Below, piece after piece: positions 1-64,000 of a stretch of DNA of 64,000 bases. The number at the start of each line of letters is the position of its first letter. Position 1 is the stretch's first letter. A program made the position numbers and the translations under genes. Source of the stretch: Chryseobacterium sp. CY350 (GTDB lineage Bacteria; Bacteroidota; Bacteroidia; Flavobacteriales; Weeksellaceae); the NCBI RefSeq assembly GCF_027945075.1, contig NZ_CP116034.1, forward strand, positions 62,001 through 126,000, in the 5' to 3' direction. A model generated the notes under the pieces. It was not told where the DNA came from, did no database searches, and worked only from the letters and a program-made list of their open reading frames with translations.

Positions 1-415
1 TTACATAATGTGGCGATCCCGTATCGAGTATAGAATCATCGCCATCTCGATGTATTGTTTCTACATCACCCATCTTCAATTTAACAATGTCATCGTTGAT
101 TTCTGCTTCGTGTAAACCATCAATTGCTACAAAAACTGTCTTATTTTCTTTAAAAATTGAAAGAAAATGTGCGAATGCCACCGAACAGCGGGCTCCGTTT
201 CCACAAAAACTTTTCGATCCGTCAGAATTATAATAGTCGACCTCAAAATCTGCTTTTTCTGCTGTATTTATTTTAATTAAACCATCAGCTCCGATTCCGA
301 AACGTCTGTCGCAAAGTTTCTGAATATTTTCTGTTGAGATATTATTCCATTCTCCGGAACGATTGTCGATCATTACAAAATCGTTTCCTGTTCCCTGATA
401 TTTATAAAATTCCAT
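1..415 (-). CDS. dapF: Diaminopimelate epimerase, N-terminal part (cut by window edge)
   Basis: Interconverts LL- and meso-diaminopimelate for lysine and peptidoglycan synthesis in the cytoplasm. About 138 N-terminal residues are visible; the family is usually about 260 to 280 residues, so the C-terminal half lies outside the window. The protein opens with the family's KYQGTGNDF motif and carries the first catalytic cysteine in FCGNGARC. The ATG at 413-415 is the natural start because it directly precedes the conserved FYKYQGTGNDF stretch. A TAnnTTTG-type box on the minus strand (442-449) lies about 26 bases upstream. Identification is secure; completeness cannot be judged. Confidence 0.93.
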   Translation of the reverse strand, partial: MEFYKYQGTGNDFVMIDNRSGEWNNISTENIQKLCDRRFGIGADGLIKINTAEKADFEVDYYNSDGSKSFCGNGARCSVAFAHFLSIFKENKTVFVAIDGLHEAEINDDIVKLKMGDVETIHRDGDDSILDTGSPHYV

Positions 416-441
416 AGTGTATCTATCTTAAAAACAACTTG

Positions 442-449
442 CAAAATTA
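442..449 (-). promoter_or_regulatory. Putative -7 box for dapF
   Basis: Read on the minus strand this is TAATTTTG, a match to the Bacteroidota TAnnTTTG element. It lies 26 bases from the dapF start. No TTG element was found at the expected spacing upstream, so support is partial. Confidence 0.4.
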
Positions 450-460
450 CTACAATAAAT

Positions 461-490
461 AAGAAAAACGAACAGCCGTCGCTGTCCGTT
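461..490 (-). terminator. Intrinsic terminator after the Tyr/Asn-rich lipoprotein gene
   Basis: A 10-bp stem with one mismatch (467-476 with 481-490) and a CGTC loop is followed on the minus strand by a T-rich run. It lies just beyond the stop codon of the minus-strand gene ending at 510. Confidence 0.65.
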
Positions 491-509
491 TACATATTTA
501 GAATGATTA

Positions 510-1091
510 CTATCTGAAACCGCCGTTGGATCTCGTTGTGTTATTCTGTGGTGCAGTTTGCGGAGTTGAAGGAGTTGAAGGCGTCGTGCTTCTTGTAGAA
601 TTTGTATTATTTCTAAAACCGCTGTTGCCGTTGGATCTTGGTGCAGTCTGCTGCTGCTGTCTTTGGCTGTTGCTGTTTCCCGAATTCCTAAAACCGCTGT
701 TACCACTGTTGCTTCTAGTGCTGTTGTTCCTGTTGGTATTTGTATTATTTCTTGGGTTCGTGTAATTTCCGTTGTTATTGTTAGGAGTATCTCTGAAGCT
801 AGGTGCAGGCCTGTTTGATGTGCTTCTTTTTTCTACATAAACTTTAGTTCGGTTGTTACCATAGTAATATGGTACGCCGTTATCATAATAGTAGCGCATA
901 TCATCTCTGTAATAATATCCGTCGTTTCCATAGTAACCTCCGGAATTATAATATCCCTGTGGTGCGTAATATGATCCATCATTATAGTAAGGATCTCCGT
1001 AAGAATCTGCGTATCCGTTATTGTATGACATACAAGACGTTAAGCTTGCTGCAACAAATACTGAGAATGCTATTTTTATTAAATTTTTCAT
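510..1091 (-). CDS. Low-complexity Tyr/Gly/Asn-rich lipoprotein
   Basis: A 193-residue protein with a lipoprotein signal peptide (lipobox LTSC, Cys about residue 20), so it is probably anchored in the outer or inner membrane facing the periplasm. Residues about 22 to 80 are dominated by Tyr, Gly, Asn and Asp in short YYxxxGYY-like units. A short ordered-looking piece (TKVYVEKRS) follows, and the C-terminal 100 residues are Asn/Ser/Thr/Gln/Arg-rich with repeated SGFRN units. It ends GGFR. No catalytic motif is visible. It overlaps the end of pnuC by 4 bases (ATGA), so the two are probably co-translated. Function unknown; a surface or matrix-type disordered lipoprotein is the best reading. Confidence 0.75.
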   Translation of the reverse strand: MKNLIKIAFSVFVAASLTSCMSYNNGYADSYGDPYYNDGSYYAPQGYYNSGGYYGNDGYYYRDDMRYYYDNGVPYYYGNNRTKVYVEKRSTSNRPAPSFRDTPNNNNGNYTNPRNNTNTNRNNSTRSNSGNSGFRNSGNSNSQRQQQQTAPRSNGNSGFRNNTNSTRSTTPSTPSTPQTAPQNNTTRSNGGFR

Positions 1092-1765
1092 GACTTTACT
1101 GTATTGTTATCGTTAAAACTTTTTTTCCAGTTGACGTATCCTATGACCGCCATAATGGTAAATACCAAATATTGAACCGAAGTGATTCCTAGTTCTTTGT
1201 AAATTAACATGGGTATACAAACTAAATCTCCTAAGATCCAAAAAATCCAGTTTTCAATCCGGCGTTTCGCCATTAGCCACATTCCTACCAAAAATGTTGA
1301 TGTTACCACTACATCAAGCCAGTTTGCCCAGTCCAGATGATTTAAGCCCAGGTCTGCACCGTCAAACGAAAATTGATTATCAATGAATGGTTTAAAATAA
1401 TAAATGACAGTCACCATAATGGCACTTAATATAAAAAGTAGTACAGCAAACATCCATTCTCTTTTAGTTGCCCAATTGACCTCCACGTGAATATTGTCAT
1501 TTGAATTTTTCGACCATAGAATCCAGCCGTATATACTCATCGACGTGTAATAAACATTGATGATGCAGTCTCCGAGCAACCCGAAATTAAAAAGTATATA
1601 CACGTAAATTAAGGTAGAGATGATTCCCGTGGGGTACACCCAAATGTTTTTTTTGATCGAAAAGTAAACGCTGAGGATTCCAAAAGCAGTTCCGGTTGCT
1701 TCCAGCAAAATTTGTAAAAAGGTATATGATTCATACGGTTTTACAAAAAGGTCATATAGATTCAT
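1088..1765 (-). CDS. pnuC: PnuC-type nicotinamide riboside transporter
   Basis: A 225-residue inner-membrane protein with about seven hydrophobic segments, the usual size and layout of the PnuC family, which imports vitamin B3 or B1 related substrates by facilitated diffusion. The sequence shows the WxxW signature (WIFW, residues 173-176) typical of nicotinamide riboside carriers, and a conserved WLDVVVT stretch before it. Substrate is inferred from the family and the WxxW motif; some relatives carry thiamine, but no TPP riboswitch is visible upstream. A TAnnTTTG box at 1771-1778 lies only 5 bases before the start codon, suggesting a very short or absent 5' leader. Confidence 0.85.
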   Translation of the reverse strand: MNLYDLFVKPYESYTFLQILLEATGTAFGILSVYFSIKKNIWVYPTGIISTLIYVYILFNFGLLGDCIINVYYTSMSIYGWILWSKNSNDNIHVEVNWATKREWMFAVLLFILSAIMVTVIYYFKPFIDNQFSFDGADLGLNHLDWANWLDVVVTSTFLVGMWLMAKRRIENWIFWILGDLVCIPMLIYKELGITSVQYLVFTIMAVIGYVNWKKSFNDNNTVKS

Positions 1766-1770
1766 GTCAT

Positions 1771-1778
1771 CAAAAATA
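1771..1778 (-). promoter_or_regulatory. Putative -7 box directly in front of pnuC
   Basis: The minus strand reads TATTTTTG, matching TAnnTTTG. Only five bases separate it from the pnuC ATG. No clear TTG partner was found 17 to 23 bases further upstream, so the call is tentative. Confidence 0.4.
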
Positions 1779-1927
1779 ATGAAAAAATCAGTTGTTTTGA
1801 AATGTTTTAAAACGAGTGTAAATCAGTTTTTTATATTTCGAAATATAAATTAAATGACAAAAGTTTATTAATAAATGTTAAGATCTATAAATTTTTTATA
1901 TTTTCGTAAATCTTTAAATTAAAAAAT

Positions 1928-3571
1928 ATGTCTAAAATTTGGGTTAAGAAACCTATGAGCGCCTATGAAGCAGATATCCAAAAGAGTCAGCTGAAGCGCG
2001 TTCTGGGAAAATGGAGCCTTACCGCTATCGGAATCGGAGCAATCATCGGAGGAGGAATCTTTGTATTAACAGGGACTGGAGCATATTACAATGCCGGCCC
2101 CGCGTTGGCACTTTCATTTGTTATCGCGGGTATCGCCTGCGTATTTGCAGCTCTTTGTTACGCTGAATTTGCTTCAATATTACCCGTTGAAGGTTCTGCA
2201 TATGCATACGCTTATGGAACAGTAGGAGAAATTTTTGCATGGATTATCGGTTGGGGACTGATTTTGGAATATGCTATGGGATCAATGACGGTTGCCGTCT
2301 CCTGGTCCGGTTACTTTGCCAAACTTCTGAAGATGTTTGGTCTTCACCTCCCGTATTGGATGACCACAGATCCAGGAACTGCAAATAAAGCATTTGGTGA
2401 AGCCACAAAACAGCTTGCAGAAGGTACACTTCCGGCAGACAAATTATTAGGTTTTCAGGAAACCATCAATAACTTTAATGCCGCGCCAGAACTTTTTGAT
2501 TTCAAACTTTTCTTAAATCTTCCGGCATTGGTAATTGTTTTATTTGTGATTTGGATTTTATTGAGAGGAACAAAAGGCGCTGCAAAAGCAAATAATTTTA
2601 TTGTAATTCTAAAAGTCTCTGCAATTATTTTCGTGATCATTGCAGGATTGTTTTTTATAGATACAGCAAACTGGACGCCCTTTATCCCTGAAGCCACAAC
2701 GATAACAGAAAACGGAGTTTCGCACAAAGCGTACGGTATTGCCGGCGTTGTTGCAGGAGCATCTGCAATTTTCTTTGCTTATGTAGGATTTGATGCCGTG
2801 TCTACGCAGGCTGGTGAAGCGATCAATCCAAAGAAAGATGTGCCATTTGCGATTATAACATCATTGATTATCTGTACAGTTTTATACATTTTGGTATCTC
2901 TCGTACTTACAGGAATGATGCATTATACAGACTTTAATCCTTTAGGTAAGTATCCTGATGCCATTAAAGCACCTGTGGCTTATGCATTTGATATTGCAGG
3001 TCAGGCTTGGGCTGGTTACATTATTACCATTGCCGCTACGATAGGTTTAATCTCTGTATTAATGGTAATGATCATGGGACAGTCTAGAATTTTCTTAGGA
3101 ATGTCTAAAGATGGTTTAATACCTTCAACATTCGCAAAAGTAGACCCAACATCTGGTGTTCCTAGAAAAAACCTAATGATATTAGGAAGCGTAATTGCAA
3201 TCATAGCTTCGCTAACTCCAATTAACGATTTGGCGCATATGACAAGTTTCGGAACTTTATTCGCATTCACAATGGTTTGTGTAGCAGTTTGGGTTTTAAG
3301 AGTGAAAGAGCCAAATTTGGTAAGAAGTTTCAGAGTTCCTGCGTTACCATTGATTGCCTGTTTAGGAATCACAATTAACGTTTATCTGATTTTTAACTTA
3401 AGCAAAGAAGCACAGATGTATTCATTTGGATGGTTGATTATTGGGTTTATTATCTATTTCCTTTACAGTAAAAAACATTCGAAATTACAGAATGGTGGAT
3501 ACGGTGAAACTTTCAAAGCCGAGCAAGAGCCTTTGCAAGATGTAGATATAGATATCGATAATAAAAAATAA
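1928..3571 (+). CDS. APC-family cationic amino acid permease-like transporter
   Basis: A 547-residue inner-membrane transporter with about 12 to 13 hydrophobic segments. The first transmembrane segment contains the substrate-binding glycine-rich GIGAIIGGGIF (residues 35-45), characteristic of amino acid/polyamine/organocation carriers. Overall form resembles the CAT/YfnA subgroup, which carries an extra C-terminal pair of helices. The C-terminus is a charged, Asp-rich cytoplasmic tail. Expected role: proton-coupled amino acid uptake; substrate cannot be told from sequence alone. It is a single-gene unit with a strong terminator at its end. Confidence 0.88.
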   Translation: MSKIWVKKPMSAYEADIQKSQLKRVLGKWSLTAIGIGAIIGGGIFVLTGTGAYYNAGPALALSFVIAGIACVFAALCYAEFASILPVEGSAYAYAYGTVGEIFAWIIGWGLILEYAMGSMTVAVSWSGYFAKLLKMFGLHLPYWMTTDPGTANKAFGEATKQLAEGTLPADKLLGFQETINNFNAAPELFDFKLFLNLPALVIVLFVIWILLRGTKGAAKANNFIVILKVSAIIFVIIAGLFFIDTANWTPFIPEATTITENGVSHKAYGIAGVVAGASAIFFAYVGFDAVSTQAGEAINPKKDVPFAIITSLIICTVLYILVSLVLTGMMHYTDFNPLGKYPDAIKAPVAYAFDIAGQAWAGYIITIAATIGLISVLMVMIMGQSRIFLGMSKDGLIPSTFAKVDPTSGVPRKNLMILGSVIAIIASLTPINDLAHMTSFGTLFAFTMVCVAVWVLRVKEPNLVRSFRVPALPLIACLGITINVYLIFNLSKEAQMYSFGWLIIGFIIYFLYSKKHSKLQNGGYGETFKAEQEPLQDVDIDIDNKK

Positions 3572-3576
3572 TTTTT

Positions 3577-3604
3577 AAATTCCGCATTTTGCGGAATTTT
3601 TTTT
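3577..3604 (+). terminator. Intrinsic terminator after the APC permease
   Basis: Perfect 10-bp stem (3577-3586 with 3590-3599) with a TTT loop, followed by a run of T residues to 3604. It starts 5 bases after the permease stop codon. Confidence 0.85.
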
Positions 3605-3621
3605 GAGATAAAACAGTTGCT

Positions 3622-4626
3622 ATGAAGAAATTAATTACCGGTATAATATTGTTTTTCGGAACTTTTGTATGGGCACAAAATATCATTTTTGAAACGCTCC
3701 TAAATGATAAAATAAGCATCCGTGCTTTAGAAATTTACAATCATAAAGTGTGGTACAGCGGAACCGATTCTAAATTCGGATATGTTGATTTAAAAGATTC
3801 AAAAAATCGGAAACAGATCAAATTGTCAGACGAAAAACTACAGTTCCGAACTTTAGCTCAGGATAAAAATTCATTTTATGCGATCAATATAGAAAGTCCT
3901 GCTTATTTCTTTAAAATTGATAAAGAAAAAATGATTTCTCAAATAGTTTTCACAGATCTAAGTAAGGCTGCATTTTATGATACATTTCATTTTGTAAATG
4001 AAGAATTGGCTTTTGCGTTTAGTGATACTGATGACAATAGGCTCAAACTCACAATGTATAAGCATGGAGAATGGAGTTTTTTTAAAAATAATATTAAACT
4101 AAACCCGGGTGAAGCAGCATTTGCGGCAAGTAACACCAATATTGCTTCAGGCAAAAATTATGTTTGGATTGCAACAGGTGGAAAATCATCAAGAATTTTA
4201 AAATTAAATTTGAATAATCAGCAGATTGAAGTTTTCAACACACCATTCGTTCAGGGAGAGTCTTCACAGGGAATGTATTCTATAGATTTTGCAAACGAAA
4301 AATTCGGAATTGCCGTTGGTGGTGATTATACTAAACAGGAAGCTAATATCAATAATATCGCAACGACAAATGATGGTGGACAAACGTGGCAAATTCAGGC
4401 TTCCGGAAAAAATGCAGGTTACATGACTTGTGTTAAAATAAAACCGGGTTCAAAAGGCAGAGAAATTATTGCAGTTGGAGATCAACATATCAGTTATTCT
4501 TCCGATTTTGGAAAAACCTGGAAGAAGATATCTGATGAAAAAGGGCTTTTTGTCTGTAAATGGATCGATAAAAAAACGGTAGTTTTTGCAGGCAAAGACA
4601 GAATTTTAAAAATGAATATTAATTGA
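3622..4626 (+). CDS. Secreted beta-propeller protein with Asp-box (YCF48/sialidase-like) repeats
   Basis: A 334-residue exported protein with a Sec signal peptide ending in WAQ (about residue 19). Two late segments, TTNDGGQTW and SSDFGKTW, are Asp-box motifs (SxDxGxTW) found in sialidase and YCF48-type beta-propellers, so a propeller fold is likely. No sialidase arginine triad or catalytic residues can be recognised, so an enzymatic role is not supported; a binding or assembly role is possible. It is followed 20 bases later by a secreted SGNH esterase, and the two are probably co-expressed. Confidence 0.75.
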   Translation: MKKLITGIILFFGTFVWAQNIIFETLLNDKISIRALEIYNHKVWYSGTDSKFGYVDLKDSKNRKQIKLSDEKLQFRTLAQDKNSFYAINIESPAYFFKIDKEKMISQIVFTDLSKAAFYDTFHFVNEELAFAFSDTDDNRLKLTMYKHGEWSFFKNNIKLNPGEAAFAASNTNIASGKNYVWIATGGKSSRILKLNLNNQQIEVFNTPFVQGESSQGMYSIDFANEKFGIAVGGDYTKQEANINNIATTNDGGQTWQIQASGKNAGYMTCVKIKPGSKGREIIAVGDQHISYSSDFGKTWKKISDEKGLFVCKWIDKKTVVFAGKDRILKMNIN

Positions 4627-4646
4627 TCAATTTAAAAATGATTTAA

Positions 4647-5543
4647 ATGAAAAATCTGAAAATATTTTTTTTAATTCTAATGTCGACTTTGTTTTATACA
4701 CAGAAGTTTAGAGTTTTTATACTTGCAGGACAGTCAAACATGAATGGTTTTGGATATAACAAAGATCTTCCTAACGATTTAAAAACTGTGAAAGATGTTT
4801 ATATTTTCCAGGGAAATTCTGTTCCCGATGGAGATTTGAATGGCGGAGCAGGAAAATGGGACGTTTTAAAACCAGGAAACGGAACCGGTTTTCAATCAAA
4901 CGGACAAACAAATACGCTTTCTGACAGATTTGGTTTAGAACTTTCCTTTGCTAAAAGAATGAAAGAACTTTTTCCGAATGATAAGATCGCTTTGATAAAA
5001 TATGCAAGAGAAGGAACATCAATAGATAGTCTTGCAGCGGCGAATTTTGGTTGTTGGGATGCAGATTTTACCGGAAAAAACGGTATCAATCAATATGATA
5101 ATTTCCTGATAACTGTAAAGAATGCTCTGGAGGAAAATGATATTGACGGAAATGGAAAAAGAGATGAGATCGTTCCTTCAGGAATTATCTGGATGCAGGG
5201 CGAAGGTGATGCAAGTTATGGTGAAGATATTGCCAATCGATATTATGCGCATTTAAAAATATTAATGAATCAAATGCGTGCAGCTTTGCTTACCGATGAT
5301 CTTCCGGTGGTGATTGGTAAAATATCAGATTCCGGAAAGAACGAAAAAAGGAGAGTGTGGCCAACAGGAGAGCTGGTGCAATATGCTCAGGAAAAATTTG
5401 TAAAAGATGATAAAAATGCGGCTATCGTACGATCTACCAAAAAGTATAATTATGGAAATGACCCTTGGCATTATGACAGCGCAGGGTATATTGACTTAGG
5501 TAAAAATTGTGCAGAAGAAGTATTTAGATTGATTATAAAATAA
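4647..5543 (+). CDS. Secreted SGNH esterase of the sialate O-acetylesterase (SASA/CE6) type
   Basis: A 298-residue protein with an N-terminal signal peptide (cleavage near residue 19). The nucleophile motif GQSNM (residues 28-32, Ser30) is the block-I signature of SASA/CE6 carbohydrate esterases. WMQGEGDAS fits the oxyanion/Gln-Gly-Glu block, and a C-terminal His near residue 275 in WHYDSAGY completes the triad. The protein should remove acetyl groups from glycans in the periplasm or outside the cell; the exact substrate is unknown. It follows the propeller gene closely. Confidence 0.85.
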   Translation: MKNLKIFFLILMSTLFYTQKFRVFILAGQSNMNGFGYNKDLPNDLKTVKDVYIFQGNSVPDGDLNGGAGKWDVLKPGNGTGFQSNGQTNTLSDRFGLELSFAKRMKELFPNDKIALIKYAREGTSIDSLAAANFGCWDADFTGKNGINQYDNFLITVKNALEENDIDGNGKRDEIVPSGIIWMQGEGDASYGEDIANRYYAHLKILMNQMRAALLTDDLPVVIGKISDSGKNEKRRVWPTGELVQYAQEKFVKDDKNAAIVRSTKKYNYGNDPWHYDSAGYIDLGKNCAEEVFRLIIK

Positions 5544-5638
5544 AACCTAACATAATTCATGGTCAAAAAGTCGTCTGTAATGGTTATTTTTGTATGATGA
5601 AAATCCTTAGAGGATTTAACTTTATATTAAATTTCAGA

Positions 5639-6997
5639 ATGAATTCGTTAATCGACAAATATAATATTCCCGGACCTCGTTACACTTCTTATCCCACCGT
5701 TCCTTATTGGGACGAAAGTACTTTCTCACCGGAAAGATGGAGAGAAACTGTGGTGAGATCATTTAATGAAAGTAACGCAAAAGAAGGTATTTCCATTTAC
5801 ATCCACCTGCCATTTTGCGAGGCTTTATGTACATTTTGTGCCTGTCACAAACGTATTACCAAACAACACAGCGTAGAGATACCTTATCTTGAAAGTGTTT
5901 TGAAAGAGTGGAAATTATATCTTGAACTATTTAGCGAAAAACCAAAATTAAAAGAGCTTCATTTGGGCGGTGGAACGCCTACTTTTTTCTCGCCTCAAAA
6001 TCTGAAAACATTATTAGAAGGTATTTTTTCGACGGTGGAAATTGCTGAACATCCGGAGTTTTCTTTTGAAGGTCATCCTAATAATACAACGAGACAGCAT
6101 TTGCAGACTTTGTATGATTTAGGATTCAGAAGAGCTAGTTTTGGGGTTCAGGATTATGATCCGAAAGTACAAAAAGCGATCAACAGAATTCAGCCTTTCG
6201 AAAAAGTAAAAGAAGTGACTGAGATCGCCCGTGAAATTGGCTATACAGGAATCAGCCACGATTTGGTTTTCGGTCTTCCACATCAAAGCTGGGAAGCAAT
6301 GGAGCATACGATCCGTAAAACAATGGAACTGAAGCCAGATCGACTTGCTTTTTATTCTTATGCGCACGTTCCATGGGTGAAAGGGGTCGGACAAAGAGGA
6401 TTTGATGAAAATGATCTTCCGAGCGGTGAAGAGAAGAGACGTCTGTACGAAGACGGCAAAAGGCTTTTGGAAAGTCTGGGCTACATAGAGGTGGGAATGG
6501 ATCATTTTTCTCTCGAACACGATGATCTTTATCAGTCTTTAATTCAAAAAAAACTTCACCGAAATTTCATGGGATATACTTCGAGCAATACCCAATTAAT
6601 GGTAGGTTTGGGGATGTCTGCGATTTCAGATTCTTGGTATGCATTTGCTCAGAATGTAAAAACGGTAGAAGAATATCAGAAAATAGTTGAAGAAGGGGTG
6701 ATTCCTGTAGTAAAAGGTCATATTTTAAATGATGAAGATTTACTTGTGCGAAGACATATTTTAAATTTAATGTGTCAGCTGGAAACTACCTTCGATGTTC
6801 ATAATTCTTTCCCGGAGCTTGAAAATGCTTTTGAAATGTTGAAAGAAATGGAAAGAGACGAGTTGGTAGAAATTCACAATAATCAGATTAAAATTACCGA
6901 AAAAGGAAGAGCTTTTACAAGAAATGTCGCAATGGTTTTTGATCTTAGAATGATGAGAAATAAACCTGAGACAAGAATTTTCTCAATGACGATATAG
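5639..6997 (+). CDS. hemN: Oxygen-independent coproporphyrinogen III dehydrogenase
   Basis: A radical-SAM enzyme of haem synthesis that decarboxylates coproporphyrinogen III to protoporphyrinogen IX without oxygen. With the ATG at 5639 the product is 452 residues, the normal length of HemN. An upstream in-frame ATG at 5594 would add 15 residues of no family resemblance, so the internal start is preferred. The [4Fe-4S]/SAM motif CxxxCxxC sits at residues 60, 64 and 67, followed by another Cys at 69 as in true HemN. The N-terminal YNIPGPRYTSYP block and GGGTPTFF (SAM-binding) also match. The next gene starts 3 bases after the stop. Confidence 0.95.
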   Translation: MNSLIDKYNIPGPRYTSYPTVPYWDESTFSPERWRETVVRSFNESNAKEGISIYIHLPFCEALCTFCACHKRITKQHSVEIPYLESVLKEWKLYLELFSEKPKLKELHLGGGTPTFFSPQNLKTLLEGIFSTVEIAEHPEFSFEGHPNNTTRQHLQTLYDLGFRRASFGVQDYDPKVQKAINRIQPFEKVKEVTEIAREIGYTGISHDLVFGLPHQSWEAMEHTIRKTMELKPDRLAFYSYAHVPWVKGVGQRGFDENDLPSGEEKRRLYEDGKRLLESLGYIEVGMDHFSLEHDDLYQSLIQKKLHRNFMGYTSSNTQLMVGLGMSAISDSWYAFAQNVKTVEEYQKIVEEGVIPVVKGHILNDEDLLVRRHILNLMCQLETTFDVHNSFPELENAFEMLKEMERDELVEIHNNQIKITEKGRAFTRNVAMVFDLRMMRNKPETRIFSMTI

Positions 6998-7000
6998 TTT

Positions 7001-8209
7001 ATGAAGAGTCGGTATCTTCTGGTTTTTACTTATCTGTATGCTATTGTTTTCAGTATTTTAAAAACGCTGAGGTTACCAAACGACTGGGCCGAAGCTCATT
7101 GGATGCTCGATTACCGATTCGGGTTTATAAAAAGAGGACTTGCAGGCGAGATTTTCGGATTCCTTTCTGAAAAAACAGAATTCAGTATCTTGGTGCTTTC
7201 CGGAGGTATTCTGTTAATTTTGTATTTATTTCTGATTTTTACGGCAATCAGAAACTCAATCAAAAACGGATCTGTTCAACAAGTTGATTTCTTTTTTTAT
7301 ACATTGTTTTTTCTATCCCAGTATATTATTTTTTCCGCGCATTTAATTGGTTATATGGATCATTTGATTTTTTTACTGACCATTGCTACTATTTATTTGA
7401 TCAAAAAAAAGCTGTTTGTATTGTCTTCGGCGATAATGGCTATTGCGGTATTTATTCATGAGCTTTCTTTTTTTCTAATGATTCCGCTTTGTTTTTTTAC
7501 ATTTATTTATACGAATATTTCAGATCAGACACTGTCGATGAAGGATATTTTTAAAAAGATATTTACCATAAAAACAATTGGATTTTTAATTTTACCATGT
7601 GCCTCACTTATTGTTCTGTCAATATTTCAGGAATCAAACATAAATGATTTATATTCAAAAATTTACAATTATCTTGAAAATATAAAGTTCATCAGCAGAA
7701 ACTCGGCAGATTCTGTGGCATCAGCGTACACAGCGAAATTTAGTTACTATTTTTGGCAAGAAAGCAAGCACTTATTTCAGCGCCTTTTCATTTCAAAATG
7801 TTCTATTTTATACGGAATTCCGATCCTTTTTATGATGTTTTTGATCTACAAAAAATTTCATAATGTGAATATTTATTTGATGATGATTTTAGGAATCTGT
7901 GTGCTTTTTCCATTATTGCTGCATTCAATTGCATATGATACTTTCAGAATATGGTCTTATCCATTTATGACATTGTTTTTAGCATTTTGGATATTAAATT
8001 CCAGCAAGAACAACATCGATTCGTCTATTAATCTTTCAAAATTCCATGTCATAATTTTTATTTTTTCTATAGCGTTAGTTTCCCTAAGTTCTAATGTTTT
8101 GTTTGACGGCGAAAAGGAGCATTTCACGTTTTTACAAAGAATTCTGCTATTTATTCCTGTTCTTGCCGCCGTATTATTTTATTTAAAAAACCCCAAAAAA
8201 ATATTTTGA
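7001..8209 (+). CDS. Polytopic membrane protein of unknown function
   Basis: A 402-residue inner-membrane protein with about ten hydrophobic segments, very rich in Phe, Ile and Leu. Between the first two helices lies a conserved-looking soluble loop (WMLDYRFGFIKRGLAGEIF), and HLIGYMDH occurs near the third helix; Asp and His residues placed on loops recall GT-C-type glycosyltransferases or EpsG-like polymerases, but I see no decisive motif. It starts 3 bases after hemN, which suggests co-transcription but does not explain its job. Function unknown. Confidence 0.7.
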   Translation: MKSRYLLVFTYLYAIVFSILKTLRLPNDWAEAHWMLDYRFGFIKRGLAGEIFGFLSEKTEFSILVLSGGILLILYLFLIFTAIRNSIKNGSVQQVDFFFYTLFFLSQYIIFSAHLIGYMDHLIFLLTIATIYLIKKKLFVLSSAIMAIAVFIHELSFFLMIPLCFFTFIYTNISDQTLSMKDIFKKIFTIKTIGFLILPCASLIVLSIFQESNINDLYSKIYNYLENIKFISRNSADSVASAYTAKFSYYFWQESKHLFQRLFISKCSILYGIPILFMMFLIYKKFHNVNIYLMMILGICVLFPLLLHSIAYDTFRIWSYPFMTLFLAFWILNSSKNNIDSSINLSKFHVIIFIFSIALVSLSSNVLFDGEKEHFTFLQRILLFIPVLAAVLFYLKNPKKIF

Positions 8210-8214
8210 GGTTT
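8188..8214 (-). terminator. Intrinsic terminator for the sugar dehydrogenase gene
   Basis: An 11-bp stem with one mismatch (8188-8198 with 8204-8214) lies between converging genes. On the minus strand it is followed by a T-rich run inside the end of the plus-strand gene, so it mainly serves the minus-strand gene. Confidence 0.6.
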
Positions 8215-8219
8215 ATAGT

Positions 8220-9581
8220 TTACTTGATGATTAATTTCTGACTAAATTCTTTCTGATCATCTGATTTTATGTTGATATAATAAACTCCGGGTTCTATTCC
8301 GGTAATATCGAAGCTGTAATCGCTATCAAGCTTAACATCTTTAAGAACAATTTTTCCTTCTGTACTGATGAGATCAATTGTATGAGGCAAGTTGGTCATT
8401 CCTTCAATAAAAACTCTTTCTGATGCAGGGTTTGGATAAATTCTCATTGGTTTAAAAGTTGTTTCATCCAGTCCTAAATTAGCTGTCGTAATTTTATAAA
8501 TTTTACCGTTATTTACAGCGGCAACATACAATTCTTTCATATTATCTTCGCCAAACGTCGAAAAATTGTTACCGGTAAATGCTGTCGACCACGTAATCAC
8601 GTTATTAGAATCCAGACTTCCGATTTGCTGCGAACAATAATCTGCGAAAAAATAACGTCCCTGTAGGCTAGGAGACGCTGTTCCACGATAAACATATCCG
8701 CCTGTGATGGAACATTTTCCACCGGAATGATCATATACTGCAACAGGAAATGTCATCGTTGTTGAAGCCGCACAACCAGCTGTATTATATGCATCATTTC
8801 CCTCGTAGCATCTCCAGCCATAATTTAGAGCTGGTGTTGCAATAGGCATTTTGTTGATTTCTTCGATAGCACCCTGTCCCACATCTGCGATCATTGCATT
8901 GTTGGTTGTAAGATCGAATGAAAATTTCCATGCATTTCGTAATCCGTACGACCATACTTCATCGGCACCGTCAATCCCTACAAAAGGATTTCCGGATGGA
9001 ATGTTATAAGCACCTGTGGAATTAATGTCAATTCTCAGTATTTTCCCCAGAAGAGAATTTTTATTTTGTGCGTTATTATTAGGATCGCCGCCACTTCCTC
9101 CGTCACCTGTTACGATCCATAGATTGCCATCCGGAGCAAAGTGAATGCTTCCACCGTTATGATTATCAAATGGTTTAGGAATATTGAGAATAATTTTTTC
9201 AGTTGTACTGTCGGCAATATTCGGGTTTCCTGTACTTACAGAATAGCGGGCAACTACGATGTTTCCGGCTGTATTGTTGTAAAATACAAAAAAATAACCG
9301 TTTGTTGCATATTGAGGATGAAAAGCCAATCCCAAAAGTCCTCTTTCTCCGCTAAAAGTTATTTTCGAACTGATATTCAGAAAATCTGTACTGTTGACAG
9401 TCCCGTTAGGTTGAATTATTTTAATTATTCCGTTTTGCTGTACGACAAACAGACGGTTATCGTTAGCGTGAGTGATCTCAACCGGATTTGAAAGTCCGGT
9501 CGCAAATTCTTGCAATACAAAACTTTGTGAGTAGAAAAGTAATGATGAGAGTAGTGTGATTGATAGTAATGATTTTTTCAT
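8220..9581 (-). CDS. Secreted PQQ-type glucose/sorbosone dehydrogenase with T9SS sorting domain
   Basis: A 453-residue exported protein. Residues 1-20 form a Sec signal peptide. Residues about 25 to 370 form the six-bladed GSDH propeller, with GERGLLGLAFHP near residue 95, a DNHNGGSIHFAPDG block that places the catalytic His, and GDGGSGGDP. Residues about 378 to 453 form a type A T9SS C-terminal sorting domain (RIYPNPASERV... ending in a KLIIK-type tail). Inference: a soluble or surface-attached aldose dehydrogenase exported by the type IX system. PQQ dependence is a family property and is not proven here. Confidence 0.9.
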   Translation of the reverse strand: MKKSLLSITLLSSLLFYSQSFVLQEFATGLSNPVEITHANDNRLFVVQQNGIIKIIQPNGTVNSTDFLNISSKITFSGERGLLGLAFHPQYATNGYFFVFYNNTAGNIVVARYSVSTGNPNIADSTTEKIILNIPKPFDNHNGGSIHFAPDGNLWIVTGDGGSGGDPNNNAQNKNSLLGKILRIDINSTGAYNIPSGNPFVGIDGADEVWSYGLRNAWKFSFDLTTNNAMIADVGQGAIEEINKMPIATPALNYGWRCYEGNDAYNTAGCAASTTMTFPVAVYDHSGGKCSITGGYVYRGTASPSLQGRYFFADYCSQQIGSLDSNNVITWSTAFTGNNFSTFGEDNMKELYVAAVNNGKIYKITTANLGLDETTFKPMRIYPNPASERVFIEGMTNLPHTIDLISTEGKIVLKDVKLDSDYSFDITGIEPGVYYINIKSDDQKEFSQKLIIK

Positions 9582-9759
9582 AATAATTTGATATTTAGTG
9601 TTTTAAGTAATATGAAAATTTCATACCAATTCGTATTTTAAATATTCATTAAAATAGAGACTAAATTTTACTAAATCTATAATTGAAAAAGGAAGACCGA
9701 AATCTCTGAAAATAAACCATTTCTGTTCTTAAAAATTCATAAAATATCAATAAAATCAT

Positions 9760-9767
9760 TATATTTG
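9760..9767 (+). promoter_or_regulatory. Putative -7 box for secDF
   Basis: TATATTTG, an exact TAnnTTTG match 29 bases before the secDF ATG. No convincing TTG partner at 17 to 23 bases upstream. Confidence 0.5.
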
Positions 9768-9796
9768 CCGACTTAATTTAACGTAGTTATAACAAA

Positions 9797-12709
9797 ATGC
9801 AAGGAAAAGGACTTATTACAATTGTTGCTATTGTACTAGGGTTAATTTGCTTAAATGAGCTATTACCAACATGGTACGCCAGCAAGATTGAAAAGCAGGC
9901 AACTGCTATTGCAGGAGACAATCCGGAAAAGTATCAGAAAGAGATCGCAAGACTTTCTAAAGATACACTGAATCTAGGTTTTACAGAACTTTATTACACC
10001 AAAGCGAAAGACAAGGAAATGAAACTTGGTCTTGACCTTAAAGGTGGGATTAACGTTCTATTGGAGATCAATCAGAGAGATCTTGTGAATGATTTAACCA
10101 ATTATTCTACAAATCCTATTCTGATAGAAGCTTTAAATAAAACTGACGAAGTTCAGAAAAATTCAACAAGATCTTACATCGATAATTTCTTTGTAGAATT
10201 TGATAATGTAAACAAAGCTAAAGGTGCCAATTTGAAACTTGCAGATCCTGAGATTTTTGGTAATACCAATCTTTCAGAGATCAAGTTTAATACTACTGAT
10301 GCACAGGTACAGAGTATTATCAAAAAAAGAATTGACCTTTCTGTAGGTACTGCTTTTGAGGTAATCAGAACCAGAATTGATAAGATGGGAGCTGTGCAGC
10401 CAAATGTTCAGAGAGTTCCGGGTACGGCGAGAATATCTGTCGAAATGCCTGGTATGAAAGATATCGACAAGGTGAAGAAAATGCTTCAGACCTCTGCGAA
10501 ACTTCAGTTTTGGGAAGTACAGCAATTCCCTGAAGTTGCACCTTATTTTCAGTCTTTAACGACTGCAATTTCAACAAAAGGAGATTCTATAGGAGTTCCT
10601 AGAAACACCAATTTCATCAATTTAATGCAAAGTGGGAAATCTGGAAATCCGAGTGCTGTCGGAAGCGTAAAGTTATCTGATACTGCTAAAATCAATAAAG
10701 TTTTAGGTAGCAAAATAGCTAAGGCTTTACGTCCGGGGAATCTTAAGTACACTCAATTTATGTGGGGATACAAACCGGAAGATTCTGATAAAGAAAGTCT
10801 GGTTTTATATGCAATTAAAGGATCTGCAAACCAGAAAGCTCCTGTAGATGGTGCCGTAGAAACTGCAAGTATCGGTTACGACGAACTGAGCAGGGTAGTA
10901 GTTGATATGCAGATGGATTCTAAAGGAGCAAAAGACTGGAAAACTTTGACGGAGAAAAACGTTGGAAGACCGGTTGCCGTTACTTTAGATAATAGAGTAT
11001 ATACAGCACCAAATGTTGTAGGTGCAATTCCAAATGGTAGAACTCAGATCTCTGGTAACTTCTCTCAGGAAGAAGCTAAAGAATTGGTTGATGTTTTGGG
11101 AGCGGGTAAATTACCTGCAGGTGCAAAAGTAGTTCAGGCTACTCAGGTAGGGCCTTCATTAGGACAGGAGTCTATTGATGCGGGGATGCTTTCATTTGGT
11201 ATCGCATTCTTAATTATTATCGCATATATCATTTTCTATTACGGTGGAGCTGGTGTTTATGCTGTAATCGCAATGATTATCAACTTATTCTACATCTTCG
11301 GAATTATGGATTCTGCAGATGCTACCCTTACACTTCCTGGTATTGCAGGTATTGTTCTAACAATGGCAATGGCGGTAGATACCAACGTAATTATCTATGA
11401 GAGAACAAAAGAAGAACTTTTCGCAGGAAAAAGTATTCTTGAAGCATACAAAGACGGTTTTAAACATGCACTAAGCGCGATTGTTGATGGTCACTTAACG
11501 ACATTATTGACTGCAGGTGTACTATTTTTATTCGGAACTGGTCCTATTAAAGGATTTGCTTTGACTTTAGGAATTGGTATCTTAATGACATTCTTTACTT
11601 CTGTATTGCTTTCAAGAGTAATGATTTTCAGTAGATTGAATAAAGGAAAACACCTTTCTGTTTGGACGGCTCCAACGAAAAATTTATTCAGAAACACCTG
11701 GATTGATTTTATTGGTAAAAGAAAATATGCATATATCGTTTCTGCTATTTTAACAGTTGTTTGTATAGCTTCAATTGCTGTTAACGGATTTAAATACGGA
11801 ATTGATTTCACTGGTGGTAGAAACTATGTAGTGAGATTTGATAAAAGTGTAAATGCAGAAGATATAGAGCAGAATTTGATAAAGATTTTCAAGACTGATG
11901 ATGGAAAAAACTCTTCTGTTGAGGCTAAAAGTTTCGGTAGCGAAAATCAGTTGAAAATCTCTACAGATTATTTAATCGATGATGAATCTTTGAAAGCTGA
12001 CCAGACTGTTGAGCAAAAATTATATCAAGGTCTGAAAGCAGATCTACCGGCGAACATAACTTTACAGGATTTCAAAGCTGCTGATAAAGGCGATACGGGG
12101 ATAATTTCATCTGAAAAAGTAGGACCTACAGTTGCTGATGATATTCAGACCCACGGTATTCTTGCTGTTGTTGCTGCTTTAGCAGGTATTTTTATCTATA
12201 TTTTGGTTAGATTTAGAAAATGGCAATTCTCATTAGGTGCTGTCGCGGCATTGTTCCATGATGCAATTGTTATTTTAGGAGCTTATTCATTGCTTCACCA
12301 GATAATGCCTTTCAACATGGAAATCAATCAGGATTTCGTTGCTGCAATCTTGACGGTGTTAGGATATTCAATCAATGATACCGTAATTATCTTCGACAGA
12401 ATTAGAGAGTATTTGAGAGAGAAAAAATCTCTTACTTTGGCAGGATTGTTTGATGATTCTATCTCAAGTACATTGGGTAGAACGTTCAACACTTCATTCA
12501 CAACAATTCTTGTAATTTTGGCTATTTTCATCTTCGGTGGAGATAACCTGAGAGGATTTATGTTTGCTATGTTAATCGGTATCGCGTTCGGTACGTACTC
12601 ATCCATATTTATTGCTTCGGCAATTGCTTATGATTTCCTGAAAGCTGGAAAAGAAGAAGATGTACACGGCAGAACTTCAACTAATAAAGAAGTTCTCGCT
12701 TCAAAATAA
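9797..12709 (+). CDS. secDF: Protein translocase SecDF fusion
   Basis: A 970-residue fusion of SecD and SecF, the proton-driven accessory part of the Sec translocon. The SecD half has an N-terminal helix, the periplasmic P1 domain (KLGLDLKGGINVLLEI near residue 75) and a bundle of helices from about 455 to 620 with VDTNVIIYERTKEE. The SecF half begins near residue 640 with a helix and GIDFTGGRNY, and ends with helices containing the matching NDTVIIFDRIREYLRE motif. Fusion of the two is the usual state in Bacteroidota. It is a single-gene unit ended by a strong terminator. Confidence 0.97.
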   Translation: MQGKGLITIVAIVLGLICLNELLPTWYASKIEKQATAIAGDNPEKYQKEIARLSKDTLNLGFTELYYTKAKDKEMKLGLDLKGGINVLLEINQRDLVNDLTNYSTNPILIEALNKTDEVQKNSTRSYIDNFFVEFDNVNKAKGANLKLADPEIFGNTNLSEIKFNTTDAQVQSIIKKRIDLSVGTAFEVIRTRIDKMGAVQPNVQRVPGTARISVEMPGMKDIDKVKKMLQTSAKLQFWEVQQFPEVAPYFQSLTTAISTKGDSIGVPRNTNFINLMQSGKSGNPSAVGSVKLSDTAKINKVLGSKIAKALRPGNLKYTQFMWGYKPEDSDKESLVLYAIKGSANQKAPVDGAVETASIGYDELSRVVVDMQMDSKGAKDWKTLTEKNVGRPVAVTLDNRVYTAPNVVGAIPNGRTQISGNFSQEEAKELVDVLGAGKLPAGAKVVQATQVGPSLGQESIDAGMLSFGIAFLIIIAYIIFYYGGAGVYAVIAMIINLFYIFGIMDSADATLTLPGIAGIVLTMAMAVDTNVIIYERTKEELFAGKSILEAYKDGFKHALSAIVDGHLTTLLTAGVLFLFGTGPIKGFALTLGIGILMTFFTSVLLSRVMIFSRLNKGKHLSVWTAPTKNLFRNTWIDFIGKRKYAYIVSAILTVVCIASIAVNGFKYGIDFTGGRNYVVRFDKSVNAEDIEQNLIKIFKTDDGKNSSVEAKSFGSENQLKISTDYLIDDESLKADQTVEQKLYQGLKADLPANITLQDFKAADKGDTGIISSEKVGPTVADDIQTHGILAVVAALAGIFIYILVRFRKWQFSLGAVAALFHDAIVILGAYSLLHQIMPFNMEINQDFVAAILTVLGYSINDTVIIFDRIREYLREKKSLTLAGLFDDSISSTLGRTFNTSFTTILVILAIFIFGGDNLRGFMFAMLIGIAFGTYSSIFIASAIAYDFLKAGKEEDVHGRTSTNKEVLASK

Positions 12710-12730
12710 ATTTAAACTACATTAAATAAA

Positions 12731-12764
12731 AAAGAGTCTTTCAGTTGAAAGACTCTTTTTTTTG
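12731..12764 (+). terminator. Strong intrinsic terminator after secDF
   Basis: A 12-bp perfect stem (12731-12742 with 12747-12758), AGTT loop and an eight-base T run. It lies 22 bases after the secDF stop. Confidence 0.88.
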
Positions 12765-12826
12765 ACTTGATTATTAATAATTTGTCTCAAAGCGGATTTG
12801 ACAATATTTCTTTTACCAATATTCCT

Positions 12827-12834
12827 TACTTTTG
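12827..12834 (+). promoter_or_regulatory. Putative -7 box directly in front of the MFS gene
   Basis: TACTTTTG matches TAnnTTTG and ends seven bases before the MFS start codon, which predicts an essentially leaderless transcript. The nearest TTG (12798-12800) is 26 bases upstream, slightly too far for the consensus. Confidence 0.45.
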
Positions 12835-12841
12835 CATAATT

Positions 12842-14074
12842 ATGGAAAAGTCGAAAAAGAAAGCAGCCATGAGCTTTATTTTCATCACCTTGCTGATAGA
12901 TATTACAGGGTGGGGAATTATCATTCCCGTGGTTCCCGCATTGATCAAAGAACTGATTCATGCAGATATAAGCGAAGCGGCAAAATATGGTGGCTGGCTT
13001 GGTTTTGCTTATGCTTTTACGCAATTTCTTTTTTCACCTATCGTAGGAAATTTAAGTGATAAATTTGGACGAAGACCTATTATTTTGATCTCGTTATTCG
13101 GTTTTGCAGTTGATTATATTCTCTTAGCATTATCTCCCACAATCATCTGGCTTTTTGCCGGGAGAATAATTGCAGGAATCACTGGTGCAAGTGTAACGAC
13201 AGCAAGTGCATACATTGCAGACATTTCCACAGATGAAGACCGTGCAAAAAATTTCGGTTTAATAGGTGCAGCTTTTGGTCTTGGTTTTATAATAGGTCCC
13301 GTAATTGGTGGTATCTTAGGACATTACGGAGCTAGGGTTCCGTTCTATGCGGCGGCGGTCTTATGCTTGTTAAATTTTATTTACGGATATTTCATTCTTC
13401 CGGAGAGTTTAGATAAAGACAAAAGGAGAGAATTTAGCTGGAAACGTGCGAATCCTGTAGGATCTTTTAAATTTCTAGGCAAACATCCCGAAATTTCAGG
13501 TTTAATTGTTGCTTTAATTTTAATATATATCGCAGGTCACGCAGTTCAAAGTAACTGGAGTTTTTTCACCATGTATGAATTTAACTGGACGGAAAGAATG
13601 GTCGGAATCTCACTTGGAGTTGTTGGTCTATTGGTTGGGTTAGTGCAAGGTGTCTTAATCAGGTGGACGACTCCAAAGCTGGGCGAACAGAAAAGTATTT
13701 ATTACGGATTGGCTCTTTATGCATTAGGAATGTTGCTTTTTTCATTTGCCACCGAAGGTTGGATGATGTTTGTCTTTTTGATACCTTATTGTTTAGGTGG
13801 AATATGTGGTCCTGCGCTTCAGTCGGTCATCACAAAAAGTGTTCCTGCAAACGAACAAGGCGAACTTCAGGGTGCTTTGACGAGCTTAATGAGTGCTACT
13901 GCGATAATCGGGCCTCCAATGATGACACAGCTTTTTTTCTATTTTACGCACAAAGATGCGCCATTTAGGTTTTCTGGTGCGCCGTTTTTTTTAGCATTTA
14001 TCTTAATGACGCTCAGTGTAATTGTAGCGTATTACGCATTTAAAAAAACGAATGCGAGTAAGAAAAATATTTAA
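12842..14074 (+). CDS. MFS drug-efflux transporter of the TetA/DHA1 type
   Basis: A 410-residue inner-membrane protein with 12 predicted helices. The loop between helices 2 and 3 carries the antiporter signature [12 protein letters not shown], and helix 5 carries GPVIGGILG (motif C of drug:H+ antiporters). The TetA-like start [15 protein letters not shown] supports the DHA1/TCR subgroup. The ATG at 12842 is chosen because an upstream in-frame ATG at 12767 would overlap the terminator and promoter region. Substrate is unknown; resistance should not be assumed from the family name. Confidence 0.88.
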
Positions 14075-14094
14075 AATAAGATAAGTTTTTTAGT

Positions 14095-14122
14095 TTGTTA
14101 TTGCGAATTTTTCATATTTTTG
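14095..14122 (+). promoter_or_regulatory. Promoter for the YHYH/MORN/SCO operon
   Basis: TTG at 14095-14097 (part of TTTG), a 17-base spacer and TATTTTTG at 14115-14122. This fits the Bacteroidota TTG...TAnnTTTG promoter. The first start codon is at 14140. Confidence 0.65.
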
Positions 14123-14139
14123 ATTAAAATAACATAAAT

Positions 14140-14901
14140 ATGAAAATCAATAACAAGGTGATTGTTATGCTTTGCTCTGTAATCCTTATAAGCTGCGGAA
14201 ATAGTGGTGATGTCGGGAATACAGAAAGCAATAGTAACTCATCAACTGTTCCTGCGATCTACAGCAAAATTTACGCTGCTTCAAGCATTACTTCAGATGG
14301 AACCTATGTTTACATCAAGACCACAGGAGCTCCGGATCATAAAAGCGCATACTATTCTTCAAGTAACAGCTTATACGAAAATTTTTCCGGAACAACTTTT
14401 GGGGGTTATGTGTTTGCGAAAAATCCAAACTCAATATCTTCGAAAAATTATACATTTAAAATCCCATTAAATCCTGTAATGGCTTCTTTGCATGCAGCAA
14501 CGCCTTTAGGTCCGATAGGGGTTTCATTAAATGGTGTTCCTTTTTTTAATCAATATGCGGGTCCCAATCAGCCGCTGAGTGGTGAGATTGTTTCGTTTGA
14601 TCAATATTGGGGACATCCCGCGCAGGGAGGAGATTATCATTATCATGTTGAACCTAAATATCTTACAACTGTTAAAGCTTCAAAATCTGCTTTATTAGGT
14701 TTTCTATTGGATGGTTTTCCTGTTTACGGTCCTGAAGAAAACGGTGTTGCAGTTGCCAATGCTTCCTTAGATGCCTATCACGGCCATACTGGTGTGACCG
14801 CAGATTATCCTGGAGGAATTTATCATTACCACATCACAAATACAGATCCTTATATTAACGGAAACGGATTTTATGGCACAGCGGGTACTGTCAGCAATTA
14901 G
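14140..14901 (+). CDS. YHYH-domain lipoprotein
   Basis: A 253-residue lipoprotein (lipobox LISC, Cys near residue 19). The mature part carries the YHYH signature twice, DYHYHVEP and IYHYHITN, along with GFLLDGFPVYGP and HGHTG, all typical of the YHYH domain family. The histidine clusters suggest metal binding, but the biochemical role of the family is not settled. It is the first of three overlapping genes; the next reading frame starts inside its last 29 bases, and the third encodes a SCO-type copper/thiol protein, which makes a copper-handling role plausible (inference). Confidence 0.85.
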   Translation: MKINNKVIVMLCSVILISCGNSGDVGNTESNSNSSTVPAIYSKIYAASSITSDGTYVYIKTTGAPDHKSAYYSSSNSLYENFSGTTFGGYVFAKNPNSISSKNYTFKIPLNPVMASLHAATPLGPIGVSLNGVPFFNQYAGPNQPLSGEIVSFDQYWGHPAQGGDYHYHVEPKYLTTVKASKSALLGFLLDGFPVYGPEENGVAVANASLDAYHGHTGVTADYPGGIYHYHITNTDPYINGNGFYGTAGTVSN

Positions 14902-15445
14902 TTTTTTATCGCTTCTGCTATCTTGTCATTCACCTGAGAAAGAAAAATTCAGATATTACAATTTCACTGAACTTCATTTAGAAAATAAAAATGGTTTCGC
15001 CGTAAATAATGGTCAGTTGTTTTCAGGAATTGTGTATTCATTGTATCCCAATACAAAAGATACAGCAGAGGTAATGGGCTTTAATAAAGGAAGAGAGCAT
15101 TCTGAGTGGAGAAGATTTTTTCCAAATGGTAAGTTGATGCAGCAGCGCTACTTTCATAACGGAATTAAAGTAAAGACTTTAAAAGAATGGTGGGAAAATG
15201 GAAAGCCAAAATTATCAGCATCTTTTCTGAAAGGAGAGCAGCACGGTGAATTCAAAGAATGGAACAGAAAAGGAAGACTTGTAAAACAGATGCATTATAA
15301 TTTGGGATATGAAGATGGAAGTCAGAAACAGTTCTATGATAACGGAAAAATAAGATCAAACTATGTTATGAAAGATGGTAAAAGATATGGTTTACTCGGA
15401 ACTAAAAATTGTGTGAATGTTAAAGACAGTATATTTCAGAAGTAG
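14873..15445 (+). CDS. MORN-repeat (YwqK-like) lipoprotein
   Basis: A 190-residue protein with a lipoprotein signal (LLLSC, Cys near 18). From about residue 70 onward it shows MORN_2-type units such as WRRFFPNGKLMQQRYF, KEWWENGKPKLSASF and KEWNRKGRLVKQMHY, i.e. repeats of the form xxYYxNGKxxxxxxY. Proteins of this type are often labelled YwqK antitoxins, but here there is no toxin beside it and the protein is exported, so that label is not supported. It overlaps both neighbours by exactly 29 bases, with its own signal peptide encoded in the end of the YHYH gene. Confidence 0.8.
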   Translation: MAQRVLSAISFLSLLLSCHSPEKEKFRYYNFTELHLENKNGFAVNNGQLFSGIVYSLYPNTKDTAEVMGFNKGREHSEWRRFFPNGKLMQQRYFHNGIKVKTLKEWWENGKPKLSASFLKGEQHGEFKEWNRKGRLVKQMHYNLGYEDGSQKQFYDNGKIRSNYVMKDGKRYGLLGTKNCVNVKDSIFQK

Positions 15446-16055
15446 TATTTTTTGGCTCTTAGTATTGCTTTCGTGCAAGCAGGAAAGTTCTGTTCCTTAT
15501 TACAATTCTCCGGATTTTGAACCGCATTTTTTGTCACAGAAAGATGCTTCAAGACAAATTCCGCATACGATCGCTCCGTTTTCATTTACAGACCAAAATA
15601 AGAAGACAATTACCGATCAATCTGTAAATCAGAAGATACATATAGCGAGTTTTATTTTTACATCATGCGGAAGTATTTGTCCGGTAATGATCAAAAATTT
15701 AAAAATTGTAAGTTCAAAATATCAAAAAAGCGAAGATGTTGTTTTGTTATCTTTTTCGGTAACTCCATGGATTGATACCCCTCAAAAGCTTAAAGATTTT
15801 AAGGTTAAAAATAACATTACAAACCCAAATTGGCATTTTTTGACGGGCAATAAAACTGAGATTTACAAATTGGCAAGGCAGTCTTACTTTGCGGAAGAAG
15901 ATCTTGGGTTTACGAGCGACAGCACAAAATTTCTTCATACAGAACATATCATTCTCGCGGACCGTGATAAAAAAATAAGAGGAATTTATAACGGAACTTT
16001 ACAGACTGATATAGAACAGCTTATAAAAGATACTGAAGTTCTCAGAAAAGAATAA
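15417..16055 (+). CDS. SCO1/SenC-family thiol/copper lipoprotein
   Basis: A 212-residue membrane-attached thioredoxin-fold protein with lipoprotein signal (LLSC, Cys20). The copper/thiol motif CxxxC is at Cys84 and Cys88 (SCGSICP), and histidines at 174 and 177 (FLHTEH) supply the third ligand of the SCO family. SCO proteins deliver copper to, or reduce the thiols of, the CuA site of cytochrome oxidase. It is the last gene of the YHYH/MORN/SCO unit and starts within the MORN gene, so translational coupling is likely. Confidence 0.88.
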   Translation: MLKTVYFRSSIFWLLVLLSCKQESSVPYYNSPDFEPHFLSQKDASRQIPHTIAPFSFTDQNKKTITDQSVNQKIHIASFIFTSCGSICPVMIKNLKIVSSKYQKSEDVVLLSFSVTPWIDTPQKLKDFKVKNNITNPNWHFLTGNKTEIYKLARQSYFAEEDLGFTSDSTKFLHTEHIILADRDKKIRGIYNGTLQTDIEQLIKDTEVLRKE

Positions 16056-16128
16056 TTTTAAAATTTAAAATTTTATTAAATCTTAAATTAGAACATTCAG
16101 ATTCACATATCTTTTGTAATTTAGCATC

Positions 16129-16464
16129 ATGGAATTAAGCATTGGAGAAATGGCATTGATCGCCATTGCGATTGTAGTTTTATTCGGACCCGATAAACTT
16201 CCACAGATTGCGCGTGATCTAGGATCAGGAGTGAGAAAAATGCGTGGCGCGGTAGAAGACATCAAAACCGAAATCATGAAGGAAACAGACAACCCTGTTT
16301 CTGAAATAAAACGTGAGATCGAAAAAGTGAAAGATGCTGCCAAAGATTTTGATCCTGCTAAAAATATCCAGAAAGACATTGTTGGTGAACCATTAGCTGA
16401 TACAACGCCAAAATTGAAACCTTCAGAAGATGATACCTATGAAGGACCTGTAAGCAGATCGTAA
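16129..16464 (+). CDS. tatA: Twin-arginine translocase subunit TatA/TatB
   Basis: A 111-residue protein with one N-terminal transmembrane helix (residues 4-20), the hinge FGPDKLP, an amphipathic helix (QIARDLGSGVRKMRGAVEDIK) and a charged tail, the standard TatA/B layout. It forms the pore-lining part of the Tat system that exports folded proteins. No tatC is present in the window. The stop codon overlaps the start of the PAP2 gene by one base (TAATG). Confidence 0.9.
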   Translation: MELSIGEMALIAIAIVVLFGPDKLPQIARDLGSGVRKMRGAVEDIKTEIMKETDNPVSEIKREIEKVKDAAKDFDPAKNIQKDIVGEPLADTTPKLKPSEDDTYEGPVSRS

Positions 16465-17024
16465 TGGAAGAAATCATTCTTGAAGATAAAAAAGCGTTTC
16501 TTTACCTTAATAATTTGGGAGATACCCCTTTTGATCAATTTTGGATGATGATTTCCGGAACGTGGGTCTGGGTTCCGCTTTATATTATTTTCTGTTATTT
16601 TCTGTACAAAAATTTTAAGCTTAAATCTTTACTTTACATTTTGCTTTTCGTAGCAATTGGTGTGACGGTTTCTGATCAATTGGCAGGTGTTTTCAAATAC
16701 GGAGTTGCCAGATTAAGACCTTGTCACGACCCAAGTTTACAGTCATATATGCGTATTGTAAAATGTGGCGGGCAGTTTGGTTTTTATTCTGCTCACGCAT
16801 CAAATACTTTTTTTTTAGCGAGCTATCTAAGTTTTTTGTTAAAAGATAAACTCAGATGGTTTCCTCACGTTATATTTTTATGGGCTGCAATTGTAGCATA
16901 CAGCCGTATTTACTTAGGAGTTCATTTTCCAATAGATATTTTGGTAGGGGCGTTTGTCGGGATTTTATTGGGAGCTGTATTTTCTATGCTTGCGAAAAAG
17001 GTCATCAACAAACAAACTCTATAA
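16464..17024 (+). CDS. PAP2-family membrane phosphatase
   Basis: A 186-residue membrane protein with about five helices. It shows the three phosphatase blocks: KYGVARLRP (KxxxxxxRP, residues about 77-85), YSAHASNT (SGH-like block with the catalytic His) and SRIYLGVHFPIDILVG (SRxxxxxHxxxD). Likely substrates are undecaprenyl diphosphate or phosphatidate-type lipids. It overlaps the tatA stop by one base and is followed at once by a TPR gene. Confidence 0.9.
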   Translation: MEEIILEDKKAFLYLNNLGDTPFDQFWMMISGTWVWVPLYIIFCYFLYKNFKLKSLLYILLFVAIGVTVSDQLAGVFKYGVARLRPCHDPSLQSYMRIVKCGGQFGFYSAHASNTFFLASYLSFLLKDKLRWFPHVIFLWAAIVAYSRIYLGVHFPIDILVGAFVGILLGAVFSMLAKKVINKQTL

Positions 17025-17025
17025 A

Positions 17026-17841
17026 ATGAAAAAACATCTATTCATTATCATCTTAGCAATTTCTTCTTGTCAGTCTTTTAAAGCTCAAGACAAAAAGATT
17101 GCCGAGGAATGTATGCAAAAAGCCGATTTCAAATGTGCTGAAGAGCAATATACAAAACTGGCTGAAAAAGAGCACATTCAGAAATTTCAATCAGATTATT
17201 ACAATAATTTAGGAACAGCTCAGCGACGTTTGGGGAAAGTTCCTGCGGCTTTTAAATCTTACGAGGCGGCATTGCGTTCAAACCCAATGTCTCCGTCAGT
17301 TTACGCAAACTTAGGTTCTTTACACAATCAAAAAGGAAGCAAAACCAAAGCTTTAGAATATCTAAACAGCGGTCTGAAAATTGATGAACAAAATGCTGAA
17401 ATGTATCTTACCCGATCAAAGGTTTATGAAAATTTAGGTAAAAAAGATCTTGCAGAAAAAGATCTCAATCAAATTCTCACATTTGCTCCCGATAATATCT
17501 TTGCACGCACCGGACTAGCGAACTTTAAGAAAAGAAACGGTGATCTCGAAGGGTCATTAAAAGACTATAATCAGCTATTGTCTGAAAAGCCAGAATCTCT
17601 TTTGTACAATGGTCGCGCCGATGTTTACATCAAACTAAAAAAGTATAAGGAAGCTCTTGTCGATGTGAATAAAGCAATTTCCATTGATCCGAAATTTTCC
17701 CAATCTTATGTTACCAAGGCTTTGATTTTATTTGATACTGCTAAAGAAAAAGAAGCTTGTGCAAGTCTGGATAAAGCCGTTGCCACAGGTTACGAAAAAG
17801 GAGCATTGGCAGATCAGTACGCTAAGTGTGTAAAAAAATAA
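17026..17841 (+). CDS. Exported TPR protein
   Basis: A 271-residue protein with an N-terminal signal sequence (cleavage probably after FKA, about residue 18) followed by six or so tetratricopeptide units (for example YNNLGTAQRRLGKVPAAFKSYEAAL and YANLGSLHNQKGSKTKALEYL). Cysteines occur at both ends (CMQKADFKC and ECACASL/AKCVKK), possibly disulfide-bonded. The ATG at 17026 is taken because a start further upstream at 16954 would run through the PAP2 gene in another frame. TPRs mediate protein contacts; no enzymatic role is implied. Confidence 0.83.
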   Translation: MKKHLFIIILAISSCQSFKAQDKKIAEECMQKADFKCAEEQYTKLAEKEHIQKFQSDYYNNLGTAQRRLGKVPAAFKSYEAALRSNPMSPSVYANLGSLHNQKGSKTKALEYLNSGLKIDEQNAEMYLTRSKVYENLGKKDLAEKDLNQILTFAPDNIFARTGLANFKKRNGDLEGSLKDYNQLLSEKPESLLYNGRADVYIKLKKYKEALVDVNKAISIDPKFSQSYVTKALILFDTAKEKEACASLDKAVATGYEKGALADQYAKCVKK

Positions 17842-17873
17842 ATATTCGTTTTCTTTAAATATTCAAAGTATTC

Positions 17874-18323
17874 ATGCTAAATATTGTTCTTGTAGAACCA
17901 GAAATTCCCAATAACACAGGAAACATCGGAAGATTGTGTGTAGGCACCGAAAGTAAACTGCATTTAATTCATCCATTCGGATTTGTGATCGACGATAAAA
18001 ATCTAAAACGTTCCGGATTAGATTATTGGGTTCATCTTGATGTCACCGAATACGCAAATGTTGATGAGTGGATAAAAGTTATTCCTGACTTATCTCGTGT
18101 TTTCCTGATGAGTTCTCATGCTGAAAAATCTTACCTTGAAATTGATTTTCAGGATGGTGACTGGTTGGTTTTCGGGAAAGAAAGTGTGGGCTTAAGCAAA
18201 AATGTTTTAGATCGATTTGAAAATCATTTAACGATCCCGATGTCTAAACTTATCAGAAGTTTTAATATTGCCAATTCTGTTGCATTTGTGGTGGGAGAGG
18301 CAAAAAGACAGATAGGGTTGTAA
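17874..18323 (+). CDS. trmL: tRNA (cytidine/uridine-2'-O-)-methyltransferase TrmL
   Basis: A 149-residue SPOUT (trefoil-knot) enzyme that methylates the 2'-OH of the wobble base 34 in tRNA-Leu isoacceptors, using SAM. Motif 1 NTGNIGR (residues 14-20), motif 2 VFGKESVGL and motif 3 NIANSVAFVVGEA are all present, and the length matches the family. Confidence 0.92.
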   Translation: MLNIVLVEPEIPNNTGNIGRLCVGTESKLHLIHPFGFVIDDKNLKRSGLDYWVHLDVTEYANVDEWIKVIPDLSRVFLMSSHAEKSYLEIDFQDGDWLVFGKESVGLSKNVLDRFENHLTIPMSKLIRSFNIANSVAFVVGEAKRQIGL

Positions 18324-18435
18324 TAAATTAAAATAGCTTTTTGATTTTTTATTGCAATGGCATTGTAAATTCGCTAGACGCGGAAATTACGAAAAGACAA
18401 AATTTTTCAAATGGCTTAGTTGAAAAAATAATACG

Positions 18436-19917
18436 ATGAAAATTTTTATTCTTACATTTTTGTTATCTCCTTTTTTTGCGTTTACACAAATAAACAAAGA
18501 ACTAGAATTTGAAATAAAAAAATACGATTCTTTATCTTTGATAGATGATCACGCAATAATAGATAATTTTGATGAATTTGCATTGTTAAAAGATAAAGTA
18601 GAAAAATCAATTTTTTCAAAAACGAATAAATCGGATTTAATAAGTCTCTATGGACAGGAAATTCCTTTGACTTTCAGAAAATTAATTATTCAAAAATTAT
18701 TTGCAGACAATGATACAGCTACTGTTGTTCAACTTTTTAAAGCAACCATTGGTAGAAAAGATATAATAGCACAAAGCCATACTATTAGAAGTTTTGATCC
18801 AGAAATTGGATCTATTGTTTATAACGGAGACTTGTTTGAACGCTTAACAATGGATCCCAAAACGTATGAGAGTAGAGAAAGTGCTTTAAAAGACGAACTA
18901 TTAAATTTTATTTTTGCATCAGAACCATTAAATGAAAATTTGTTGTCGAATATTGAATATGCCATTCCTTTGAAGAAAGAATATTATGATGCAATTAAAA
19001 AGTTGGTCAAAGAGAAAAATTTCCCATACTTGCTAAAATATGTAGCTAAATTTAAGAAACAGGAGGATATAGAATTTATTAAAAGTTTTGGTGATCAATC
19101 TTTCTATGCGATACAGGAGTTTCCTGATGAGAAATTTATTCTATTTTTAGAGCAGTTTATTGAAAAATTTGCAGGTGATGACGATTTTTTTGTGTACCAA
19201 AACTATTTGATAACTGTTGCAGAATTTTGTAGCCCAAAAGCAAAGTTACTTGTTGAAAAAATATTTAATTCTAGTAATCCAAGAAGAAGTTTATTGATTT
19301 CACCTTTGAGTAGGAGTACTTATGATTCTAAAAACGAAGTATTTGTTGATCATTATTGCGAACTATATTATCCTTACATAAAAGAAGCCTGGATAAATGA
19401 TGGAGTACTAGATAATTATGTATTTGAAAATTATACAAAAAAAATTCTCAATAAAGATGACCTTGCAAAATATCTTTATGATGGTTTTAAAAAAATTAAA
19501 ATAAATGAATTTTCTACACGTGATATTGATAATGAAGAAGTTGAATTGCCTAATCTTTCTCAAACGAATATCAAGTTTTTGAAAACCCTAAATAGTACAA
19601 TGTATAAAGAGATTGTAAACAAATATATTTTTGAATTAGATTTTTTGCAACATTTAGATTTTTTCATAACATTTCTTGATGATAGACAAGCAATTTTAAA
19701 TGCTGAAGATGCTATAAAACTGAGGATTGATAGAGAAGAAAATTCTAATTATTTAATATATGTTGCAAAGACTTTAAAACAATTTGATTACAAAGAGTTA
19801 TTTGACTATACAGTTAAAGCACTCAAAAAAATAAAATCTAAAGTAATGCAAGGAGATCACGATTACAGCAAAGAACAAATAAAAATTTTTGAAAAGCAAT
19901 TTGATCTTTCTTTATAA
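18436..19917 (+). CDS. Exported protein of unknown function
   Basis: A 493-residue protein with a Sec signal peptide (cleavage near residue 18, after FAFTQ). The mature part is Lys-, Asp- and Phe-rich and predicted mostly helical by composition, with no Cys cluster, metal-binding motif or sorting domain that I can recognise. Base composition is more AT-rich than flanking housekeeping genes. It stands between trmL and the convergent rlmH without a shared operon. Function unknown. Confidence 0.65.
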   Translation: MKIFILTFLLSPFFAFTQINKELEFEIKKYDSLSLIDDHAIIDNFDEFALLKDKVEKSIFSKTNKSDLISLYGQEIPLTFRKLIIQKLFADNDTATVVQLFKATIGRKDIIAQSHTIRSFDPEIGSIVYNGDLFERLTMDPKTYESRESALKDELLNFIFASEPLNENLLSNIEYAIPLKKEYYDAIKKLVKEKNFPYLLKYVAKFKKQEDIEFIKSFGDQSFYAIQEFPDEKFILFLEQFIEKFAGDDDFFVYQNYLITVAEFCSPKAKLLVEKIFNSSNPRRSLLISPLSRSTYDSKNEVFVDHYCELYYPYIKEAWINDGVLDNYVFENYTKKILNKDDLAKYLYDGFKKIKINEFSTRDIDNEEVELPNLSQTNIKFLKTLNSTMYKEIVNKYIFELDFLQHLDFFITFLDDRQAILNAEDAIKLRIDREENSNYLIYVAKTLKQFDYKELFDYTVKALKKIKSKVMQGDHDYSKEQIKIFEKQFDLSL

Positions 19918-19956
19918 TTTTTGAATACACACAAATATTTTAGATAAAAATATATC

Positions 19957-20430
19957 TCAGTCATTATGATACGGTTTTCCCTGCAAAATCTGGTCAGCGC
20001 GATATAATTGTTCAACGATAAATAACCGGATCATCTGGTGTGTAAATGTCATTTTTGAGAGTGACATTTTTTCATTGGCTCTGTTGTAGATTTCCTCCGA
20101 AAAGCCATAAGCTCCACCAATGAGAATATGAATTTTTTTTACTGAAGAATTCATCCAATTATCAATCTTCTTAGAAAATTCTCTGCTGGTAAACTGTTTT
20201 CCTTTTTCATCTAAAATTGAAACCCAGTCATTTTTATCGATGTAGTTTTGAAATAATTTTGCTTCTTCCTTTTTTAAAAGTTCAGAAGAAAGGTTTTTTG
20301 CATTTTTGATATCAGGAATTTCTATAATTTCAAAATTCCAGTGCTTTGGAAGTCTTGTGAGATAATAGTTGATAAGAGAAGTGATTTCTTTATCGTCTGT
20401 TTTCCCGATGCAAAGTAGATTGATGCGCAT
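19957..20430 (-). CDS. rlmH: 23S rRNA (pseudouridine1915-N3)-methyltransferase RlmH
   Basis: A 157-residue SPOUT enzyme that methylates pseudouridine 1915 in helix 69 of 23S rRNA on assembled ribosomes. The SAM-binding knot is marked by LIGGAYGF and by the C-terminal MTFTHQMIRLFIVEQLYRA, and the protein ends in the usual YHND-type tail (PYHND). A TATCTTTG box on the minus strand lies about 22 bases upstream. Confidence 0.95.
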   Translation of the reverse strand: MRINLLCIGKTDDKEITSLINYYLTRLPKHWNFEIIEIPDIKNAKNLSSELLKKEEAKLFQNYIDKNDWVSILDEKGKQFTSREFSKKIDNWMNSSVKKIHILIGGAYGFSEEIYNRANEKMSLSKMTFTHQMIRLFIVEQLYRADQILQGKPYHND

Positions 20431-20452
20431 TTTTTAGCTTTAAAATAAAGTT

Positions 20453-20480
20453 CAAAGATACTTATAATTAAAAAATCAAA
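20453..20480 (-). promoter_or_regulatory. Putative promoter for rlmH
   Basis: On the minus strand TTTG (20480-20477), a 16-base spacer and TATCTTTG (20460-20453). The box matches TAnnTTTG exactly; spacing is slightly short. Confidence 0.5.
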
Positions 20481-20526
20481 GAATTATTTTAAATTCTGTA
20501 TTTTTACAAAAACCAACACAATCACG

Positions 20527-21561
20527 ATGAAGTTTTCTTTTTACTCATTATTGTTTTTTTGCTTTGCGGGGCTTGCTTTTTCACAGGAAGTTAGTGATTC
20601 TACAGAGATAAAATATCTTGAGGAAGACCTTAATAAAATATCTCTGGTTGCAGGAGTGAGCTACCTCAATAATTCTTTTGGATTATATTACGAAGGCCAG
20701 ACATTTCTGCTAAAACCAAATGATTCTTTTTATACAGAGTTTTTTCTGCGCTATAGATGGCTTGATGCAAGTATCTCTTTTGCACCAAAATTGGTGAGAA
20801 TCAATAATGATGATGATATAAAAGGTAAAACTAAATATTTTAATTTAGGTTTTTCATTTTTTTTAAATCCCAAACTTCGGCAATATGTTAATTACAGTCA
20901 GGTAAAAGGCCTTTATTTAGAAAACACAAAAAGATTTTTTGAAGCTGTTTTTGATAACGAGATCGCAGATGAATTCGGTAACGATAATATGCAGTTTCCT
21001 GAAGCAAAATATCAGTCGTTTCAGGGAGAAACAAGCTATCTCTGGGTGGGTAACAAAGATAACTACAAAAGTTACACGAATATGACTTACAAACCACTGA
21101 AAAGTGATTTTGTGATGATCACCGGATTATTTTATCAATATAATATGATGAAAGATACAGATCGTGTTATCTATCGCGGTATGGAAATTGGTGATTCCTC
21201 AAGTGGGAATTCTGTTACAAAACATATCAGAATCACTTTGCGAACGGGAGGAGGAATACAGAAAGTGATAGACAAAAACTGGTATGCAATTGTAGAATTA
21301 TATCCGCAGGTTTATTACTCACATCTTCTTAACGAAAACTATAATGAGTTTAATATCGGTCTTAATTCTAATACCAGAATAGGATTTGATAATGGAAAGT
21401 GGTTTTTTGGTGGCGGCGCTCAACTCAACTGGATCAACAGTAATAATGAAAATTTTTATTCGACCACCAATTGGTTATTTAGGTTTGGATTGGGTTTTAG
21501 AATAAATTCCCCTAAATTTGTCAACCGACAGTTTGACAGGGCAGATCAAATTTTAAAATAA
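20527..21561 (+). CDS. Outer-membrane beta-barrel-like protein (DUF4421-type)
   Basis: A 344-residue exported protein with a signal peptide ending in FSQ (residue 20). The mature region alternates short hydrophobic/aromatic strands with turns (for example YTEFFLRYRWLDASISFAPKLVR) and ends in strand-like segments (WLFRFGLGFRIN), fitting a beta-barrel. Resemblance to DUF4421 is from general pattern and not certain. It ends 3 bases before the BrkB-like gene, suggesting an operon. Confidence 0.65.
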   Translation: MKFSFYSLLFFCFAGLAFSQEVSDSTEIKYLEEDLNKISLVAGVSYLNNSFGLYYEGQTFLLKPNDSFYTEFFLRYRWLDASISFAPKLVRINNDDDIKGKTKYFNLGFSFFLNPKLRQYVNYSQVKGLYLENTKRFFEAVFDNEIADEFGNDNMQFPEAKYQSFQGETSYLWVGNKDNYKSYTNMTYKPLKSDFVMITGLFYQYNMMKDTDRVIYRGMEIGDSSSGNSVTKHIRITLRTGGGIQKVIDKNWYAIVELYPQVYYSHLLNENYNEFNIGLNSNTRIGFDNGKWFFGGGAQLNWINSNNENFYSTTNWLFRFGLGFRINSPKFVNRQFDRADQILK

Positions 21562-21564
21562 AAA

Positions 21565-22593
21565 ATGGGTATTAAGGTTCCGGGTTTTCTTTTGAAAGTT
21601 CAAGATTTTTTTGATAATATACATCTTCCGGTATTGGGAATATCGCTGTGGCAATTGTTTCAAATCTATTTCGCAGGCGTTTTCAAGGGTAAAATAGGAA
21701 AGAAAGCTGCTGCAATTTCATGGAGCTTCACGCTGAGCCTTTTTCCATTTCTTCTTTTTTTATTGTCCGTTTTGCCGTACATGCCACATTACGACAAGCT
21801 TCAGTTTTATATATTTGAAGTTTTGATGCATAATATTTTCCCCTCCAATATTGAAGGCGATGTAAGAGGTTACATTGAGGATAATATAATTCCCAATATG
21901 AAGGGAATCAGTAATTTAACCATTCTTATTGCGCTTGTTTTTGCTACTAACGGTACATTTTCTATAATTAATGGCTTTAATGAAAATTCGAAAGAAAAAC
22001 TTCCTGATGTTAAAGAGTTTATTCTGTCGTTTTTTATTACAATCGGGTTTGTAACGATCGTATTTTTGGCACTTTTCGGAGTTTATTATTCTGAAGTTGT
22101 TCTTAAACTTTTTACACCGACGTATAATATTTCCTGGCTCACCAATAATCTCTCGAAAATCATTGGTTTCGTCTCATTTCCTGTTTTTTTCTTCTTACTT
22201 TTAGCATTATTTTATTGGCTTGGAACTGTGAAAATTATCAGGTTCAGACAGGCAATTCCCGGAGCAATTCTTACAACGGTTTTATTTATCCTTACCACTT
22301 ATCTTTTTACACTTTACGTTAAAAATGTGGCAAGATACAACGTTCTATACGGATCTATCGGCAGCATGATATTATTGATGATCTGGGTAAATGTGAATGT
22401 CTATCTACTTCTTTTCGGGAACGAACTGAATATGGCACTGAGAAAACTGCGGGTTGAAAAGCTTTTGTCAGATGAAATTAAAAAAGAAGCTGCAAACTAC
22501 CGATCTACGAACGAGGAGCCAAATTTAGAGAGTGATGAAGATCATATCCGTAGTATTATAGAGGAAATAAAAAATGATAAACATGAAAACTAA
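21565..22593 (+). CDS. YihY/BrkB-family membrane protein
   Basis: A 342-residue inner-membrane protein with six helices, preceded by a short cytoplasmic segment and followed by a charged tail of about 50 residues. The family marks are KKAAAISWSFTLSLFPFLLFLLS near residue 45 and YGSIGSMILLMIWVNVNVYLLLFGNELN near 265. Members are named after a disproved RNase BN assignment; true function is unsettled (transport has been proposed). The end overlaps the next lipoprotein gene. Confidence 0.87.
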   Translation: MGIKVPGFLLKVQDFFDNIHLPVLGISLWQLFQIYFAGVFKGKIGKKAAAISWSFTLSLFPFLLFLLSVLPYMPHYDKLQFYIFEVLMHNIFPSNIEGDVRGYIEDNIIPNMKGISNLTILIALVFATNGTFSIINGFNENSKEKLPDVKEFILSFFITIGFVTIVFLALFGVYYSEVVLKLFTPTYNISWLTNNLSKIIGFVSFPVFFFLLLALFYWLGTVKIIRFRQAIPGAILTTVLFILTTYLFTLYVKNVARYNVLYGSIGSMILLMIWVNVNVYLLLFGNELNMALRKLRVEKLLSDEIKKEAANYRSTNEEPNLESDEDHIRSIIEEIKNDKHEN

Positions 22594-22951
22594 ATTAATA
22601 ATAATTTTGGTAATGATGAGTTTACAGTCATGCGATCAGATTATGGATCAGGCTGAAGAAAAGCGCGCTCAGGAAAATTTCACCTCAGAATATATGGGTT
22701 ATTATAGTGGAAGTTACACAGGCGACTACAAAGGATCGCTTAAAGTAATCGTTCGGAAAGATGCCAGTGTTCAGGTTATCAGAGGAACAGCGGGTAATCC
22801 TGATAGTTATATTACGAGTTTAATCATGTCATCCTTCAATACTACCTCAAGATCACCAGACGATTTTATGCTTATCGGAAATATGCAGACAAAAAATGGA
22901 ACCTGGGAAATGGGTAATTTTAAAGGAACTTGGAGTATTATCAAAGATTAA
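22583..22951 (+). CDS. Small lipoprotein of unknown function
   Basis: A 122-residue protein with a lipoprotein signal (LQSC, Cys near residue 17). The mature part begins with an Asp/Glu-rich helix and continues as Gly/Tyr-rich strands (YYSGSYTGDYKGSLKVIV) that suggest a small beta-barrel or sandwich. An ATG at 22574 would add three residues (MIN); the ATG at 22583 gives the more usual MKTK beginning. It overlaps the BrkB-like gene by 11 bases. Confidence 0.65.
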   Translation: MKTKLIIILVMMSLQSCDQIMDQAEEKRAQENFTSEYMGYYSGSYTGDYKGSLKVIVRKDASVQVIRGTAGNPDSYITSLIMSSFNTTSRSPDDFMLIGNMQTKNGTWEMGNFKGTWSIIKD

Positions 22952-23082
22952 CCTTTCTGTATTTCTCTGCGATTCTCTTTATTAGCTAATGTCTACCCAT
23001 TTCTACTGAATTAATTTGCTTATTTACATTAAATTTTTCGATAATATATAGAGCATTCTCTTCAAATTTCATAAAAAGTATT

Positions 23083-25287
23083 TTAAATCCTGATAACTTT
23101 AGAAACGCCATCAATATCTTTTAGCTTTTTAAAAGTCTCGTCTAGCTGACTTCTGTTTTTGACTTCCAGATTAATGTTCCCTACAAAAACGCCGTCGTTT
23201 GATTCGATCGACATACTTTTCATATCCATTCCCATTGCGCCACTTATCACGGTAGTAATATCGTTGATCATCCCCATCCTGTCGAGACCTTCAATTTCGA
23301 TCTTAATACGGTTTTTAAAACTTTCCTCATTCACCCATTTTGCCGGAATTACTCGGTAATCGTATTGCGCTCTCAGGTTGATCGCATTCGGACAATTATC
23401 GCTGTGCACTTTTATTCCCTCAGAAATTGTTATAAAGCCAAATATTTTATCTCCCGGAATTACTGTACAGCATTTTGCGTAGCTGTAATTTAATTTTTCT
23501 TCATCCTTACCAAAAACAATCATATCAAGATTGATCTCTTTCGGCTCAATATAGTGCTGGTTTTTTGAAGGAGATTTGCGGAATCTTGAAAGCAGATTAT
23601 TAAACACATTTTTACTTTCAATGTATTTTCTTAAACTGCTCGCATCCAATTCATTCGTTTGGAATTTTAAAAATAATTCCTGGGATGTCTTTAAATTAAA
23701 AAATTTCTGAAGTTTATTGATTTCTTCATCATTAAAATTAATTTTTGCGTGTCTCAGTTTTCGCTGAAGAATCTCTTTTCCTTCGTCTACCAAAGAATTT
23801 TTTTCTGAGTTGAGATACCCTTTAATCTTTGATTTTGCTTTGGAAGTAACAACAAAATCCAGCCAGTCAAACTTTGGCTTCTGGTTCTGAGAAGAAAGGA
23901 TGTCAACCTGATCACCATTTTGCAAAACATACGAAATAGGTACTAGTTTACCGTTAATTTTAGCTCCAAGACATTTCATTCCTAAATCTGAATGTACTGA
24001 AAATGCAAAATCAAGAGCAGTTGCATTGGTTGGTAAAATTTTTATCTCACCTTTAGGCGTAAAAACAAAAACTTCTTTCGAATACAGGTTGAGTTTAATG
24101 TTATCTAAAAGCTCAGAAGTTGTAAGATTCTGCTGCTGTTCAAGTACTTCACGAATTTCTGTTACCCAGTTTTCAAAATTTCTGTCATCATTGGTCTGTT
24201 TATAACCTTCTTTGTATTTGTAATGAGCTGCAACACCTTTTTCGGCAATATCATCCATTCTTTCTGAACGAATCTGAACTTCTATCCATTTTTTATCCGG
24301 ACCCAGAACCGTTAGGTGTAAACTTTCGTAACCAGTTGAACGTGGCTGAGTAATCCAGTCTCGCATTCTGGACGGGTTACTGTGATAGACATCTGTAACA
24401 ATTGAATAGATCTTCCAGGCAAGAAATTTTTCGTTTTTTGCATCAGATTTATAAATGATTCTTATGGCGTAATTATCAAAAACTTCTTCAAAAGAAACAC
24501 CTTGCTTCAGCATTTTTCTGTAAATTGATGAAATTGCCTTGGCGCGTCCTTTGATTGTCACATTCAGACCTTCATCATTTAATCGTTCGGAAACCTCTTT
24601 TTTAAATTCTTCAATATAACGCTCTCTGCTTTCTTTCGCAAGCTCGAGTTTCTGAGTAATTTCGGTAAAGACATCAGGATTATTATATTTTAAAGAAAGA
24701 TCTTCAAGCTCAGATTTAATATTATATAAACCTAGTCTGTGAGCCAAAGGAGCGTAAATGTATACAGTTTCCGAAGCGATTTTTTTCTGCTTATCGGGAG
24801 CCATACTTTCCAGCGTTCTCATATTGTGAAGGCGGTCAGCAATTTTAATCAAGATCACACGAAAATCTTCAGAAAGCGTAAGAAGTAGCTTTCTGTAATT
24901 TTCAGACTGTACCGAGATATTCTGATGATTCATAATAGAGATCTTCGTCAAACCATTGACGATACTCGCAATTCTTTCACCGAAGATCTTCTTTAAATCT
25001 TCGTAGGTGTAATCAGAATCCTCAATTACATCATGCAATAAAGCGCAGGCTATTGATGTTGCTCCCAGACCGATTTCTTTAGCAACGATTTTTGCAACAG
25101 CTATCGGATGATAGATGTACGGTTCGCCAGATTTTCTTCTCTGATCTTTGTGGGCGTCTAATGCAATATCAAAAGCCTTCCGAATGAGTTTATTATTGTC
25201 CTCATCCAAAGTTCTGTATGTGTTAGAAATCAGGTCTTTATACCTCGCTAAGATTTCTTTGTTCTCTTGCTCCAAGTCGTAACTCAT
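23083..25287 (-). CDS. spoT: Bifunctional (p)ppGpp synthetase/hydrolase
   Basis: A 734-residue Rel/SpoT enzyme that makes and degrades the stringent-response alarmone. In order: HD hydrolase domain (about 25-180, with HDVIEDSDYT), synthetase domain (about 235-350, with RSTGYESLHLTV), TGS domain (about 395-455, VFVFTPKGEIKILP), helical and zinc-finger-like region with CCTVIPGD, and a C-terminal ACT domain (about 660-734). The HD residues are intact, so hydrolysis should be active as well. Single-gene unit. Confidence 0.96.
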   Translation of the reverse strand: MSYDLEQENKEILARYKDLISNTYRTLDEDNNKLIRKAFDIALDAHKDQRRKSGEPYIYHPIAVAKIVAKEIGLGATSIACALLHDVIEDSDYTYEDLKKIFGERIASIVNGLTKISIMNHQNISVQSENYRKLLLTLSEDFRVILIKIADRLHNMRTLESMAPDKQKKIASETVYIYAPLAHRLGLYNIKSELEDLSLKYNNPDVFTEITQKLELAKESRERYIEEFKKEVSERLNDEGLNVTIKGRAKAISSIYRKMLKQGVSFEEVFDNYAIRIIYKSDAKNEKFLAWKIYSIVTDVYHSNPSRMRDWITQPRSTGYESLHLTVLGPDKKWIEVQIRSERMDDIAEKGVAAHYKYKEGYKQTNDDRNFENWVTEIREVLEQQQNLTTSELLDNIKLNLYSKEVFVFTPKGEIKILPTNATALDFAFSVHSDLGMKCLGAKINGKLVPISYVLQNGDQVDILSSQNQKPKFDWLDFVVTSKAKSKIKGYLNSEKNSLVDEGKEILQRKLRHAKINFNDEEINKLQKFFNLKTSQELFLKFQTNELDASSLRKYIESKNVFNNLLSRFRKSPSKNQHYIEPKEINLDMIVFGKDEEKLNYSYAKCCTVIPGDKIFGFITISEGIKVHSDNCPNAINLRAQYDYRVIPAKWVNEESFKNRIKIEIEGLDRMGMINDITTVISGAMGMDMKSMSIESNDGVFVGNINLEVKNRSQLDETFKKLKDIDGVSKVIRI

Positions 25288-25310
25288 TTGTGTAAAAGGC
25301 TTTGTTTAGA

Positions 25311-25341
25311 CGAAAATACGAAAAATAAAAGGATTTGTCAA
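25311..25341 (-). promoter_or_regulatory. Possible promoter for spoT
   Basis: Minus strand: TTG (25341-25339), 20-base spacer, TATTTTCG (25318-25311), one base off TAnnTTTG. It lies 23 bases before the spoT start. Confidence 0.4.
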
Positions 25342-25351
25342 TCTCTAGGAC

Positions 25352-25381
25352 TAAAAAATCCGCAGAAAAAATTCTGCGGAT
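25352..25381 (-). terminator. Intrinsic terminator after the 121-residue protein gene
   Basis: Perfect 10-bp stem (25358-25367 with 25372-25381) followed on the minus strand by six T residues, 26 bases after the stop of the gene ending at 25408. Confidence 0.82.
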
Positions 25382-25407
25382 CTAGGTTATTAGTTTTAGT
25401 TTAATTT

Positions 25408-25773
25408 TTAGAATTTAACTTCAGAGTCCATTCCTGTATGTTGAGATTTCTTCTTCACATCCGGGCTGTTATGAATCTCTGCTTTACTACGAGCATCAAT
25501 ATATTTTTTAACGGTGCTGTAAGATGCTTCACTTATCTTCATGTTTTCAAAAACATAAGTCTTTAAGACAGAATTTCCCTGAAAAACATCATGAGCCTTT
25601 TGAGACTGTTCGTTATCCTTAATTTCTACACTCGCCAGAAATTGCGCATGATGGTGATCTTCAGTGAGGTAAACAATATAATCAGAGTTTCCAAACCCAG
25701 AATTTTCCAGTTCGTTTTCCAACCGCTTATAATCACCGTTGTGATCAAATAATCCTGCTAAAATGCTTGACAT
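25408..25773 (-). CDS. Small protein of unknown function
   Basis: A 121-residue soluble protein without signal peptide. The middle holds a short His run (EDHHHAQF, near residue 40), and the C-terminal third is Lys/Ser-rich and probably disordered. The N-terminal two thirds (DYKRLENELENSGFGNSDYIVYL ... SQKAHDVFQGNSVLKTYVFE) have an alpha/beta look, as in small stress proteins that sense or bind a ligand, but I do not recognise a family. It has its own terminator and a 320-base gap upstream, so it is monocistronic. Confidence 0.6.
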   Translation of the reverse strand: MSSILAGLFDHNGDYKRLENELENSGFGNSDYIVYLTEDHHHAQFLASVEIKDNEQSQKAHDVFQGNSVLKTYVFENMKISEASYSTVKKYIDARSKAEIHNSPDVKKKSQHTGMDSEVKF

Positions 25774-26041
25774 AGTAATCTTTTTTGATACTTAAAGGTA
25801 AAATTAATTTTTGAAATATCTACTATATTTTTAATGAATTTTTAATAAAAAACAATATTTATTGTTTTATCTATAAATAATAATAAAAAATTAAGAGGTT
25901 GTCTATTTTAAATTAAATATTGTCTTTCTAAACTGTATAATTATTTAGTAACCAATTTTGATTATTTAAATGTCATTATGCGAAACCTGCAAGTGATTAT
26001 TCACGAATAAAAAATAATATATTTCATTTTTGAGTTTTTTG
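25774..26041. other. Intergenic stretch without recognised gene
   Basis: AT-rich sequence between the 121-residue protein gene and the acs terminator. No open frame with family resemblance, tRNA or convincing promoter was seen; regulatory sequence for the upstream gene is the most likely content. Confidence 0.5.
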
Positions 26042-26077
26042 AATAAAATAAAAGCCTGTCTAAAAATTAAACAGGCT
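26042..26077 (-). terminator. Intrinsic terminator after acs
   Basis: Seven-bp stem AGCCTGT/ACAGGCT (26053-26059 with 26071-26077), followed on the minus strand by a T-rich tract. It begins 20 bases after the acs stop. Confidence 0.7.
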
Positions 26078-26096
26078 CTAAATTATTTAAATTAAT

Positions 26097-28004
26097 CTAA
26101 ATTCTTTCATTTTTAATCTCATCCACAATTTCAGGATTCAAAAGGGTAGAAGTGTCTCCGAAATTGCTGAAATCTCCTTCAGCAATCTTTCTTAAGATTC
26201 TACGCATAATTTTTCCTGAGCGTGTTTTCGGAAGTCCGGAAACAAACTGAATTTTATCAAGCTTAGCAATCGGACCGATCTGATCTGAAATCAATTGATT
26301 AATCTCTTTAACAAGATTTTCATGCTTTCTGTCTGAACCTGAATCTTTTAAAATAACAAATCCGTACAATGCACTTCCTTTGATGTCGTGCGGAAATCCC
26401 ACGATCGCAGATTCTGCAACTGCCGGATGTTCGTTAATACTGTCTTCAATCGGAGCGGTTCCCAAATTGTGTCCGGAAACAATCACAACGTCATCAACTC
26501 GACCTGTAATTCTGTAATATCCAACCTCGTCTCTCAAAGCACCGTCGCCAGTGAAGTATTTTCCGGGGAAGGCGGTAAAATAAGTTTCTTTATATCGTTG
26601 ATGATCTTCCCAGATCGTTCTGGCAATCCCAGGCCACGGAAAACGGATGCATAGATTCCCGGTTACCTGATTTCCGGTAATTTCGTTGCGTTTGTCATCC
26701 ATTAAAACAGGCTGAATTCCCGGTAACGGTAGTGTTGCGTAAGTAGGTTTTGTTGGTGTCACAAAAGGAATCGGTGAGATCATAATTCCGCCTGTCTCGG
26801 TTTGCCACCAAGTATCAACAATCGGACATTTTTTTCTTCCGACATGATCATTAAACCAATGCCACGCTTCATCATTGATAGGTTCACCAACAGATCCGAT
26901 CACTCTTAATGAACTCAAATCGTGTTTGTCTACCCATTCTGCACTTTCCTTTGCTAAAGAACGGATTGCGGTTGGCGCCGTATAAAACTGAGTAACTTTA
27001 TGTTTTTCAATGACTTCCCAGAATCTGTCTGGTTCAGGGTAGGTGGGAACTCCTTCAAAAATAACGGTTGTTGCGCCATTTAAAAGTGGCCCGTAGAGAA
27101 TATACGAATGACCGGTAATCCAACCAATATCTGCAGTACACCAATAGACATCATTTTCCTGATAATTAAAAACATTTTTGAATGTGTAAGCTGAGTAAAC
27201 CATATATCCAGCGGAAGTATGCAGCATTCCTTTGGGTTTCCCTGTAGATCCTGATGTGTACAAAATAAAAAGTGGGTCTTCGGCATCCATAATTATAGTG
27301 ACAAAATCTGATGAAGCTTTTTCGTACAGATCGGCCATCCAGAAGTCTCTCCCTTCCTTCATGCGGACTTCGTTATTAGTTCTTTTAATGACTAAAGTTG
27401 TTTCAACAGTGGGGCATTTTTCCAAAGCTTCATCAATGATCGATTTTAAATCTAAAACTTTGTTGCCTCGGTAGCTACCGTCTGAAGTGATAAGCATTTG
27501 GGCACCACAATCATTCACTCTGGAAACAACAGCAGAGGCCGAGAATCCCGCAAAAATCACCGAATGTACAGCGCCAATCTTAGCGCATGCCAACATTGTC
27601 ACTGCCAGTTCAGGAATCATCGGGAGGTAAATGCATACTCGGTCACCTTTTTTAATGCCCATGTTTTTTAAAACATTAGCAGTTTTATTTACTTTTTCGT
27701 ATAATTGGTTGTAAGAAATATGTTGAGCTTCTTCGTTGGGATCGTTGGGTTCCCAGATGATGGCAGTTTTTTCTCCTCTTGTAGAAAGATGTCTGTCTAG
27801 GCAGTTTTTGGTGATATTTAATTTAGCATCTTTAAACCATGTGATTTTTGCTTCATTCATATCATATTTTACCACTTTACTCCATCTTTGATACCAGACA
27901 AAATTTTGATCTGCAACCTTATCCCAGAATTTTTTTGGGTTTTTGATTGATTTTTTATACTCTTCAAAATAATGCGGTAAATCTTCAATTACATAATTTC
28001 TCAT
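26097..28004 (-). CDS. acs: Acetyl-CoA synthetase
   Basis: A 635-residue AMP-forming enzyme converting acetate, ATP and CoA to acetyl-CoA. The P-loop-like motif YTSGSTGKPKG is near residue 250, the acyl-adenylate motif DTWWQTETGG near 405, and the C-terminal PKTRSGKIMRR carries the catalytic lysine that is the usual site of regulatory acetylation. The GNAT acetyltransferase gene lies 38 bases upstream in the same direction; some GNATs acetylate that lysine, but this one lacks any sign of specificity, so the link is only suggestive. Confidence 0.96.
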   Translation of the reverse strand: MRNYVIEDLPHYFEEYKKSIKNPKKFWDKVADQNFVWYQRWSKVVKYDMNEAKITWFKDAKLNITKNCLDRHLSTRGEKTAIIWEPNDPNEEAQHISYNQLYEKVNKTANVLKNMGIKKGDRVCIYLPMIPELAVTMLACAKIGAVHSVIFAGFSASAVVSRVNDCGAQMLITSDGSYRGNKVLDLKSIIDEALEKCPTVETTLVIKRTNNEVRMKEGRDFWMADLYEKASSDFVTIIMDAEDPLFILYTSGSTGKPKGMLHTSAGYMVYSAYTFKNVFNYQENDVYWCTADIGWITGHSYILYGPLLNGATTVIFEGVPTYPEPDRFWEVIEKHKVTQFYTAPTAIRSLAKESAEWVDKHDLSSLRVIGSVGEPINDEAWHWFNDHVGRKKCPIVDTWWQTETGGIMISPIPFVTPTKPTYATLPLPGIQPVLMDDKRNEITGNQVTGNLCIRFPWPGIARTIWEDHQRYKETYFTAFPGKYFTGDGALRDEVGYYRITGRVDDVVIVSGHNLGTAPIEDSINEHPAVAESAIVGFPHDIKGSALYGFVILKDSGSDRKHENLVKEINQLISDQIGPIAKLDKIQFVSGLPKTRSGKIMRRILRKIAEGDFSNFGDTSTLLNPEIVDEIKNERI

Positions 28005-28042
28005 ACTTTTCTTTTTAGAATTGCTTTTTTAAATAAATTCAG

Positions 28043-28495
28043 TTATAATTTCATTTCCATAATGGGTAAAAATCGATCTTTAATTGATGTTTCAATTTGT
28101 CCGATTTTGACGAATCCTAGGCTTTTGTAGAATCTTTCTGCATTTGGATCAGCGTCTAAGATTACTCTTTCTCTACCGATCTTCTGTACTTTTAGGATAA
28201 AATCATTCATTAATAAAGAGCCGTATCCCTTTCTGATGCTTTCAGGTGATACAAAAAAATTATCAAGCCGTACACTGTTATTTTCTATTAAATAATATGA
28301 ATAATAACCTGATACAGAACCTTCTACGACTAATTTAAACACATTATTCGTCAGGATATATTCTGAACTTATCGTCAGCAGACCCGACCATTCCTCCATT
28401 TGCTTTTCACAATATCCCCAATATGCCTTCGATTTTTTTGTGATCTCAGATAAAATCTCACTATCATCAGCATTAGCTCGAATTATTTCTAACAT
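28043..28495 (-). CDS. GNAT-family N-acetyltransferase
   Basis: A 150-residue single-domain acetyltransferase. The acetyl-CoA-binding motif A is seen as FVSPESIRKGYGSLLMNDFI (R/Q-x-x-G-x-G/A form, residues about 84-103), and the end has RFYKSLGFVKIG, the usual beta-bulge region. Substrate unknown. It precedes acs on the same strand with a 38-base gap. Confidence 0.82.
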   Translation of the reverse strand: MLEIIRANADDSEILSEITKKSKAYWGYCEKQMEEWSGLLTISSEYILTNNVFKLVVEGSVSGYYSYYLIENNSVRLDNFFVSPESIRKGYGSLLMNDFILKVQKIGRERVILDADPNAERFYKSLGFVKIGQIETSIKDRFLPIMEMKL

Positions 28496-28947
28496 TAAAA
28501 TCTCTTTTGATAAAATTTGTCCGCAGCGTGTTCTCTGAAACTTTGCATGGTCTGTTTTTCTACTAAATTATTAAATAAGTTTTATTTAAGATCTATTTAA
28601 TTAAAATTCTTTTTACAATACACAAGTAAAGAATTCTTAAGAGCTGTTTATTTTAAGTGTAGGCTTAAATCTTTTTTGCTTAAACCGTTAAAAATTACAC
28701 TTTACTCCTTCCCCAAAAACTGCTAATCGGGATGATTTTCCACAACGAATTTAAATTAAAGTTTGAAATTGAAGCTTATAATAAATAGAGAACGAAAGAT
28801 TTAATTTCACAATTTAAAGAATGATCGTGAAGAGTATGTATACTGGTAAACTTCTTGTGAGCATCTACGATTTTAATTCTAAAAGAAATCCTTTAAAAAA
28901 GTAATAATCATTTATGGTTAAAGTTTTTCAAATTTTTTAATTTTGAC
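28496..28947. other. 452-base gap between divergent units
   Basis: Lies between the divergent GNAT/acs and pyrB units. It is AT-rich and I see no gene, RNA or repeat in it; it should contain the promoter of the minus-strand GNAT gene, though no exact TAnnTTTG was found there. Confidence 0.5.
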
Positions 28948-28978
28948 TTTGTCATGTTATGCAAATGTTATATCTTTG
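28948..28978 (+). promoter_or_regulatory. Strong promoter of the pyrB leader
   Basis: TTTG (28948-28951), 19-base spacer and TATCTTTG (28971-28978): a perfect Bacteroidota promoter with the same spacing as the tRNA-Ser promoter in this window. Transcription should begin at about 28982-28985, at or within a few bases of the leader peptide ATG. Confidence 0.82.
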
Positions 28979-28984
28979 CACCTA

Positions 28985-29056
28985 ATGAATAACACAGTAT
29001 TTATATCATTAGAATTACCGGGCGTAGACGCCCTTTACGATATTTATTTATTTTAA
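28985..29056 (+). CDS. Putative pyrB leader peptide (23 residues)
   Basis: An open frame of 23 codons begins MNNTVFISLE and ends YDIYLF before a TAA at 29054-29056. It starts at or just after the predicted transcription start, so it would be translated from a nearly leaderless message. Its last codons run through a hairpin (29020-29033) and a U-rich stretch (29034-29054, 14 of 21 bases T), and its stop codon overlaps the first bases of the terminator stem at 29055. This is the geometry of the enterobacterial pyrBI leader. There is no run of a single amino acid codon, which argues against amino-acid-specific attenuation. Not experimentally known to me; existence as a translated peptide is inferred. 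Confidence 0.55.
   Translation: MNNTVFISLELPGVDALYDIYLF
29020..29033 (+). promoter_or_regulatory. Putative transcription-pause hairpin in pyrB leader
   Basis: GGGCG and CGCCC (29020-29024 with 29029-29033) close a TAGA tetraloop, immediately followed by a U-rich stretch. Position relative to the terminator resembles the pause hairpin of E. coli pyrBI. Confidence 0.5.
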
Positions 29057-29082
29057 GCGAAGATATTTTCTTCGCTTTTTTT
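29055..29082 (+). terminator. Attenuator terminator in front of pyrB
   Basis: A perfect 9-bp stem (29055-29063 with 29069-29077) with a TATTT loop and a seven-base T run (29076-29082). It lies between the promoter and pyrB, whose ATG is 22 bases further on. No plus-strand gene exists upstream for more than 6 kb, so it cannot be an ordinary end-of-operon terminator. Confidence 0.75.
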
Positions 29083-29103
29083 ATGTTCAAAAATTAAAAT
29101 ATT

Positions 29104-29994
29104 ATGTTTACAATTACCGAACTAAGTACAGACAAAATCAATAAGATACTGACCGAAGCATTGGCTTTTGCTAACGGAAAAAATGTAAAAGTGGAGGGCG
29201 AAGTTTTTTGTTCAAATCTTTTTTTTGAAGACAGTACAAGAACTAAAACAAGCTTCGATATTGCTGAAAGGAAACTCGGTTTGCAGGTTGTTCCATTTGA
29301 TGCCTCAAACAGTTCTGTCAATAAAGGTGAAAGTTTGTATGATACGGTAAAAACCATTGAAAGTATAGGGGTTAATCTCGTTGTAATCAGAGATAAAAAA
29401 GACCGATATTTTGACGAATTGACAAACATCAATATTCCAATTATTAATGGAGGTGACGGCACGGGAAATCACCCTTCGCAATGTATGCTCGATTTGCTTA
29501 CGATTTATCAGGAGTTCGGAACTTTTGAAGGTTTAAAAATTGGGATTGTTGGAGATGTAAAACACAGCCGTGTTGCCAATTCAAATGCAGAAGCTTTAAG
29601 GCGATTAGGTGCTAAAGTATATTTCTCAGGACCTGAACAGTGGTTTGATGAAGGAGCTTTAATTAACGGAACTTATCTTTCTGTAGATGAGATGATTCAC
29701 GATGTAGATGTTTTGATGTTATTGAGAATTCAACACGAAAGACACGACTCGAAGATGAGTTTCTCTGCTTCGGAATACCACAGAAAATATGGTTTGACGA
29801 AAGCCAGAGAAGAAACTATGAAGAAAGAAGCGATCATCATGCATCCCGCACCCATCAACAGGGGTGTAGAAATCGATACCGATTTGGTAGAATGTGAACG
29901 CTCAAGAATTTTCAAGCAAATGCAGAACGGTGTCTTCGCAAGAATGGCGATTCTAAAAAATGCTTTGGAAGAGAAAGGTTTTACATTTAAGTAA
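29104..29994 (+). CDS. pyrB: Aspartate carbamoyltransferase catalytic subunit
   Basis: A 296-residue enzyme making carbamoyl-aspartate, the first committed step of pyrimidine synthesis. The carbamoyl-phosphate site STRTK is at residues 44-48, HPSQ and the C-terminal HPAPINRG loop are present, and length is normal. No pyrI regulatory subunit gene is adjacent, so it is likely of the unregulated trimeric kind. Expression is probably controlled by the upstream leader. carA follows 134 bases later. Confidence 0.96.
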
Positions 29995-30032
29995 AAAAGC
30001 AAAGTGATAGCTATAAAATAGACGCTCACAAA

Positions 30033-30087
30033 ATTCCCCTTTTCTGGAGGGGTGGCAAAAATTTAAAGAATTTTTGACGGGGTGGTT
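30033..30087 (+). repeat. Dispersed-type intergenic repeat between pyrB and carA
   Basis: Contains a CCCCT/AGGGG hairpin (30036-30040 with 30048-30052), a second hairpin in an A/T palindrome (30057-30063 with 30069-30075) and a final GACGGGGTGG. From general knowledge of flavobacterial genomes this resembles a short repeat found in many intergenic spaces; only one copy is in the window, so repetitiveness is not shown here. Confidence 0.4.
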
Positions 30088-30128
30088 TAATGAGAAAGAA
30101 TAAATAGAAATAAAGATAAAAAGTTAAA

Positions 30129-31202
30129 ATGAAGAAAAAATTAATACTGGAATCCGGTGAAGTTTTTCATGGAGAAGGTTTCGGATCAGATTGGGAAACA
30201 GCAGGAGAGGTGGTTTTCAATACCGGAATGACGGGATATCAGGAATTGATTTCTGATCCATCGTATTGTGGTCAGATTGTTTGCATGACGTATCCGCTCA
30301 TTGGAAATTACGGGATCAACCGTGATGATTATGAAAGTATTGAACCTGCAATCAAAGGTCTTATTGTAAAAGAAATATGCGATTTACCTTCCAATTTCAG
30401 AACACAGATTACTTTAGACGAGTTATTTAAAAAGAAGAATTTATCAGGAATTTCAGGAATTGACACCAGAAGACTGACAAGAATTCTTCGTAACTCAGGG
30501 GTTGTAAAAGGAAAAATCGTGAATGCAGATGCCGACGATAATATGACTGTTGAAGAACTGAAATCCACAACATTTCCAACTAATCAGGTGGAACAGGTAT
30601 CAACGAAAACTTCTTACGCCAATCCGGGAAGAGGTCTTAAAGTAGTACTTGTCGATTTTGGATCTAAATTAGGAATAATCAGGGAATTATCTCAAAGAAA
30701 CTGTGATATCATTGTCGTTTCACAAGATACAACTGCAGAGGAAATTTTATTAATGGATCCAGATGGAATCATGTTATCCAACGGTCCCGGAGATCCTGAA
30801 GATAATCAACAAGCTTTAGAAATGATCCGTGGATTATTAGGAAAAGTTCCAATTTTCGGAATTTGCCTTGGACATCAGTTGATTGGCCTTGCTTGTGGCG
30901 CAAAAACGTTTAAATTGAAATTCGGACACAGAGGAGGAAATCACCCTGTTTTGGATTTGGAAAAAAACAAAGTGGCTATTACTTCTCAAAATCACGGTTA
31001 CGCTGTTGATCAGGAGAGCCTTAAAGAAACAGATTTAATAGAGACTCATATCGCATTGAATGACAGAACAAATGAAGGTTTGAAACACAAGATTCATCCT
31101 TGCTTCTCAGTTCAGTATCACCCGGAAGCGAGCCCGGGTCCTGAGGATGCGAATTATTTGTTTGATGATTTCATCACGTTGATGGAGGATTTTAAAAAGT
31201 AA
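30129..31202 (+). CDS. carA: Carbamoyl-phosphate synthase small (glutaminase) subunit
   Basis: A 357-residue class I amidotransferase that hydrolyses glutamine and channels ammonia to CarB. The N-terminal domain shows VVFNTGMTGYQE and the GATase domain FGICLGHQLIGLACG with its nucleophile Cys, plus HPEASPGPED with the catalytic His and Glu. The partner carB follows but is separated from carA by an inserted transposase unit of about 0.7 kb. Confidence 0.97.
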   Translation: MKKKLILESGEVFHGEGFGSDWETAGEVVFNTGMTGYQELISDPSYCGQIVCMTYPLIGNYGINRDDYESIEPAIKGLIVKEICDLPSNFRTQITLDELFKKKNLSGISGIDTRRLTRILRNSGVVKGKIVNADADDNMTVEELKSTTFPTNQVEQVSTKTSYANPGRGLKVVLVDFGSKLGIIRELSQRNCDIIVVSQDTTAEEILLMDPDGIMLSNGPGDPEDNQQALEMIRGLLGKVPIFGICLGHQLIGLACGAKTFKLKFGHRGGNHPVLDLEKNKVAITSQNHGYAVDQESLKETDLIETHIALNDRTNEGLKHKIHPCFSVQYHPEASPGPEDANYLFDDFITLMEDFKK

Positions 31203-31211
31203 ATATACGAA

Positions 31212-31259
31212 TGAACCACGAAGTGGTTCAACAGTCACAGCCCTGGATCTAATCCGTGG
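31212..31259 (+). repeat. REP-like hairpin pair, upstream copy
   Basis: Two adjacent hairpins: an 8-bp stem TGAACCAC/GTGGTTCA (31212-31219 with 31223-31230, GAA loop) and an imperfect stem around GGAT/ATCC (31241-31259). A closely related pair lies at 31833-31880 in the same orientation, so the transposase gene is flanked by direct copies. Confidence 0.75.
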
Positions 31260-31274
31260 AAAAATAAGAAAAAA

Positions 31275-31721
31275 ATGTCAACATTTCGTCAAATATATTA
31301 TCAGATTGTCTTTAGTACGAAGCATAGAAAACCTGTGTTGAATATTGAACATGAAGATCAATTATATAAATACATTTGGGGAATTGTTAAGAATAAAAAT
31401 TGCAGACTTTATCGGATCAATGGAATGCCGGATCATATTCATTTATTAACAGATCTTCATCCATCAGTTTCCTTAAGCAGTTTTGTAAAAGATATTAAGG
31501 TTTCAAGCAACTTATGGATAAAGCAAAGCGGATTATTTCCTGATTTTGAAGAATGGCAAACTGGTTATGGCGCATTCACTTATTCAGAAAGAGAAAAAGA
31601 TATGATCATGAATTATATTAAAAATCAAAAAGAACATCATAAGAATGAATCTTTTGAGGTTGAATATAAGAATTTGCTAAAATCTCATGGAGTTAAATTT
31701 GATGAAAAATATCTTTGGTAA
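31275..31721 (+). CDS. REP-associated/IS200-like tyrosine transposase (RAYT)
   Basis: A 148-residue Y1 HUH single-strand transposase. The HUH metal-binding motif is PDHIHLL (His residues near 53 and 55) and the catalytic Tyr probably lies in IMNYIKNQKEHH near residue 114-115. It opens with the usual YQIVFSTKHRKPVL. Flanking REP-like hairpins and lack of a paired TnpB make RAYT more likely than a full IS200/IS605. It splits the carA-carB pair, with all three genes on the same strand. Confidence 0.88.
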   Translation: MSTFRQIYYQIVFSTKHRKPVLNIEHEDQLYKYIWGIVKNKNCRLYRINGMPDHIHLLTDLHPSVSLSSFVKDIKVSSNLWIKQSGLFPDFEEWQTGYGAFTYSEREKDMIMNYIKNQKEHHKNESFEVEYKNLLKSHGVKFDEKYLW

Positions 31722-31729
31722 ATAATATT

Positions 31730-31818
31730 CAACCCATTTCATGGGTTGTTGGAATGTGACAATCATCCAATCCATAGGTTTCACCTACGGCTATTAAAAT
31801 TCAGCCACTTCGTGGCTG
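31730..31818 (+). repeat. REP-like hairpins downstream of the transposase, inverted copy and extra stem
   Basis: Three stems: CAACCCAT/ATGGGTTG (31730-31737 with 31741-31748), an imperfect CCATAGGT/ACCTACGG (31772-31779 with 31783-31790) and CAGCCAC/GTGGCTG (31802-31808 with 31812-31818), all with TTC loops. The first two resemble the upstream pair in reverse orientation. Confidence 0.7.
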
Positions 31819-31832
31819 TACAAAGAGAAAGC

Positions 31833-31880
31833 AGAACCATGAAATGGTTCAACAATAATAGCCATGGATGCGATCCATGG
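31833..31880 (+). repeat. REP-like hairpin pair, downstream copy abutting carB
   Basis: GAACCAT/ATGGTTC (31834-31840 with 31844-31850, GAA loop) and a perfect 8-bp CCATGGAT/ATCCATGG stem (31862-31869 with 31873-31880). It ends about 20 bases before the carB start. Confidence 0.75.
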
Positions 31881-31899
31881 AATAATAAAAAAGAAAAAA

Positions 31900-34800
31900 A
31901 TGAAAAGAAACGACATAAAAACAATTTTAGTAATCGGTTCCGGCCCAATTATCATTGGTCAGGCAGCGGAATTTGATTACGCAGGAACGCAGGCTTGTCT
32001 TTCCTTGAGAGAGGAAGGCTACAAGGTGATTTTGATCAACTCAAACCCTGCAACGATTATGACGGATGTTGAAATCGCTGACAAGGTTTACATCGAGCCG
32101 ATTTCACTTCAGTTTGTAAGTCACATCATCAGAAAAGAGCGTCCGGATGCACTTTTACCGACTCTTGGTGGACAAACTGGTCTGAACATGGCGGTCGAAT
32201 TGGAAAATTCAGGAATTCTTGAAGAATGTAAAGTTGAGGTTCTGGGAACTAAGCTATCTGCGATCAACAGAGCGGAAGACAGAGATTTGTTCCGTGAACT
32301 GATGAGAGAGTTGAACGAACCCGTTCCTGAATCAGATATAGTAAACACGGTTGAAGGAGCAATAAATTTCGCTAACGAAATTGGTTATCCGGTCATCGTT
32401 CGTCCAGCATTCACAATGGGAGGAACAGGTGGTGGAATCGCTGCTACCGAAGCTGAACTGAGAGAAATTGCTGAATTGGGATTAAAATACAGCCCGGTTA
32501 CGCAATGTCTGATCGAAAGATCAATCGCAGGTTTCAAAGAAATTGAATACGAAGTAATGCGGGATGCAAACGACAATGCGATTGTGGTTTGTAACATGGA
32601 AAATATAGATCCTGTTGGAGTTCATACCGGAGACTCAATCGTTGTAGCGCCATCTCAGACACTTTCTGACAGAGAATATCAGATGTTGAGAAATGCTTCC
32701 CTGAAAATCATCAGAGCTTTAGGAATTGAGGGCGGATGTAACGTACAGTTGGCTTTAGACCCGCATTCATTTGAATATTACATCATCGAGGTAAACCCAA
32801 GAGTTTCTCGTTCATCAGCTCTAGCAAGTAAGGCAACTGGTTATCCGATTGCTAAAATTGCTGCTAAAATTGCCGTAGGACTGACTTTAGATGAAATCAT
32901 GAATCCGGTTACAGGTAAAACTTACGCTTGTTTCGAGCCGGCTTTGGATTATGTGGTAACTAAATTCCCAAGATTCCCTTTCGATAAATTTGAGACTGCG
33001 GACAGAAGATTGTCTACTCAAATGAAAGCGACTGGAGAAGTAATGGCAATCGGAAGAAACTTCGAAGAATCTTTACAGAAAGCGGTTCGTTCACTGGAAA
33101 CAGGTTTGAGACATTTAGGTTTAAAAACAAAACAGGCTGCCGCTTTAACTGACGAAGATATCGAAAGAAGAATCAGAGTGTGTGATGACGAAAGACTGTT
33201 TATCATCTGTGATGCTTTAAGAAGAGGTTACGACTGGGAACAGATTGTAGAATGGAGTAAAATTGATAAGTTCTTCATCTGGAAATTAAAAAAATTAGTT
33301 GATTTCGAAAAAGTAATTGCTGATAATAAATTCGACAAAGAAATTTTAATTCAGTCTAAAAAATTAGGTTTCTCAGATCAGAATATCGCTCATTTGTGGG
33401 AATCTTCGCAAAGAGAGGTTTACAATTTCAGAAAAGAAAACGGAATTGTGCCGGTTTACAAAATGGTAGACACCTGTGCTGCTGAATTTGAAAGCGAAAC
33501 ACCATATTTCTACGGAACTTACGAGGAGGAAAACGAATCTGTAGTAACCGATAAAGAAAAAATCATAGTTCTTGGTTCTGGCCCGATCAGAATCGGACAG
33601 GGAGTTGAGTTTGACTACGCAACCGTTCACTCGGTTTGGGCTATCAAAGAAATGGGTTACGAAGCAATTATCATCAACAATAACCCTGAAACTGTTTCTA
33701 CAGACTTCTCGATTTCAGACAAATTATATTTCGAACCTTTGACGGAAGAAGATGTGATGAGCATCATCGACCTTGAAAAACCAAAAGGAGTTGTTGTACA
33801 GTTCGGTGGACAAACAGCCATCAATTTAGCAGATAAATTGGCAGCTTACGGCGTTCAGATTTTGGGAACTTCACTGGAAGATTTAGACAGAGCTGAAAAC
33901 AGAGACAAGTTTGAAAAAGCCCTTCAGGAAATGGGAATTCCGCAACCTTTAGGAAAAACTTCAACTTCAAAAGAAGAAGCGATTGTGATTGCAAATGAGA
34001 TCGGTTATCCGGTTTTGGTTCGTCCAAGCTACGTTTTGGGAGGTAGAGCCATGGAAATTGTCTACACGGAAGCAGAACTGGCGCATTACATGGAATTCGC
34101 GGTAGATGCAAGTCCGGATCAGCCAGTTTTAGTTGACCGATATATCACGGGAAGAGAAGTGGAAGTCGATGCGATTTGCGACGGCGAAACGGTGATCATT
34201 CCAGGAATCATGGAGCACATCGAAAGAGCGGGAGTTCACTCCGGTGACTCGATTGCAGTGTATCCGCCACAGAATGTTTCTCAGGCAGAAATCGATACTT
34301 TGGTAGATTACACTGAAAGATTGGCTAAAGGGTTGAATTTGGTTGGTTTAATGAATATTCAGTACGTGCTTTTTGAAGGAAACGTGTATGTGATTGAAGT
34401 AAACCCAAGATCGTCAAGAACAGTTCCTTTCTTATCTAAAATTACGGAAGTTCCAATGGCAAATCTTGCTACAAAAGCGATTTTAGGTCAGAAACTGAAA
34501 GATTTAGGATATAAAAACGGATTGGTTCCAAAGAAAGAAGGTGTTTTCGTGAAAGTTCCTGTGTTTTCTTTCTCAAAATTAACGAAAGTTGACATCTCTT
34601 TAGGCCCGGAAATGAAGTCTACAGGAGAAGTGATGGGGAAAGACACGACTTTGGAAAAAGCATTGTACAAAGGATTGGTTGCAGCAGGAAGAAAAGTTCC
34701 GATGCACGGCTCAATTTTGTTCACGGTAGCTGATAAGCACAAGCAGGAAGCAGCTGACTTAGCATCAAGATTCCATGAAGTTGGTTTCAGAATCTGGGCA

Positions 34801-35079
34801 ACAGAAGGAACTGCAAAATTCTTTGCAGAAAAAGGAATTCCTTGCAAAATCGGATATAAAATAGGAGAGGAGAGTGTCAACCTGATTGATTTGATTCAGA
34901 AAGGAAAAGTTCAGTATGTTGTCAACACGATGACGAAAGGAAAGCAGTCTGAACGAGACGGTTTCCAGATCAGAAGAATGAGCGTTGAAAATGGTGTTCC
35001 TTGTTTAACATCAATGGATACAGTGGAAGCAATTCTGAAAGTTATCGAAAGCATGAGTTTCAAAATGGAGACGATGTAA
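31900..35079 (+). CDS. carB: Carbamoyl-phosphate synthase large subunit
   Basis: A 1059-residue enzyme with two homologous ATP-grasp halves: the first begins [15 protein letters not shown] (about 15-29), the second [15 protein letters not shown] (about 570), and a C-terminal MGS-like regulatory domain covers about residues 930-1059. Makes carbamoyl phosphate for pyrimidine and arginine synthesis with CarA. The ATG at 31900 gives the family N-terminus; an upstream in-frame ATG at 31864 belongs to the REP hairpin and would add a 12-residue Lys-rich stretch. Confidence 0.97.
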
Positions 35080-35102
35080 TTTTCGGATTTAAAATATTTT
35101 TT

Positions 35103-35135
35103 AAAACGCATCTTTTTTGAGGTGCGTTTTTTTGT
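35103..35135 (+). terminator. Intrinsic terminator after carB
   Basis: An 8-bp stem AAAACGCA/TGCGTTTT (35103-35110 with 35123-35130), extended by two further pairs, followed by a T-rich tail. Confidence 0.82.
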
Positions 35136-35201
35136 TTTAAAAATTTTCCTATTTATAATTGATAAAAGATTAAATTTAATAAACAATTACAGAAAGCTTA
35201 T

Positions 35202-35825
35202 ATGTTAAAACAAATTTTATTTTTTTTATTTTCTTTTTTACTGATTTCTTGTGTTGGAGATTTTGAAGAAAAAAAATTATTGGGCTATTCTGATAAGAAT
35301 GGCAAATTGCATTTTGAAATAATTGAGAAAGATTTTAACAAAAATGATTCTTTAAATTTTAGCGAAAAAAGATTTGTAGTATTGGATTCTCAAAACCGAA
35401 TAATAAACAAAAATAATTCACAATTTCTTTTTTATGGTAATCAAAATAGACTTCAGGAAATTAGATCTGTATATCGTAGAGGAGGAAAAACAAATATTGT
35501 AGTTTATAAATATTTATATGATGAAAAACAAAATCTCAGATTAATTACTTTTCAATTTAAAAAGGTAGATACAATTCAAACTTTTAAATATAATAATCTT
35601 AATCAATTGATTCAGGAAGACTATCCATTTAGAAAATTCTCTGTAAATTATAAATATAAAATGGTGAAATTTCTGAAACTAAGGAATTAGAAAATGGAAT
35701 TTCTTGATGAATATTATTATGATAAAAATGACTCTTTAATAGAAAAACGGCAATATGATCGGGTTTTAAGTGAAACAGATTTTAATTATCGAGGAAAGAC
35801 AACTTATGAATATAAAAAACTATAA
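35202..35825 (+). pseudogene. Lipoprotein gene with disrupted reading frame
   Basis: The uninterrupted part, 35202-35690, gives a 162-residue lipoprotein (LISC, Cys near residue 17) with YD/RHS-like turns such as YKYLYDEKQNLRLITFQFKK. At 35688 a TAG stops it, yet the same frame continues to a TAA at 35823-35825 with coding-like sequence (DEYYYDKNDSLIEKRQYD). Between about 35662 and 35704 the better reading (GEISETKELENG) is in another frame. One missing base near 35657-35662 (A run) and one extra base near 35700-35702 (T run) would restore a protein of about 207 residues. Either a decayed gene or two homopolymer sequencing errors. Function unknown. Confidence 0.6.
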
Positions 35826-36303
35826 TATCAAAAAAAATATATCTTGTTATATAAAATATATGACAATAATTAATGTTATTTTCTGTGTAACATCTTGTAG
35901 TCAAACAAAAATGGAAAAAGCACACAATAATGAAACTTCAAAACCAAAAAATATTTCTAATTCTACAAATACATTAACCGGAAAAAAAGAAAATTTAGAA
36001 ATTGAAACCTTAATTTTAAGCTATAATGCAATTTCCTGTTCTTGTGCACAGTGGAGTGATTCAAGATTTGATAAAAAAGAAAATCCAGATAAAAAAGATT
36101 ATTATTGGCTGGAACCCGCAAATGAAAAATTAATAAATGCAGATCATATATTTAATGGTGAAAATTTGCCACTACAGATAAAAGTGACGGGGCAAATTGT
36201 AAGTGAAAATGGATTTCCTAAAGGGAAAAATCTATCAAAAATATCTGAAGATCAAGCCGGAAAAGTATTTCAGTATACTAAAATTGAGATATTAAAAAGC
36301 TGA
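35806..36303 (+). CDS. Small lipoprotein of unknown function
   Basis: A 165-residue protein with a long N-region and lipobox VTSC (Cys near residue 31). The mature part begins Lys/Asn/Ser-rich and then contains a compact domain with ISCSCAQW (two Cys) and a final beta-rich segment (LQIKVTGQIVSENGFPKG). The ATG at 35806 is chosen; an upstream ATG at 35770 lies in the end of the previous gene and adds 12 residues. It overlaps the extended end of the broken gene by 20 bases. Confidence 0.6.
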   Translation: MNIKNYNIKKNISCYIKYMTIINVIFCVTSCSQTKMEKAHNNETSKPKNISNSTNTLTGKKENLEIETLILSYNAISCSCAQWSDSRFDKKENPDKKDYYWLEPANEKLINADHIFNGENLPLQIKVTGQIVSENGFPKGKNLSKISEDQAGKVFQYTKIEILKS

Positions 36304-36343
36304 AAAATCGATTAATAATTATTTATATCAAAGTAAATAAAAT

Positions 36344-36787
36344 ATGTCAACACAAAACTTCTCCTACAACTTTACAACTTCAAAATCTCCCGAAGAAATT
36401 TTCAATTTTTTAATGGATCCTAAAAGTTGGTGGATCGGCTTGCACAATGAAATAATAATTGGGAATTCAGGAAAATTGAATGATGAATTTACTTTCAGTG
36501 CAGCAAATGGAGTACACAATTCTGTGCAAAAATTAGTAGAATTAATTCCGAACGAAAAGATAACTTGGGAAGTTGTTGACAGCAATCTTACATTTCTAAA
36601 AACACGAAATGAGTGGACGGGAACTAAAATAAGTTTTGAGATCTTAAAAGAAGAACAGGAAATAAAAATTCTTTTCAGGCATGAAGGTTTAACACCAGAA
36701 TTTGAATGTTATAATGGCTGCTCAAGTGCTTGGACGCAATATTTGGAAAATTTAGATCGAAAATTAAATTCACAGAGATTATTTTAG
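36344..36787 (+). CDS. SRPBCC/AHSA1-like domain protein
   Basis: A 147-residue single-domain protein. The START-like fold is suggested by FTTSKSPEEIFNFLMDPKSWW at the start, KITWEVVDSNLTFLKTRNEW in the middle and a C-terminal helix AWTQYLENLDRKL. Such proteins bind hydrophobic ligands or proteins; no partner is evident. It appears to be a free-standing gene. Confidence 0.78.
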   Translation: MSTQNFSYNFTTSKSPEEIFNFLMDPKSWWIGLHNEIIIGNSGKLNDEFTFSAANGVHNSVQKLVELIPNEKITWEVVDSNLTFLKTRNEWTGTKISFEILKEEQEIKILFRHEGLTPEFECYNGCSSAWTQYLENLDRKLNSQRLF

Positions 36788-36827
36788 CAAACAGTTTTTT
36801 ACGTACAATTCAATAAAAACATAAAAG

Positions 36828-37322
36828 ATGAAATATCATGCAATAGCAGAAAAATACACCAAATTTGTACTGACGCAGAACGGAAAACAGATCGCACAAC
36901 TGAATTATAAAAGCTGGTTTAAATTCAGTGCGGAAATTCAGGTTTTAAATACTAGATATCTCGTTGAGCCAAAAGGTTTTTGGGGAAATAATGTTGAAGT
37001 TCTACACGGGAACAAAGTTATACTGGAATTTACCATGAATTGGGATGGAAGCATTGTTATGAAGAGTCATTTTAACGACATGGATAAAAATTATACTTTC
37101 ACTCACAAAGGTTTTTTCAGAGAATTATTTTCGCTGACCGACGAAAAAGGAAATGAACTTCTGATAATGAAGCCCAGTATTCAGTGGCGAAGTCTTAATT
37201 ATGAATATCAGATAAACACTTCGGAAATTTTGGAATCATTTGATGAGAAAAATCTTCTCCTGTTGATTTCGTTGCATTGTGCTAACTACTATATGTCGAT
37301 GATGATGGGAATGGGAACTTGA
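36828..37322 (+). CDS. Protein of unknown function, possibly LURP/tubby-like fold
   Basis: A 164-residue soluble protein made mostly of short beta strands with a C-terminal hydrophobic helix (LLLLISLHCANYYMSMMMGMG), rich in Met. The strand pattern (KFVLTQNGKQIAQLNYKSWFKFSAEIQV ... VEVLHGNKVILEFTMNWDGS) recalls LURP-one/tubby C-terminal-like proteins; this is an impression and not a firm assignment. It follows the SRPBCC gene by 40 bases on the same strand. Confidence 0.6.
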   Translation: MKYHAIAEKYTKFVLTQNGKQIAQLNYKSWFKFSAEIQVLNTRYLVEPKGFWGNNVEVLHGNKVILEFTMNWDGSIVMKSHFNDMDKNYTFTHKGFFRELFSLTDEKGNELLIMKPSIQWRSLNYEYQINTSEILESFDEKNLLLLISLHCANYYMSMMMGMGT

Positions 37323-37480
37323 TTGAAATATTAGTGAAATTGTACCTGAAGCCACAAATTCTATTGATAGATCAATCTTTAATTCTTCAATTATTTTGTT
37401 GAATAATATTTAACAAAATTTATAAAAGTCAAAAACTAAATTCTGACAACCGTTTTGTAATTTTATCAAAATTTAAAAAA

Positions 37481-38086
37481 GTGAAAAAATTATTATTCGC
37501 CGTTTGCATATCGGCTTCGGCTTTCAGTTTTGCACAGGATTATTCGGTACCGGCAGCGAGCCCGCGTCAAAAAGTAGAACAACAGTTTTCAATGTCCAAA
37601 ATCAGTATCGATTACGGAAGACCTGGCGTGAAAGGAAGAAAAATATTCGGAGAATTGGTTCCTTACGGACAGGTGTGGAGAGCAGGTGCGAACTCATCTA
37701 CAAAAGTGACGTTCGGGCAATCTGTGAATTTTGGTGGAAAAACAGTTCCTGCGGGTACTTATGGGTTATTTATCGTGCCGACAGAAAAAGAATGGAAAGT
37801 AATTTTAAATAAAGATTTTCAGCAATGGGGCGCTTATACATACGATCCAAAACAGGATGTAGTAGATGTCACAGTGCCTGTCAATAAATTAGCAGACAAG
37901 CAGGAATGGTTTGAAATTACTCTAAATCCTACAGACGAAAATTCCGGAAATTTGGTGATCAAATGGGACATGGCTCAAGCTGAGGTTGCTCTGAAACCTG
38001 CAAAACCTGAGGCAGTTACTAAAATCGCAGAGAAACTCAAAGAAATTAAAAAGATAGAATCAGACGCTGCAAAAGCAAAAAGCTAA
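37481..38086 (+). CDS. Exported DUF2911 protein
   Basis: A 201-residue protein starting at a GTG codon with a signal peptide ending in FAQ (residue 19). The DUF2911 marks SPRQKVEQQF, DYGRPGVKGRKIFGELVPYG and VWRAGANSSTKVTF are present, followed by PAGTYGLF and a Lys-rich C-terminal helix. The family is widespread in Bacteroidota and of unknown function. It precedes a GNAT gene by 11 bases. Confidence 0.87.
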   Translation: MKKLLFAVCISASAFSFAQDYSVPAASPRQKVEQQFSMSKISIDYGRPGVKGRKIFGELVPYGQVWRAGANSSTKVTFGQSVNFGGKTVPAGTYGLFIVPTEKEWKVILNKDFQQWGAYTYDPKQDVVDVTVPVNKLADKQEWFEITLNPTDENSGNLVIKWDMAQAEVALKPAKPEAVTKIAEKLKEIKKIESDAAKAKS

Positions 38087-38097
38087 GACTTATAAAG

Positions 38098-38625
38098 ATG
38101 AATTTTTCTATTCAAACCGTTTTAGAAAACGAAAAATATCAACTGATCCCCTTACAGCAAGGGGATTTTGAGTTGTTGTATGATGTCGCATCCAACCCGA
38201 AAGTATGGGAACAGCATCCAAATAAAGACCGCTACAAAAGAGAAGTTTTTGAGAATTTTTTTAAAGGTGCAATTGAAAGCCAGGGTGCTTTTAAAATTGT
38301 AGAAAAATCCACAGGAAATATTCTAGGAAGTACGCGTTTTTATGATTTTGATGAATCTAAAAACAGCATTTTCATTGGCTACACTTTCTACGGAACTAAT
38401 TCTTGGGGAAAGGGTATCAATCCGCAGATCAAAAAACTGATGATGGATTATGTTTTTCAGTTTGTGGGTAAAGTGTATTTCCATATCGGAAAAGAAAATG
38501 TGCGTTCGCAGATTGCTTTAGAAAGATTGGGCGGACAAAAGATTGCTGAAGAAGAGGTGGCTTATTTTGGTGAACCAACGAGAACTAATTTTGTGTACGA
38601 AATCAAAAAAGAAAATCATTTTTAA
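38098..38625 (+). CDS. RimJ/RimL-type GNAT N-acetyltransferase
   Basis: A 175-residue acetyltransferase of the protein N-terminal/ribosomal-protein acetylating type: YQLIPLQQGDFELLYDVASNPKVWEQHP at the start, GYTFYGTNSWGKGINPQIKKLMMDYVF for the acetyl-CoA site, and NVRSQIALERLGG before the end. The substrate is unknown. Confidence 0.85.
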   Translation: MNFSIQTVLENEKYQLIPLQQGDFELLYDVASNPKVWEQHPNKDRYKREVFENFFKGAIESQGAFKIVEKSTGNILGSTRFYDFDESKNSIFIGYTFYGTNSWGKGINPQIKKLMMDYVFQFVGKVYFHIGKENVRSQIALERLGGQKIAEEEVAYFGEPTRTNFVYEIKKENHF

Positions 38626-38839
38626 GTAAGTTTCATTCAGATTTTGCTGATTGAGCAGATTTTGAATGCTGAAAATATATCAGCAAAATTGCGAGAGATT
38701 TAAATTATAGCTTGTCAACAATTTATTTTATATAAAAATTTTGTGAGCTTATATAAGTGGAACGGCTTTGTTTAACTTAAAATATTTAGTAGTTAAAAAA
38801 TTTTTGCGGCCTTTACGTTAAAAACTAATTAGTAATAAA

Positions 38840-39199
38840 ATGAAAAAATATAAAATTCAGAAATCACCTTTTGTAGTTCCTACAAACGATGAAAAACTGA
38901 TAGAAGAACATTGGGGAAACTCAACCAAAAACCCCAATATTTCAATTGCACACATGGTTGCGCCACCCAATTGGAGCGAACCGCATCAAACTCCTGAATT
39001 TGATGAATTTACCATTATTATTTCAGGTAAAAAGCAATTCGAAATTGACGACGAAATTGTAGTTTTAGAGAAAGGACAAAGTATTATGATTGAAAAAGGA
39101 GCAAGGGTTCGTTACAGTAATCCATTTCCAGAGATTTGTGAATATATTGCAATTTGTCTTCCTGCCTTTTCTATGGACCTAGTAAATAGAGAACAATAA
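38840..39199 (+). CDS. Small cupin-domain protein
   Basis: A 119-residue single cupin barrel. Metal-ligand candidates occur in NWSEPHQTPEFDEFTIIISG (His and Glu) and the second cupin block IMIEKGARVRYSNPFPE. Some ligands of the classical cupin motif are missing, so metal binding is not certain. A cytoplasmic sensor or small-molecule isomerase/decarboxylase is possible. Followed 10 bases later by a zinc-ribbon gene. Confidence 0.78.
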   Translation: MKKYKIQKSPFVVPTNDEKLIEEHWGNSTKNPNISIAHMVAPPNWSEPHQTPEFDEFTIIISGKKQFEIDDEIVVLEKGQSIMIEKGARVRYSNPFPEICEYIAICLPAFSMDLVNREQ

Positions 39200-39209
39200 A
39201 TATTAAAAT

Positions 39210-39437
39210 ATGGCGATGAAAACCTGTCCTCAATGCAAGGAAAATTCATTCACTTGGTTCATTAATGAAAAGTCTGGTCTCACAAGCTGGAGTTGTTTCA
39301 GCTGTGATTATGAAGCAAAACAAACTAAAGATGAGTTGATATGTGAAAATTGTAATGAAGCATCAAAAAAGATCTTGAAAGATAAAGAAACCGAATATTT
39401 CTGGTGTTCAAACTGCAATACAATCAGTGATATATAA
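39210..39437 (+). CDS. Zinc-ribbon protein, small
   Basis: A 75-residue protein with eight cysteines in four CxxC knuckles (CPQC, CFSC, CENC, CSNC), i.e. two zinc ribbons. Probably a nucleic-acid or protein-binding adaptor; exact role unknown. It follows the cupin gene closely, and its stop codon lies within the start of a long terminator stem. Confidence 0.75.
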   Translation: MAMKTCPQCKENSFTWFINEKSGLTSWSCFSCDYEAKQTKDELICENCNEASKKILKDKETEYFWCSNCNTISDI

Positions 39438-39474
39438 CTAAAACAACCTCAAAAATTGAGGTTGTTTTAGTTAT
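39434..39474. terminator. Bidirectional terminator with perfect 19-bp stem
   Basis: A perfect 19-bp stem (39434-39452 with 39456-39474) closes an AAA loop between the converging zinc-ribbon gene (stop 39437) and dienelactone hydrolase gene (stop 39485). A/T-rich arms at both ends let it act in either direction. Confidence 0.85.
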
Positions 39475-39484
39475 ATTGAACAAA

Positions 39485-40228
39485 TTATTTTAAAATTTCC
39501 TTCAAAAACATTAGTGTATGGTTCCATGCTCTTTTTGCCATCACGGGATTGTAATCTGCAGATTTCGGATCAGTAAACGTATGTTTTGAATTGGCGTAAA
39601 TGATGATTTGCCAATCAGCTTTCCCATCGTTCATCTCTTTTACCAGATTATTGTAATCCTCCGGCGTCACACCTTTATCGTCTGCAGGATTTTCCACTAA
39701 AATTTTAGTTGAAATCGCTTCATTTGGTCGTGATTGATCTTTTCCAATGCTTCCGTGAATGGAAACTACACCCACAACAGGCAATTTTCCTCTTGCAGAT
39801 TCTAAAGCTCCCGTTCCGCCAAAGCAATATCCAATTACTGCAATTTTATCAGCAATAGCACCGTTCTTCTTCAATTCTTCCAAAGCCAGAGAAATTCTTT
39901 TTTGGTAAGCTGCGTAATCTTTCTTGTAAAATCCTGCTGTTTTTGCTGCCGAAGCATTATCGGTCGGAATATTTCCTTCACCATAAATATCAGCGACAAA
40001 TGCAATATAACCTTGTTTTTCTAAGTCTGCGGCTGCAGTTTTTGCTTCATCGTCAATTCCTTTCCAAGCAGGAAGAATAAGAACTCCGGGAAGTTTTTTT
40101 CCTGAGTTTGACGTTACCAAACCGTTCAGTTTTTGCGAACCATCCTGATAGGAAACCTTTTTTAAATTTTGACTGAAAACTGTTGCTGAAGTGAGTAGAA
40201 GTACTGACGAAAATAATAAACGTTTCAT
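39485..40228 (-). CDS. Exported dienelactone-hydrolase-family protein
   Basis: A 247-residue alpha/beta hydrolase with a signal peptide ending in FSQ (residue 20). The nucleophile elbow GYCFGG carries a Cys in place of Ser, as in dienelactone hydrolases, and the C-terminal HTFTDP supplies the His; an Asp occurs in NPADDKGVTP. Export to the periplasm is unusual for true dienelactone breakdown, so the substrate is open. The ATG at 40228 is preferred since a longer frame from 40270 would give a non-signal N-terminus. Confidence 0.82.
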   Translation of the reverse strand: MKRLLFSSVLLLTSATVFSQNLKKVSYQDGSQKLNGLVTSNSGKKLPGVLILPAWKGIDDEAKTAAADLEKQGYIAFVADIYGEGNIPTDNASAAKTAGFYKKDYAAYQKRISLALEELKKNGAIADKIAVIGYCFGGTGALESARGKLPVVGVVSIHGSIGKDQSRPNEAISTKILVENPADDKGVTPEDYNNLVKEMNDGKADWQIIIYANSKHTFTDPKSADYNPVMAKRAWNHTLMFLKEILK

Positions 40229-40291
40229 ATATAACTTTTTTAGATGAATAAATATACATTGCGTATGCAAATGTTAAGCTAAAAAAAATTC

Positions 40292-41476
40292 CTATTTACT
40301 TAAATTTTCACTGGTAATTAATTTGTCAATCATTTCATTGAAATCCGCTTTTGTAATTCCCGAAACTCTTTTTAAGGTTTTAAAGTAATTATCCTGATCT
40401 TCCTCATTAAATTTCCCACAATTTAAAAGTTCTAAAACACCGCTAAAACTTTTTTCTTTTTTAATTTTTTTTATGATGACTGCATTAATAAAATTTTCAA
40501 TGTAAAGTGGTGTTGAAGGGAGGCTGAAATTTTCTCTAGTACCGTACAGTGACAGCCAATCTGTTTTTTGAGAAACTGAATAGGCATTTTTAAAGTGAAT
40601 GCATATTTGTTCCCATTTATAAACAGGATGTCCATCGTTTAGATATGAATATCCTTCCAAAACAGGTAAATACAGATTCTTTTGTGGATATTTCTTAGTT
40701 ACCCTCGCTTTCCAAAGGCTGCCAAAAGAAAAATCATCCAGTATTCCTTTTTGTGTAGCGACAATCAGGATACTTTGATTATTATCTGTTGCTGAGTCAA
40801 TTCCCAGAAAAAAATTATTTGGGGAGTCATCCCTTTTGTAATCAATTCCCAACAGCTTGTAAGCTTTAAAAACTCCATCTACACAATATACTTTAGTGGG
40901 AATTTTTTGTTCTTTTAGATTTAAACTCAGTTGATTGTTTTTTGTAATAAAATCTCTCAGTTTTTTTTCGTCAATATCTTTTTCAAAATAGAAACTATAA
41001 TTTTCAATGGTTTTAGATTTCCAGCTAGTTAAATTGTTTTCGATTGCTGATGATACAAGATATTTGTTGTTTATTTCCTGTACCGTGATTTCAATTTTTG
41101 CTACTGAATTTTTTATTTCTTTGCCCTCGTAATAGCAATTCAGTTGAATTATAAAATTATTTTTGTTACTCACTTCAGCCGATGTAATCTCATACATCAG
41201 AGTGTATCTTGTGTTGAATATTTTACTGTTCTGCAGGTTTCGCAGCTCATCCAAAAAAAGCCACGTTTCTAATTTATTGTCAGGATTAACAATCGTTAAA
41301 TCTTCATTTTGAATACCTTTCTCTAAAATAAAATGATTTAATACATCAATCATTTTATTTCTTTTCAAAGTATCTTTTACAACGTTCAGATTTTTATTAA
41401 TTAAAACTTTTGACTGCGAAAAAGTAAAAATAGAGATCAGTAAGAATGAAAAAATAAATAAACTTTTAGTCATCAA
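40292..41476 (-). CDS. Exported protein of unknown function
   Basis: A 394-residue protein with a Sec signal peptide (cleavage after TFSQ, about residue 21). The mature part is Lys/Asn-rich, with a possible alpha/beta domain at 40-160 and hydrophobic beta segments after 190 (ILIVATQKGILDDFSFGSLW). No catalytic motif or sorting domain is visible. It is followed by the dienelactone hydrolase gene and preceded by the HsdR_N-like gene on the same strand. Confidence 0.62.
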   Translation of the reverse strand: MMTKSLFIFSFLLISIFTFSQSKVLINKNLNVVKDTLKRNKMIDVLNHFILEKGIQNEDLTIVNPDNKLETWLFLDELRNLQNSKIFNTRYTLMYEITSAEVSNKNNFIIQLNCYYEGKEIKNSVAKIEITVQEINNKYLVSSAIENNLTSWKSKTIENYSFYFEKDIDEKKLRDFITKNNQLSLNLKEQKIPTKVYCVDGVFKAYKLLGIDYKRDDSPNNFFLGIDSATDNNQSILIVATQKGILDDFSFGSLWKARVTKKYPQKNLYLPVLEGYSYLNDGHPVYKWEQICIHFKNAYSVSQKTDWLSLYGTRENFSLPSTPLYIENFINAVIIKKIKKEKSFSGVLELLNCGKFNEEDQDNYFKTLKRVSGITKADFNEMIDKLITSENLSK

Positions 41477-41487
41477 TTAATTAGAAT

Positions 41488-41916
41488 TTAAGATTTATAA
41501 AATATATAGTTTCCATGTTCAAATTTTGCATTAATATGCTGCAAACCATTGGTTAAAACAATTTCTTTTGCCCCGATGATCGAGTTATATCTTGCAGTTT
41601 GTTCAAAAGTTTTTTCAGTCAGTTTTATTTGTGGAGCTTTACATTCGATCAATATAATTGGTTGTGTTTTCTCAGTAATCAGAAGATCAATTCTTTTAGT
41701 TAAACCATTGAGAACTATCTTTTTTTCTGTAATTAAAGCGGATACAGAATAAGATTTTACCGTGAGATAATAATGTATCCAATGTTGTCGAACCCACTCT
41801 TCAGGTGTGAGCAAAAGGTAAGTTTTGCGCACCAAGTCATAGATAAAAAACTTATCTTTGTCTTTCTTGAATTTAAAATCAAAAGTTTCCTGAAAATTCA
41901 GTTTGGGAAGTTCCAT
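41488..41916 (-). CDS. HsdR_N/PD-(D/E)XK-fold protein
   Basis: A 142-residue protein resembling only the N-terminal nuclease domain of type I restriction HsdR. The PD-(D/E)XK core is visible as KRIDLLI followed by PIILIECKAPQI (Asp, Glu and Lys). No methylase, specificity subunit or helicase is adjacent, so it is not a restriction system as it stands. Such solitary genes are often next to holA in Bacteroidota. Its ATG is only 8 bases from the divergent holA start, and a TATTTTTG box for this gene lies inside holA (41948-41955). Confidence 0.75.
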   Translation of the reverse strand: MELPKLNFQETFDFKFKKDKDKFFIYDLVRKTYLLLTPEEWVRQHWIHYYLTVKSYSVSALITEKKIVLNGLTKRIDLLITEKTQPIILIECKAPQIKLTEKTFEQTARYNSIIGAKEIVLTNGLQHINAKFEHGNYIFYKS

Positions 41917-41924
41917 TTATTAAG

Positions 41925-42962
41925 ATGAAAGAATTAGATTTAATCCTCAAAAATATTAAAAATAAAGAAGTTTTACCGATTTATTTTTTCCACGGAGAAG
42001 AACCTTACTTTATTGACGTTGCTGTAAAAGCCCTTGAACACGATTTTTTGGAGGAAGATGAAAAAGCCTTCAACCAAACTGTAACTTACGGAAAAGACAC
42101 AACTTATCAGGAAATACTTTCTTTAGCAAGACAGTTTCCGATGATGGGTGACAAGCAGGTAATCATCGTAAAAGAGGCGCAGGATTTAAAATTTAATGAT
42201 GAAGAAAGCAGAGCTTTAGAAGCATATGTAGAAAATCCCGTTCCGTCTACTGTTTTGGTTTTTGCCCACAAGCACAAGAAGTTAGACAGTCGGAAAAAAG
42301 TCACGAAAACTTTAGCAAAAATTAATTCTTTATTTCTGAGTGAATCTTTCAAAGATCATAATTTGCCAAAATGGATTGCCGATGAATGCCTTAGACTTAA
42401 GATAAAAACAGCCCCGAATATTTCTCATCTTCTTGCAGAATATCTTGGAAACGATCTTTCCAGAATTTCTAATGAATTGAGTAAACTGAAAATAATTCTA
42501 AAAGAAGGACAGATTTTAGACGGAACAATTGTAGAAAATCACATCGGAATCAGCAAAGAATTTAATGTTTTTGAACTTCAAAAAGCTTTAGGAACCAAAA
42601 ACACAAATGCTGCATATAAGATCGCTCATTTTATGGGTAAAAATCCGAAGAATAATCCTTTTGTAATGTTACTTTCAAGTCTTTACAATTATTTTTCTAA
42701 CGTGATTGTTTACAGTACAATGATTGGTCAGTCACCTCAGTTAATTGCTTCTCAAATGGGTGTAAATCCTTATTTTCTAAAAGATTACGCGGAGGCAGCA
42801 AGATTGTATCCGTTAAAACATTCTACGAGAGTAATCTCAATTCTACGAGAGTTTGATATGAAGGGAAAAGGTTTGGGAGCAGTAAATATGAGTGAAGCTG
42901 AATTGATTAAAGAATTGGTCTACAAAATTATCAATGTTGATAAAATTAAGATGAAAGTATGA
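41925..42962 (+). CDS. holA: DNA polymerase III subunit delta
   Basis: A 345-residue clamp-loader subunit that opens the beta sliding clamp. The N-terminal AAA+ domain begins LPIYFFHGEEPYFIDVAVKALEH and includes the delta-type LARQFPMMGDKQVIIVKEAQ, while the C-terminal collar domain shows NVFELQKALGTKNT near 215. Length fits. It is divergent from the nuclease-fold gene with only 8 bases between start codons. Confidence 0.92.
   Translation: MKELDLILKNIKNKEVLPIYFFHGEEPYFIDVAVKALEHDFLEEDEKAFNQTVTYGKDTTYQEILSLARQFPMMGDKQVIIVKEAQDLKFNDEESRALEAYVENPVPSTVLVFAHKHKKLDSRKKVTKTLAKINSLFLSESFKDHNLPKWIADECLRLKIKTAPNISHLLAEYLGNDLSRISNELSKLKIILKEGQILDGTIVENHIGISKEFNVFELQKALGTKNTNAAYKIAHFMGKNPKNNPFVMLLSSLYNYFSNVIVYSTMIGQSPQLIASQMGVNPYFLKDYAEAARLYPLKHSTRVISILREFDMKGKGLGAVNMSEAELIKELVYKIINVDKIKMKV
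41948..41955 (-). promoter_or_regulatory. Putative -7 box for the HsdR_N-like gene, inside holA
   Basis: The minus strand reads TATTTTTG, matching TAnnTTTG, 31 bases before the start. No TTG partner at the expected distance was found. Confidence 0.35.
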
Positions 42963-43111
42963 TTTTATGCCTTAAAACTAAAAGGATAAGACAATAACTA
43001 TTGACATTTCACATATTAAATATCGAAAACTATCATTAATTTTTCTTTAATTAAATATTAAAAATAACGAACTTTGTCGTCTTAAAATTTAAATCTTTTG
43101 AATAGCTAATT

Positions 43112-44053
43112 ATGGAGCAAAATATTTTAGATTGTATCATTGTAGGATCTGGGCCTTCTGGCTTCACAGCAGCAATTTATGCAGCAAGAGCAGACTTAAA
43201 ACCTGAATTGTACACAGGTCTTGAGCCGGGCGGACAATTGACTACAACAACCGAAGTTGATAATTTTCCTGGTTATCCTGCAGGAATTACCGGACCTGAA
43301 ATGATGATGGATTTGCAGAAGCAGGCAGAAAGATTTGATACAAAAGTGCATTATGAAATGATCACTAAAGCCGAGTTTTCTACAGAAGTTGGCGGTGTCC
43401 ATAAATTATATGCAGGTAATAAAGAACTTTTTGCAAGAACGGTCATAATTTCTACTGGTGCTACTGCAAAATATCTTGGTCTAGACGACGAAAAAAAATA
43501 TAATGGTGGTGGAGTTTCTGCCTGTGCAACCTGCGACGGATTTTTCTACAGAGGAAAAGATGTGGTCGTAGTAGGAGCAGGCGATACAGCGGCCGAAGAA
43601 GCTACTTATCTTGCAAAATTGGTAAATAAGGTAACTATGTTGGTAAGAAAAGATGAGTTCAGAGCATCAAAAGCGATGATTCACAGAGTTGCCAATACAC
43701 CAAACATTGAAGTGAAATTTCATCACGAATTAATAGGCATTGAAGGTGAAAATAATTTGGTTGAAAGAGCAGTGGTGATCAATAATCAGACACAGGAAAA
43801 ATCGACAGTAGACGTTCACGGAATTTTCATCGCAATTGGTCACAAACCCAACACAGATATTTTCGTCGGGCAGATTGATCTAGATGAAAACGGATACATT
43901 GCTACTGAAAAGGGTTCTACACGAACTAATCTTCCAGGAGTTTTCGCGGCAGGTGATGTTCAGGATCATATTTACAGACAGGCAATTACTGCTGCCGGAA
44001 GTGGTTGTATGGCCGCAATGGATGCTGAAAAATACTTGGCTGAATTACATTAA
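43112..44053 (+). CDS. trxB: Thioredoxin-disulfide reductase
   Basis: A 313-residue flavoprotein that reduces thioredoxin with NADPH. FAD-binding GSGPSGFTAAIYAARA is at 12-27, the redox pair is Cys138 and Cys141 (CATC), NADPH-binding VVGAGDTAAEEA follows, and the final FAD motif GVFAAGDVQDHIYRQ is present. Complete and ordinary. Confidence 0.97.
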   Translation: MEQNILDCIIVGSGPSGFTAAIYAARADLKPELYTGLEPGGQLTTTTEVDNFPGYPAGITGPEMMMDLQKQAERFDTKVHYEMITKAEFSTEVGGVHKLYAGNKELFARTVIISTGATAKYLGLDDEKKYNGGGVSACATCDGFFYRGKDVVVVGAGDTAAEEATYLAKLVNKVTMLVRKDEFRASKAMIHRVANTPNIEVKFHHELIGIEGENNLVERAVVINNQTQEKSTVDVHGIFIAIGHKPNTDIFVGQIDLDENGYIATEKGSTRTNLPGVFAAGDVQDHIYRQAITAAGSGCMAAMDAEKYLAELH

Positions 44054-44073
44054 TTATCAAATTAAAAATTTAA

Positions 44074-44103
44074 AAACGCACCAATTTTTGGTGCGTTTCT
44101 TAT
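44074..44103 (+). terminator. Intrinsic terminator after trxB
   Basis: Perfect 11-bp stem (44074-44084 with 44088-44098), TTT loop, T-rich tail; begins 20 bases after the trxB stop. Confidence 0.82.
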
Positions 44104-44183
44104 ATCATAAAATCGCTGTAGATTTAAAATTAAAACTGATAAAGCTATAATTATTGCGATTTTAAAATAATAAACACCTGTAT

Positions 44184-44555
44184 ATGAAAAACATATTGCT
44201 TATTTTTCTTGGTGGCGGATTTGGGAGTATTTTACGATATTTAATCTCAACTCAAACACAAAAACTCTGGACTATCAATTCTTTTCCTGTAGGAACATTA
44301 GTGGTGAATATATTGGGCTGCTTCATAATAGGGTTTCTTACGTCATACTTTTTTAAGAATGATAACTATTTGAAATATCTTTTGATCACAGGATTTTGTG
44401 GAGGTTTTACTACATTTTCCACTTTTTCTGTTGAGAATTATTCACTTTGGCAAAATCAGCAATACGGAATATTACTTTTATATGTTCTTATAAGTGTTGT
44501 ATTGGGTTTAGTAGCAGTAGTTATTGGGATGAAATCAAACATTTTGTTGTCGTAG
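44184..44555 (+). CDS. crcB: Fluoride efflux channel CrcB/Fluc
   Basis: A 123-residue, four-helix membrane protein that exports fluoride as a dimer. GGGFGSILRYLIS at the start, an Asn in VVNILGCFIIGF and the GFCGGFTTFSTFSVE signature are all present. No fluoride riboswitch could be recognised in the 80 bases upstream. Confidence 0.93.
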   Translation: MKNILLIFLGGGFGSILRYLISTQTQKLWTINSFPVGTLVVNILGCFIIGFLTSYFFKNDNYLKYLLITGFCGGFTTFSTFSVENYSLWQNQQYGILLLYVLISVVLGLVAVVIGMKSNILLS

Positions 44556-44627
44556 CATTTCTTAAAAAATAATCTGCCTGATTTTTAATAGATTATTAGT
44601 CGCCAACAAAATTTAATTCAAAATTAT

Positions 44628-44658
44628 TTTGCTGATATTGAAAAGTGTTTTATATTTG
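44628..44658 (+). promoter_or_regulatory. Promoter of tRNA-Ser
   Basis: TTTG (44628-44631), a 19-base spacer and TATATTTG (44651-44658), a perfect Bacteroidota promoter. The tRNA begins 36 bases after the box. Confidence 0.8.
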
Positions 44659-44694
44659 CACCACTGAAAAACAACGATATCATCGGAGTTCTTT

Positions 44695-44779
44695 GGAGAG
44701 ATGGCAGAGTGGTCGATTGCGATAGTCTTGAAAACTATTGACTGTAATAGGTCCGGGGGTTCGAATCCCTCTCTCTCCG
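44695..44779 (+). tRNA. tRNA-Ser (UGA)
   Basis: An 85-base tRNA with acceptor stem GGAGAGA/TCTCTCC (44695-44701 with 44772-44778), anticodon stem ATAGT/ACTAT around loop CTTGAAA (anticodon TGA), a long variable arm (type II tRNA, as for Ser) and a T-stem GGGGG/CCCTC around the TTCGAAT loop. The 3' CCA is not encoded and must be added. Confidence 0.96.
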
Positions 44780-44803
44780 CTGGTTGAGATACTAAATTTA
44801 AAC

Positions 44804-44840
44804 AAACCCTTGTTAATTAAATGATTAGCAAGGGTTTTTT
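44804..44840 (+). terminator. Intrinsic terminator after tRNA-Ser
   Basis: A 9-bp stem AAACCCTTG/CAAGGGTTT (44804-44812 with 44829-44837) with a T run at its end. Confidence 0.75.
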
Positions 44841-44976
44841 GTGTTCAGTATGATCACTACATGTTAGTACATTACGATATTCATTGTTTAAGTAGCAGAA
44901 AAAGAATGATTATCAACATTGCACGAAATTTGTAGCTTACGTTCTTCATATTCTATACTAACATTATTATATCGAA

Positions 44977-46074
44977 ATGAAAGAAATTACTGATATTTTA
45001 GAATCCTATCGCACCGCACTTCTTGAAGGGAAAAAAACAGCACTTGCAACGGTTGTTAAAGTAGAAGGTTCTTCATACAGACAGCCAGGCGCAAGAATGT
45101 TGGTTACTGAAGACGGAATTTTAACGGGAGCTATCAGCGGAGGTTGTCTGGAGGGTGACGCCTTACGAAAAGCACTTCTTGCAATACATCAAAAACAGAA
45201 TAAACTCGTCACATATGATACGAGCGAAGAAGGATTGTTAGAATTTAATGTACAATTAGGTTGCAATGGCATTGTTAATATTTTATTTGAATTTATTGAT
45301 TCTCAAGACCCACAAAATCCTTTAGAAATAATTCGAAAAGTTCTGGAGAAAAGGTGTGATTCTGTTATTACAACTATTTTTTCATTAAAGAGAAATGCCG
45401 TTCAGATCGGAACGGTCAATGTATTTCAGGGAGATAAAAGTTGTTATAATGACATTCATTCTTTGGAAAGTGAAATGTTAAACATTCTGGAAAAAAAATC
45501 TACACATATTAAAAATTTTGAAATTAATAGTGAGGAGCAAAATGTATTATTTCAATATATCGCCCCGCCTGTTTCTTTACTGATTGCAGGAGCGGGAAAT
45601 GACGTGCAGCCGGTTGTGAAAATGGCAGACCTGTTAGGTTGGGAAGTCACGGTAGGCGAAGGCAGAGCTGCCCATTGTACTAGCAAAAGATTTCCGCTAG
45701 CTAAAAATATTGTAGTTGGAAAGCCTGATGATCTCATTCAGATTGAAATTGATCATAGAACCTATTGTATTCTGATGACTCACAATTACAAGTACGATCT
45801 TGAGGTGTTAAAATTGGTTTTAAAAACAGACTGTCCTTACATTGGAATTCTTGGTCCAAAAACAAAGCTTCACAGAATGTTTGATGATTTAAAGTTGGAC
45901 GGTTTTATACTTACAGATAAAGATTATCAACGGATCTATGGCCCGATTGGTCTGGATATTGGTGCAGAAACATCTGAAGAAATTGCGTTATCTGTTATTT
46001 CCGAGATAAAAGCCGTTGTTGAAGACCGAAAAGGAACTTCTCTACGCCACAAAACCGAAAAAATTCATTCGTAA
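44977..46074 (+). CDS. xdhC: XdhC/CoxI-family molybdenum-cofactor maturation protein
   Basis: A 365-residue protein. The N-terminal XdhC/CoxI domain shows SSYRQPGARMLV and GAISGGCLEGD, which bind the cofactor, and the C-terminal half is a Rossmann-like domain (LLIAGAGNDVQPVVKMADLLGWEV). XdhC proteins hold and guide sulfuration of the Mo-cofactor before insertion into xanthine-dehydrogenase-type enzymes. It opens the Moco island that ends with such an enzyme, so assignment is well supported. Confidence 0.9.
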   Translation: MKEITDILESYRTALLEGKKTALATVVKVEGSSYRQPGARMLVTEDGILTGAISGGCLEGDALRKALLAIHQKQNKLVTYDTSEEGLLEFNVQLGCNGIVNILFEFIDSQDPQNPLEIIRKVLEKRCDSVITTIFSLKRNAVQIGTVNVFQGDKSCYNDIHSLESEMLNILEKKSTHIKNFEINSEEQNVLFQYIAPPVSLLIAGAGNDVQPVVKMADLLGWEVTVGEGRAAHCTSKRFPLAKNIVVGKPDDLIQIEIDHRTYCILMTHNYKYDLEVLKLVLKTDCPYIGILGPKTKLHRMFDDLKLDGFILTDKDYQRIYGPIGLDIGAETSEEIALSVISEIKAVVEDRKGTSLRHKTEKIHS

Positions 46075-46098
46075 AAAAGCTTTCCAAAAATTAATTAC

Positions 46099-47079
46099 AT
46101 GATTAAAGATACTTTCGGCAGAATACACAACTATCTGAGAATTTCACTCACAGATAACTGCAACCTGCGATGTTTTTATTGTATGCCGGAAGAAAAATAT
46201 GCTTTTGCACCTGCCGCAAAACTTATGCAAGTCCAAGAGATTGAGACGATTGTAAAGCTGTTTGTAGATCACGGTGTCAAAAAAATTAGATTGACAGGCG
46301 GTGAACCTCTGGTACGAAAAGACGCTCCAAAGATTTTAAAATCTCTAGGAAAGTTAAATGTAGAATTGGCAATTACGACCAACGGCATCCGCGTGAATGA
46401 GATGCTGATAGAGTTATTAGAAGCCAACATTAAAACGGTCAACGTAAGTCTTGATACACTTCAACGGGAAAAATTTTTAAAGATCACAAGAAGAGATTTA
46501 TTTGATCGTGTAAGAAAAAATATTGATCTTTTATTGGAAAATAATGTTCGGGTAAAGATCAACGTAGTTATCATGAAAGGTTTAAATGATGATGAAATTT
46601 TATCTTTTATCCAATTGACAAAAAATCATAATCTGGAGGTTAGGTTTATAGAATTTATGCCTTTCACCGGAAATTTGTGGACCAGTAATCAGGTTTATAC
46701 TTTGCACGAAATTTTATTGAAAGTCAGTTCGAGGTATGATATTATTCCTGTAGAACCTCTGCCAAATGATACTTCCAGCAAATACCGAATTGATGGGCAC
46801 AGCGGGGCATTTGCGGTCATCAGTACAATGAGCCAGCCTTTTTGTGATACCTGTAACAGAATGAGACTCACTGCTGACGGCAAACTAAAAAACTGTCTTT
46901 TTAGTAAGGATGAAACTGATCTACTTGGAGCCTTGCGTAACGGTGAAGATATTTTGCCGCTCATAACGCAGACAATGATGTCAAAAGCAAAAGCTTTGGG
47001 CGGCCAATTTAGCGGTGTTTTTGAGGATATCGATGTCTCGAAACTTGAAAACAGAAGTATGATTACAATAGGCGGCTAA
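46099..47079 (+). CDS. moaA: GTP 3',8-cyclase MoaA
   Basis: A 326-residue radical-SAM enzyme for the first step of Mo-cofactor synthesis. The N-terminal cluster motif CxxxCxxC is at residues 21, 25 and 28, the C-terminal cluster at CDTCNRMRLTADGKLKNC, and the chain ends with the functional double glycine (IGG). It overlaps the next gene by one base. Confidence 0.96.
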   Translation: MIKDTFGRIHNYLRISLTDNCNLRCFYCMPEEKYAFAPAAKLMQVQEIETIVKLFVDHGVKKIRLTGGEPLVRKDAPKILKSLGKLNVELAITTNGIRVNEMLIELLEANIKTVNVSLDTLQREKFLKITRRDLFDRVRKNIDLLLENNVRVKINVVIMKGLNDDEILSFIQLTKNHNLEVRFIEFMPFTGNLWTSNQVYTLHEILLKVSSRYDIIPVEPLPNDTSSKYRIDGHSGAFAVISTMSQPFCDTCNRMRLTADGKLKNCLFSKDETDLLGALRNGEDILPLITQTMMSKAKALGGQFSGVFEDIDVSKLENRSMITIGG

Positions 47080-47660
47080 TGGATACAGGAATATTGATTT
47101 TAGCAGCGGGAAATTCTTCGCGACTAGGAGAGCCAAAGCAATTATTAAAATTTAATGGTACATCGCTCCTCCGGAATGTTACTGAAGAAGCCTTAAAAAC
47201 AACGCAGAATATTGTGATGGTAACAGGTTTTAATCATACTTTACTTGTTAAAGAAGTAGAAAATCTGAACGTTATTGCAGTTGAAAACCTAAATTGGAAG
47301 GATGGAATGGGGTCATCAATTAGGGTGGGAATTAATAAGCTTTTAAAAGCATTTCCAGATATTGAGAACTGTATCATTGCAGTTTGTGATCAGCCTTACA
47401 TCACTTCATCGGTTTTTAATGAATTAATTCAGAAGCATAAAGAAACTTTAAAAGGAATTGTGGCATCGAAATATTCTGGAATATTGGGAACGCCAGTTTT
47501 ATTTGAACAAAAATATTTCAAACACCTTCTGAATCTCACGGGAAATGAAGGTGCCAGACGAATGATTCAGAAATTTAAAGAAGACATTGCTGAAGTCAGT
47601 TTTGAAAAAGGAGCTATTGATATTGATACTCCGCAGGATTATAAAAATTTAACTTCATGA
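47079..47660 (+). CDS. Molybdenum-cofactor nucleotidyltransferase (MobA/MocA-like)
   Basis: A 193-residue nucleotidyltransferase with ILAAGNSSRLGEPKQLLKF (nucleotide binding, about 6-24) and CDQPYIT near residue 106. MocA adds CMP and MobA GMP to molybdopterin; XdhC context suggests the MocA type, since xanthine-dehydrogenase-like enzymes use the cytidine or unmodified cofactor. The precise nucleotide cannot be told. Overlaps the next gene by four bases. Confidence 0.82.
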   Translation: MDTGILILAAGNSSRLGEPKQLLKFNGTSLLRNVTEEALKTTQNIVMVTGFNHTLLVKEVENLNVIAVENLNWKDGMGSSIRVGINKLLKAFPDIENCIIAVCDQPYITSSVFNELIQKHKETLKGIVASKYSGILGTPVLFEQKYFKHLLNLTGNEGARRMIQKFKEDIAEVSFEKGAIDIDTPQDYKNLTS

Positions 47661-48841
47661 AAATGATTTCTGTAGAGGAAGCAAAAAAAATTATTTCCCA
47701 ATCTGCTTTATCAAAAAGGAGTGAAGTTATTGAGCTTTCGAAAGCTTTCGGGCTGGTAACTTCTGAAGATATAATTGCATCGGTAGATATTCCAAACTTT
47801 GCACAGTCATCAATGGATGGATATGCTTTCAAATTTAAAGATAAAGATCTTTTGCTGAATGTTGTAGGAGAAATGGCGGCCGGAACTTCTCAGCAACTAA
47901 CACTATATGATGGTGAAGCGGCAAGAATTTTCACTGGTGCGCCTCTGCCAAACAATTCTGATACAGTGGTGATGCAGGAAAAGATTCGCTTTGAAAATAA
48001 TTTTCTTATTGTTGACGATCAGGATATTTTGCAGGGAAATAACGTCCGTCCGAAAGGCGCCGAAGTGAAAAAAGGTGAGCTGGCAATGCACAAAGGTACT
48101 CATCTTTCTGCCGCTGCGATCGGATTTCTCGCCGGAATCGGATGTTCCCACGTTAAGGTCTATGCCCCACCAAAAGTTGCGATCATTCTTACGGGGAGTG
48201 AACTGCAGGATCCCGGAAATCCTTTGGAATTTGGTCAGGTTTATGAAGCCAATTCTTATCAGTTAAAAGCAGTTTTAAAGCAAATAGGAATTAATGATAT
48301 TGAGACTTTTAAAGCCAATGACGATCCAAAGGTGTTGCATAAAGTTCTTGAAAAAGCAATTGACAATTATGACGTTATTTTACTCAATGGAGGCGTAAGC
48401 GTGGGAGATTATGATTTCGTTACCCAGGTTGCGAATACTTGTGGTGTGGAAGAAAAATTTCACAAAATAAGTCAAAAACCTGGCAAACCGCTTTTTTTTG
48501 GAACGAAAGATGAGAAATTGATTTTTGGACTGCCTGGTAATCCGTCATCATCACTCACTTGTTTTTATGAATATGTATTACCTGCGCTTGAAAACATCAT
48601 GGGATTGCCATCTCAATTAAAGGAAATCAAAGCCAAAGCGACTCACGACTACCATAAAAATCCGGGGCTCACCCATTTTTTGAAAGCATTTTACAACAAT
48701 GGGAATGTAACACCTCTTCATGCTCAGGAATCGTTCAGACTTCATTCTTTCGCACAGGCCAATTGCCTGCTTGTTTTGCCTGAAGAATCTCTAGGCTGCA
48801 AAGTAGATGATGAGGTGACGGTTCATCTTTTGCCAATTTAA
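47657..48841 (+). CDS. moeA: Molybdopterin molybdenumtransferase MoeA
   Basis: A 394-residue enzyme that inserts molybdate into adenylated molybdopterin. MDGYAFKFKDKDL (near 51-63), VSVGDYDFV and LPGNPSSS are the family marks, and the C-terminal domain IV ends at about residue 394. Overlaps the nucleotidyltransferase gene by four bases (ATGA). Confidence 0.95.
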   Translation: MKMISVEEAKKIISQSALSKRSEVIELSKAFGLVTSEDIIASVDIPNFAQSSMDGYAFKFKDKDLLLNVVGEMAAGTSQQLTLYDGEAARIFTGAPLPNNSDTVVMQEKIRFENNFLIVDDQDILQGNNVRPKGAEVKKGELAMHKGTHLSAAAIGFLAGIGCSHVKVYAPPKVAIILTGSELQDPGNPLEFGQVYEANSYQLKAVLKQIGINDIETFKANDDPKVLHKVLEKAIDNYDVILLNGGVSVGDYDFVTQVANTCGVEEKFHKISQKPGKPLFFGTKDEKLIFGLPGNPSSSLTCFYEYVLPALENIMGLPSQLKEIKAKATHDYHKNPGLTHFLKAFYNNGNVTPLHAQESFRLHSFAQANCLLVLPEESLGCKVDDEVTVHLLPI

Positions 48842-48864
48842 AATCAGATAAAAAGTCAAATACG

Positions 48865-49599
48865 ATGTCTTTAGAAATATTTTATGGAATTCTTTTCTTT
48901 GTTGCCTTTCTGTACGCTGCCGTCGGACATGGCGGTGCGAGCGGATATTTAGCCTTAATGGCGTTATATGGCGTCGCCCCGGAAGAGATGAAACCCACCG
49001 CGTTGATGCTTAACCTTTTTGTTTCTCTCACCTCGTTTATTCAGTATTACCGAGGTGGATATTTTTCTAAAAAGCTATTTATTCCTATAGCGGCAGCATC
49101 TGTTCCTATGGCATTTCTAGGTGGAATGATCACTGTTGAAGAGAACATCTATAAACGAATTCTAGGGTTGTTGCTCCTGTTTCCTGTTATCCGTTTTTTC
49201 TTTTTTAAAAATGTGAATGATGATGACCTTAAATCTCACAATACAACGGTCGCTGCTGTTACCGGCGGAGTAGTAGGATTACTTTCAGGGATGATCGGCA
49301 TTGGAGGCGGAATTATTCTTTCTCCCATTTTGCTCCTTCTGCAATGGACGAACCAAAAGCAGACTGCGGCAATAAGCGCAGCATTTATCTTCGTAAATTC
49401 TGTGGCAGGATTAGGAGGAATGTTGACGCAGGGAATATCTTTTACCGCAAATATGATGATGTACATTATTGTCGCTTTCTGCGGTGGAATGTTAGGAGCT
49501 TATTTCGGCTCAAAAAAATTCAATCAGAATATTTTAAAATACGTTTTGGCTACCGTTCTGTTGATGGCTTCCTATAAATTGTTGTTGACAAAAGCATGA
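48865..49599 (+). CDS. TauE/SafE-family membrane transporter
   Basis: A 244-residue inner-membrane protein with about seven or eight helices. The two family repeats are seen as VGHGGASGYLALMAL near residue 20 and GMIGIGGGIILSPILLLL near 140. Members move sulfite, sulfonates or other organosulfur anions out of or into the cell. Position in a Mo-cofactor operon, with no modABC in the window, raises the possibility of molybdate or sulfur-anion transport for the pathway; this is inference. Confidence 0.85.
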   Translation: MSLEIFYGILFFVAFLYAAVGHGGASGYLALMALYGVAPEEMKPTALMLNLFVSLTSFIQYYRGGYFSKKLFIPIAAASVPMAFLGGMITVEENIYKRILGLLLLFPVIRFFFFKNVNDDDLKSHNTTVAAVTGGVVGLLSGMIGIGGGIILSPILLLLQWTNQKQTAAISAAFIFVNSVAGLGGMLTQGISFTANMMMYIIVAFCGGMLGAYFGSKKFNQNILKYVLATVLLMASYKLLLTKA

Positions 49600-49640
49600 T
49601 AATTAAGTTTTTAAGTATTTTTAATTAAAGTGACATTGTT

Positions 49641-49871
49641 ATGAAAATAAAAATATTAGCATTTGGACAGATTGCAGAAATTACAGGAAAAGAATTTGCA
49701 ATAGAAGCTGAAAATCTGGCTTCTTTAGAAAGACTTTTAATTCAAAAATTTCCCAATCTTACAGATAAGAAATTTGCATTCGCCGTTAATAAAAAACTGG
49801 TGAAAGATCATGCAACTGTTTTGAATGAAAATGATGTTGTGGCTTTAATGCCGCCTTATTCAGGAGGATAG
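49641..49871 (+). CDS. moaD: Molybdopterin-synthase sulfur carrier MoaD
   Basis: A 76-residue ubiquitin-fold protein ending in the thiocarboxylate-bearing Gly-Gly (YSGG). Carries the sulfur atoms for converting precursor Z to molybdopterin in a complex with MoaE. The activating MoeB gene follows one base later. Confidence 0.9.
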   Translation: MKIKILAFGQIAEITGKEFAIEAENLASLERLLIQKFPNLTDKKFAFAVNKKLVKDHATVLNENDVVALMPPYSGG

Positions 49872-49872
49872 T

Positions 49873-50994
49873 ATGGAAAAATATAATGAAAGATATGCCC
49901 GACATTATGCGCTGTCTGACTTTGGTTTTGAAGGTCAGCAAAAAATGATGGAGGCAAAAGTTTTGGTAATTGGTGCGGGCGGTCTGGGTTGTCCGGTTTT
50001 GCAGTATTTGTCCGCAGCAGGAATTGGAGTGATCGGGATTGTAGATCATGACCATGTTTCTCTCAGTAACCTTCAAAGGCAGACCCTTTATACCACTGAT
50101 GATATTGGCAAGCAAAAATCTGAAGTTGCTGCTTCCAGACTGGCTCTTATGAATCCTGAAAATGAGATAGTTAATTATTCAATCGAACTAACGTCAAATA
50201 ATGCATGGAAAATTATCTCAGAATATGATATCGTTGTAGATTGTACTGATAATTTTGCATCGAGATACCTGATCAATGATGCTTGTGTTTTGTTAAATAA
50301 ACCTTTAATATTTGGCGCGATTTATAAGTACGAAGGTCAGGTTGCCGTATTCAATTTATCCTCAGAAAAGAAAGACAGAGTCCACTATCGACATCTTTTT
50401 CCTGAGTCCCCGAAGCCTGATGATGTTCAGAATTGTAACGACGTGGGAGTCCTCGGTGTACTTCCGGGAATGATCGGGATGATGCAGGCCAATGAGGTTA
50501 TCAAAATAATTACAGGTTTAGGCGAAGTTTTAGATGGAAAACTTTTGACTTTTAATATGCTCACTTACGAAACTTATATCCTTGATATTTCGATTGAGCA
50601 GTCAGCCGAAAATTTGATTCCCAACAATAGAAAAACTTTTGAAGCAACAGATTACAGCATCCTTTGCGGAATTTCTAAAACAAATATCAATGATTTAAGT
50701 CCAGATCATTTCACTGCAATGATTTCTTTTGATGATACTTTAACGATCGACGTCAGGGAACTTAATGAGCTTCCGGCAGTTGATTTTAAGCATATTCAAA
50801 TTCCTCTTTCGCAGCTGAATGAGAGATTATCTGAATTAAAAACCTTCAATATTGTACTCTTCTGTCAGAGTGGGAAAAGAAGTTTGAAAGCGGCGGAGAT
50901 TTTGATGAATCATTTCGGGGATACCAAAAAAATCAGCCATCTCAAAGGTGGCATTACAGCATTTAAGCAAGAAAAAAATGAACAGAAAGATTAA
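49873..50994 (+). CDS. moeB: MoeB/ThiF-type adenylyltransferase fused to a rhodanese domain
   Basis: A 373-residue protein that adenylates the C-terminus of MoaD and probably supplies its sulfur. The E1-like domain (1 to about 250) shows GAGGLG (35-40), LQRQ (67-70) and VDCTDN (122-127). The rhodanese domain (about 275-365) has its active Cys331 in CQSGKRS. The zinc CxxC pair normally seen at CYRC is replaced by His171-Tyr-Arg-His174; only one Cys is left at the second site. See the finding on this substitution. Overlaps moaE by 17 bases. Confidence 0.9.
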   Translation: MEKYNERYARHYALSDFGFEGQQKMMEAKVLVIGAGGLGCPVLQYLSAAGIGVIGIVDHDHVSLSNLQRQTLYTTDDIGKQKSEVAASRLALMNPENEIVNYSIELTSNNAWKIISEYDIVVDCTDNFASRYLINDACVLLNKPLIFGAIYKYEGQVAVFNLSSEKKDRVHYRHLFPESPKPDDVQNCNDVGVLGVLPGMIGMMQANEVIKIITGLGEVLDGKLLTFNMLTYETYILDISIEQSAENLIPNNRKTFEATDYSILCGISKTNINDLSPDHFTAMISFDDTLTIDVRELNELPAVDFKHIQIPLSQLNERLSELKTFNIVLFCQSGKRSLKAAEILMNHFGDTKKISHLKGGITAFKQEKNEQKD

Positions 50995-51418
50995 AAATAT
51001 TTTTACAAACGGTGCGATAAGTCCGGCTTTTATTGCTGAAAGCATCGCTAAGCACTCATCAAAAAAAGATATAGGCGCACACAGTATTTTTCTTGGTCAG
51101 ATCAGAGAAGATATTATCGAAGGCAAAACCGTACAGGCCATCGATTATACAGCTTACGAGGATATGGTTTTAGAAAAAATGCATGAAATAAGAGAAGAGA
51201 TATTCCTTAAATATGATCTTACCTGTATGCACATTTACCACAGTCTTGGTATTGTAAAGTCGGGTGAAATCTGTCTTTTTGTTTTTACATCTTCAAAGCA
51301 CAGAATTGCGGCAACAGAAGCTTGTAACGAAATTGTAGAACGCATAAAATCTGAACTTCAAATTTGGGGAAGAGAAATTTTTAATGATGAATCACACCAG
51401 TGGAAAGTAAATAAATAA
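50978..51418 (+). CDS. moaE: Molybdopterin synthase catalytic subunit MoaE
   Basis: A 146-residue enzyme that, with MoaD, converts cyclic pyranopterin monophosphate to molybdopterin. HSIFLGQIRED, IDYTAYEDMVLEKMHEI and FVFTSSKHRIAATEACNEIVERIK mark the family. The ATG at 50978 is preferred because an upstream in-frame ATG lies well inside moeB; overlap with moeB is then 17 bases. Confidence 0.93.
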   Translation: MNRKIKNIFTNGAISPAFIAESIAKHSSKKDIGAHSIFLGQIREDIIEGKTVQAIDYTAYEDMVLEKMHEIREEIFLKYDLTCMHIYHSLGIVKSGEICLFVFTSSKHRIAATEACNEIVERIKSELQIWGREIFNDESHQWKVNK

Positions 51419-51419
51419 T

Positions 51420-52328
51420 ATGGTAGACATTACACACAAATCCTTCACGCTAAGAAAAGCCATTGCGACGGCAACGGTAAAAACCTCTTCAGAGAAAACC
51501 ATTTCTGCGATTGAAAACCGAACGGTTCCAAAAGGAGATATTTTTGAATTTTCGCGTGCTTCTGCTTTATTTGCTGTGAAAAAAACCAGCGATGTCATCC
51601 CGGATTGTCATCCTTTACCGGTTGAGTATACATCAGTTACTTTTAAAATTAAAAATCTGTCGGTGATAATTTCTGTGGAAGTTCACACCATCTATAAAAC
51701 CGGAGTTGAAGTAGAGGCGATGCACGGCGCTTCTGTTGCAGCATTGGTAATGTACGATATGCTGAAACCTATTGATAAAAAAGTAGAAATAGAGAATATC
51801 CGTTTAGTAGAGAAACAGGGAGGCAAAACCGATCTTAATAAATTTCTAAACAATGAATTGAAAGTTGCTGTTGTAGTATGTTCCGATTCTGTGTCTAAAG
51901 GTTTAAAAGAAGATTCATCTGGTAAAGCGATCTGTGACGCTTTAGAAAAATATCAGATTAGCAATGTTGATTATCAAGTCATTCCAGATGATTTTGACAC
52001 TATTCAAAAAACTTTAAAAAAGCTCAAAGACAATGATCACGATCTTGTTATCTTCACGGGCGGAACAGGACTTTCATCACGAGATCAGACTCCCGATGCA
52101 GTTTCGCCAATGATTGACCGACCTATTCCCGGAATAATGGAGACCGCCAGAAATTACGGACAGCAGAGAATTAAAACAGCGATGTTGTCGCGAGGCGTTG
52201 CAGGTTTTTCGGGACATACACTCGTAATTACCTTGCCGGGTTCCAAAAAAGCGGTGGAGGAATCAATGGAGGCTCTTTTTCCTCAGATCCTGCATGTTTT
52301 TCAACTTAATGACAATAAGATTCATTAG
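51420..52328 (+). CDS. moaCB: Bifunctional MoaC/MoaB Mo-cofactor protein
   Basis: A 302-residue fusion. Residues 1 to about 150 are MoaC (cyclic pyranopterin monophosphate synthase, partner of MoaA) with PDCHPLPVEYTSV, HGASVAALVMYDMLK carrying the catalytic Lys, and EKQGGKTD. Residues about 155 to 302 are MoaB/MogA-like with VVCSDSVSKG, FTGGTGLSSRDQTPDA and the final LPGSKKAVEES. It finishes the Moco set. Ends before a strong terminator. Confidence 0.95.
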   Translation: MVDITHKSFTLRKAIATATVKTSSEKTISAIENRTVPKGDIFEFSRASALFAVKKTSDVIPDCHPLPVEYTSVTFKIKNLSVIISVEVHTIYKTGVEVEAMHGASVAALVMYDMLKPIDKKVEIENIRLVEKQGGKTDLNKFLNNELKVAVVVCSDSVSKGLKEDSSGKAICDALEKYQISNVDYQVIPDDFDTIQKTLKKLKDNDHDLVIFTGGTGLSSRDQTPDAVSPMIDRPIPGIMETARNYGQQRIKTAMLSRGVAGFSGHTLVITLPGSKKAVEESMEALFPQILHVFQLNDNKIH

Positions 52329-52403
52329 AAAAAATCAAAATTTACGTTCTATTTACTCTTAAATGGTTTGATTATAAATTAGGTCTAAATGATACCACAA
52401 TAT

Positions 52404-52433
52404 CCGTTATGTCAGCATAACGGCTTTTTTTTT
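52404..52433 (+). terminator. Intrinsic terminator after moaCB
   Basis: Perfect 8-bp stem CCGTTATG/CATAACGG (52404-52411 with 52416-52423), TCAG loop, nine-base T run. It separates the cofactor genes from the Mo-hydroxylase genes. Confidence 0.87.
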
Positions 52434-52465
52434 GTAATAGAAGACTCAGACCAAATCTGAACATT

Positions 52466-52951
52466 ATGAATACCACCGAAAAAAAATCCATCACACTTAA
52501 CGTGAATGGTCAGGATTATAATCTTGAAATATTGCCCTGGGTCTCGCTCTTAGATGCTTTAAGGGAAAAAATACATCTCACAGGTACCAAAAAAGGCTGT
52601 GATCACGGGCAATGTGGTGCATGCACGGTTTTGATTGATGGTAAAAGAGTACTTAGTTGTCTCAGCCTTGCGGTAATGAAGGAACACACCGAAATAAAAA
52701 CTATTGAAGGTATTGCAGATAACGGGAATTTGCATCCTATCCAGCAGGCATTTATTGATCACGACGCTTTTCAGTGCGGCTACTGTACACCCGGACAGAT
52801 TTGTAGTGCAATCGGACTTCTAAATGAAAATAAAGCTACTACACGAGAAGAAGTTCAGGATCTCATGAGCGGTAATCTCTGCCGTTGCGGTGCCAACAGA
52901 GGAATTATTAACGCTGTAATGGCAGTAAAAGAAAACGCATCACATGAATAA
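52466..52951 (+). CDS. [2Fe-2S] subunit of a xanthine-dehydrogenase-family Mo-hydroxylase (PaoA-like)
   Basis: A 161-residue protein with two [2Fe-2S] clusters: a plant-ferredoxin type (Cys45, 50, 53 and 65) and a helical type (Cys104, 107, 139 and 141). It hands electrons from the Mo site to FAD. Unlike E. coli PaoA it has no Tat signal (no twin Arg), so the complex is probably cytoplasmic. Overlaps the FAD subunit gene by 8 bases. Confidence 0.93.
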   Translation: MNTTEKKSITLNVNGQDYNLEILPWVSLLDALREKIHLTGTKKGCDHGQCGACTVLIDGKRVLSCLSLAVMKEHTEIKTIEGIADNGNLHPIQQAFIDHDAFQCGYCTPGQICSAIGLLNENKATTREEVQDLMSGNLCRCGANRGIINAVMAVKENASHE

Positions 52952-53963
52952 TTTTGATTTTACAAAAGCTGCAGACGTTGAAACAGCCATTGCTTTAACA
53001 AAAGAGAACAAAGGAAATAAAATTATTGCCGGCGGTACAAATATCATTGATCTGTTAAAATATTTTATCACCGAAGCAGACACTTTGGTTGATATCAACT
53101 CATTGTCAGGAATCAATGATTTAACTGAAATTCCCGGAGGCGGAATACGACTTGGAGCATTAATGACTAATGCCGACACAGCTTATCATCCGACGATAGA
53201 GCAGAAATATCCTCTGCTATCGAAAGCAATTTTAGCAGGAGCGTCGGCACAGATAAGAAATATGGCCACAAATGGTGGGAATTTACTACAGCGTACAAGA
53301 TGCTATTATTTTTATGATATCCACACTCCGTGCAACAAACGTGAGCCGGGTTCCGGCTGTTCAGCGATTAAAGGATACAACAGGATTCACGCAATTTTAG
53401 GTCAAGATGAAAACTGCATTGCGGTTTTTCCGTCTGATATGTGTGTTGCTCTCGCCGCTTTAGATGCAGTTGTGAATGTTTCCGGACCGGAAGGAGAGAG
53501 AAAAATAAGCTTTACAGAATTTCACAGATTGCCGGGAGATCATCCAGAGATCGATAATACCCTTAAAATGGGTGAAATTATTACGGGTATTGATCTTCCA
53601 GAGAAAGGATTTACAAAAAATTATTCTTACTTAAAACTTCGGGACAGAGCGTCATATTCTTTTGCTCTGGTATCTGTAGCTACAGGCTTGGAACTGCAAG
53701 ATAACAGAATTAAAGAGGCGAGAATTGCTTTAGGAGGCGTCGCTCACAAACCTTGGCGCGTTCAGGAAGCAGAAGAATTTTTAGTAGGAAAAGAAGCGAA
53801 CAAAGAAAATTTCTCGAATGCTGCCGAAATGATTTTAAAAGGTGCCATAGGTTTTGAGCACAACAGTTTTAAAATAGATTTAGCTAAAAAAGCAATTGTA
53901 AGAAACTGTATGATGGCACTAGATCCTTCTACACAGCGTCCCGGAGCAAAACCATCACTATAA
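52944..53963 (+). CDS. FAD-binding subunit of the Mo-hydroxylase (PaoB-like)
   Basis: A 339-residue subunit. FAD-binding motifs AGGTNIIDLLK (29-39) and ATNGGNLLQRTRC (108-120) are present. A loop with Cys120, Cys130 and Cys139 (CNKREPGSGC), plus further Cys at 158 and 167, matches the extra [4Fe-4S] loop of PaoB-type enzymes and is absent from plain xanthine dehydrogenase. Confidence 0.92.
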   Translation: MNNFDFTKAADVETAIALTKENKGNKIIAGGTNIIDLLKYFITEADTLVDINSLSGINDLTEIPGGGIRLGALMTNADTAYHPTIEQKYPLLSKAILAGASAQIRNMATNGGNLLQRTRCYYFYDIHTPCNKREPGSGCSAIKGYNRIHAILGQDENCIAVFPSDMCVALAALDAVVNVSGPEGERKISFTEFHRLPGDHPEIDNTLKMGEIITGIDLPEKGFTKNYSYLKLRDRASYSFALVSVATGLELQDNRIKEARIALGGVAHKPWRVQEAEEFLVGKEANKENFSNAAEMILKGAIGFEHNSFKIDLAKKAIVRNCMMALDPSTQRPGAKPSL

Positions 53964-53984
53964 ATCACGATCAATCACAAGAAT

Positions 53985-56222
53985 ATGGAAAATACACCAT
54001 CAATAGGAAAGCCGATCAGCCGTCTTGAAGGTCAACTGAAAGTAACCGGAAGTGCAAAATACGCAGGAGAATATTATGCAGAAGATTTACTTTACGGATA
54101 TGTAGTAAACAGTACCATTACGAAAGGAAAAATTAAATCAATTGATACGTCTGAGGTGAAAAAAATGAGTGGAGTGATTGAAGTTTTCACACACGAAAAT
54201 AAACCGTCCACTGCTTGGTTTGATTTCAGATATGCAGATATGGATGCGCCACCGGGTACTGTTTTTAAACCCTTAAAGGATAATGATATCAGGTACAACG
54301 GTCAGCCAATAGCATTAGTAGTTGCAGATACATTCGAAATGGCGAGGTATGCGGCCACCAAAATCAGCATTGTTTATGAAGAAGAAAGTTTCGAAACAGA
54401 TTTAAAAACTAATGTTGAAAAACAAAGAGATCCCAAAAAAGGTCTCGCATCGATGTTGAAACCTCCTCCACCTCCTCCAAACGGTGATTTTGAAAAAGAA
54501 TACCAAAATTCATATGTAAAAACTGACAGCAAATTCACTCACGGTACAGAACACCATAATCCGATGGAAATGTATGCCTCGACTGTAATTTATGAGGGAA
54601 AAGGAAAACTTAAAATATACGATAAAACACAGGGAACTATCAATTCTCAAATGTATGTAGCCAATGTTTTTGGCTTGAAAATGAAGAATGTGCAGGTGAT
54701 CTCGCCTTTTGTAGGTGGTGGTTTTGGATCTGGTCTTCGTCCTCAGCATCAGCTTTTTATGGCAGTTATGGCTTCTTTAGCTTTAAAAAGAAATGTGAGA
54801 GTAACTTTGGATCGCGCACAGATGTATATGATCGGGCATCGTCCGCCCACATTGCAGCACACAAAGTTTGGAGCAGACCAAAATGGAAAAGTAAATGCTA
54901 TTTACCATAAAGCAACGGGAGAAACCTCAAGATTCGAAGATTATGTAGAAATTGTTGTGAATTGGGCAAATATGCTTTATCCTGCGGAAAATACTTTGTT
55001 GCAACACCAGATCGTTCCTTTGGATGTTTACACGCCTTTGGATATGAGAGCTCCTGGTGGAAGTACAGGAATGCATCCTATCGAAGTAACGATGGATGAA
55101 ATTGCCTATCAACTGAATATGGATCCTGTGGAGCTGAGGCTAAATAATTATTCAATGATTGACAAAAGCAGTGACAAAGAGTATTCTAGCAAGGAACTGA
55201 AAGAATGTTTTTTGCAGGGTGCCGAAAAATTCGGATGGGATAAGCGAAATCCCGTACCAAGAAGTATGAAACGGGGAAATAAGTTGATAGGATACGGAAT
55301 GGCTACCGGAATGTGGGACGCCAACAGAATCTTTGGGCGTGCGGAAGCTATCATGACAGCAGACGGAAAAGTGGAAATAAAAAGTGCTGTGACGGACATT
55401 GGTACAGGAACTTTTACGATTATGACACAGATTGCTGCTGATGAGCTGGGTTTACCAATTGAAGATGTGACGTTTTCTTACGCAGACAGTAAATTACCTT
55501 TTGCGCCCATTCAGGGTGGATCATTTACTACGGCAACAGTTGGCCCAGCCGTACAAAATGCTTGTCAGGCTTTAAATAAAAAATTATTTAAACTAGCTAA
55601 AAATTTAAAAGATTCAGTTTTAAAAGATGCCAAATTCAAAGATGTAAACTTTAAAAACGGTTTAATAACACTTCGTAGTAATCCCGAAATTAGCATGAGT
55701 GTAAAAGATATAATAGATGCTAATGAAGGAAAAGCAATAAAAACGACAAACTCTGCAATGCCTAATCCTCTCACCTATGGAAAAAAGGCTAGAGCTGTTC
55801 ACAGTGCAGTATTTGTAGAAGTTGAGGTAGACGAAGAGCTTGGAATGATCGAAGTTAAACGAGCAGTGACAGCTGTAGCGGCGGGCAAAATCATCAATCC
55901 GAAGACTGCAGAAAGCCAGGTTTTAGGCGGAATGGTTTGGGGCATCAGTAAGGCACTTCACGAAGAGACAATTTTGGATCATCAATTTGGGAAATATATG
56001 AACGCGAACTTAGGTGAATACCATATTCCTGTTCACGCAGATATTCAGGATCTTGAGGTGATATTTGTGGAAGAAAATGATCAGTTTGTAAATGATCTTG
56101 GTGTGAAAGGTGTAGGAGAGATCGGTGGAGTAGGAATTCCGCCGGCGATCACAAATGCTGTTTTCCATGCCACAGGAAAGAGAATTTATGATCTGCCAAT
56201 TCATTTTGATAAACTTTTATAA
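53985..56222 (+). CDS. Molybdopterin-binding catalytic subunit of the Mo-hydroxylase (PaoC-like)
   Basis: A 745-residue subunit of the xanthine dehydrogenase/aldehyde oxidoreductase family. Mo-cofactor binding marks GGGFGSGLRP, RAPGGSTGMHP and GGSFTTATVGP are present, and the catalytic Glu is near residue 712 in GVGEIG. A six-Pro stretch lies near residue 163. The group oxidises aldehydes or N-heterocycles; the substrate is not evident. It is the last gene of the island and ends at a terminator shared with the converging desulfurase. Confidence 0.93.
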   Translation: MENTPSIGKPISRLEGQLKVTGSAKYAGEYYAEDLLYGYVVNSTITKGKIKSIDTSEVKKMSGVIEVFTHENKPSTAWFDFRYADMDAPPGTVFKPLKDNDIRYNGQPIALVVADTFEMARYAATKISIVYEEESFETDLKTNVEKQRDPKKGLASMLKPPPPPPNGDFEKEYQNSYVKTDSKFTHGTEHHNPMEMYASTVIYEGKGKLKIYDKTQGTINSQMYVANVFGLKMKNVQVISPFVGGGFGSGLRPQHQLFMAVMASLALKRNVRVTLDRAQMYMIGHRPPTLQHTKFGADQNGKVNAIYHKATGETSRFEDYVEIVVNWANMLYPAENTLLQHQIVPLDVYTPLDMRAPGGSTGMHPIEVTMDEIAYQLNMDPVELRLNNYSMIDKSSDKEYSSKELKECFLQGAEKFGWDKRNPVPRSMKRGNKLIGYGMATGMWDANRIFGRAEAIMTADGKVEIKSAVTDIGTGTFTIMTQIAADELGLPIEDVTFSYADSKLPFAPIQGGSFTTATVGPAVQNACQALNKKLFKLAKNLKDSVLKDAKFKDVNFKNGLITLRSNPEISMSVKDIIDANEGKAIKTTNSAMPNPLTYGKKARAVHSAVFVEVEVDEELGMIEVKRAVTAVAAGKIINPKTAESQVLGGMVWGISKALHEETILDHQFGKYMNANLGEYHIPVHADIQDLEVIFVEENDQFVNDLGVKGVGEIGGVGIPPAITNAVFHATGKRIYDLPIHFDKLL

Positions 56223-56236
56223 TAAATTCAAACGAC

Positions 56237-56265
56237 AATCCCACTCAATATCGGTGGGATTTTTT
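56237..56265. terminator. Terminator between the Mo-hydroxylase and the cysteine desulfurase genes
   Basis: An 8-bp stem AATCCCAC/GTGGGATT (56237-56244 with 56254-56261) followed by T residues on the plus strand. Its tail touches the stop codon of the minus-strand gene. Confidence 0.78.
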
Positions 56266-57397
56266 ATGCTTTAAATTGACGAATCAATTCTTTTACCCTC
56301 GTAATTGTATAATTAATTTCATCTTCGGTAGTAAATCTTCCTAAACTAAATCTTATAGAACATAATGCATCATCGTCTGACATGCCTAAAGCTTTCAGAA
56401 CGTGTGATGGTTCTGAAGTTACCGCTGAACAGGCAGATCCGCTCGACACCAAAATTTTAGCGAGCGATAAAATAAGCTGCTCAGACCATACTCCGGGAAA
56501 ACAGATGTTTGAGGTATTATAAATTCTGTTTTCGACAGATCCATTGACAAAACTTCCATCAATTTTCAGTAGTTCCATTTCGAGAAAATCGCGAATCTTA
56601 CGGATTCTTATCTCGTCTTTTTTCATCTCAGCTTTGGCAATTTCGCAGGCCTTTGCCATTCCGATTACTCCTGGGACATTTAAAGTTCCGCTACGGAGAT
56701 TTTTTTGCTGACCGCCTCCGTGCATTTGAGTATTTAGTTCGGAAATTACGTTTCGAGACACATACAGAGCACCAATTCCCTTCGGTCCGTAGAATTTATG
56801 GGCAGAAATAGTCATCATATCAATTCCTAAGTCTGAGACATCAATAGGAATTTTGCCGACCGCTTGCGTAGTATCACAAAGTAATAATGCGCCTTTTTGG
56901 TGAGCAAATTCAGAAATTTTTTTTACATCATGAAGCGTTCCAGTCTCATTATTGCACATCATTGCAATTACAAGATATGTATCTTCCGTAATAGAATTTT
57001 TCAGGAGATCATCATCGATTGTACCGTCGGATTGTACGGGAAGATATTCCACATTTAATCCTTTACTCTCCATATATTTACAGGTTTCTAAAACTGCCTT
57101 ATGTTCTGTTGTAAAGGTGATAATTTTATTTCTGTTTACATTCGCTAAACCTTTGATAGCCAGATTGATGGCTTCCGTTGCTCCGGATGTAAAAATAATT
57201 TCTTTTTCATTTGCGCCAATTAAATCTGCGATCTGCCATGTAGCATCTTCTACAGCTTCAGTTAAAGAAATTCCTGAGATATGAGAACTGTTCGCATTGG
57301 CATAGTAATCAGTGAAGTAAGGCATCATACTCGCCAAAACTCTGGAATCTATTTTAGTCGTTGCATTGTTATCAAGATATATGTAATCATCTGCCAT
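56264..57397 (-). CDS. Cysteine desulfurase, NifS/IscS type
   Basis: A 377-residue PLP enzyme releasing sulfur from cysteine. The PLP lysine is in SAHKFYGPKG, and the sulfur-accepting Cys is in SSGSACSAV (near 325). Convergent with the Mo-hydroxylase genes. In other bacteria a dedicated NifS-type enzyme sulfurates XdhC-bound cofactor; neighbourhood makes that plausible, but a general Fe-S or tRNA-thiolation role is equally possible. Which paralogue it is cannot be told here. Confidence 0.92.
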   Translation of the reverse strand: MADDYIYLDNNATTKIDSRVLASMMPYFTDYYANANSSHISGISLTEAVEDATWQIADLIGANEKEIIFTSGATEAINLAIKGLANVNRNKIITFTTEHKAVLETCKYMESKGLNVEYLPVQSDGTIDDDLLKNSITEDTYLVIAMMCNNETGTLHDVKKISEFAHQKGALLLCDTTQAVGKIPIDVSDLGIDMMTISAHKFYGPKGIGALYVSRNVISELNTQMHGGGQQKNLRSGTLNVPGVIGMAKACEIAKAEMKKDEIRIRKIRDFLEMELLKIDGSFVNGSVENRIYNTSNICFPGVWSEQLILSLAKILVSSGSACSAVTSEPSHVLKALGMSDDDALCSIRFSLGRFTTEDEINYTITRVKELIRQFKA

Positions 57398-57500
57398 TAC
57401 TGAAATTTGTCTTTAATTTAATCATTAAAATTACACATAATTTTTCTGCAGAATGATATTCCAAATCATATCACCAAACTTTTAACAATTTTCAAGATGC

Positions 57501-57532
57501 AATAAAACCCCAATCTCAATAGGGACTGGGGT
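57501..57532 (-). terminator. Terminator after the two-helix membrane protein
   Basis: Stem ACCCCA/TGGGGT (57507-57512 with 57527-57532), followed on the minus strand by a T-rich tract. Confidence 0.65.
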
Positions 57533-57567
57533 CTTAAATAATATGATGTTAATATGGTGTCGATTTT

Positions 57568-58017
57568 TTAGACTGATCTTAAATTATTTTGTGAAACAAC
57601 AGATAACAGTGATGAAGATATCTTCTCTCTCTGCTGATAACTGAATCCCAAAAGTTGAATCTTAATCGCAAATTTCCTGTTGCTTTTAGATCTCATCTTA
57701 AGTATTAAAGATTCCTGTAACATATTGTGTCTAAAGTTGTAATCTCTGATACTATTTTGAGGGAACTCAATTTCGGGAGCGATAAATCTTTTAAAAGTAA
57801 AAGGATGAGTTTTCCTAATTGTGATACAGCCGCCTGAAAGTTCATAAATTACTACTTTTAACTTAAAAAAGATGACCGCTAAAAGTGCAATCATTAACAG
57901 AAGCAGCGCGTTGATTAACGCCTGATGGATGAACGCAGTGCTGAAGAGCAAAATGACTCCAAGAAAGACCAGCACAATTGCTGCAGCCTTGATTGTGTTG
58001 TAATTTGAAATTTTCAT
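57568..58017 (-). CDS. Two-helix membrane protein with PH-like soluble part
   Basis: A 149-residue protein with two adjacent transmembrane helices at residues about 10-52, followed by a soluble, basic, strand-rich region of about 90 residues reminiscent of bacterial PH domains (KVVIYELSGGCITIRKTHPFTFKRF). No recognised function; isolated gene with a terminator. Confidence 0.65.
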   Translation of the reverse strand: MKISNYNTIKAAAIVLVFLGVILLFSTAFIHQALINALLLLMIALLAVIFFKLKVVIYELSGGCITIRKTHPFTFKRFIAPEIEFPQNSIRDYNFRHNMLQESLILKMRSKSNRKFAIKIQLLGFSYQQREKISSSLLSVVSQNNLRSV

Positions 58018-58397
58018 TTTGGATAGTGAATGATTTGAATAGTTTATTTATAGTTTAGTATTCCGACCAATAGAAATCATTAGCCTTCTATTCAAAGCTA
58101 CGTGACTTTTTGCATATTTCACTAAATAGGTTTAACTAATTTTCAATTATGTTGTAAGTATTTGTAAATTTTTACAAATATGAAGGATGTAAGTGTAATG
58201 GTATTCAATTATTTGTATGTAATTAATAAAATTGTCAGTAATCTTCTTAATTATATTTTTATTACTTATTTCTTCTTCTAAAGAGTGACCACATGCTTTA
58301 AGTAAGTATTATTCTGCTCAAATTATACAAAATAATTACTACAATATCTATTATGATGCTTCGTGACATACCCAAAAAATACCTTCGTTCTTAAGAA
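58018..58397. other. Gap without recognised gene, containing a 22-base palindrome
   Basis: AT-rich. The only structure seen is a nearly perfect palindrome at 58159-58180 (arms TATTTGTAAA/TTTACAAATA). No coding frame with family resemblance. Confidence 0.5.
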
Positions 58398-58445
58398 GAA
58401 TAAAAAAAATAGATCCTGATTTTCGGTCAGGATCTATTTTTTAGT
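58398..58445. terminator. Strong terminator, 14-bp stem
   Basis: A perfect 14-bp stem AAAATAGATCCTGA/TCAGGATCTATTTT (58406-58419 with 58427-58440). Follows the 43-residue minus-strand gene; A/T runs at both sides suggest bidirectional use. Confidence 0.8.
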
Positions 58446-58454
58446 TTGTTTAAA

Positions 58455-58586
58455 TTAATCACCTTTCTTATGTTTATGCTCCTTTAATGAAGGTTCATTT
58501 TGAGGTGTCTTTTTATTGTCTCTTTGTCGCTTGTCTGGTTCACCGGTAGACTCTGCGGTTTTTTTTGGTCCTGGCTTAATTCCCAT
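58455..58586 (-). CDS. Very small basic protein (43 residues)
   Basis: Starts MGIKPGPKKTAE and ends KHKKGD; over half of the residues are Lys, Pro, Gly, Glu, Asp or Gln, so it should be disordered and basic. The ATG at 58586 is chosen because a longer frame from 58712 runs through the Hsp20 terminator. It has a strong terminator of its own. No known function; reality is supported by position and terminator only. Confidence 0.5.
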   Translation of the reverse strand: MGIKPGPKKTAESTGEPDKRQRDNKKTPQNEPSLKEHKHKKGD

Positions 58587-58663
58587 AATCGATAAATTTT
58601 TGGTTAACAATATTGTAGCATAATTACTACAAAATTGATTCCGAACTATAGATTTGAAGCATA

Positions 58664-58698
58664 AAAAAAGGTTTTCCAAGACAGGAAAACCTTTTTTG
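58664..58698 (-). terminator. Terminator after hsp20
   Basis: A perfect 14-bp stem AAAAAAGGTTTTCC/GGAAAACCTTTTTT (58664-58677 with 58684-58697) immediately after the Hsp20 stop. Confidence 0.85.
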
Positions 58699-59157
58699 TT
58701 ATTGAATTTCAATAAGCCTTGCAGACTGTTTTGTCGTACTCTCTTTTTTAGGAATGATGATTCTCAAAACACCATTCTCATACCTCGCCTCAATTTTTTC
58801 ATCATCTACCACGTCTTTAGTAAGCTCGAAACTGCGTTGAAAAGATTGATAATTAAATTCTCTGCGGTGATAACTACCATTGTTGTCCTCATGCTGATTT
58901 TCTTTTTCAGATGAAATGGTCAGTGTGCCGCCATCCAAAGTGATGTTAAAATCTTCTTTCTGTAATCCCGCTGCTGCTACTTCCACCTCAAAAGCTTCAT
59001 CAGCTTCTCTGATATTCACGGAAGGGAGAGTAGTGCGGGAAGCAGAAAAGTTATTATTACCCCAATTAAAAAGTTCGCGATTAAAAAAATCGTCAAACAG
59101 AGAACGTTGATTGACAGGGAGTAAACTGCCATTTGTTCTTTTTACGATAGTTGTCAT
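58699..59157 (-). CDS. Hsp20/alpha-crystallin small heat-shock protein
   Basis: A 152-residue holdase chaperone. The alpha-crystallin domain spans about 45-145 with VNIREADEAFEVEVAAAGLQKEDF and the final GVLRIIIPKKE (G-x-L family motif) and an IxI-type tail (LIEIQ). The ATG at 59157 is preferred; a TTG at 59166 would add three residues. Confidence 0.95.
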   Translation of the reverse strand: MTTIVKRTNGSLLPVNQRSLFDDFFNRELFNWGNNNFSASRTTLPSVNIREADEAFEVEVAAAGLQKEDFNITLDGGTLTISSEKENQHEDNNGSYHRREFNYQSFQRSFELTKDVVDDEKIEARYENGVLRIIIPKKESTTKQSARLIEIQ

Positions 59158-59398
59158 AACAAACAAATTTTAAAAAGTTAAACAATAAATTAAATGATCA
59201 CTTTTTCATAAACAAATAAAATACCTGTGCTATTTGTAAGAAAAATTGTCTTATTGTGGAATAATAATATTTCAAAATGTCATAATAGTTTGCTAATGTT
59301 GAAAAATTGTCATATTAAAGTATTGAATAACATGTGTTTAAGAAAAGAATTTTCAGGCTGTTTTTTGAGTTTTTTATACTCTTGAAATCATTCTTGTA
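59158..59398. other. Upstream region of hsp20 without recognised gene
   Basis: AT-rich; no gene or exact TAnnTTTG box was found. Any heat-shock control element is not recognisable from known Bacteroidota patterns. Confidence 0.45.
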
Positions 59399-59400
59399 TC

Positions 59401-59428
59401 AAAAAACTCCCGAAATAAATTTCGGGAG
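59401..59428 (-). terminator. Terminator after the M4 protease gene
   Basis: A 9-bp stem CTCCCGAAA/TTTCGGGAG (59407-59415 with 59420-59428), followed on the minus strand by six T residues. Confidence 0.83.
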
Positions 59429-59452
59429 CCATCATTTGTGTTTTTAGAATCT

Positions 59453-61546
59453 TTAATAACTGACAATAATTTTTTTAGAAATAGTTTTGCCTTCTATTTT
59501 TATCTTTACGATATACACGCCTTTTTGTAATTCTCTTGTGTTAACCGTCACATTTCCCTTTTCTAACTTTTCTGAAGATCGTATCAGTTTTCCTGAAAGG
59601 TCATAGATTTCATACGTTCCATTTCCTTTCGAATCTGTTTGGATAGTAAATTGTCCGCTGGTAACAGGATTCGGATAAATTTTAATATTATCTGAATCAG
59701 ACTTCACGGTATCCGATACTGAAAGCAGGCTAGCACAATTGCCAATTCCTACTGCACACCACGCATTTTCAACCTGTTGCAGCTCGCTTGACCCGGCTCC
59801 GTATAAATCGACTGTCGCTTGTTTGGATGCAGTATAGGCGTTGGTATACTGACTGTTTGCGGTGAGATAAGTTGCCAAAGTTCTGTAAGCAATTTTTTCA
59901 GCTTTCTGAATGGTAATTCCTGTTACGTTATAATTGGTTCCCGAATCATTGGTTCCTGTTCCTCCCACAGATAACAAATAAAACCAGAAATTTCCTACAC
60001 CGCTATTGGTATGTATACCGCCATTATCCGCAGATCCTGTTGCTGTAGCTGCCCAATATGTCCCTAGATAAGTGTCAGGCTGCTGTGAACCCAGCGCTGC
60101 CGGACCCGAATTGGGATTCGACATGCTTCTTAAAAACGTAAAACCCATGGCAGAGTTGGGAATTCCTTCGCCAATATTCCAATTGGGTGAAATCCCTGAA
60201 TAAAATTCAATAGAAGCTCCGAACATATCTGCAAACGCTTCATTCAAGGCTCCAGATTCCCCCTGATAGGCAAGATTGGCTGTTCTGCTCACCATAATAT
60301 GAGAATATTCATGACCGGCAACATCGATTCCTACAAAAGGACCGAAAAAGCCTGCCTGGCCTTGATACATACCGTTTCCGTAAAGCATGCCTACTACAGA
60401 GAAACCTTGCTGTGTAACGTCAAATGCAGCGGCATTGGCACCGTTTTTTGGCTGAAGTGGCGCTCCCGTAGTGGCATCAACATTAAAATTGATATCATAA
60501 TAGTTCTTGATGATAGATCCATTACCGTCGTAGCTGTTTCTATTATGTCTTGCAATGTAATAATCTTTAGCTTTTTCCATCGCCCAATGCGCTTCTACGG
60601 GTGCTTTTGTCGTTGCAGATGTAAAATTTGCTGCGGTGCTTGTAATTTCTGTAATATTTCCTGTTAATTCATTAGTTGCAAGATTTGCACTTCCGTCCCA
60701 TCCTGATCCATTTCTTGTATGGATGTTTTTATTATTGTCTTTTAATCTAAAGCTATTATTGTTAGAATCTACTGTCACGTTTTGATTTCCTTTATAGTAA
60801 GTTGCACTCGTAGAAGGTGTATCAACAAAGAAAGGACTGTAGTCAAAACTATTTATAATTTTTCGTGCAGGCAAATTCAGTTTCAATTGAAAATCTGGAC
60901 TATAATCATAAATTTTAGAAATCTTATTTACGATTTTTCCTGTTTTATCATCGATATAATAATCAAAAGCTTTCAAAGCACCTAAAGCAGCAGCCTGAAC
61001 TTTCGTTGCCGTGTAAAGATGAATTCCTTCTCTGTTGCTTACTTTAGCGATCACATGTTCAAATTCGCCAAAGGTTGTTTTCTTGTTTTTGATATCTGCG
61101 AATATGATTTCTTTTATTTCGTTTTCAGGTAAAGGTTGAGAAATGTTTATCGTAATATTGCTAATGATTTCTCCATTTACGTAAGTCACTTTTCCATCTT
61201 TTTCGTGGATGTAGATTATATCATCGTTGACTTTGATTCCTTTGTATAAATGCTGATAAATATTTCTTTTAAAGCCAAGTTCGTCAACAGAACTTTTTAA
61301 AAATTGATAGCTGTGATCTGAGTTTGTCTGCAACCATTTTCCAAATTGGTTTACAAGGGCTTCAGCAGAAATATTTTTTCCTTCAAAACTTACCTGAAAA
61401 TTTCCCATTGCAGAGGTTGTTGTTATTCGTGGCAGATCTTGCAATGAAATTTCTGTCCGATGACTCTGTGCTGTCAAATTCTGAGAAGTGATTCCCATAG
61501 TCAACACAAAAGCTAAAGTTTTTACAATTGTAACTGTCTTTTTCAT
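59453..61546 (-). CDS. Secreted M4 (thermolysin-type) metalloprotease with T9SS sorting domain
   Basis: A 697-residue secreted protease. Order: signal peptide (1-27), FTP and PepSY-type propeptide (about 50-220), M4 catalytic domain (about 270-615) with zinc motif HEYSH (412-416) and third-ligand Glu436 in NEAFAD, and a type A sorting domain (about 620-697) beginning IYPNPV and ending KKIIVSY. Exported by the Sec and then the type IX system and activated by cleavage of the propeptide. Likely substrates are proteins in the environment. Confidence 0.95.
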   Translation of the reverse strand: MKKTVTIVKTLAFVLTMGITSQNLTAQSHRTEISLQDLPRITTTSAMGNFQVSFEGKNISAEALVNQFGKWLQTNSDHSYQFLKSSVDELGFKRNIYQHLYKGIKVNDDIIYIHEKDGKVTYVNGEIISNITINISQPLPENEIKEIIFADIKNKKTTFGEFEHVIAKVSNREGIHLYTATKVQAAALGALKAFDYYIDDKTGKIVNKISKIYDYSPDFQLKLNLPARKIINSFDYSPFFVDTPSTSATYYKGNQNVTVDSNNNSFRLKDNNKNIHTRNGSGWDGSANLATNELTGNITEITSTAANFTSATTKAPVEAHWAMEKAKDYYIARHNRNSYDGNGSIIKNYYDINFNVDATTGAPLQPKNGANAAAFDVTQQGFSVVGMLYGNGMYQGQAGFFGPFVGIDVAGHEYSHIMVSRTANLAYQGESGALNEAFADMFGASIEFYSGISPNWNIGEGIPNSAMGFTFLRSMSNPNSGPAALGSQQPDTYLGTYWAATATGSADNGGIHTNSGVGNFWFYLLSVGGTGTNDSGTNYNVTGITIQKAEKIAYRTLATYLTANSQYTNAYTASKQATVDLYGAGSSELQQVENAWCAVGIGNCASLLSVSDTVKSDSDNIKIYPNPVTSGQFTIQTDSKGNGTYEIYDLSGKLIRSSEKLEKGNVTVNTRELQKGVYIVKIKIEGKTISKKIIVSY

Positions 61547-61631
61547 ATTATTTTATTTGATGAATACGACAGTTAGTATAAAAAACAGGAAAATGTTACA
61601 GTATTTGTTATTTTTTTTCTTTTACTGCAAA

Positions 61632-62447
61632 TTAATGAAAGGTAGCGAGTGTCTGTTTTAAGGTCTCAAGATCGATTAAATTCATTTTAACTCCAATAAA
61701 GATAATAAGCAAAATGCTGATCAGGAAAAAAAGAAATATAAAGCAGTAACCGAGAATGAACCATATGATTGTATTAATTACATTTCCGATAATTCCTAAC
61801 TTTTTTATCAGGAATTTCTGACTGTTCTCAAACCATGATTTTCGCCTTGGTTTCCGTGGCTGCATTTCTCTGTCATTAAGTTCATCGATTATGTGTACCA
61901 CATCGTCTATGTATTTTCCGTACATATAAAACAACCAGTACTTTAAGATAAATGAGATGACTAGAATAGTGATTACAAAAGAGGAAATGAATACTGCGAG
62001 ATTATATTTAATATCGAATTGAAAATTTATGTGAATTAGTGATAACAGAAAAGCTAAAGGAATATACGATATATAATACGATATGTAGATCTGCTTTGAA
62101 ACCAGCAATTGTGTTTTGAGATTAAAGAGATCATAATTTGTATTGGTATTTTCACTTTTCAGAAGCTTGTACAGCTTTCGAAATCTGGAGTAATAATATA
62201 TGATGATCATCAACGTTAATATCGAAACCAGAATAGAAATGATTCTGATATTCTGATCGTCTGTTACAGAAGGAAGTCCGGTGAAAATCATTGGTGTCGA
62301 AATGATCATAAGCCAAAATTCCGTCTGCATATTTATTTTCAGCATCTGTAGCGGCGAGTGAATTTCATTTTGCCTTTCCAGAGATATTTCGGGTGGATTC
62401 TGGCTGTTTTCTTTTTTCCAGAGGTCTTTAAAGTTATCTAACTCCAT
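61632..62447 (-). CDS. Membrane protein following the ECF sigma factor
   Basis: A 271-residue protein with a short N-terminal cytoplasmic part (FKDLWKKENSQNPPEISLERQNEI) and about six helices. The first 25 residues resemble the start of proteins placed after sigma factors in Bacteroidota. It follows the sigma gene by 17 bases, so an anti-sigma or sensor role is plausible, but there is no zinc-anti-sigma motif (HxxxCxxC). Confidence 0.7.
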   Translation of the reverse strand: MELDNFKDLWKKENSQNPPEISLERQNEIHSPLQMLKINMQTEFWLMIISTPMIFTGLPSVTDDQNIRIISILVSILTLMIIIYYYSRFRKLYKLLKSENTNTNYDLFNLKTQLLVSKQIYISYYISYIPLAFLLSLIHINFQFDIKYNLAVFISSFVITILVISFILKYWLFYMYGKYIDDVVHIIDELNDREMQPRKPRRKSWFENSQKFLIKKLGIIGNVINTIIWFILGYCFIFLFFLISILLIIFIGVKMNLIDLETLKQTLATFH

Positions 62448-62464
62448 GATTGCAAATTAACTTT

Positions 62465-62965
62465 TTAAATAATCTTCTTTTTATCAATAATATCCTTCAG
62501 CTTCGATTTTGCCCGGTTGAGCTTTACTCTCGCATTGACCTCTGTGATACCGAGTTGTACTGCAATTTCCTTTCCCGAAAAGTCTTCCAGAAAGAAGAAA
62601 ATTAAAGCCTTGTCTATAGCACTGAGTTCATGAATGGCTTCATACATTATTTTCATATTTCTGTCATCATCTTCATTATAGGCTTCATGGTTAACTGGCA
62701 AATGCTCAATACGTTGATTCTGTATAAAGCTACGTTTTTTTTCACTTTTTAAAAATACAATTGCAGTATTAAGGGCAGTTCGGTAAAGCCAGGTTGAGAA
62801 ATCACTGTTGCCTTTAAAATCTTTGTAGGATTTCCATGCCTGATAGATGATCTCCTGATAGAGGTCATTCTGATCGTCGAAATTATCCATGTACATTTTT
62901 GAAATCTTGAAAATCACACCTTTATGTTTTTCAATTTTTTCCAAAAAATCTTTTTCCTGTGACAT
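62465..62965 (-). CDS. ECF (sigma-70 family) RNA polymerase sigma factor
   Basis: A 166-residue sigma factor with region 2 (DNFDDQNDLYQEIIYQAWKSYKDFKGNSDFSTWLYRTALNTAI split here as separate motifs DLYQEI, FSTWLYRTALNTAI) and region 4 with the helix-turn-helix FSGKEIAVQLGITEVNARVKLNRAKSKLK. It directs polymerase to a small regulon, probably under the following membrane protein's control. Confidence 0.9.
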   Translation of the reverse strand: MSQEKDFLEKIEKHKGVIFKISKMYMDNFDDQNDLYQEIIYQAWKSYKDFKGNSDFSTWLYRTALNTAIVFLKSEKKRSFIQNQRIEHLPVNHEAYNEDDDRNMKIMYEAIHELSAIDKALIFFFLEDFSGKEIAVQLGITEVNARVKLNRAKSKLKDIIDKKKII

Positions 62966-63339
62966 TGTGTGCTAGGCTCTGACGGTTAGTATCGTTTTTT
63001 ACTAAATGTTACAGAATATCGAAAATTTTTCTCTTGGATAATCTTGATTTTACTACTTTAATTTAAATAAATACTTAAATGAATGTTCAAAATCTGACAG
63101 AATCTATTATACGGGACAAAAATCTTGTTAAATCAAATTAGTAATCAATAGGAATAAAGAATAAAGAATAAAGAATAAAGAATAAAGAATCAAGAATAAA
63201 GAATAAAGAATAAAGAATAAAGAATAAAGAATATTAAGCCAAACCACAATAATATTTTAATTAAATACAGCTGAGTAGAAGACAAGATCAAATAATGATT
63301 TTAAGCATAAAAGTGATTCAGGAAAAGGTAATTTCCAGA
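62966..63339. other. 374-base gap with tandem heptamer
   Basis: Lies between the sigma gene and the histidine kinase gene (both minus strand). Apart from the heptamer array listed separately, no gene or RNA is recognised. Confidence 0.6.
63152..63232. repeat. Tandem heptanucleotide array (GAATAAA)
   Basis: Eleven units of seven bases (63152-63228) plus a final GAAT; all are identical except unit six (63187-63193), which reads GAATCAA. It lies 187 bases upstream of the ECF sigma start codon, outside any gene. Confidence 0.93.
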
Positions 63340-64000
63340 TTACTTAATTTGTTTTTTCCCGTCAATGGGTAAGATTACTGAGAACATAGTTCCTTCGTTT
63401 TTAGTACTTTTTACATTAATTTTTCCGCTGTGAAGATCAATGATTTCCTTGCAAAGATAGAGGCCGATCCCGAAGCCGGCTATGGATCTGCTGTTTTGAT
63501 CTTTCACGCGGTAATATCGGTCAAATATCTGCTGTTGATCATCCTCAGGGATTCCAATACCATAATCCTGAACAGAAATTTTTAAGTCGTTCCCATCGGT
63601 TGCATATTCCACAGTAATCACTGTATCAAATGGAGAATACTTGATGGCATTACCGATAAGATTATGCAGTACCTGCGATATTTTATCGCGATCCGCCGTT
63701 AAAGAAATGTCGTCTGATTTTCTAAAAATAAAATTCCGCGAATGGTTGGTGGAGAGTATTTCGTCTTCAATCTCCGAGAATAACAACTTGAAATCGAAAA
63801 CTGTTTTTTCAATATGCATTTGTCCGGAATCCAGTCTGGAAACGTTGAGAAAACCATTGATCATACTGTTCATATAATCTACCTGCTTTACAGATTTTTC
63901 AATGATAGTATGATGCATCGTACTTTCTGTTTGTACGCCTTTTCGTTGCAATAGCTGTAGATATGCCTTTAGAGAAGTTAATGGTGTTTTAAGCTCATGG
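63340..64000 (-). CDS. Sensor histidine kinase, C-terminal part (cut by window edge)
   Basis: At least 219 residues are visible. The H-box HELKTPLTSLKAY occurs at the very edge (63956-63998), so the phosphorylated His is present. N-box NLIGNAIKYSP, D/F-box DYGIGIP and G-box GFGIGLYLCKE follow in order. The sensor domain lies outside the window. The minus-strand direction puts the sigma factor downstream, but a 374-base gap separates them. Confidence 0.9.
   Translation of the reverse strand, partial: HELKTPLTSLKAYLQLLQRKGVQTESTMHHTIIEKSVKQVDYMNSMINGFLNVSRLDSGQMHIEKTVFDFKLLFSEIEDEILSTNHSRNFIFRKSDDISLTADRDKISQVLHNLIGNAIKYSPFDTVITVEYATDGNDLKISVQDYGIGIPEDDQQQIFDRYYRVKDQNSRSIAGFGIGLYLCKEIIDLHSGKINVKSTKNEGTMFSVILPIDGKKQIK

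Follow-up and report, generated by a model that had tools for sequence, protein, structure and literature searches.

A probable translation-coupled attenuator in front of pyrB in Chryseobacterium and other Weeksellaceae

Judging from comparative sequence analysis, we consider it probable that pyrB of Chryseobacterium sp. CY350, probably together with carA and carB, is controlled by a pyrBI-type transcription attenuator that is coupled to translation. The gene is preceded by a short leader frame whose stop codon lies at the base of an intrinsic terminator, and comparison across the family Weeksellaceae found this frame, its stop position, an internal hairpin, the terminator and the gene context conserved in genomes in which PyrR was not found. 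Attenuation of pyrBI is a classical example in enteric bacteria, and its logic is known from E. coli; what is new here is most likely a different layout of it, spread across a family of Bacteroidota with no PyrR found.

Layout of the pyrB leader

The features in front of and downstream from pyrB are listed in Table 1, with positions numbered along the window, that is, the whole 64,000-nucleotide stretch of DNA that was analysed (positions 62,001 to 126,000 of contig NZ_CP116034.1). A sequence-only reading of the window had described a promoter, a 23-codon frame, a GGGCG/CGCCC hairpin, a U-rich stretch, a TAA at the terminator base and pyrB, and we located all of these in the sequence. It had also stated that the terminator has no upstream gene to serve. 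This proved correct, since the two genes nearest to the leader on its upstream side are both encoded on the minus strand.

Table 1. Features of the pyrB leader and the downstream genes (positions in the window)
Feature	Position	Strand	Details
Promoter, Bacteroidota type	28948..28978	+	TTTG 28948-28951, 19 bases, TATCTTTG 28971-28978
Predicted transcription start	28983..28983	+	2 bases upstream of the leader ATG; predicted from the –12 to –5 rule (PMC9723704)
Leader open frame	28985..29056	+	23 codons + TAA (29054-29056), MNNTVFISLELPGVDALYDIYLF
Possible 5' hairpin	28982..29012	+	CTAATGA 28982-28988 with TCATTAG 29006-29012, start codon inside
Presumed pause hairpin (middle hairpin)	29020..29033	+	GGGCG-TAGA-CGCCC
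U-rich stretch, presumed UTP-sensitive pause region	29034..29054	+	14 T in 21
Intrinsic terminator (attenuator)	29055..29082	+	9-bp stem 29055-29063 with 29069-29077, 5-nt loop, seven T 29076-29082
pyrB, aspartate carbamoyltransferase	29104..29994	+	NF002032, 358.7 bits, cut-off 263
carA	30129..31202	+	Passes NCBIfam cut-off
carB	31864..35079	+	Passes NCBIfam cut-off

The leader ATG lies 6 bases downstream of the promoter box, the terminator stem begins 70 nt downstream of this ATG with the stop codon at its base, and 21 bases separate the last terminator T from the pyrB ATG. In Flavobacterium psychrophilum, the TAnnTTTG box is positioned at –12 to –5, and the order is described as lacking Shine-Dalgarno sequences, according to work on this species (PMC9723704). 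Applied to the pyrB promoter, this spacing predicts the start given in Table 1, and the leader message would accordingly be near-leaderless.

The folding energy of the leader (z = –4.15) was more favourable than that of 200/200 dinucleotide shuffles, and the leader occurs as a single copy in the genome. We searched the genome for TAnnTTTG-N6-ATG sites and found 124, compared with 88 for a reversed-pattern control. Among the first 30 of the 124 sites by position, the pyrB leader alone had a frame no longer than 60 codons with a stop touching a terminator; at another of these sites (L249), a 40-codon frame was followed by a terminator 24 nt past its stop.

Gene order and strand indicate that carA likely belongs to the same operon as pyrB, and carB possibly belongs to this operon as well. 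The gap between carA and carB contains a gene (31275-31721) for an IS200-like Y1 transposase (PF01797, 101 bits), which may thus interrupt the pyrB-carA-carB operon or sit within it.

Conservation of the frame and the RNA structures

A PyrB homolog was present in 148/148 Chryseobacterium genomes searched, and pyrB loci were obtained from 30 of them. A second set for the genus consisted of the best 80 of 274 loci from named genomes (79 from Chryseobacterium and one from a Weeksellaceae bacterium), with strains overlapping those of the 30-locus set; the 110 loci together yielded 90 distinct upstream regions. The leader was found in 90/90 of these regions, in the form of 40 distinct leader sequences with a mean column identity of 90%, two of which (L045 and L088) have a frame that extends into the terminator. 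For the family, PyrB matches were obtained in 114 of 148 genomes, 20 of which belong to Chryseobacterium, and the other genera supplied 94 pyrB upstream regions from 93 genomes (one of which carries pyrB twice; one genome with a cut-off pyrB was omitted). Outside the genus, a leader was counted where TAnnTTTG was followed, 5–7 bases further, by the ATG of an open frame, with a terminator upstream of pyrB. Such leaders occurred at 85/94 loci and in 24/25 other genera, and the nine loci without a standard leader all belong to a single genus (g17). The complete comparison set contained 175 leaders including those of Chryseobacterium, 100 of which were distinct from the ATG to the stem. TAnnTTTG was present in 100/100 distinct leaders, with a gap of 6 between box and ATG in 93, and the mean column identity among 46 leaders across genera was 55%.

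We then asked how the three reading frames differ in the 100 distinct leaders. Frame 0 was open until 21 nt before the stem in all of them, compared with 2 for frame +1, which was often shut immediately by ATGA, and 33 for frame +2. With one leader per genus, the frame was open in 25/25, compared with 9.0 expected from dinucleotide shuffles. A stop located 1–9 nt before the stem was found in frame 0 in 86 of the 100 leaders, compared with 8 and 7 for the two alternative frames. In addition, where a stop triplet occurred at –3, it was in frame in 57/62 leaders, and in the majority of leaders in 11/13 genera (P = 2 × 10⁻⁴ by genus). The first in-frame stop was scored before the stem in 87/100 leaders, in or past the stem in 11 and as missing before pyrB in 2; one of the 11 (L068) had been given the wrong stem because of GCGAAG in its middle hairpin, and its true stop, at the stem base, raises the first count to 88. 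Thus, the open frame is kept in relatives from 25 genera, whereas the sequence-only reading had named a lack of its conservation as refuting, and the placement of the stop relative to the stem, which that reading had proposed to check, is kept with it.

The same reading had also looked to third-position substitution in the leader, and here the expectation was not borne out. Synonymous changes accounted for 69 of 775 single changes in g1 (random 0.22) and 51 of 336 in g9 (random 0.21), the two largest sets, neither of which displayed a preference, and for 16 of 56 in g26 (random 0.19), where there was some excess; in the small sets, the counts were 0/10 in g5, 6/10 in g11 and 4/4 in g2, so that a preference was present in g11 and g2, and in none of the six sets are the pairs independent. 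Because third positions displayed no consistent preference, a conserved function of the peptide was not supported, and the case for coding rests on the frame and the stop. Translation up to the stem, rather than one peptide sequence, seems to have been kept. Such inconsistent constraint on the peptide fits the logic of pyrBI, because it is the act of translation that matters there.

For the RNA structures, covariation was counted in 46 diverse leaders, a subset of the 100 distinct ones. In the terminator, 99.5% of the cells were paired, and changes on both sides were found at 5 of the 9 pairs. In the middle hairpin, a core of three pairs was kept in 80.4%, with compensatory changes on both sides at 2 of them. 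The values observed for the whole structure were reached by 0/500 shuffles, a comparison that leans towards the middle hairpin because the structure to be counted had itself been chosen from this alignment. When RNAalifold alone was applied to the family alignment, nothing but the terminator was recovered. Folding energies of the middle region exceeded those of shuffles over 25 genera (Fisher's method, P = 7 × 10⁻⁷), individually at P < 0.05 in 7/25. The hairpin and terminator, whose conservation in relatives the sequence-only reading had proposed to check, are therefore found there, with covariation.

The spacing between these two elements was also narrow: among 99 leaders, the median distance from the 3' end of the middle hairpin to the first G-C pair of the terminator was 23 nt (middle half, 22–25), and this interval contained a median of 11 T. 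The T fraction was 0.48 in the 20 nt immediately upstream of the stem, compared with 0.29 elsewhere in the frame, and was higher in 24/25 genera.

A further hairpin may form at the 5' end and hold the start codon, for which support was moderate. Folding gave a Fisher P value of 1.5 × 10⁻⁴ (5/25 genera at <0.05), and covariation of the two 5-mers gave T-A 4, T-G 0, C-A 2 and C-G 7 genus-by-base units (P = 0.021), with neither arm in 13/28 such units and both in 2. An earlier test with a regular expression, based on the first CATT, gave P = 0.29. In g23 and g24 (L131 and L170), the leader starts with CAATG-GAAA-CATTG, which would form a compact hairpin whose stem includes the start codon.

We also built a covariance model (R1) from 46 of the leaders and searched it against two draws of genomes; as many of the same genomes had contributed to the model, the result is informative mainly on specificity. 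In an order-wide draw, the best match lay upstream of pyrB in 28/29 family genomes, the exception (G175) having no PyrB match, and weak matches (E 0.02–0.03) occurred in 2/167 genomes outside the family. In the family draw, R1 matched 103/148 genomes, that is, 102 of the 114 with PyrB and one (G216) with a weak match elsewhere. The 12 PyrB genomes that it missed were nine of g17 together with G162, G164 and G202. Six matches in this draw were not upstream of pyrB (E 0.002–0.05). Five of them, all except the one in G249, were read, and in none was a leader of the same kind seen: three were situated where a gene ends, at a terminator or immediately beyond it, and two had no clear gene.

Proposed mechanism and alternative signals

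Under the proposed mechanism, RNA polymerase would start about 2 bases upstream of the leader ATG, make the middle hairpin and then copy the U-rich stretch. When UTP is ample, polymerase would pass this stretch without stalling, the terminator would fold ahead of the ribosome and the transcript would end near 29082. When UTP is low, polymerase would pause in the U-rich stretch, and a ribosome coming from the 5' end could catch up with it; standing at the TAA, this ribosome would cover the 5' arm of the terminator and let polymerase continue into pyrB. According to one study in E. coli (PMC4824070), termination efficiency dropped from ~90% to <10% when a stop codon was shifted to 5 bp upstream of a terminator, whereas terminators lying less than 100 bp into a frame generally remain active, except where, as in pyrBI, polymerase pausing brings about coupling with the ribosome. 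This geometry matches that of the Chryseobacterium leader, in which the stop lies at the stem base and the presumed pause signals lie upstream of the stem. The pyrBI-like attenuator put forward in the sequence-only reading thus gains support from the open frame in 100/100 leaders, the in-frame stop at the stem, the covariation of hairpin and terminator, the spacing between the two, and the failure to find PyrR.

A translated leader could also respond to a signal other than UTP, such as the slowing of ribosomes at scarce amino acids (e.g. Asp, Asn, Ile, Phe or Tyr) or the general rate of translation. This possibility would agree with the conservation of the leader frame, and aspartate is the substrate of PyrB. 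Moreover, the leaders contained more Asp (43 versus 16.6) and Phe (67 versus 37.1) than expected from base-shuffled leaders, a comparison that ignores normal codon usage. However, no run of a single cognate codon was seen in the leaders, and six leaders of g2 contain 0–1 Asp. Pairing of an upstream segment with the 5' arm of the terminator was detected at <0.05 in only 1/25 genera, and there is thus little sign of an alternative antiterminator helix. In addition, the amino-acid attenuators surveyed in PMC4824070 have their terminators >20 bp past the leader stop, whereas 85 of 100 stops lie 1–9 nt before the first G-C pair of the stem here. We therefore regard a signal of this kind as unlikely.

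Another explanation is that the leader RNA is bound by PyrR, another protein or a ligand, and that the open frame is incidental. The strong conservation of the primary sequence within Chryseobacterium and the presence of up to three candidate hairpins would be in line with such an element. On the other hand, the frame and its in-frame stop are kept even though the sequence diverges between genera, and the leader had no Rfam match at the gathering score. PyrR was found in 0/148 family genomes, that of strain CY350 included, although 6/14 control genomes were positive, and in 0/36 genomes of Chryseobacterium. A bound RNA element is thus quite improbable. Finally, terminators are common after small genes, and a constitutive leader, in which the terminator fixes a low level of pyrB or is part of a small gene whose peptide has a separate role, would suit the predominance of synonymous changes in the small sets g2 and g11, but it is made very improbable by the stop-to-stem geometry kept in most leaders and in 24/25 other genera, by the lack of purifying selection on the peptide in the largest sets, and by the finding of no further TAnnTTTG from the terminator to pyrB in the window.

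Relation to known pyrimidine and leader-peptide systems

The pyrBI-type attenuator that we favour can be compared most directly with E. coli pyrBI and its leader pyrL. The target gene is the same, and in both leaders a start codon is followed by a hairpin, a U-rich stretch and then a terminator, which lies within a short frame or where this frame ends; the proposed mechanism is that described in PMC5021804 and PMC4824070. However, pyrL has 44 codons and a Shine-Dalgarno-like GGAGG, whereas the Chryseobacterium leader has 23 codons and is near-leaderless if its start is predicted correctly. Furthermore, pyrL crosses the terminator and stops 44 nt past the start of the stem, 3 nt before pyrB, whereas the Chryseobacterium frame stops at the stem base. 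A pyrL-like frame running through the terminator to near pyrB was not found in the window, consistent with the 88/100 leaders that stop before the stem. Membership of the E. coli pyrL family by descent was not supported, because the leader peptide had no Pfam match at E values up to 1 and the PyrB of strain CY350 is only 33% identical to that of E. coli.

PyrR-mediated attenuation of the Bacillus pyr operons is likewise terminator-based. This system, and the pyrR-pyrB pairs of other Flavobacteriales, control the same gene but require PyrR, which no family genome yielded. The PyrR model scored above the cut-off in 17/23 other Flavobacteriales genomes examined, and in 17/17 of these a PyrB match lay no more than 1 kb away, on the strand that also carries pyrR. 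The strong PyrB matches from other Flavobacteriales were 38–45% identical to the protein of strain CY350 over the matched part, and at an E value of 1e-70 matches were obtained in only 7 genomes, all belonging to the family, among 296 of the phylum. This PyrB lineage so appears to go with the attenuator in place of PyrR. No donor of PyrB was seen among the best 120 kin, all of which were at least 89% identical and, by the names given, were Chryseobacterium.

Leader-peptide attenuators of amino-acid operons have been reported in F. psychrophilum (PMC9723704), which belongs to the same order and also has a short translated leader upstream of a terminator. In contrast to such amino-acid attenuators, the pyrB leader has no clear antiterminator and no cognate codon run was seen in it, and its stop touches the stem. 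Short frames reminiscent of leaders have been noted in B. thetaiotaomicron (PMC7366714), and trpL of Sinorhizobium meliloti is leaderless, its peptide frame starting where the transcript starts (PMC7298713). It thus shares with the pyrB leader a frame at the RNA 5' end, which is predicted in our case, but it is a tryptophan leader with no link to pyrimidines. Among the matches listed in a literature search by title and abstract, none described a pyrimidine attenuator in Bacteroidota; subscription papers were mostly outside its scope, and novelty is to that extent unproven. If the pyrBI-type mechanism operates here, UTP sensing through coupling of ribosome and polymerase has evolved more than once, and close coupling of the two is implied for Bacteroidota. 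The leader of ~100 bases could then act as a simple reporter of UTP levels in Weeksellaceae.

A frame running through a terminator to near pyrB, as in E. coli pyrBI, also occurs in g17, whose PyrB is 51–54% identical to the query. In 7 of the 9 loci of this genus (L177, L223–L230), a frame with a putative TTG start begins 31–60 nt downstream of the TAnnTTTG box, crosses a different terminator and ends shortly upstream of pyrB; L227 and L228 have no such frame. As a tentative and rather doubtful scenario, control by PyrR may have been swapped for a translation-coupled attenuator that arose independently of the enterobacterial one. Its near-leaderless start would then belong to the sensor: the 5' hairpin holding the start codon would hold back the loading of ribosomes, which could catch up with polymerase only when a shortage of UTP has slowed it, and the two layouts, with the stop at the stem or the frame through the stem, would then have evolved within one family.

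With respect to the distribution of PyrB itself, the 34 of 148 family genomes without a match, 30 of them among the 140 genomes of good quality, and the 7 of 33 family genera with no match at all suggest that pyrimidine synthesis has been lost or that a very different PyrB is present there. One genome (G159) carries two pyrB copies (L142 and L220), which share 76% and 63% identity with the query and each have their own leader; this could be due to contamination, reported at 2%, or to duplication.
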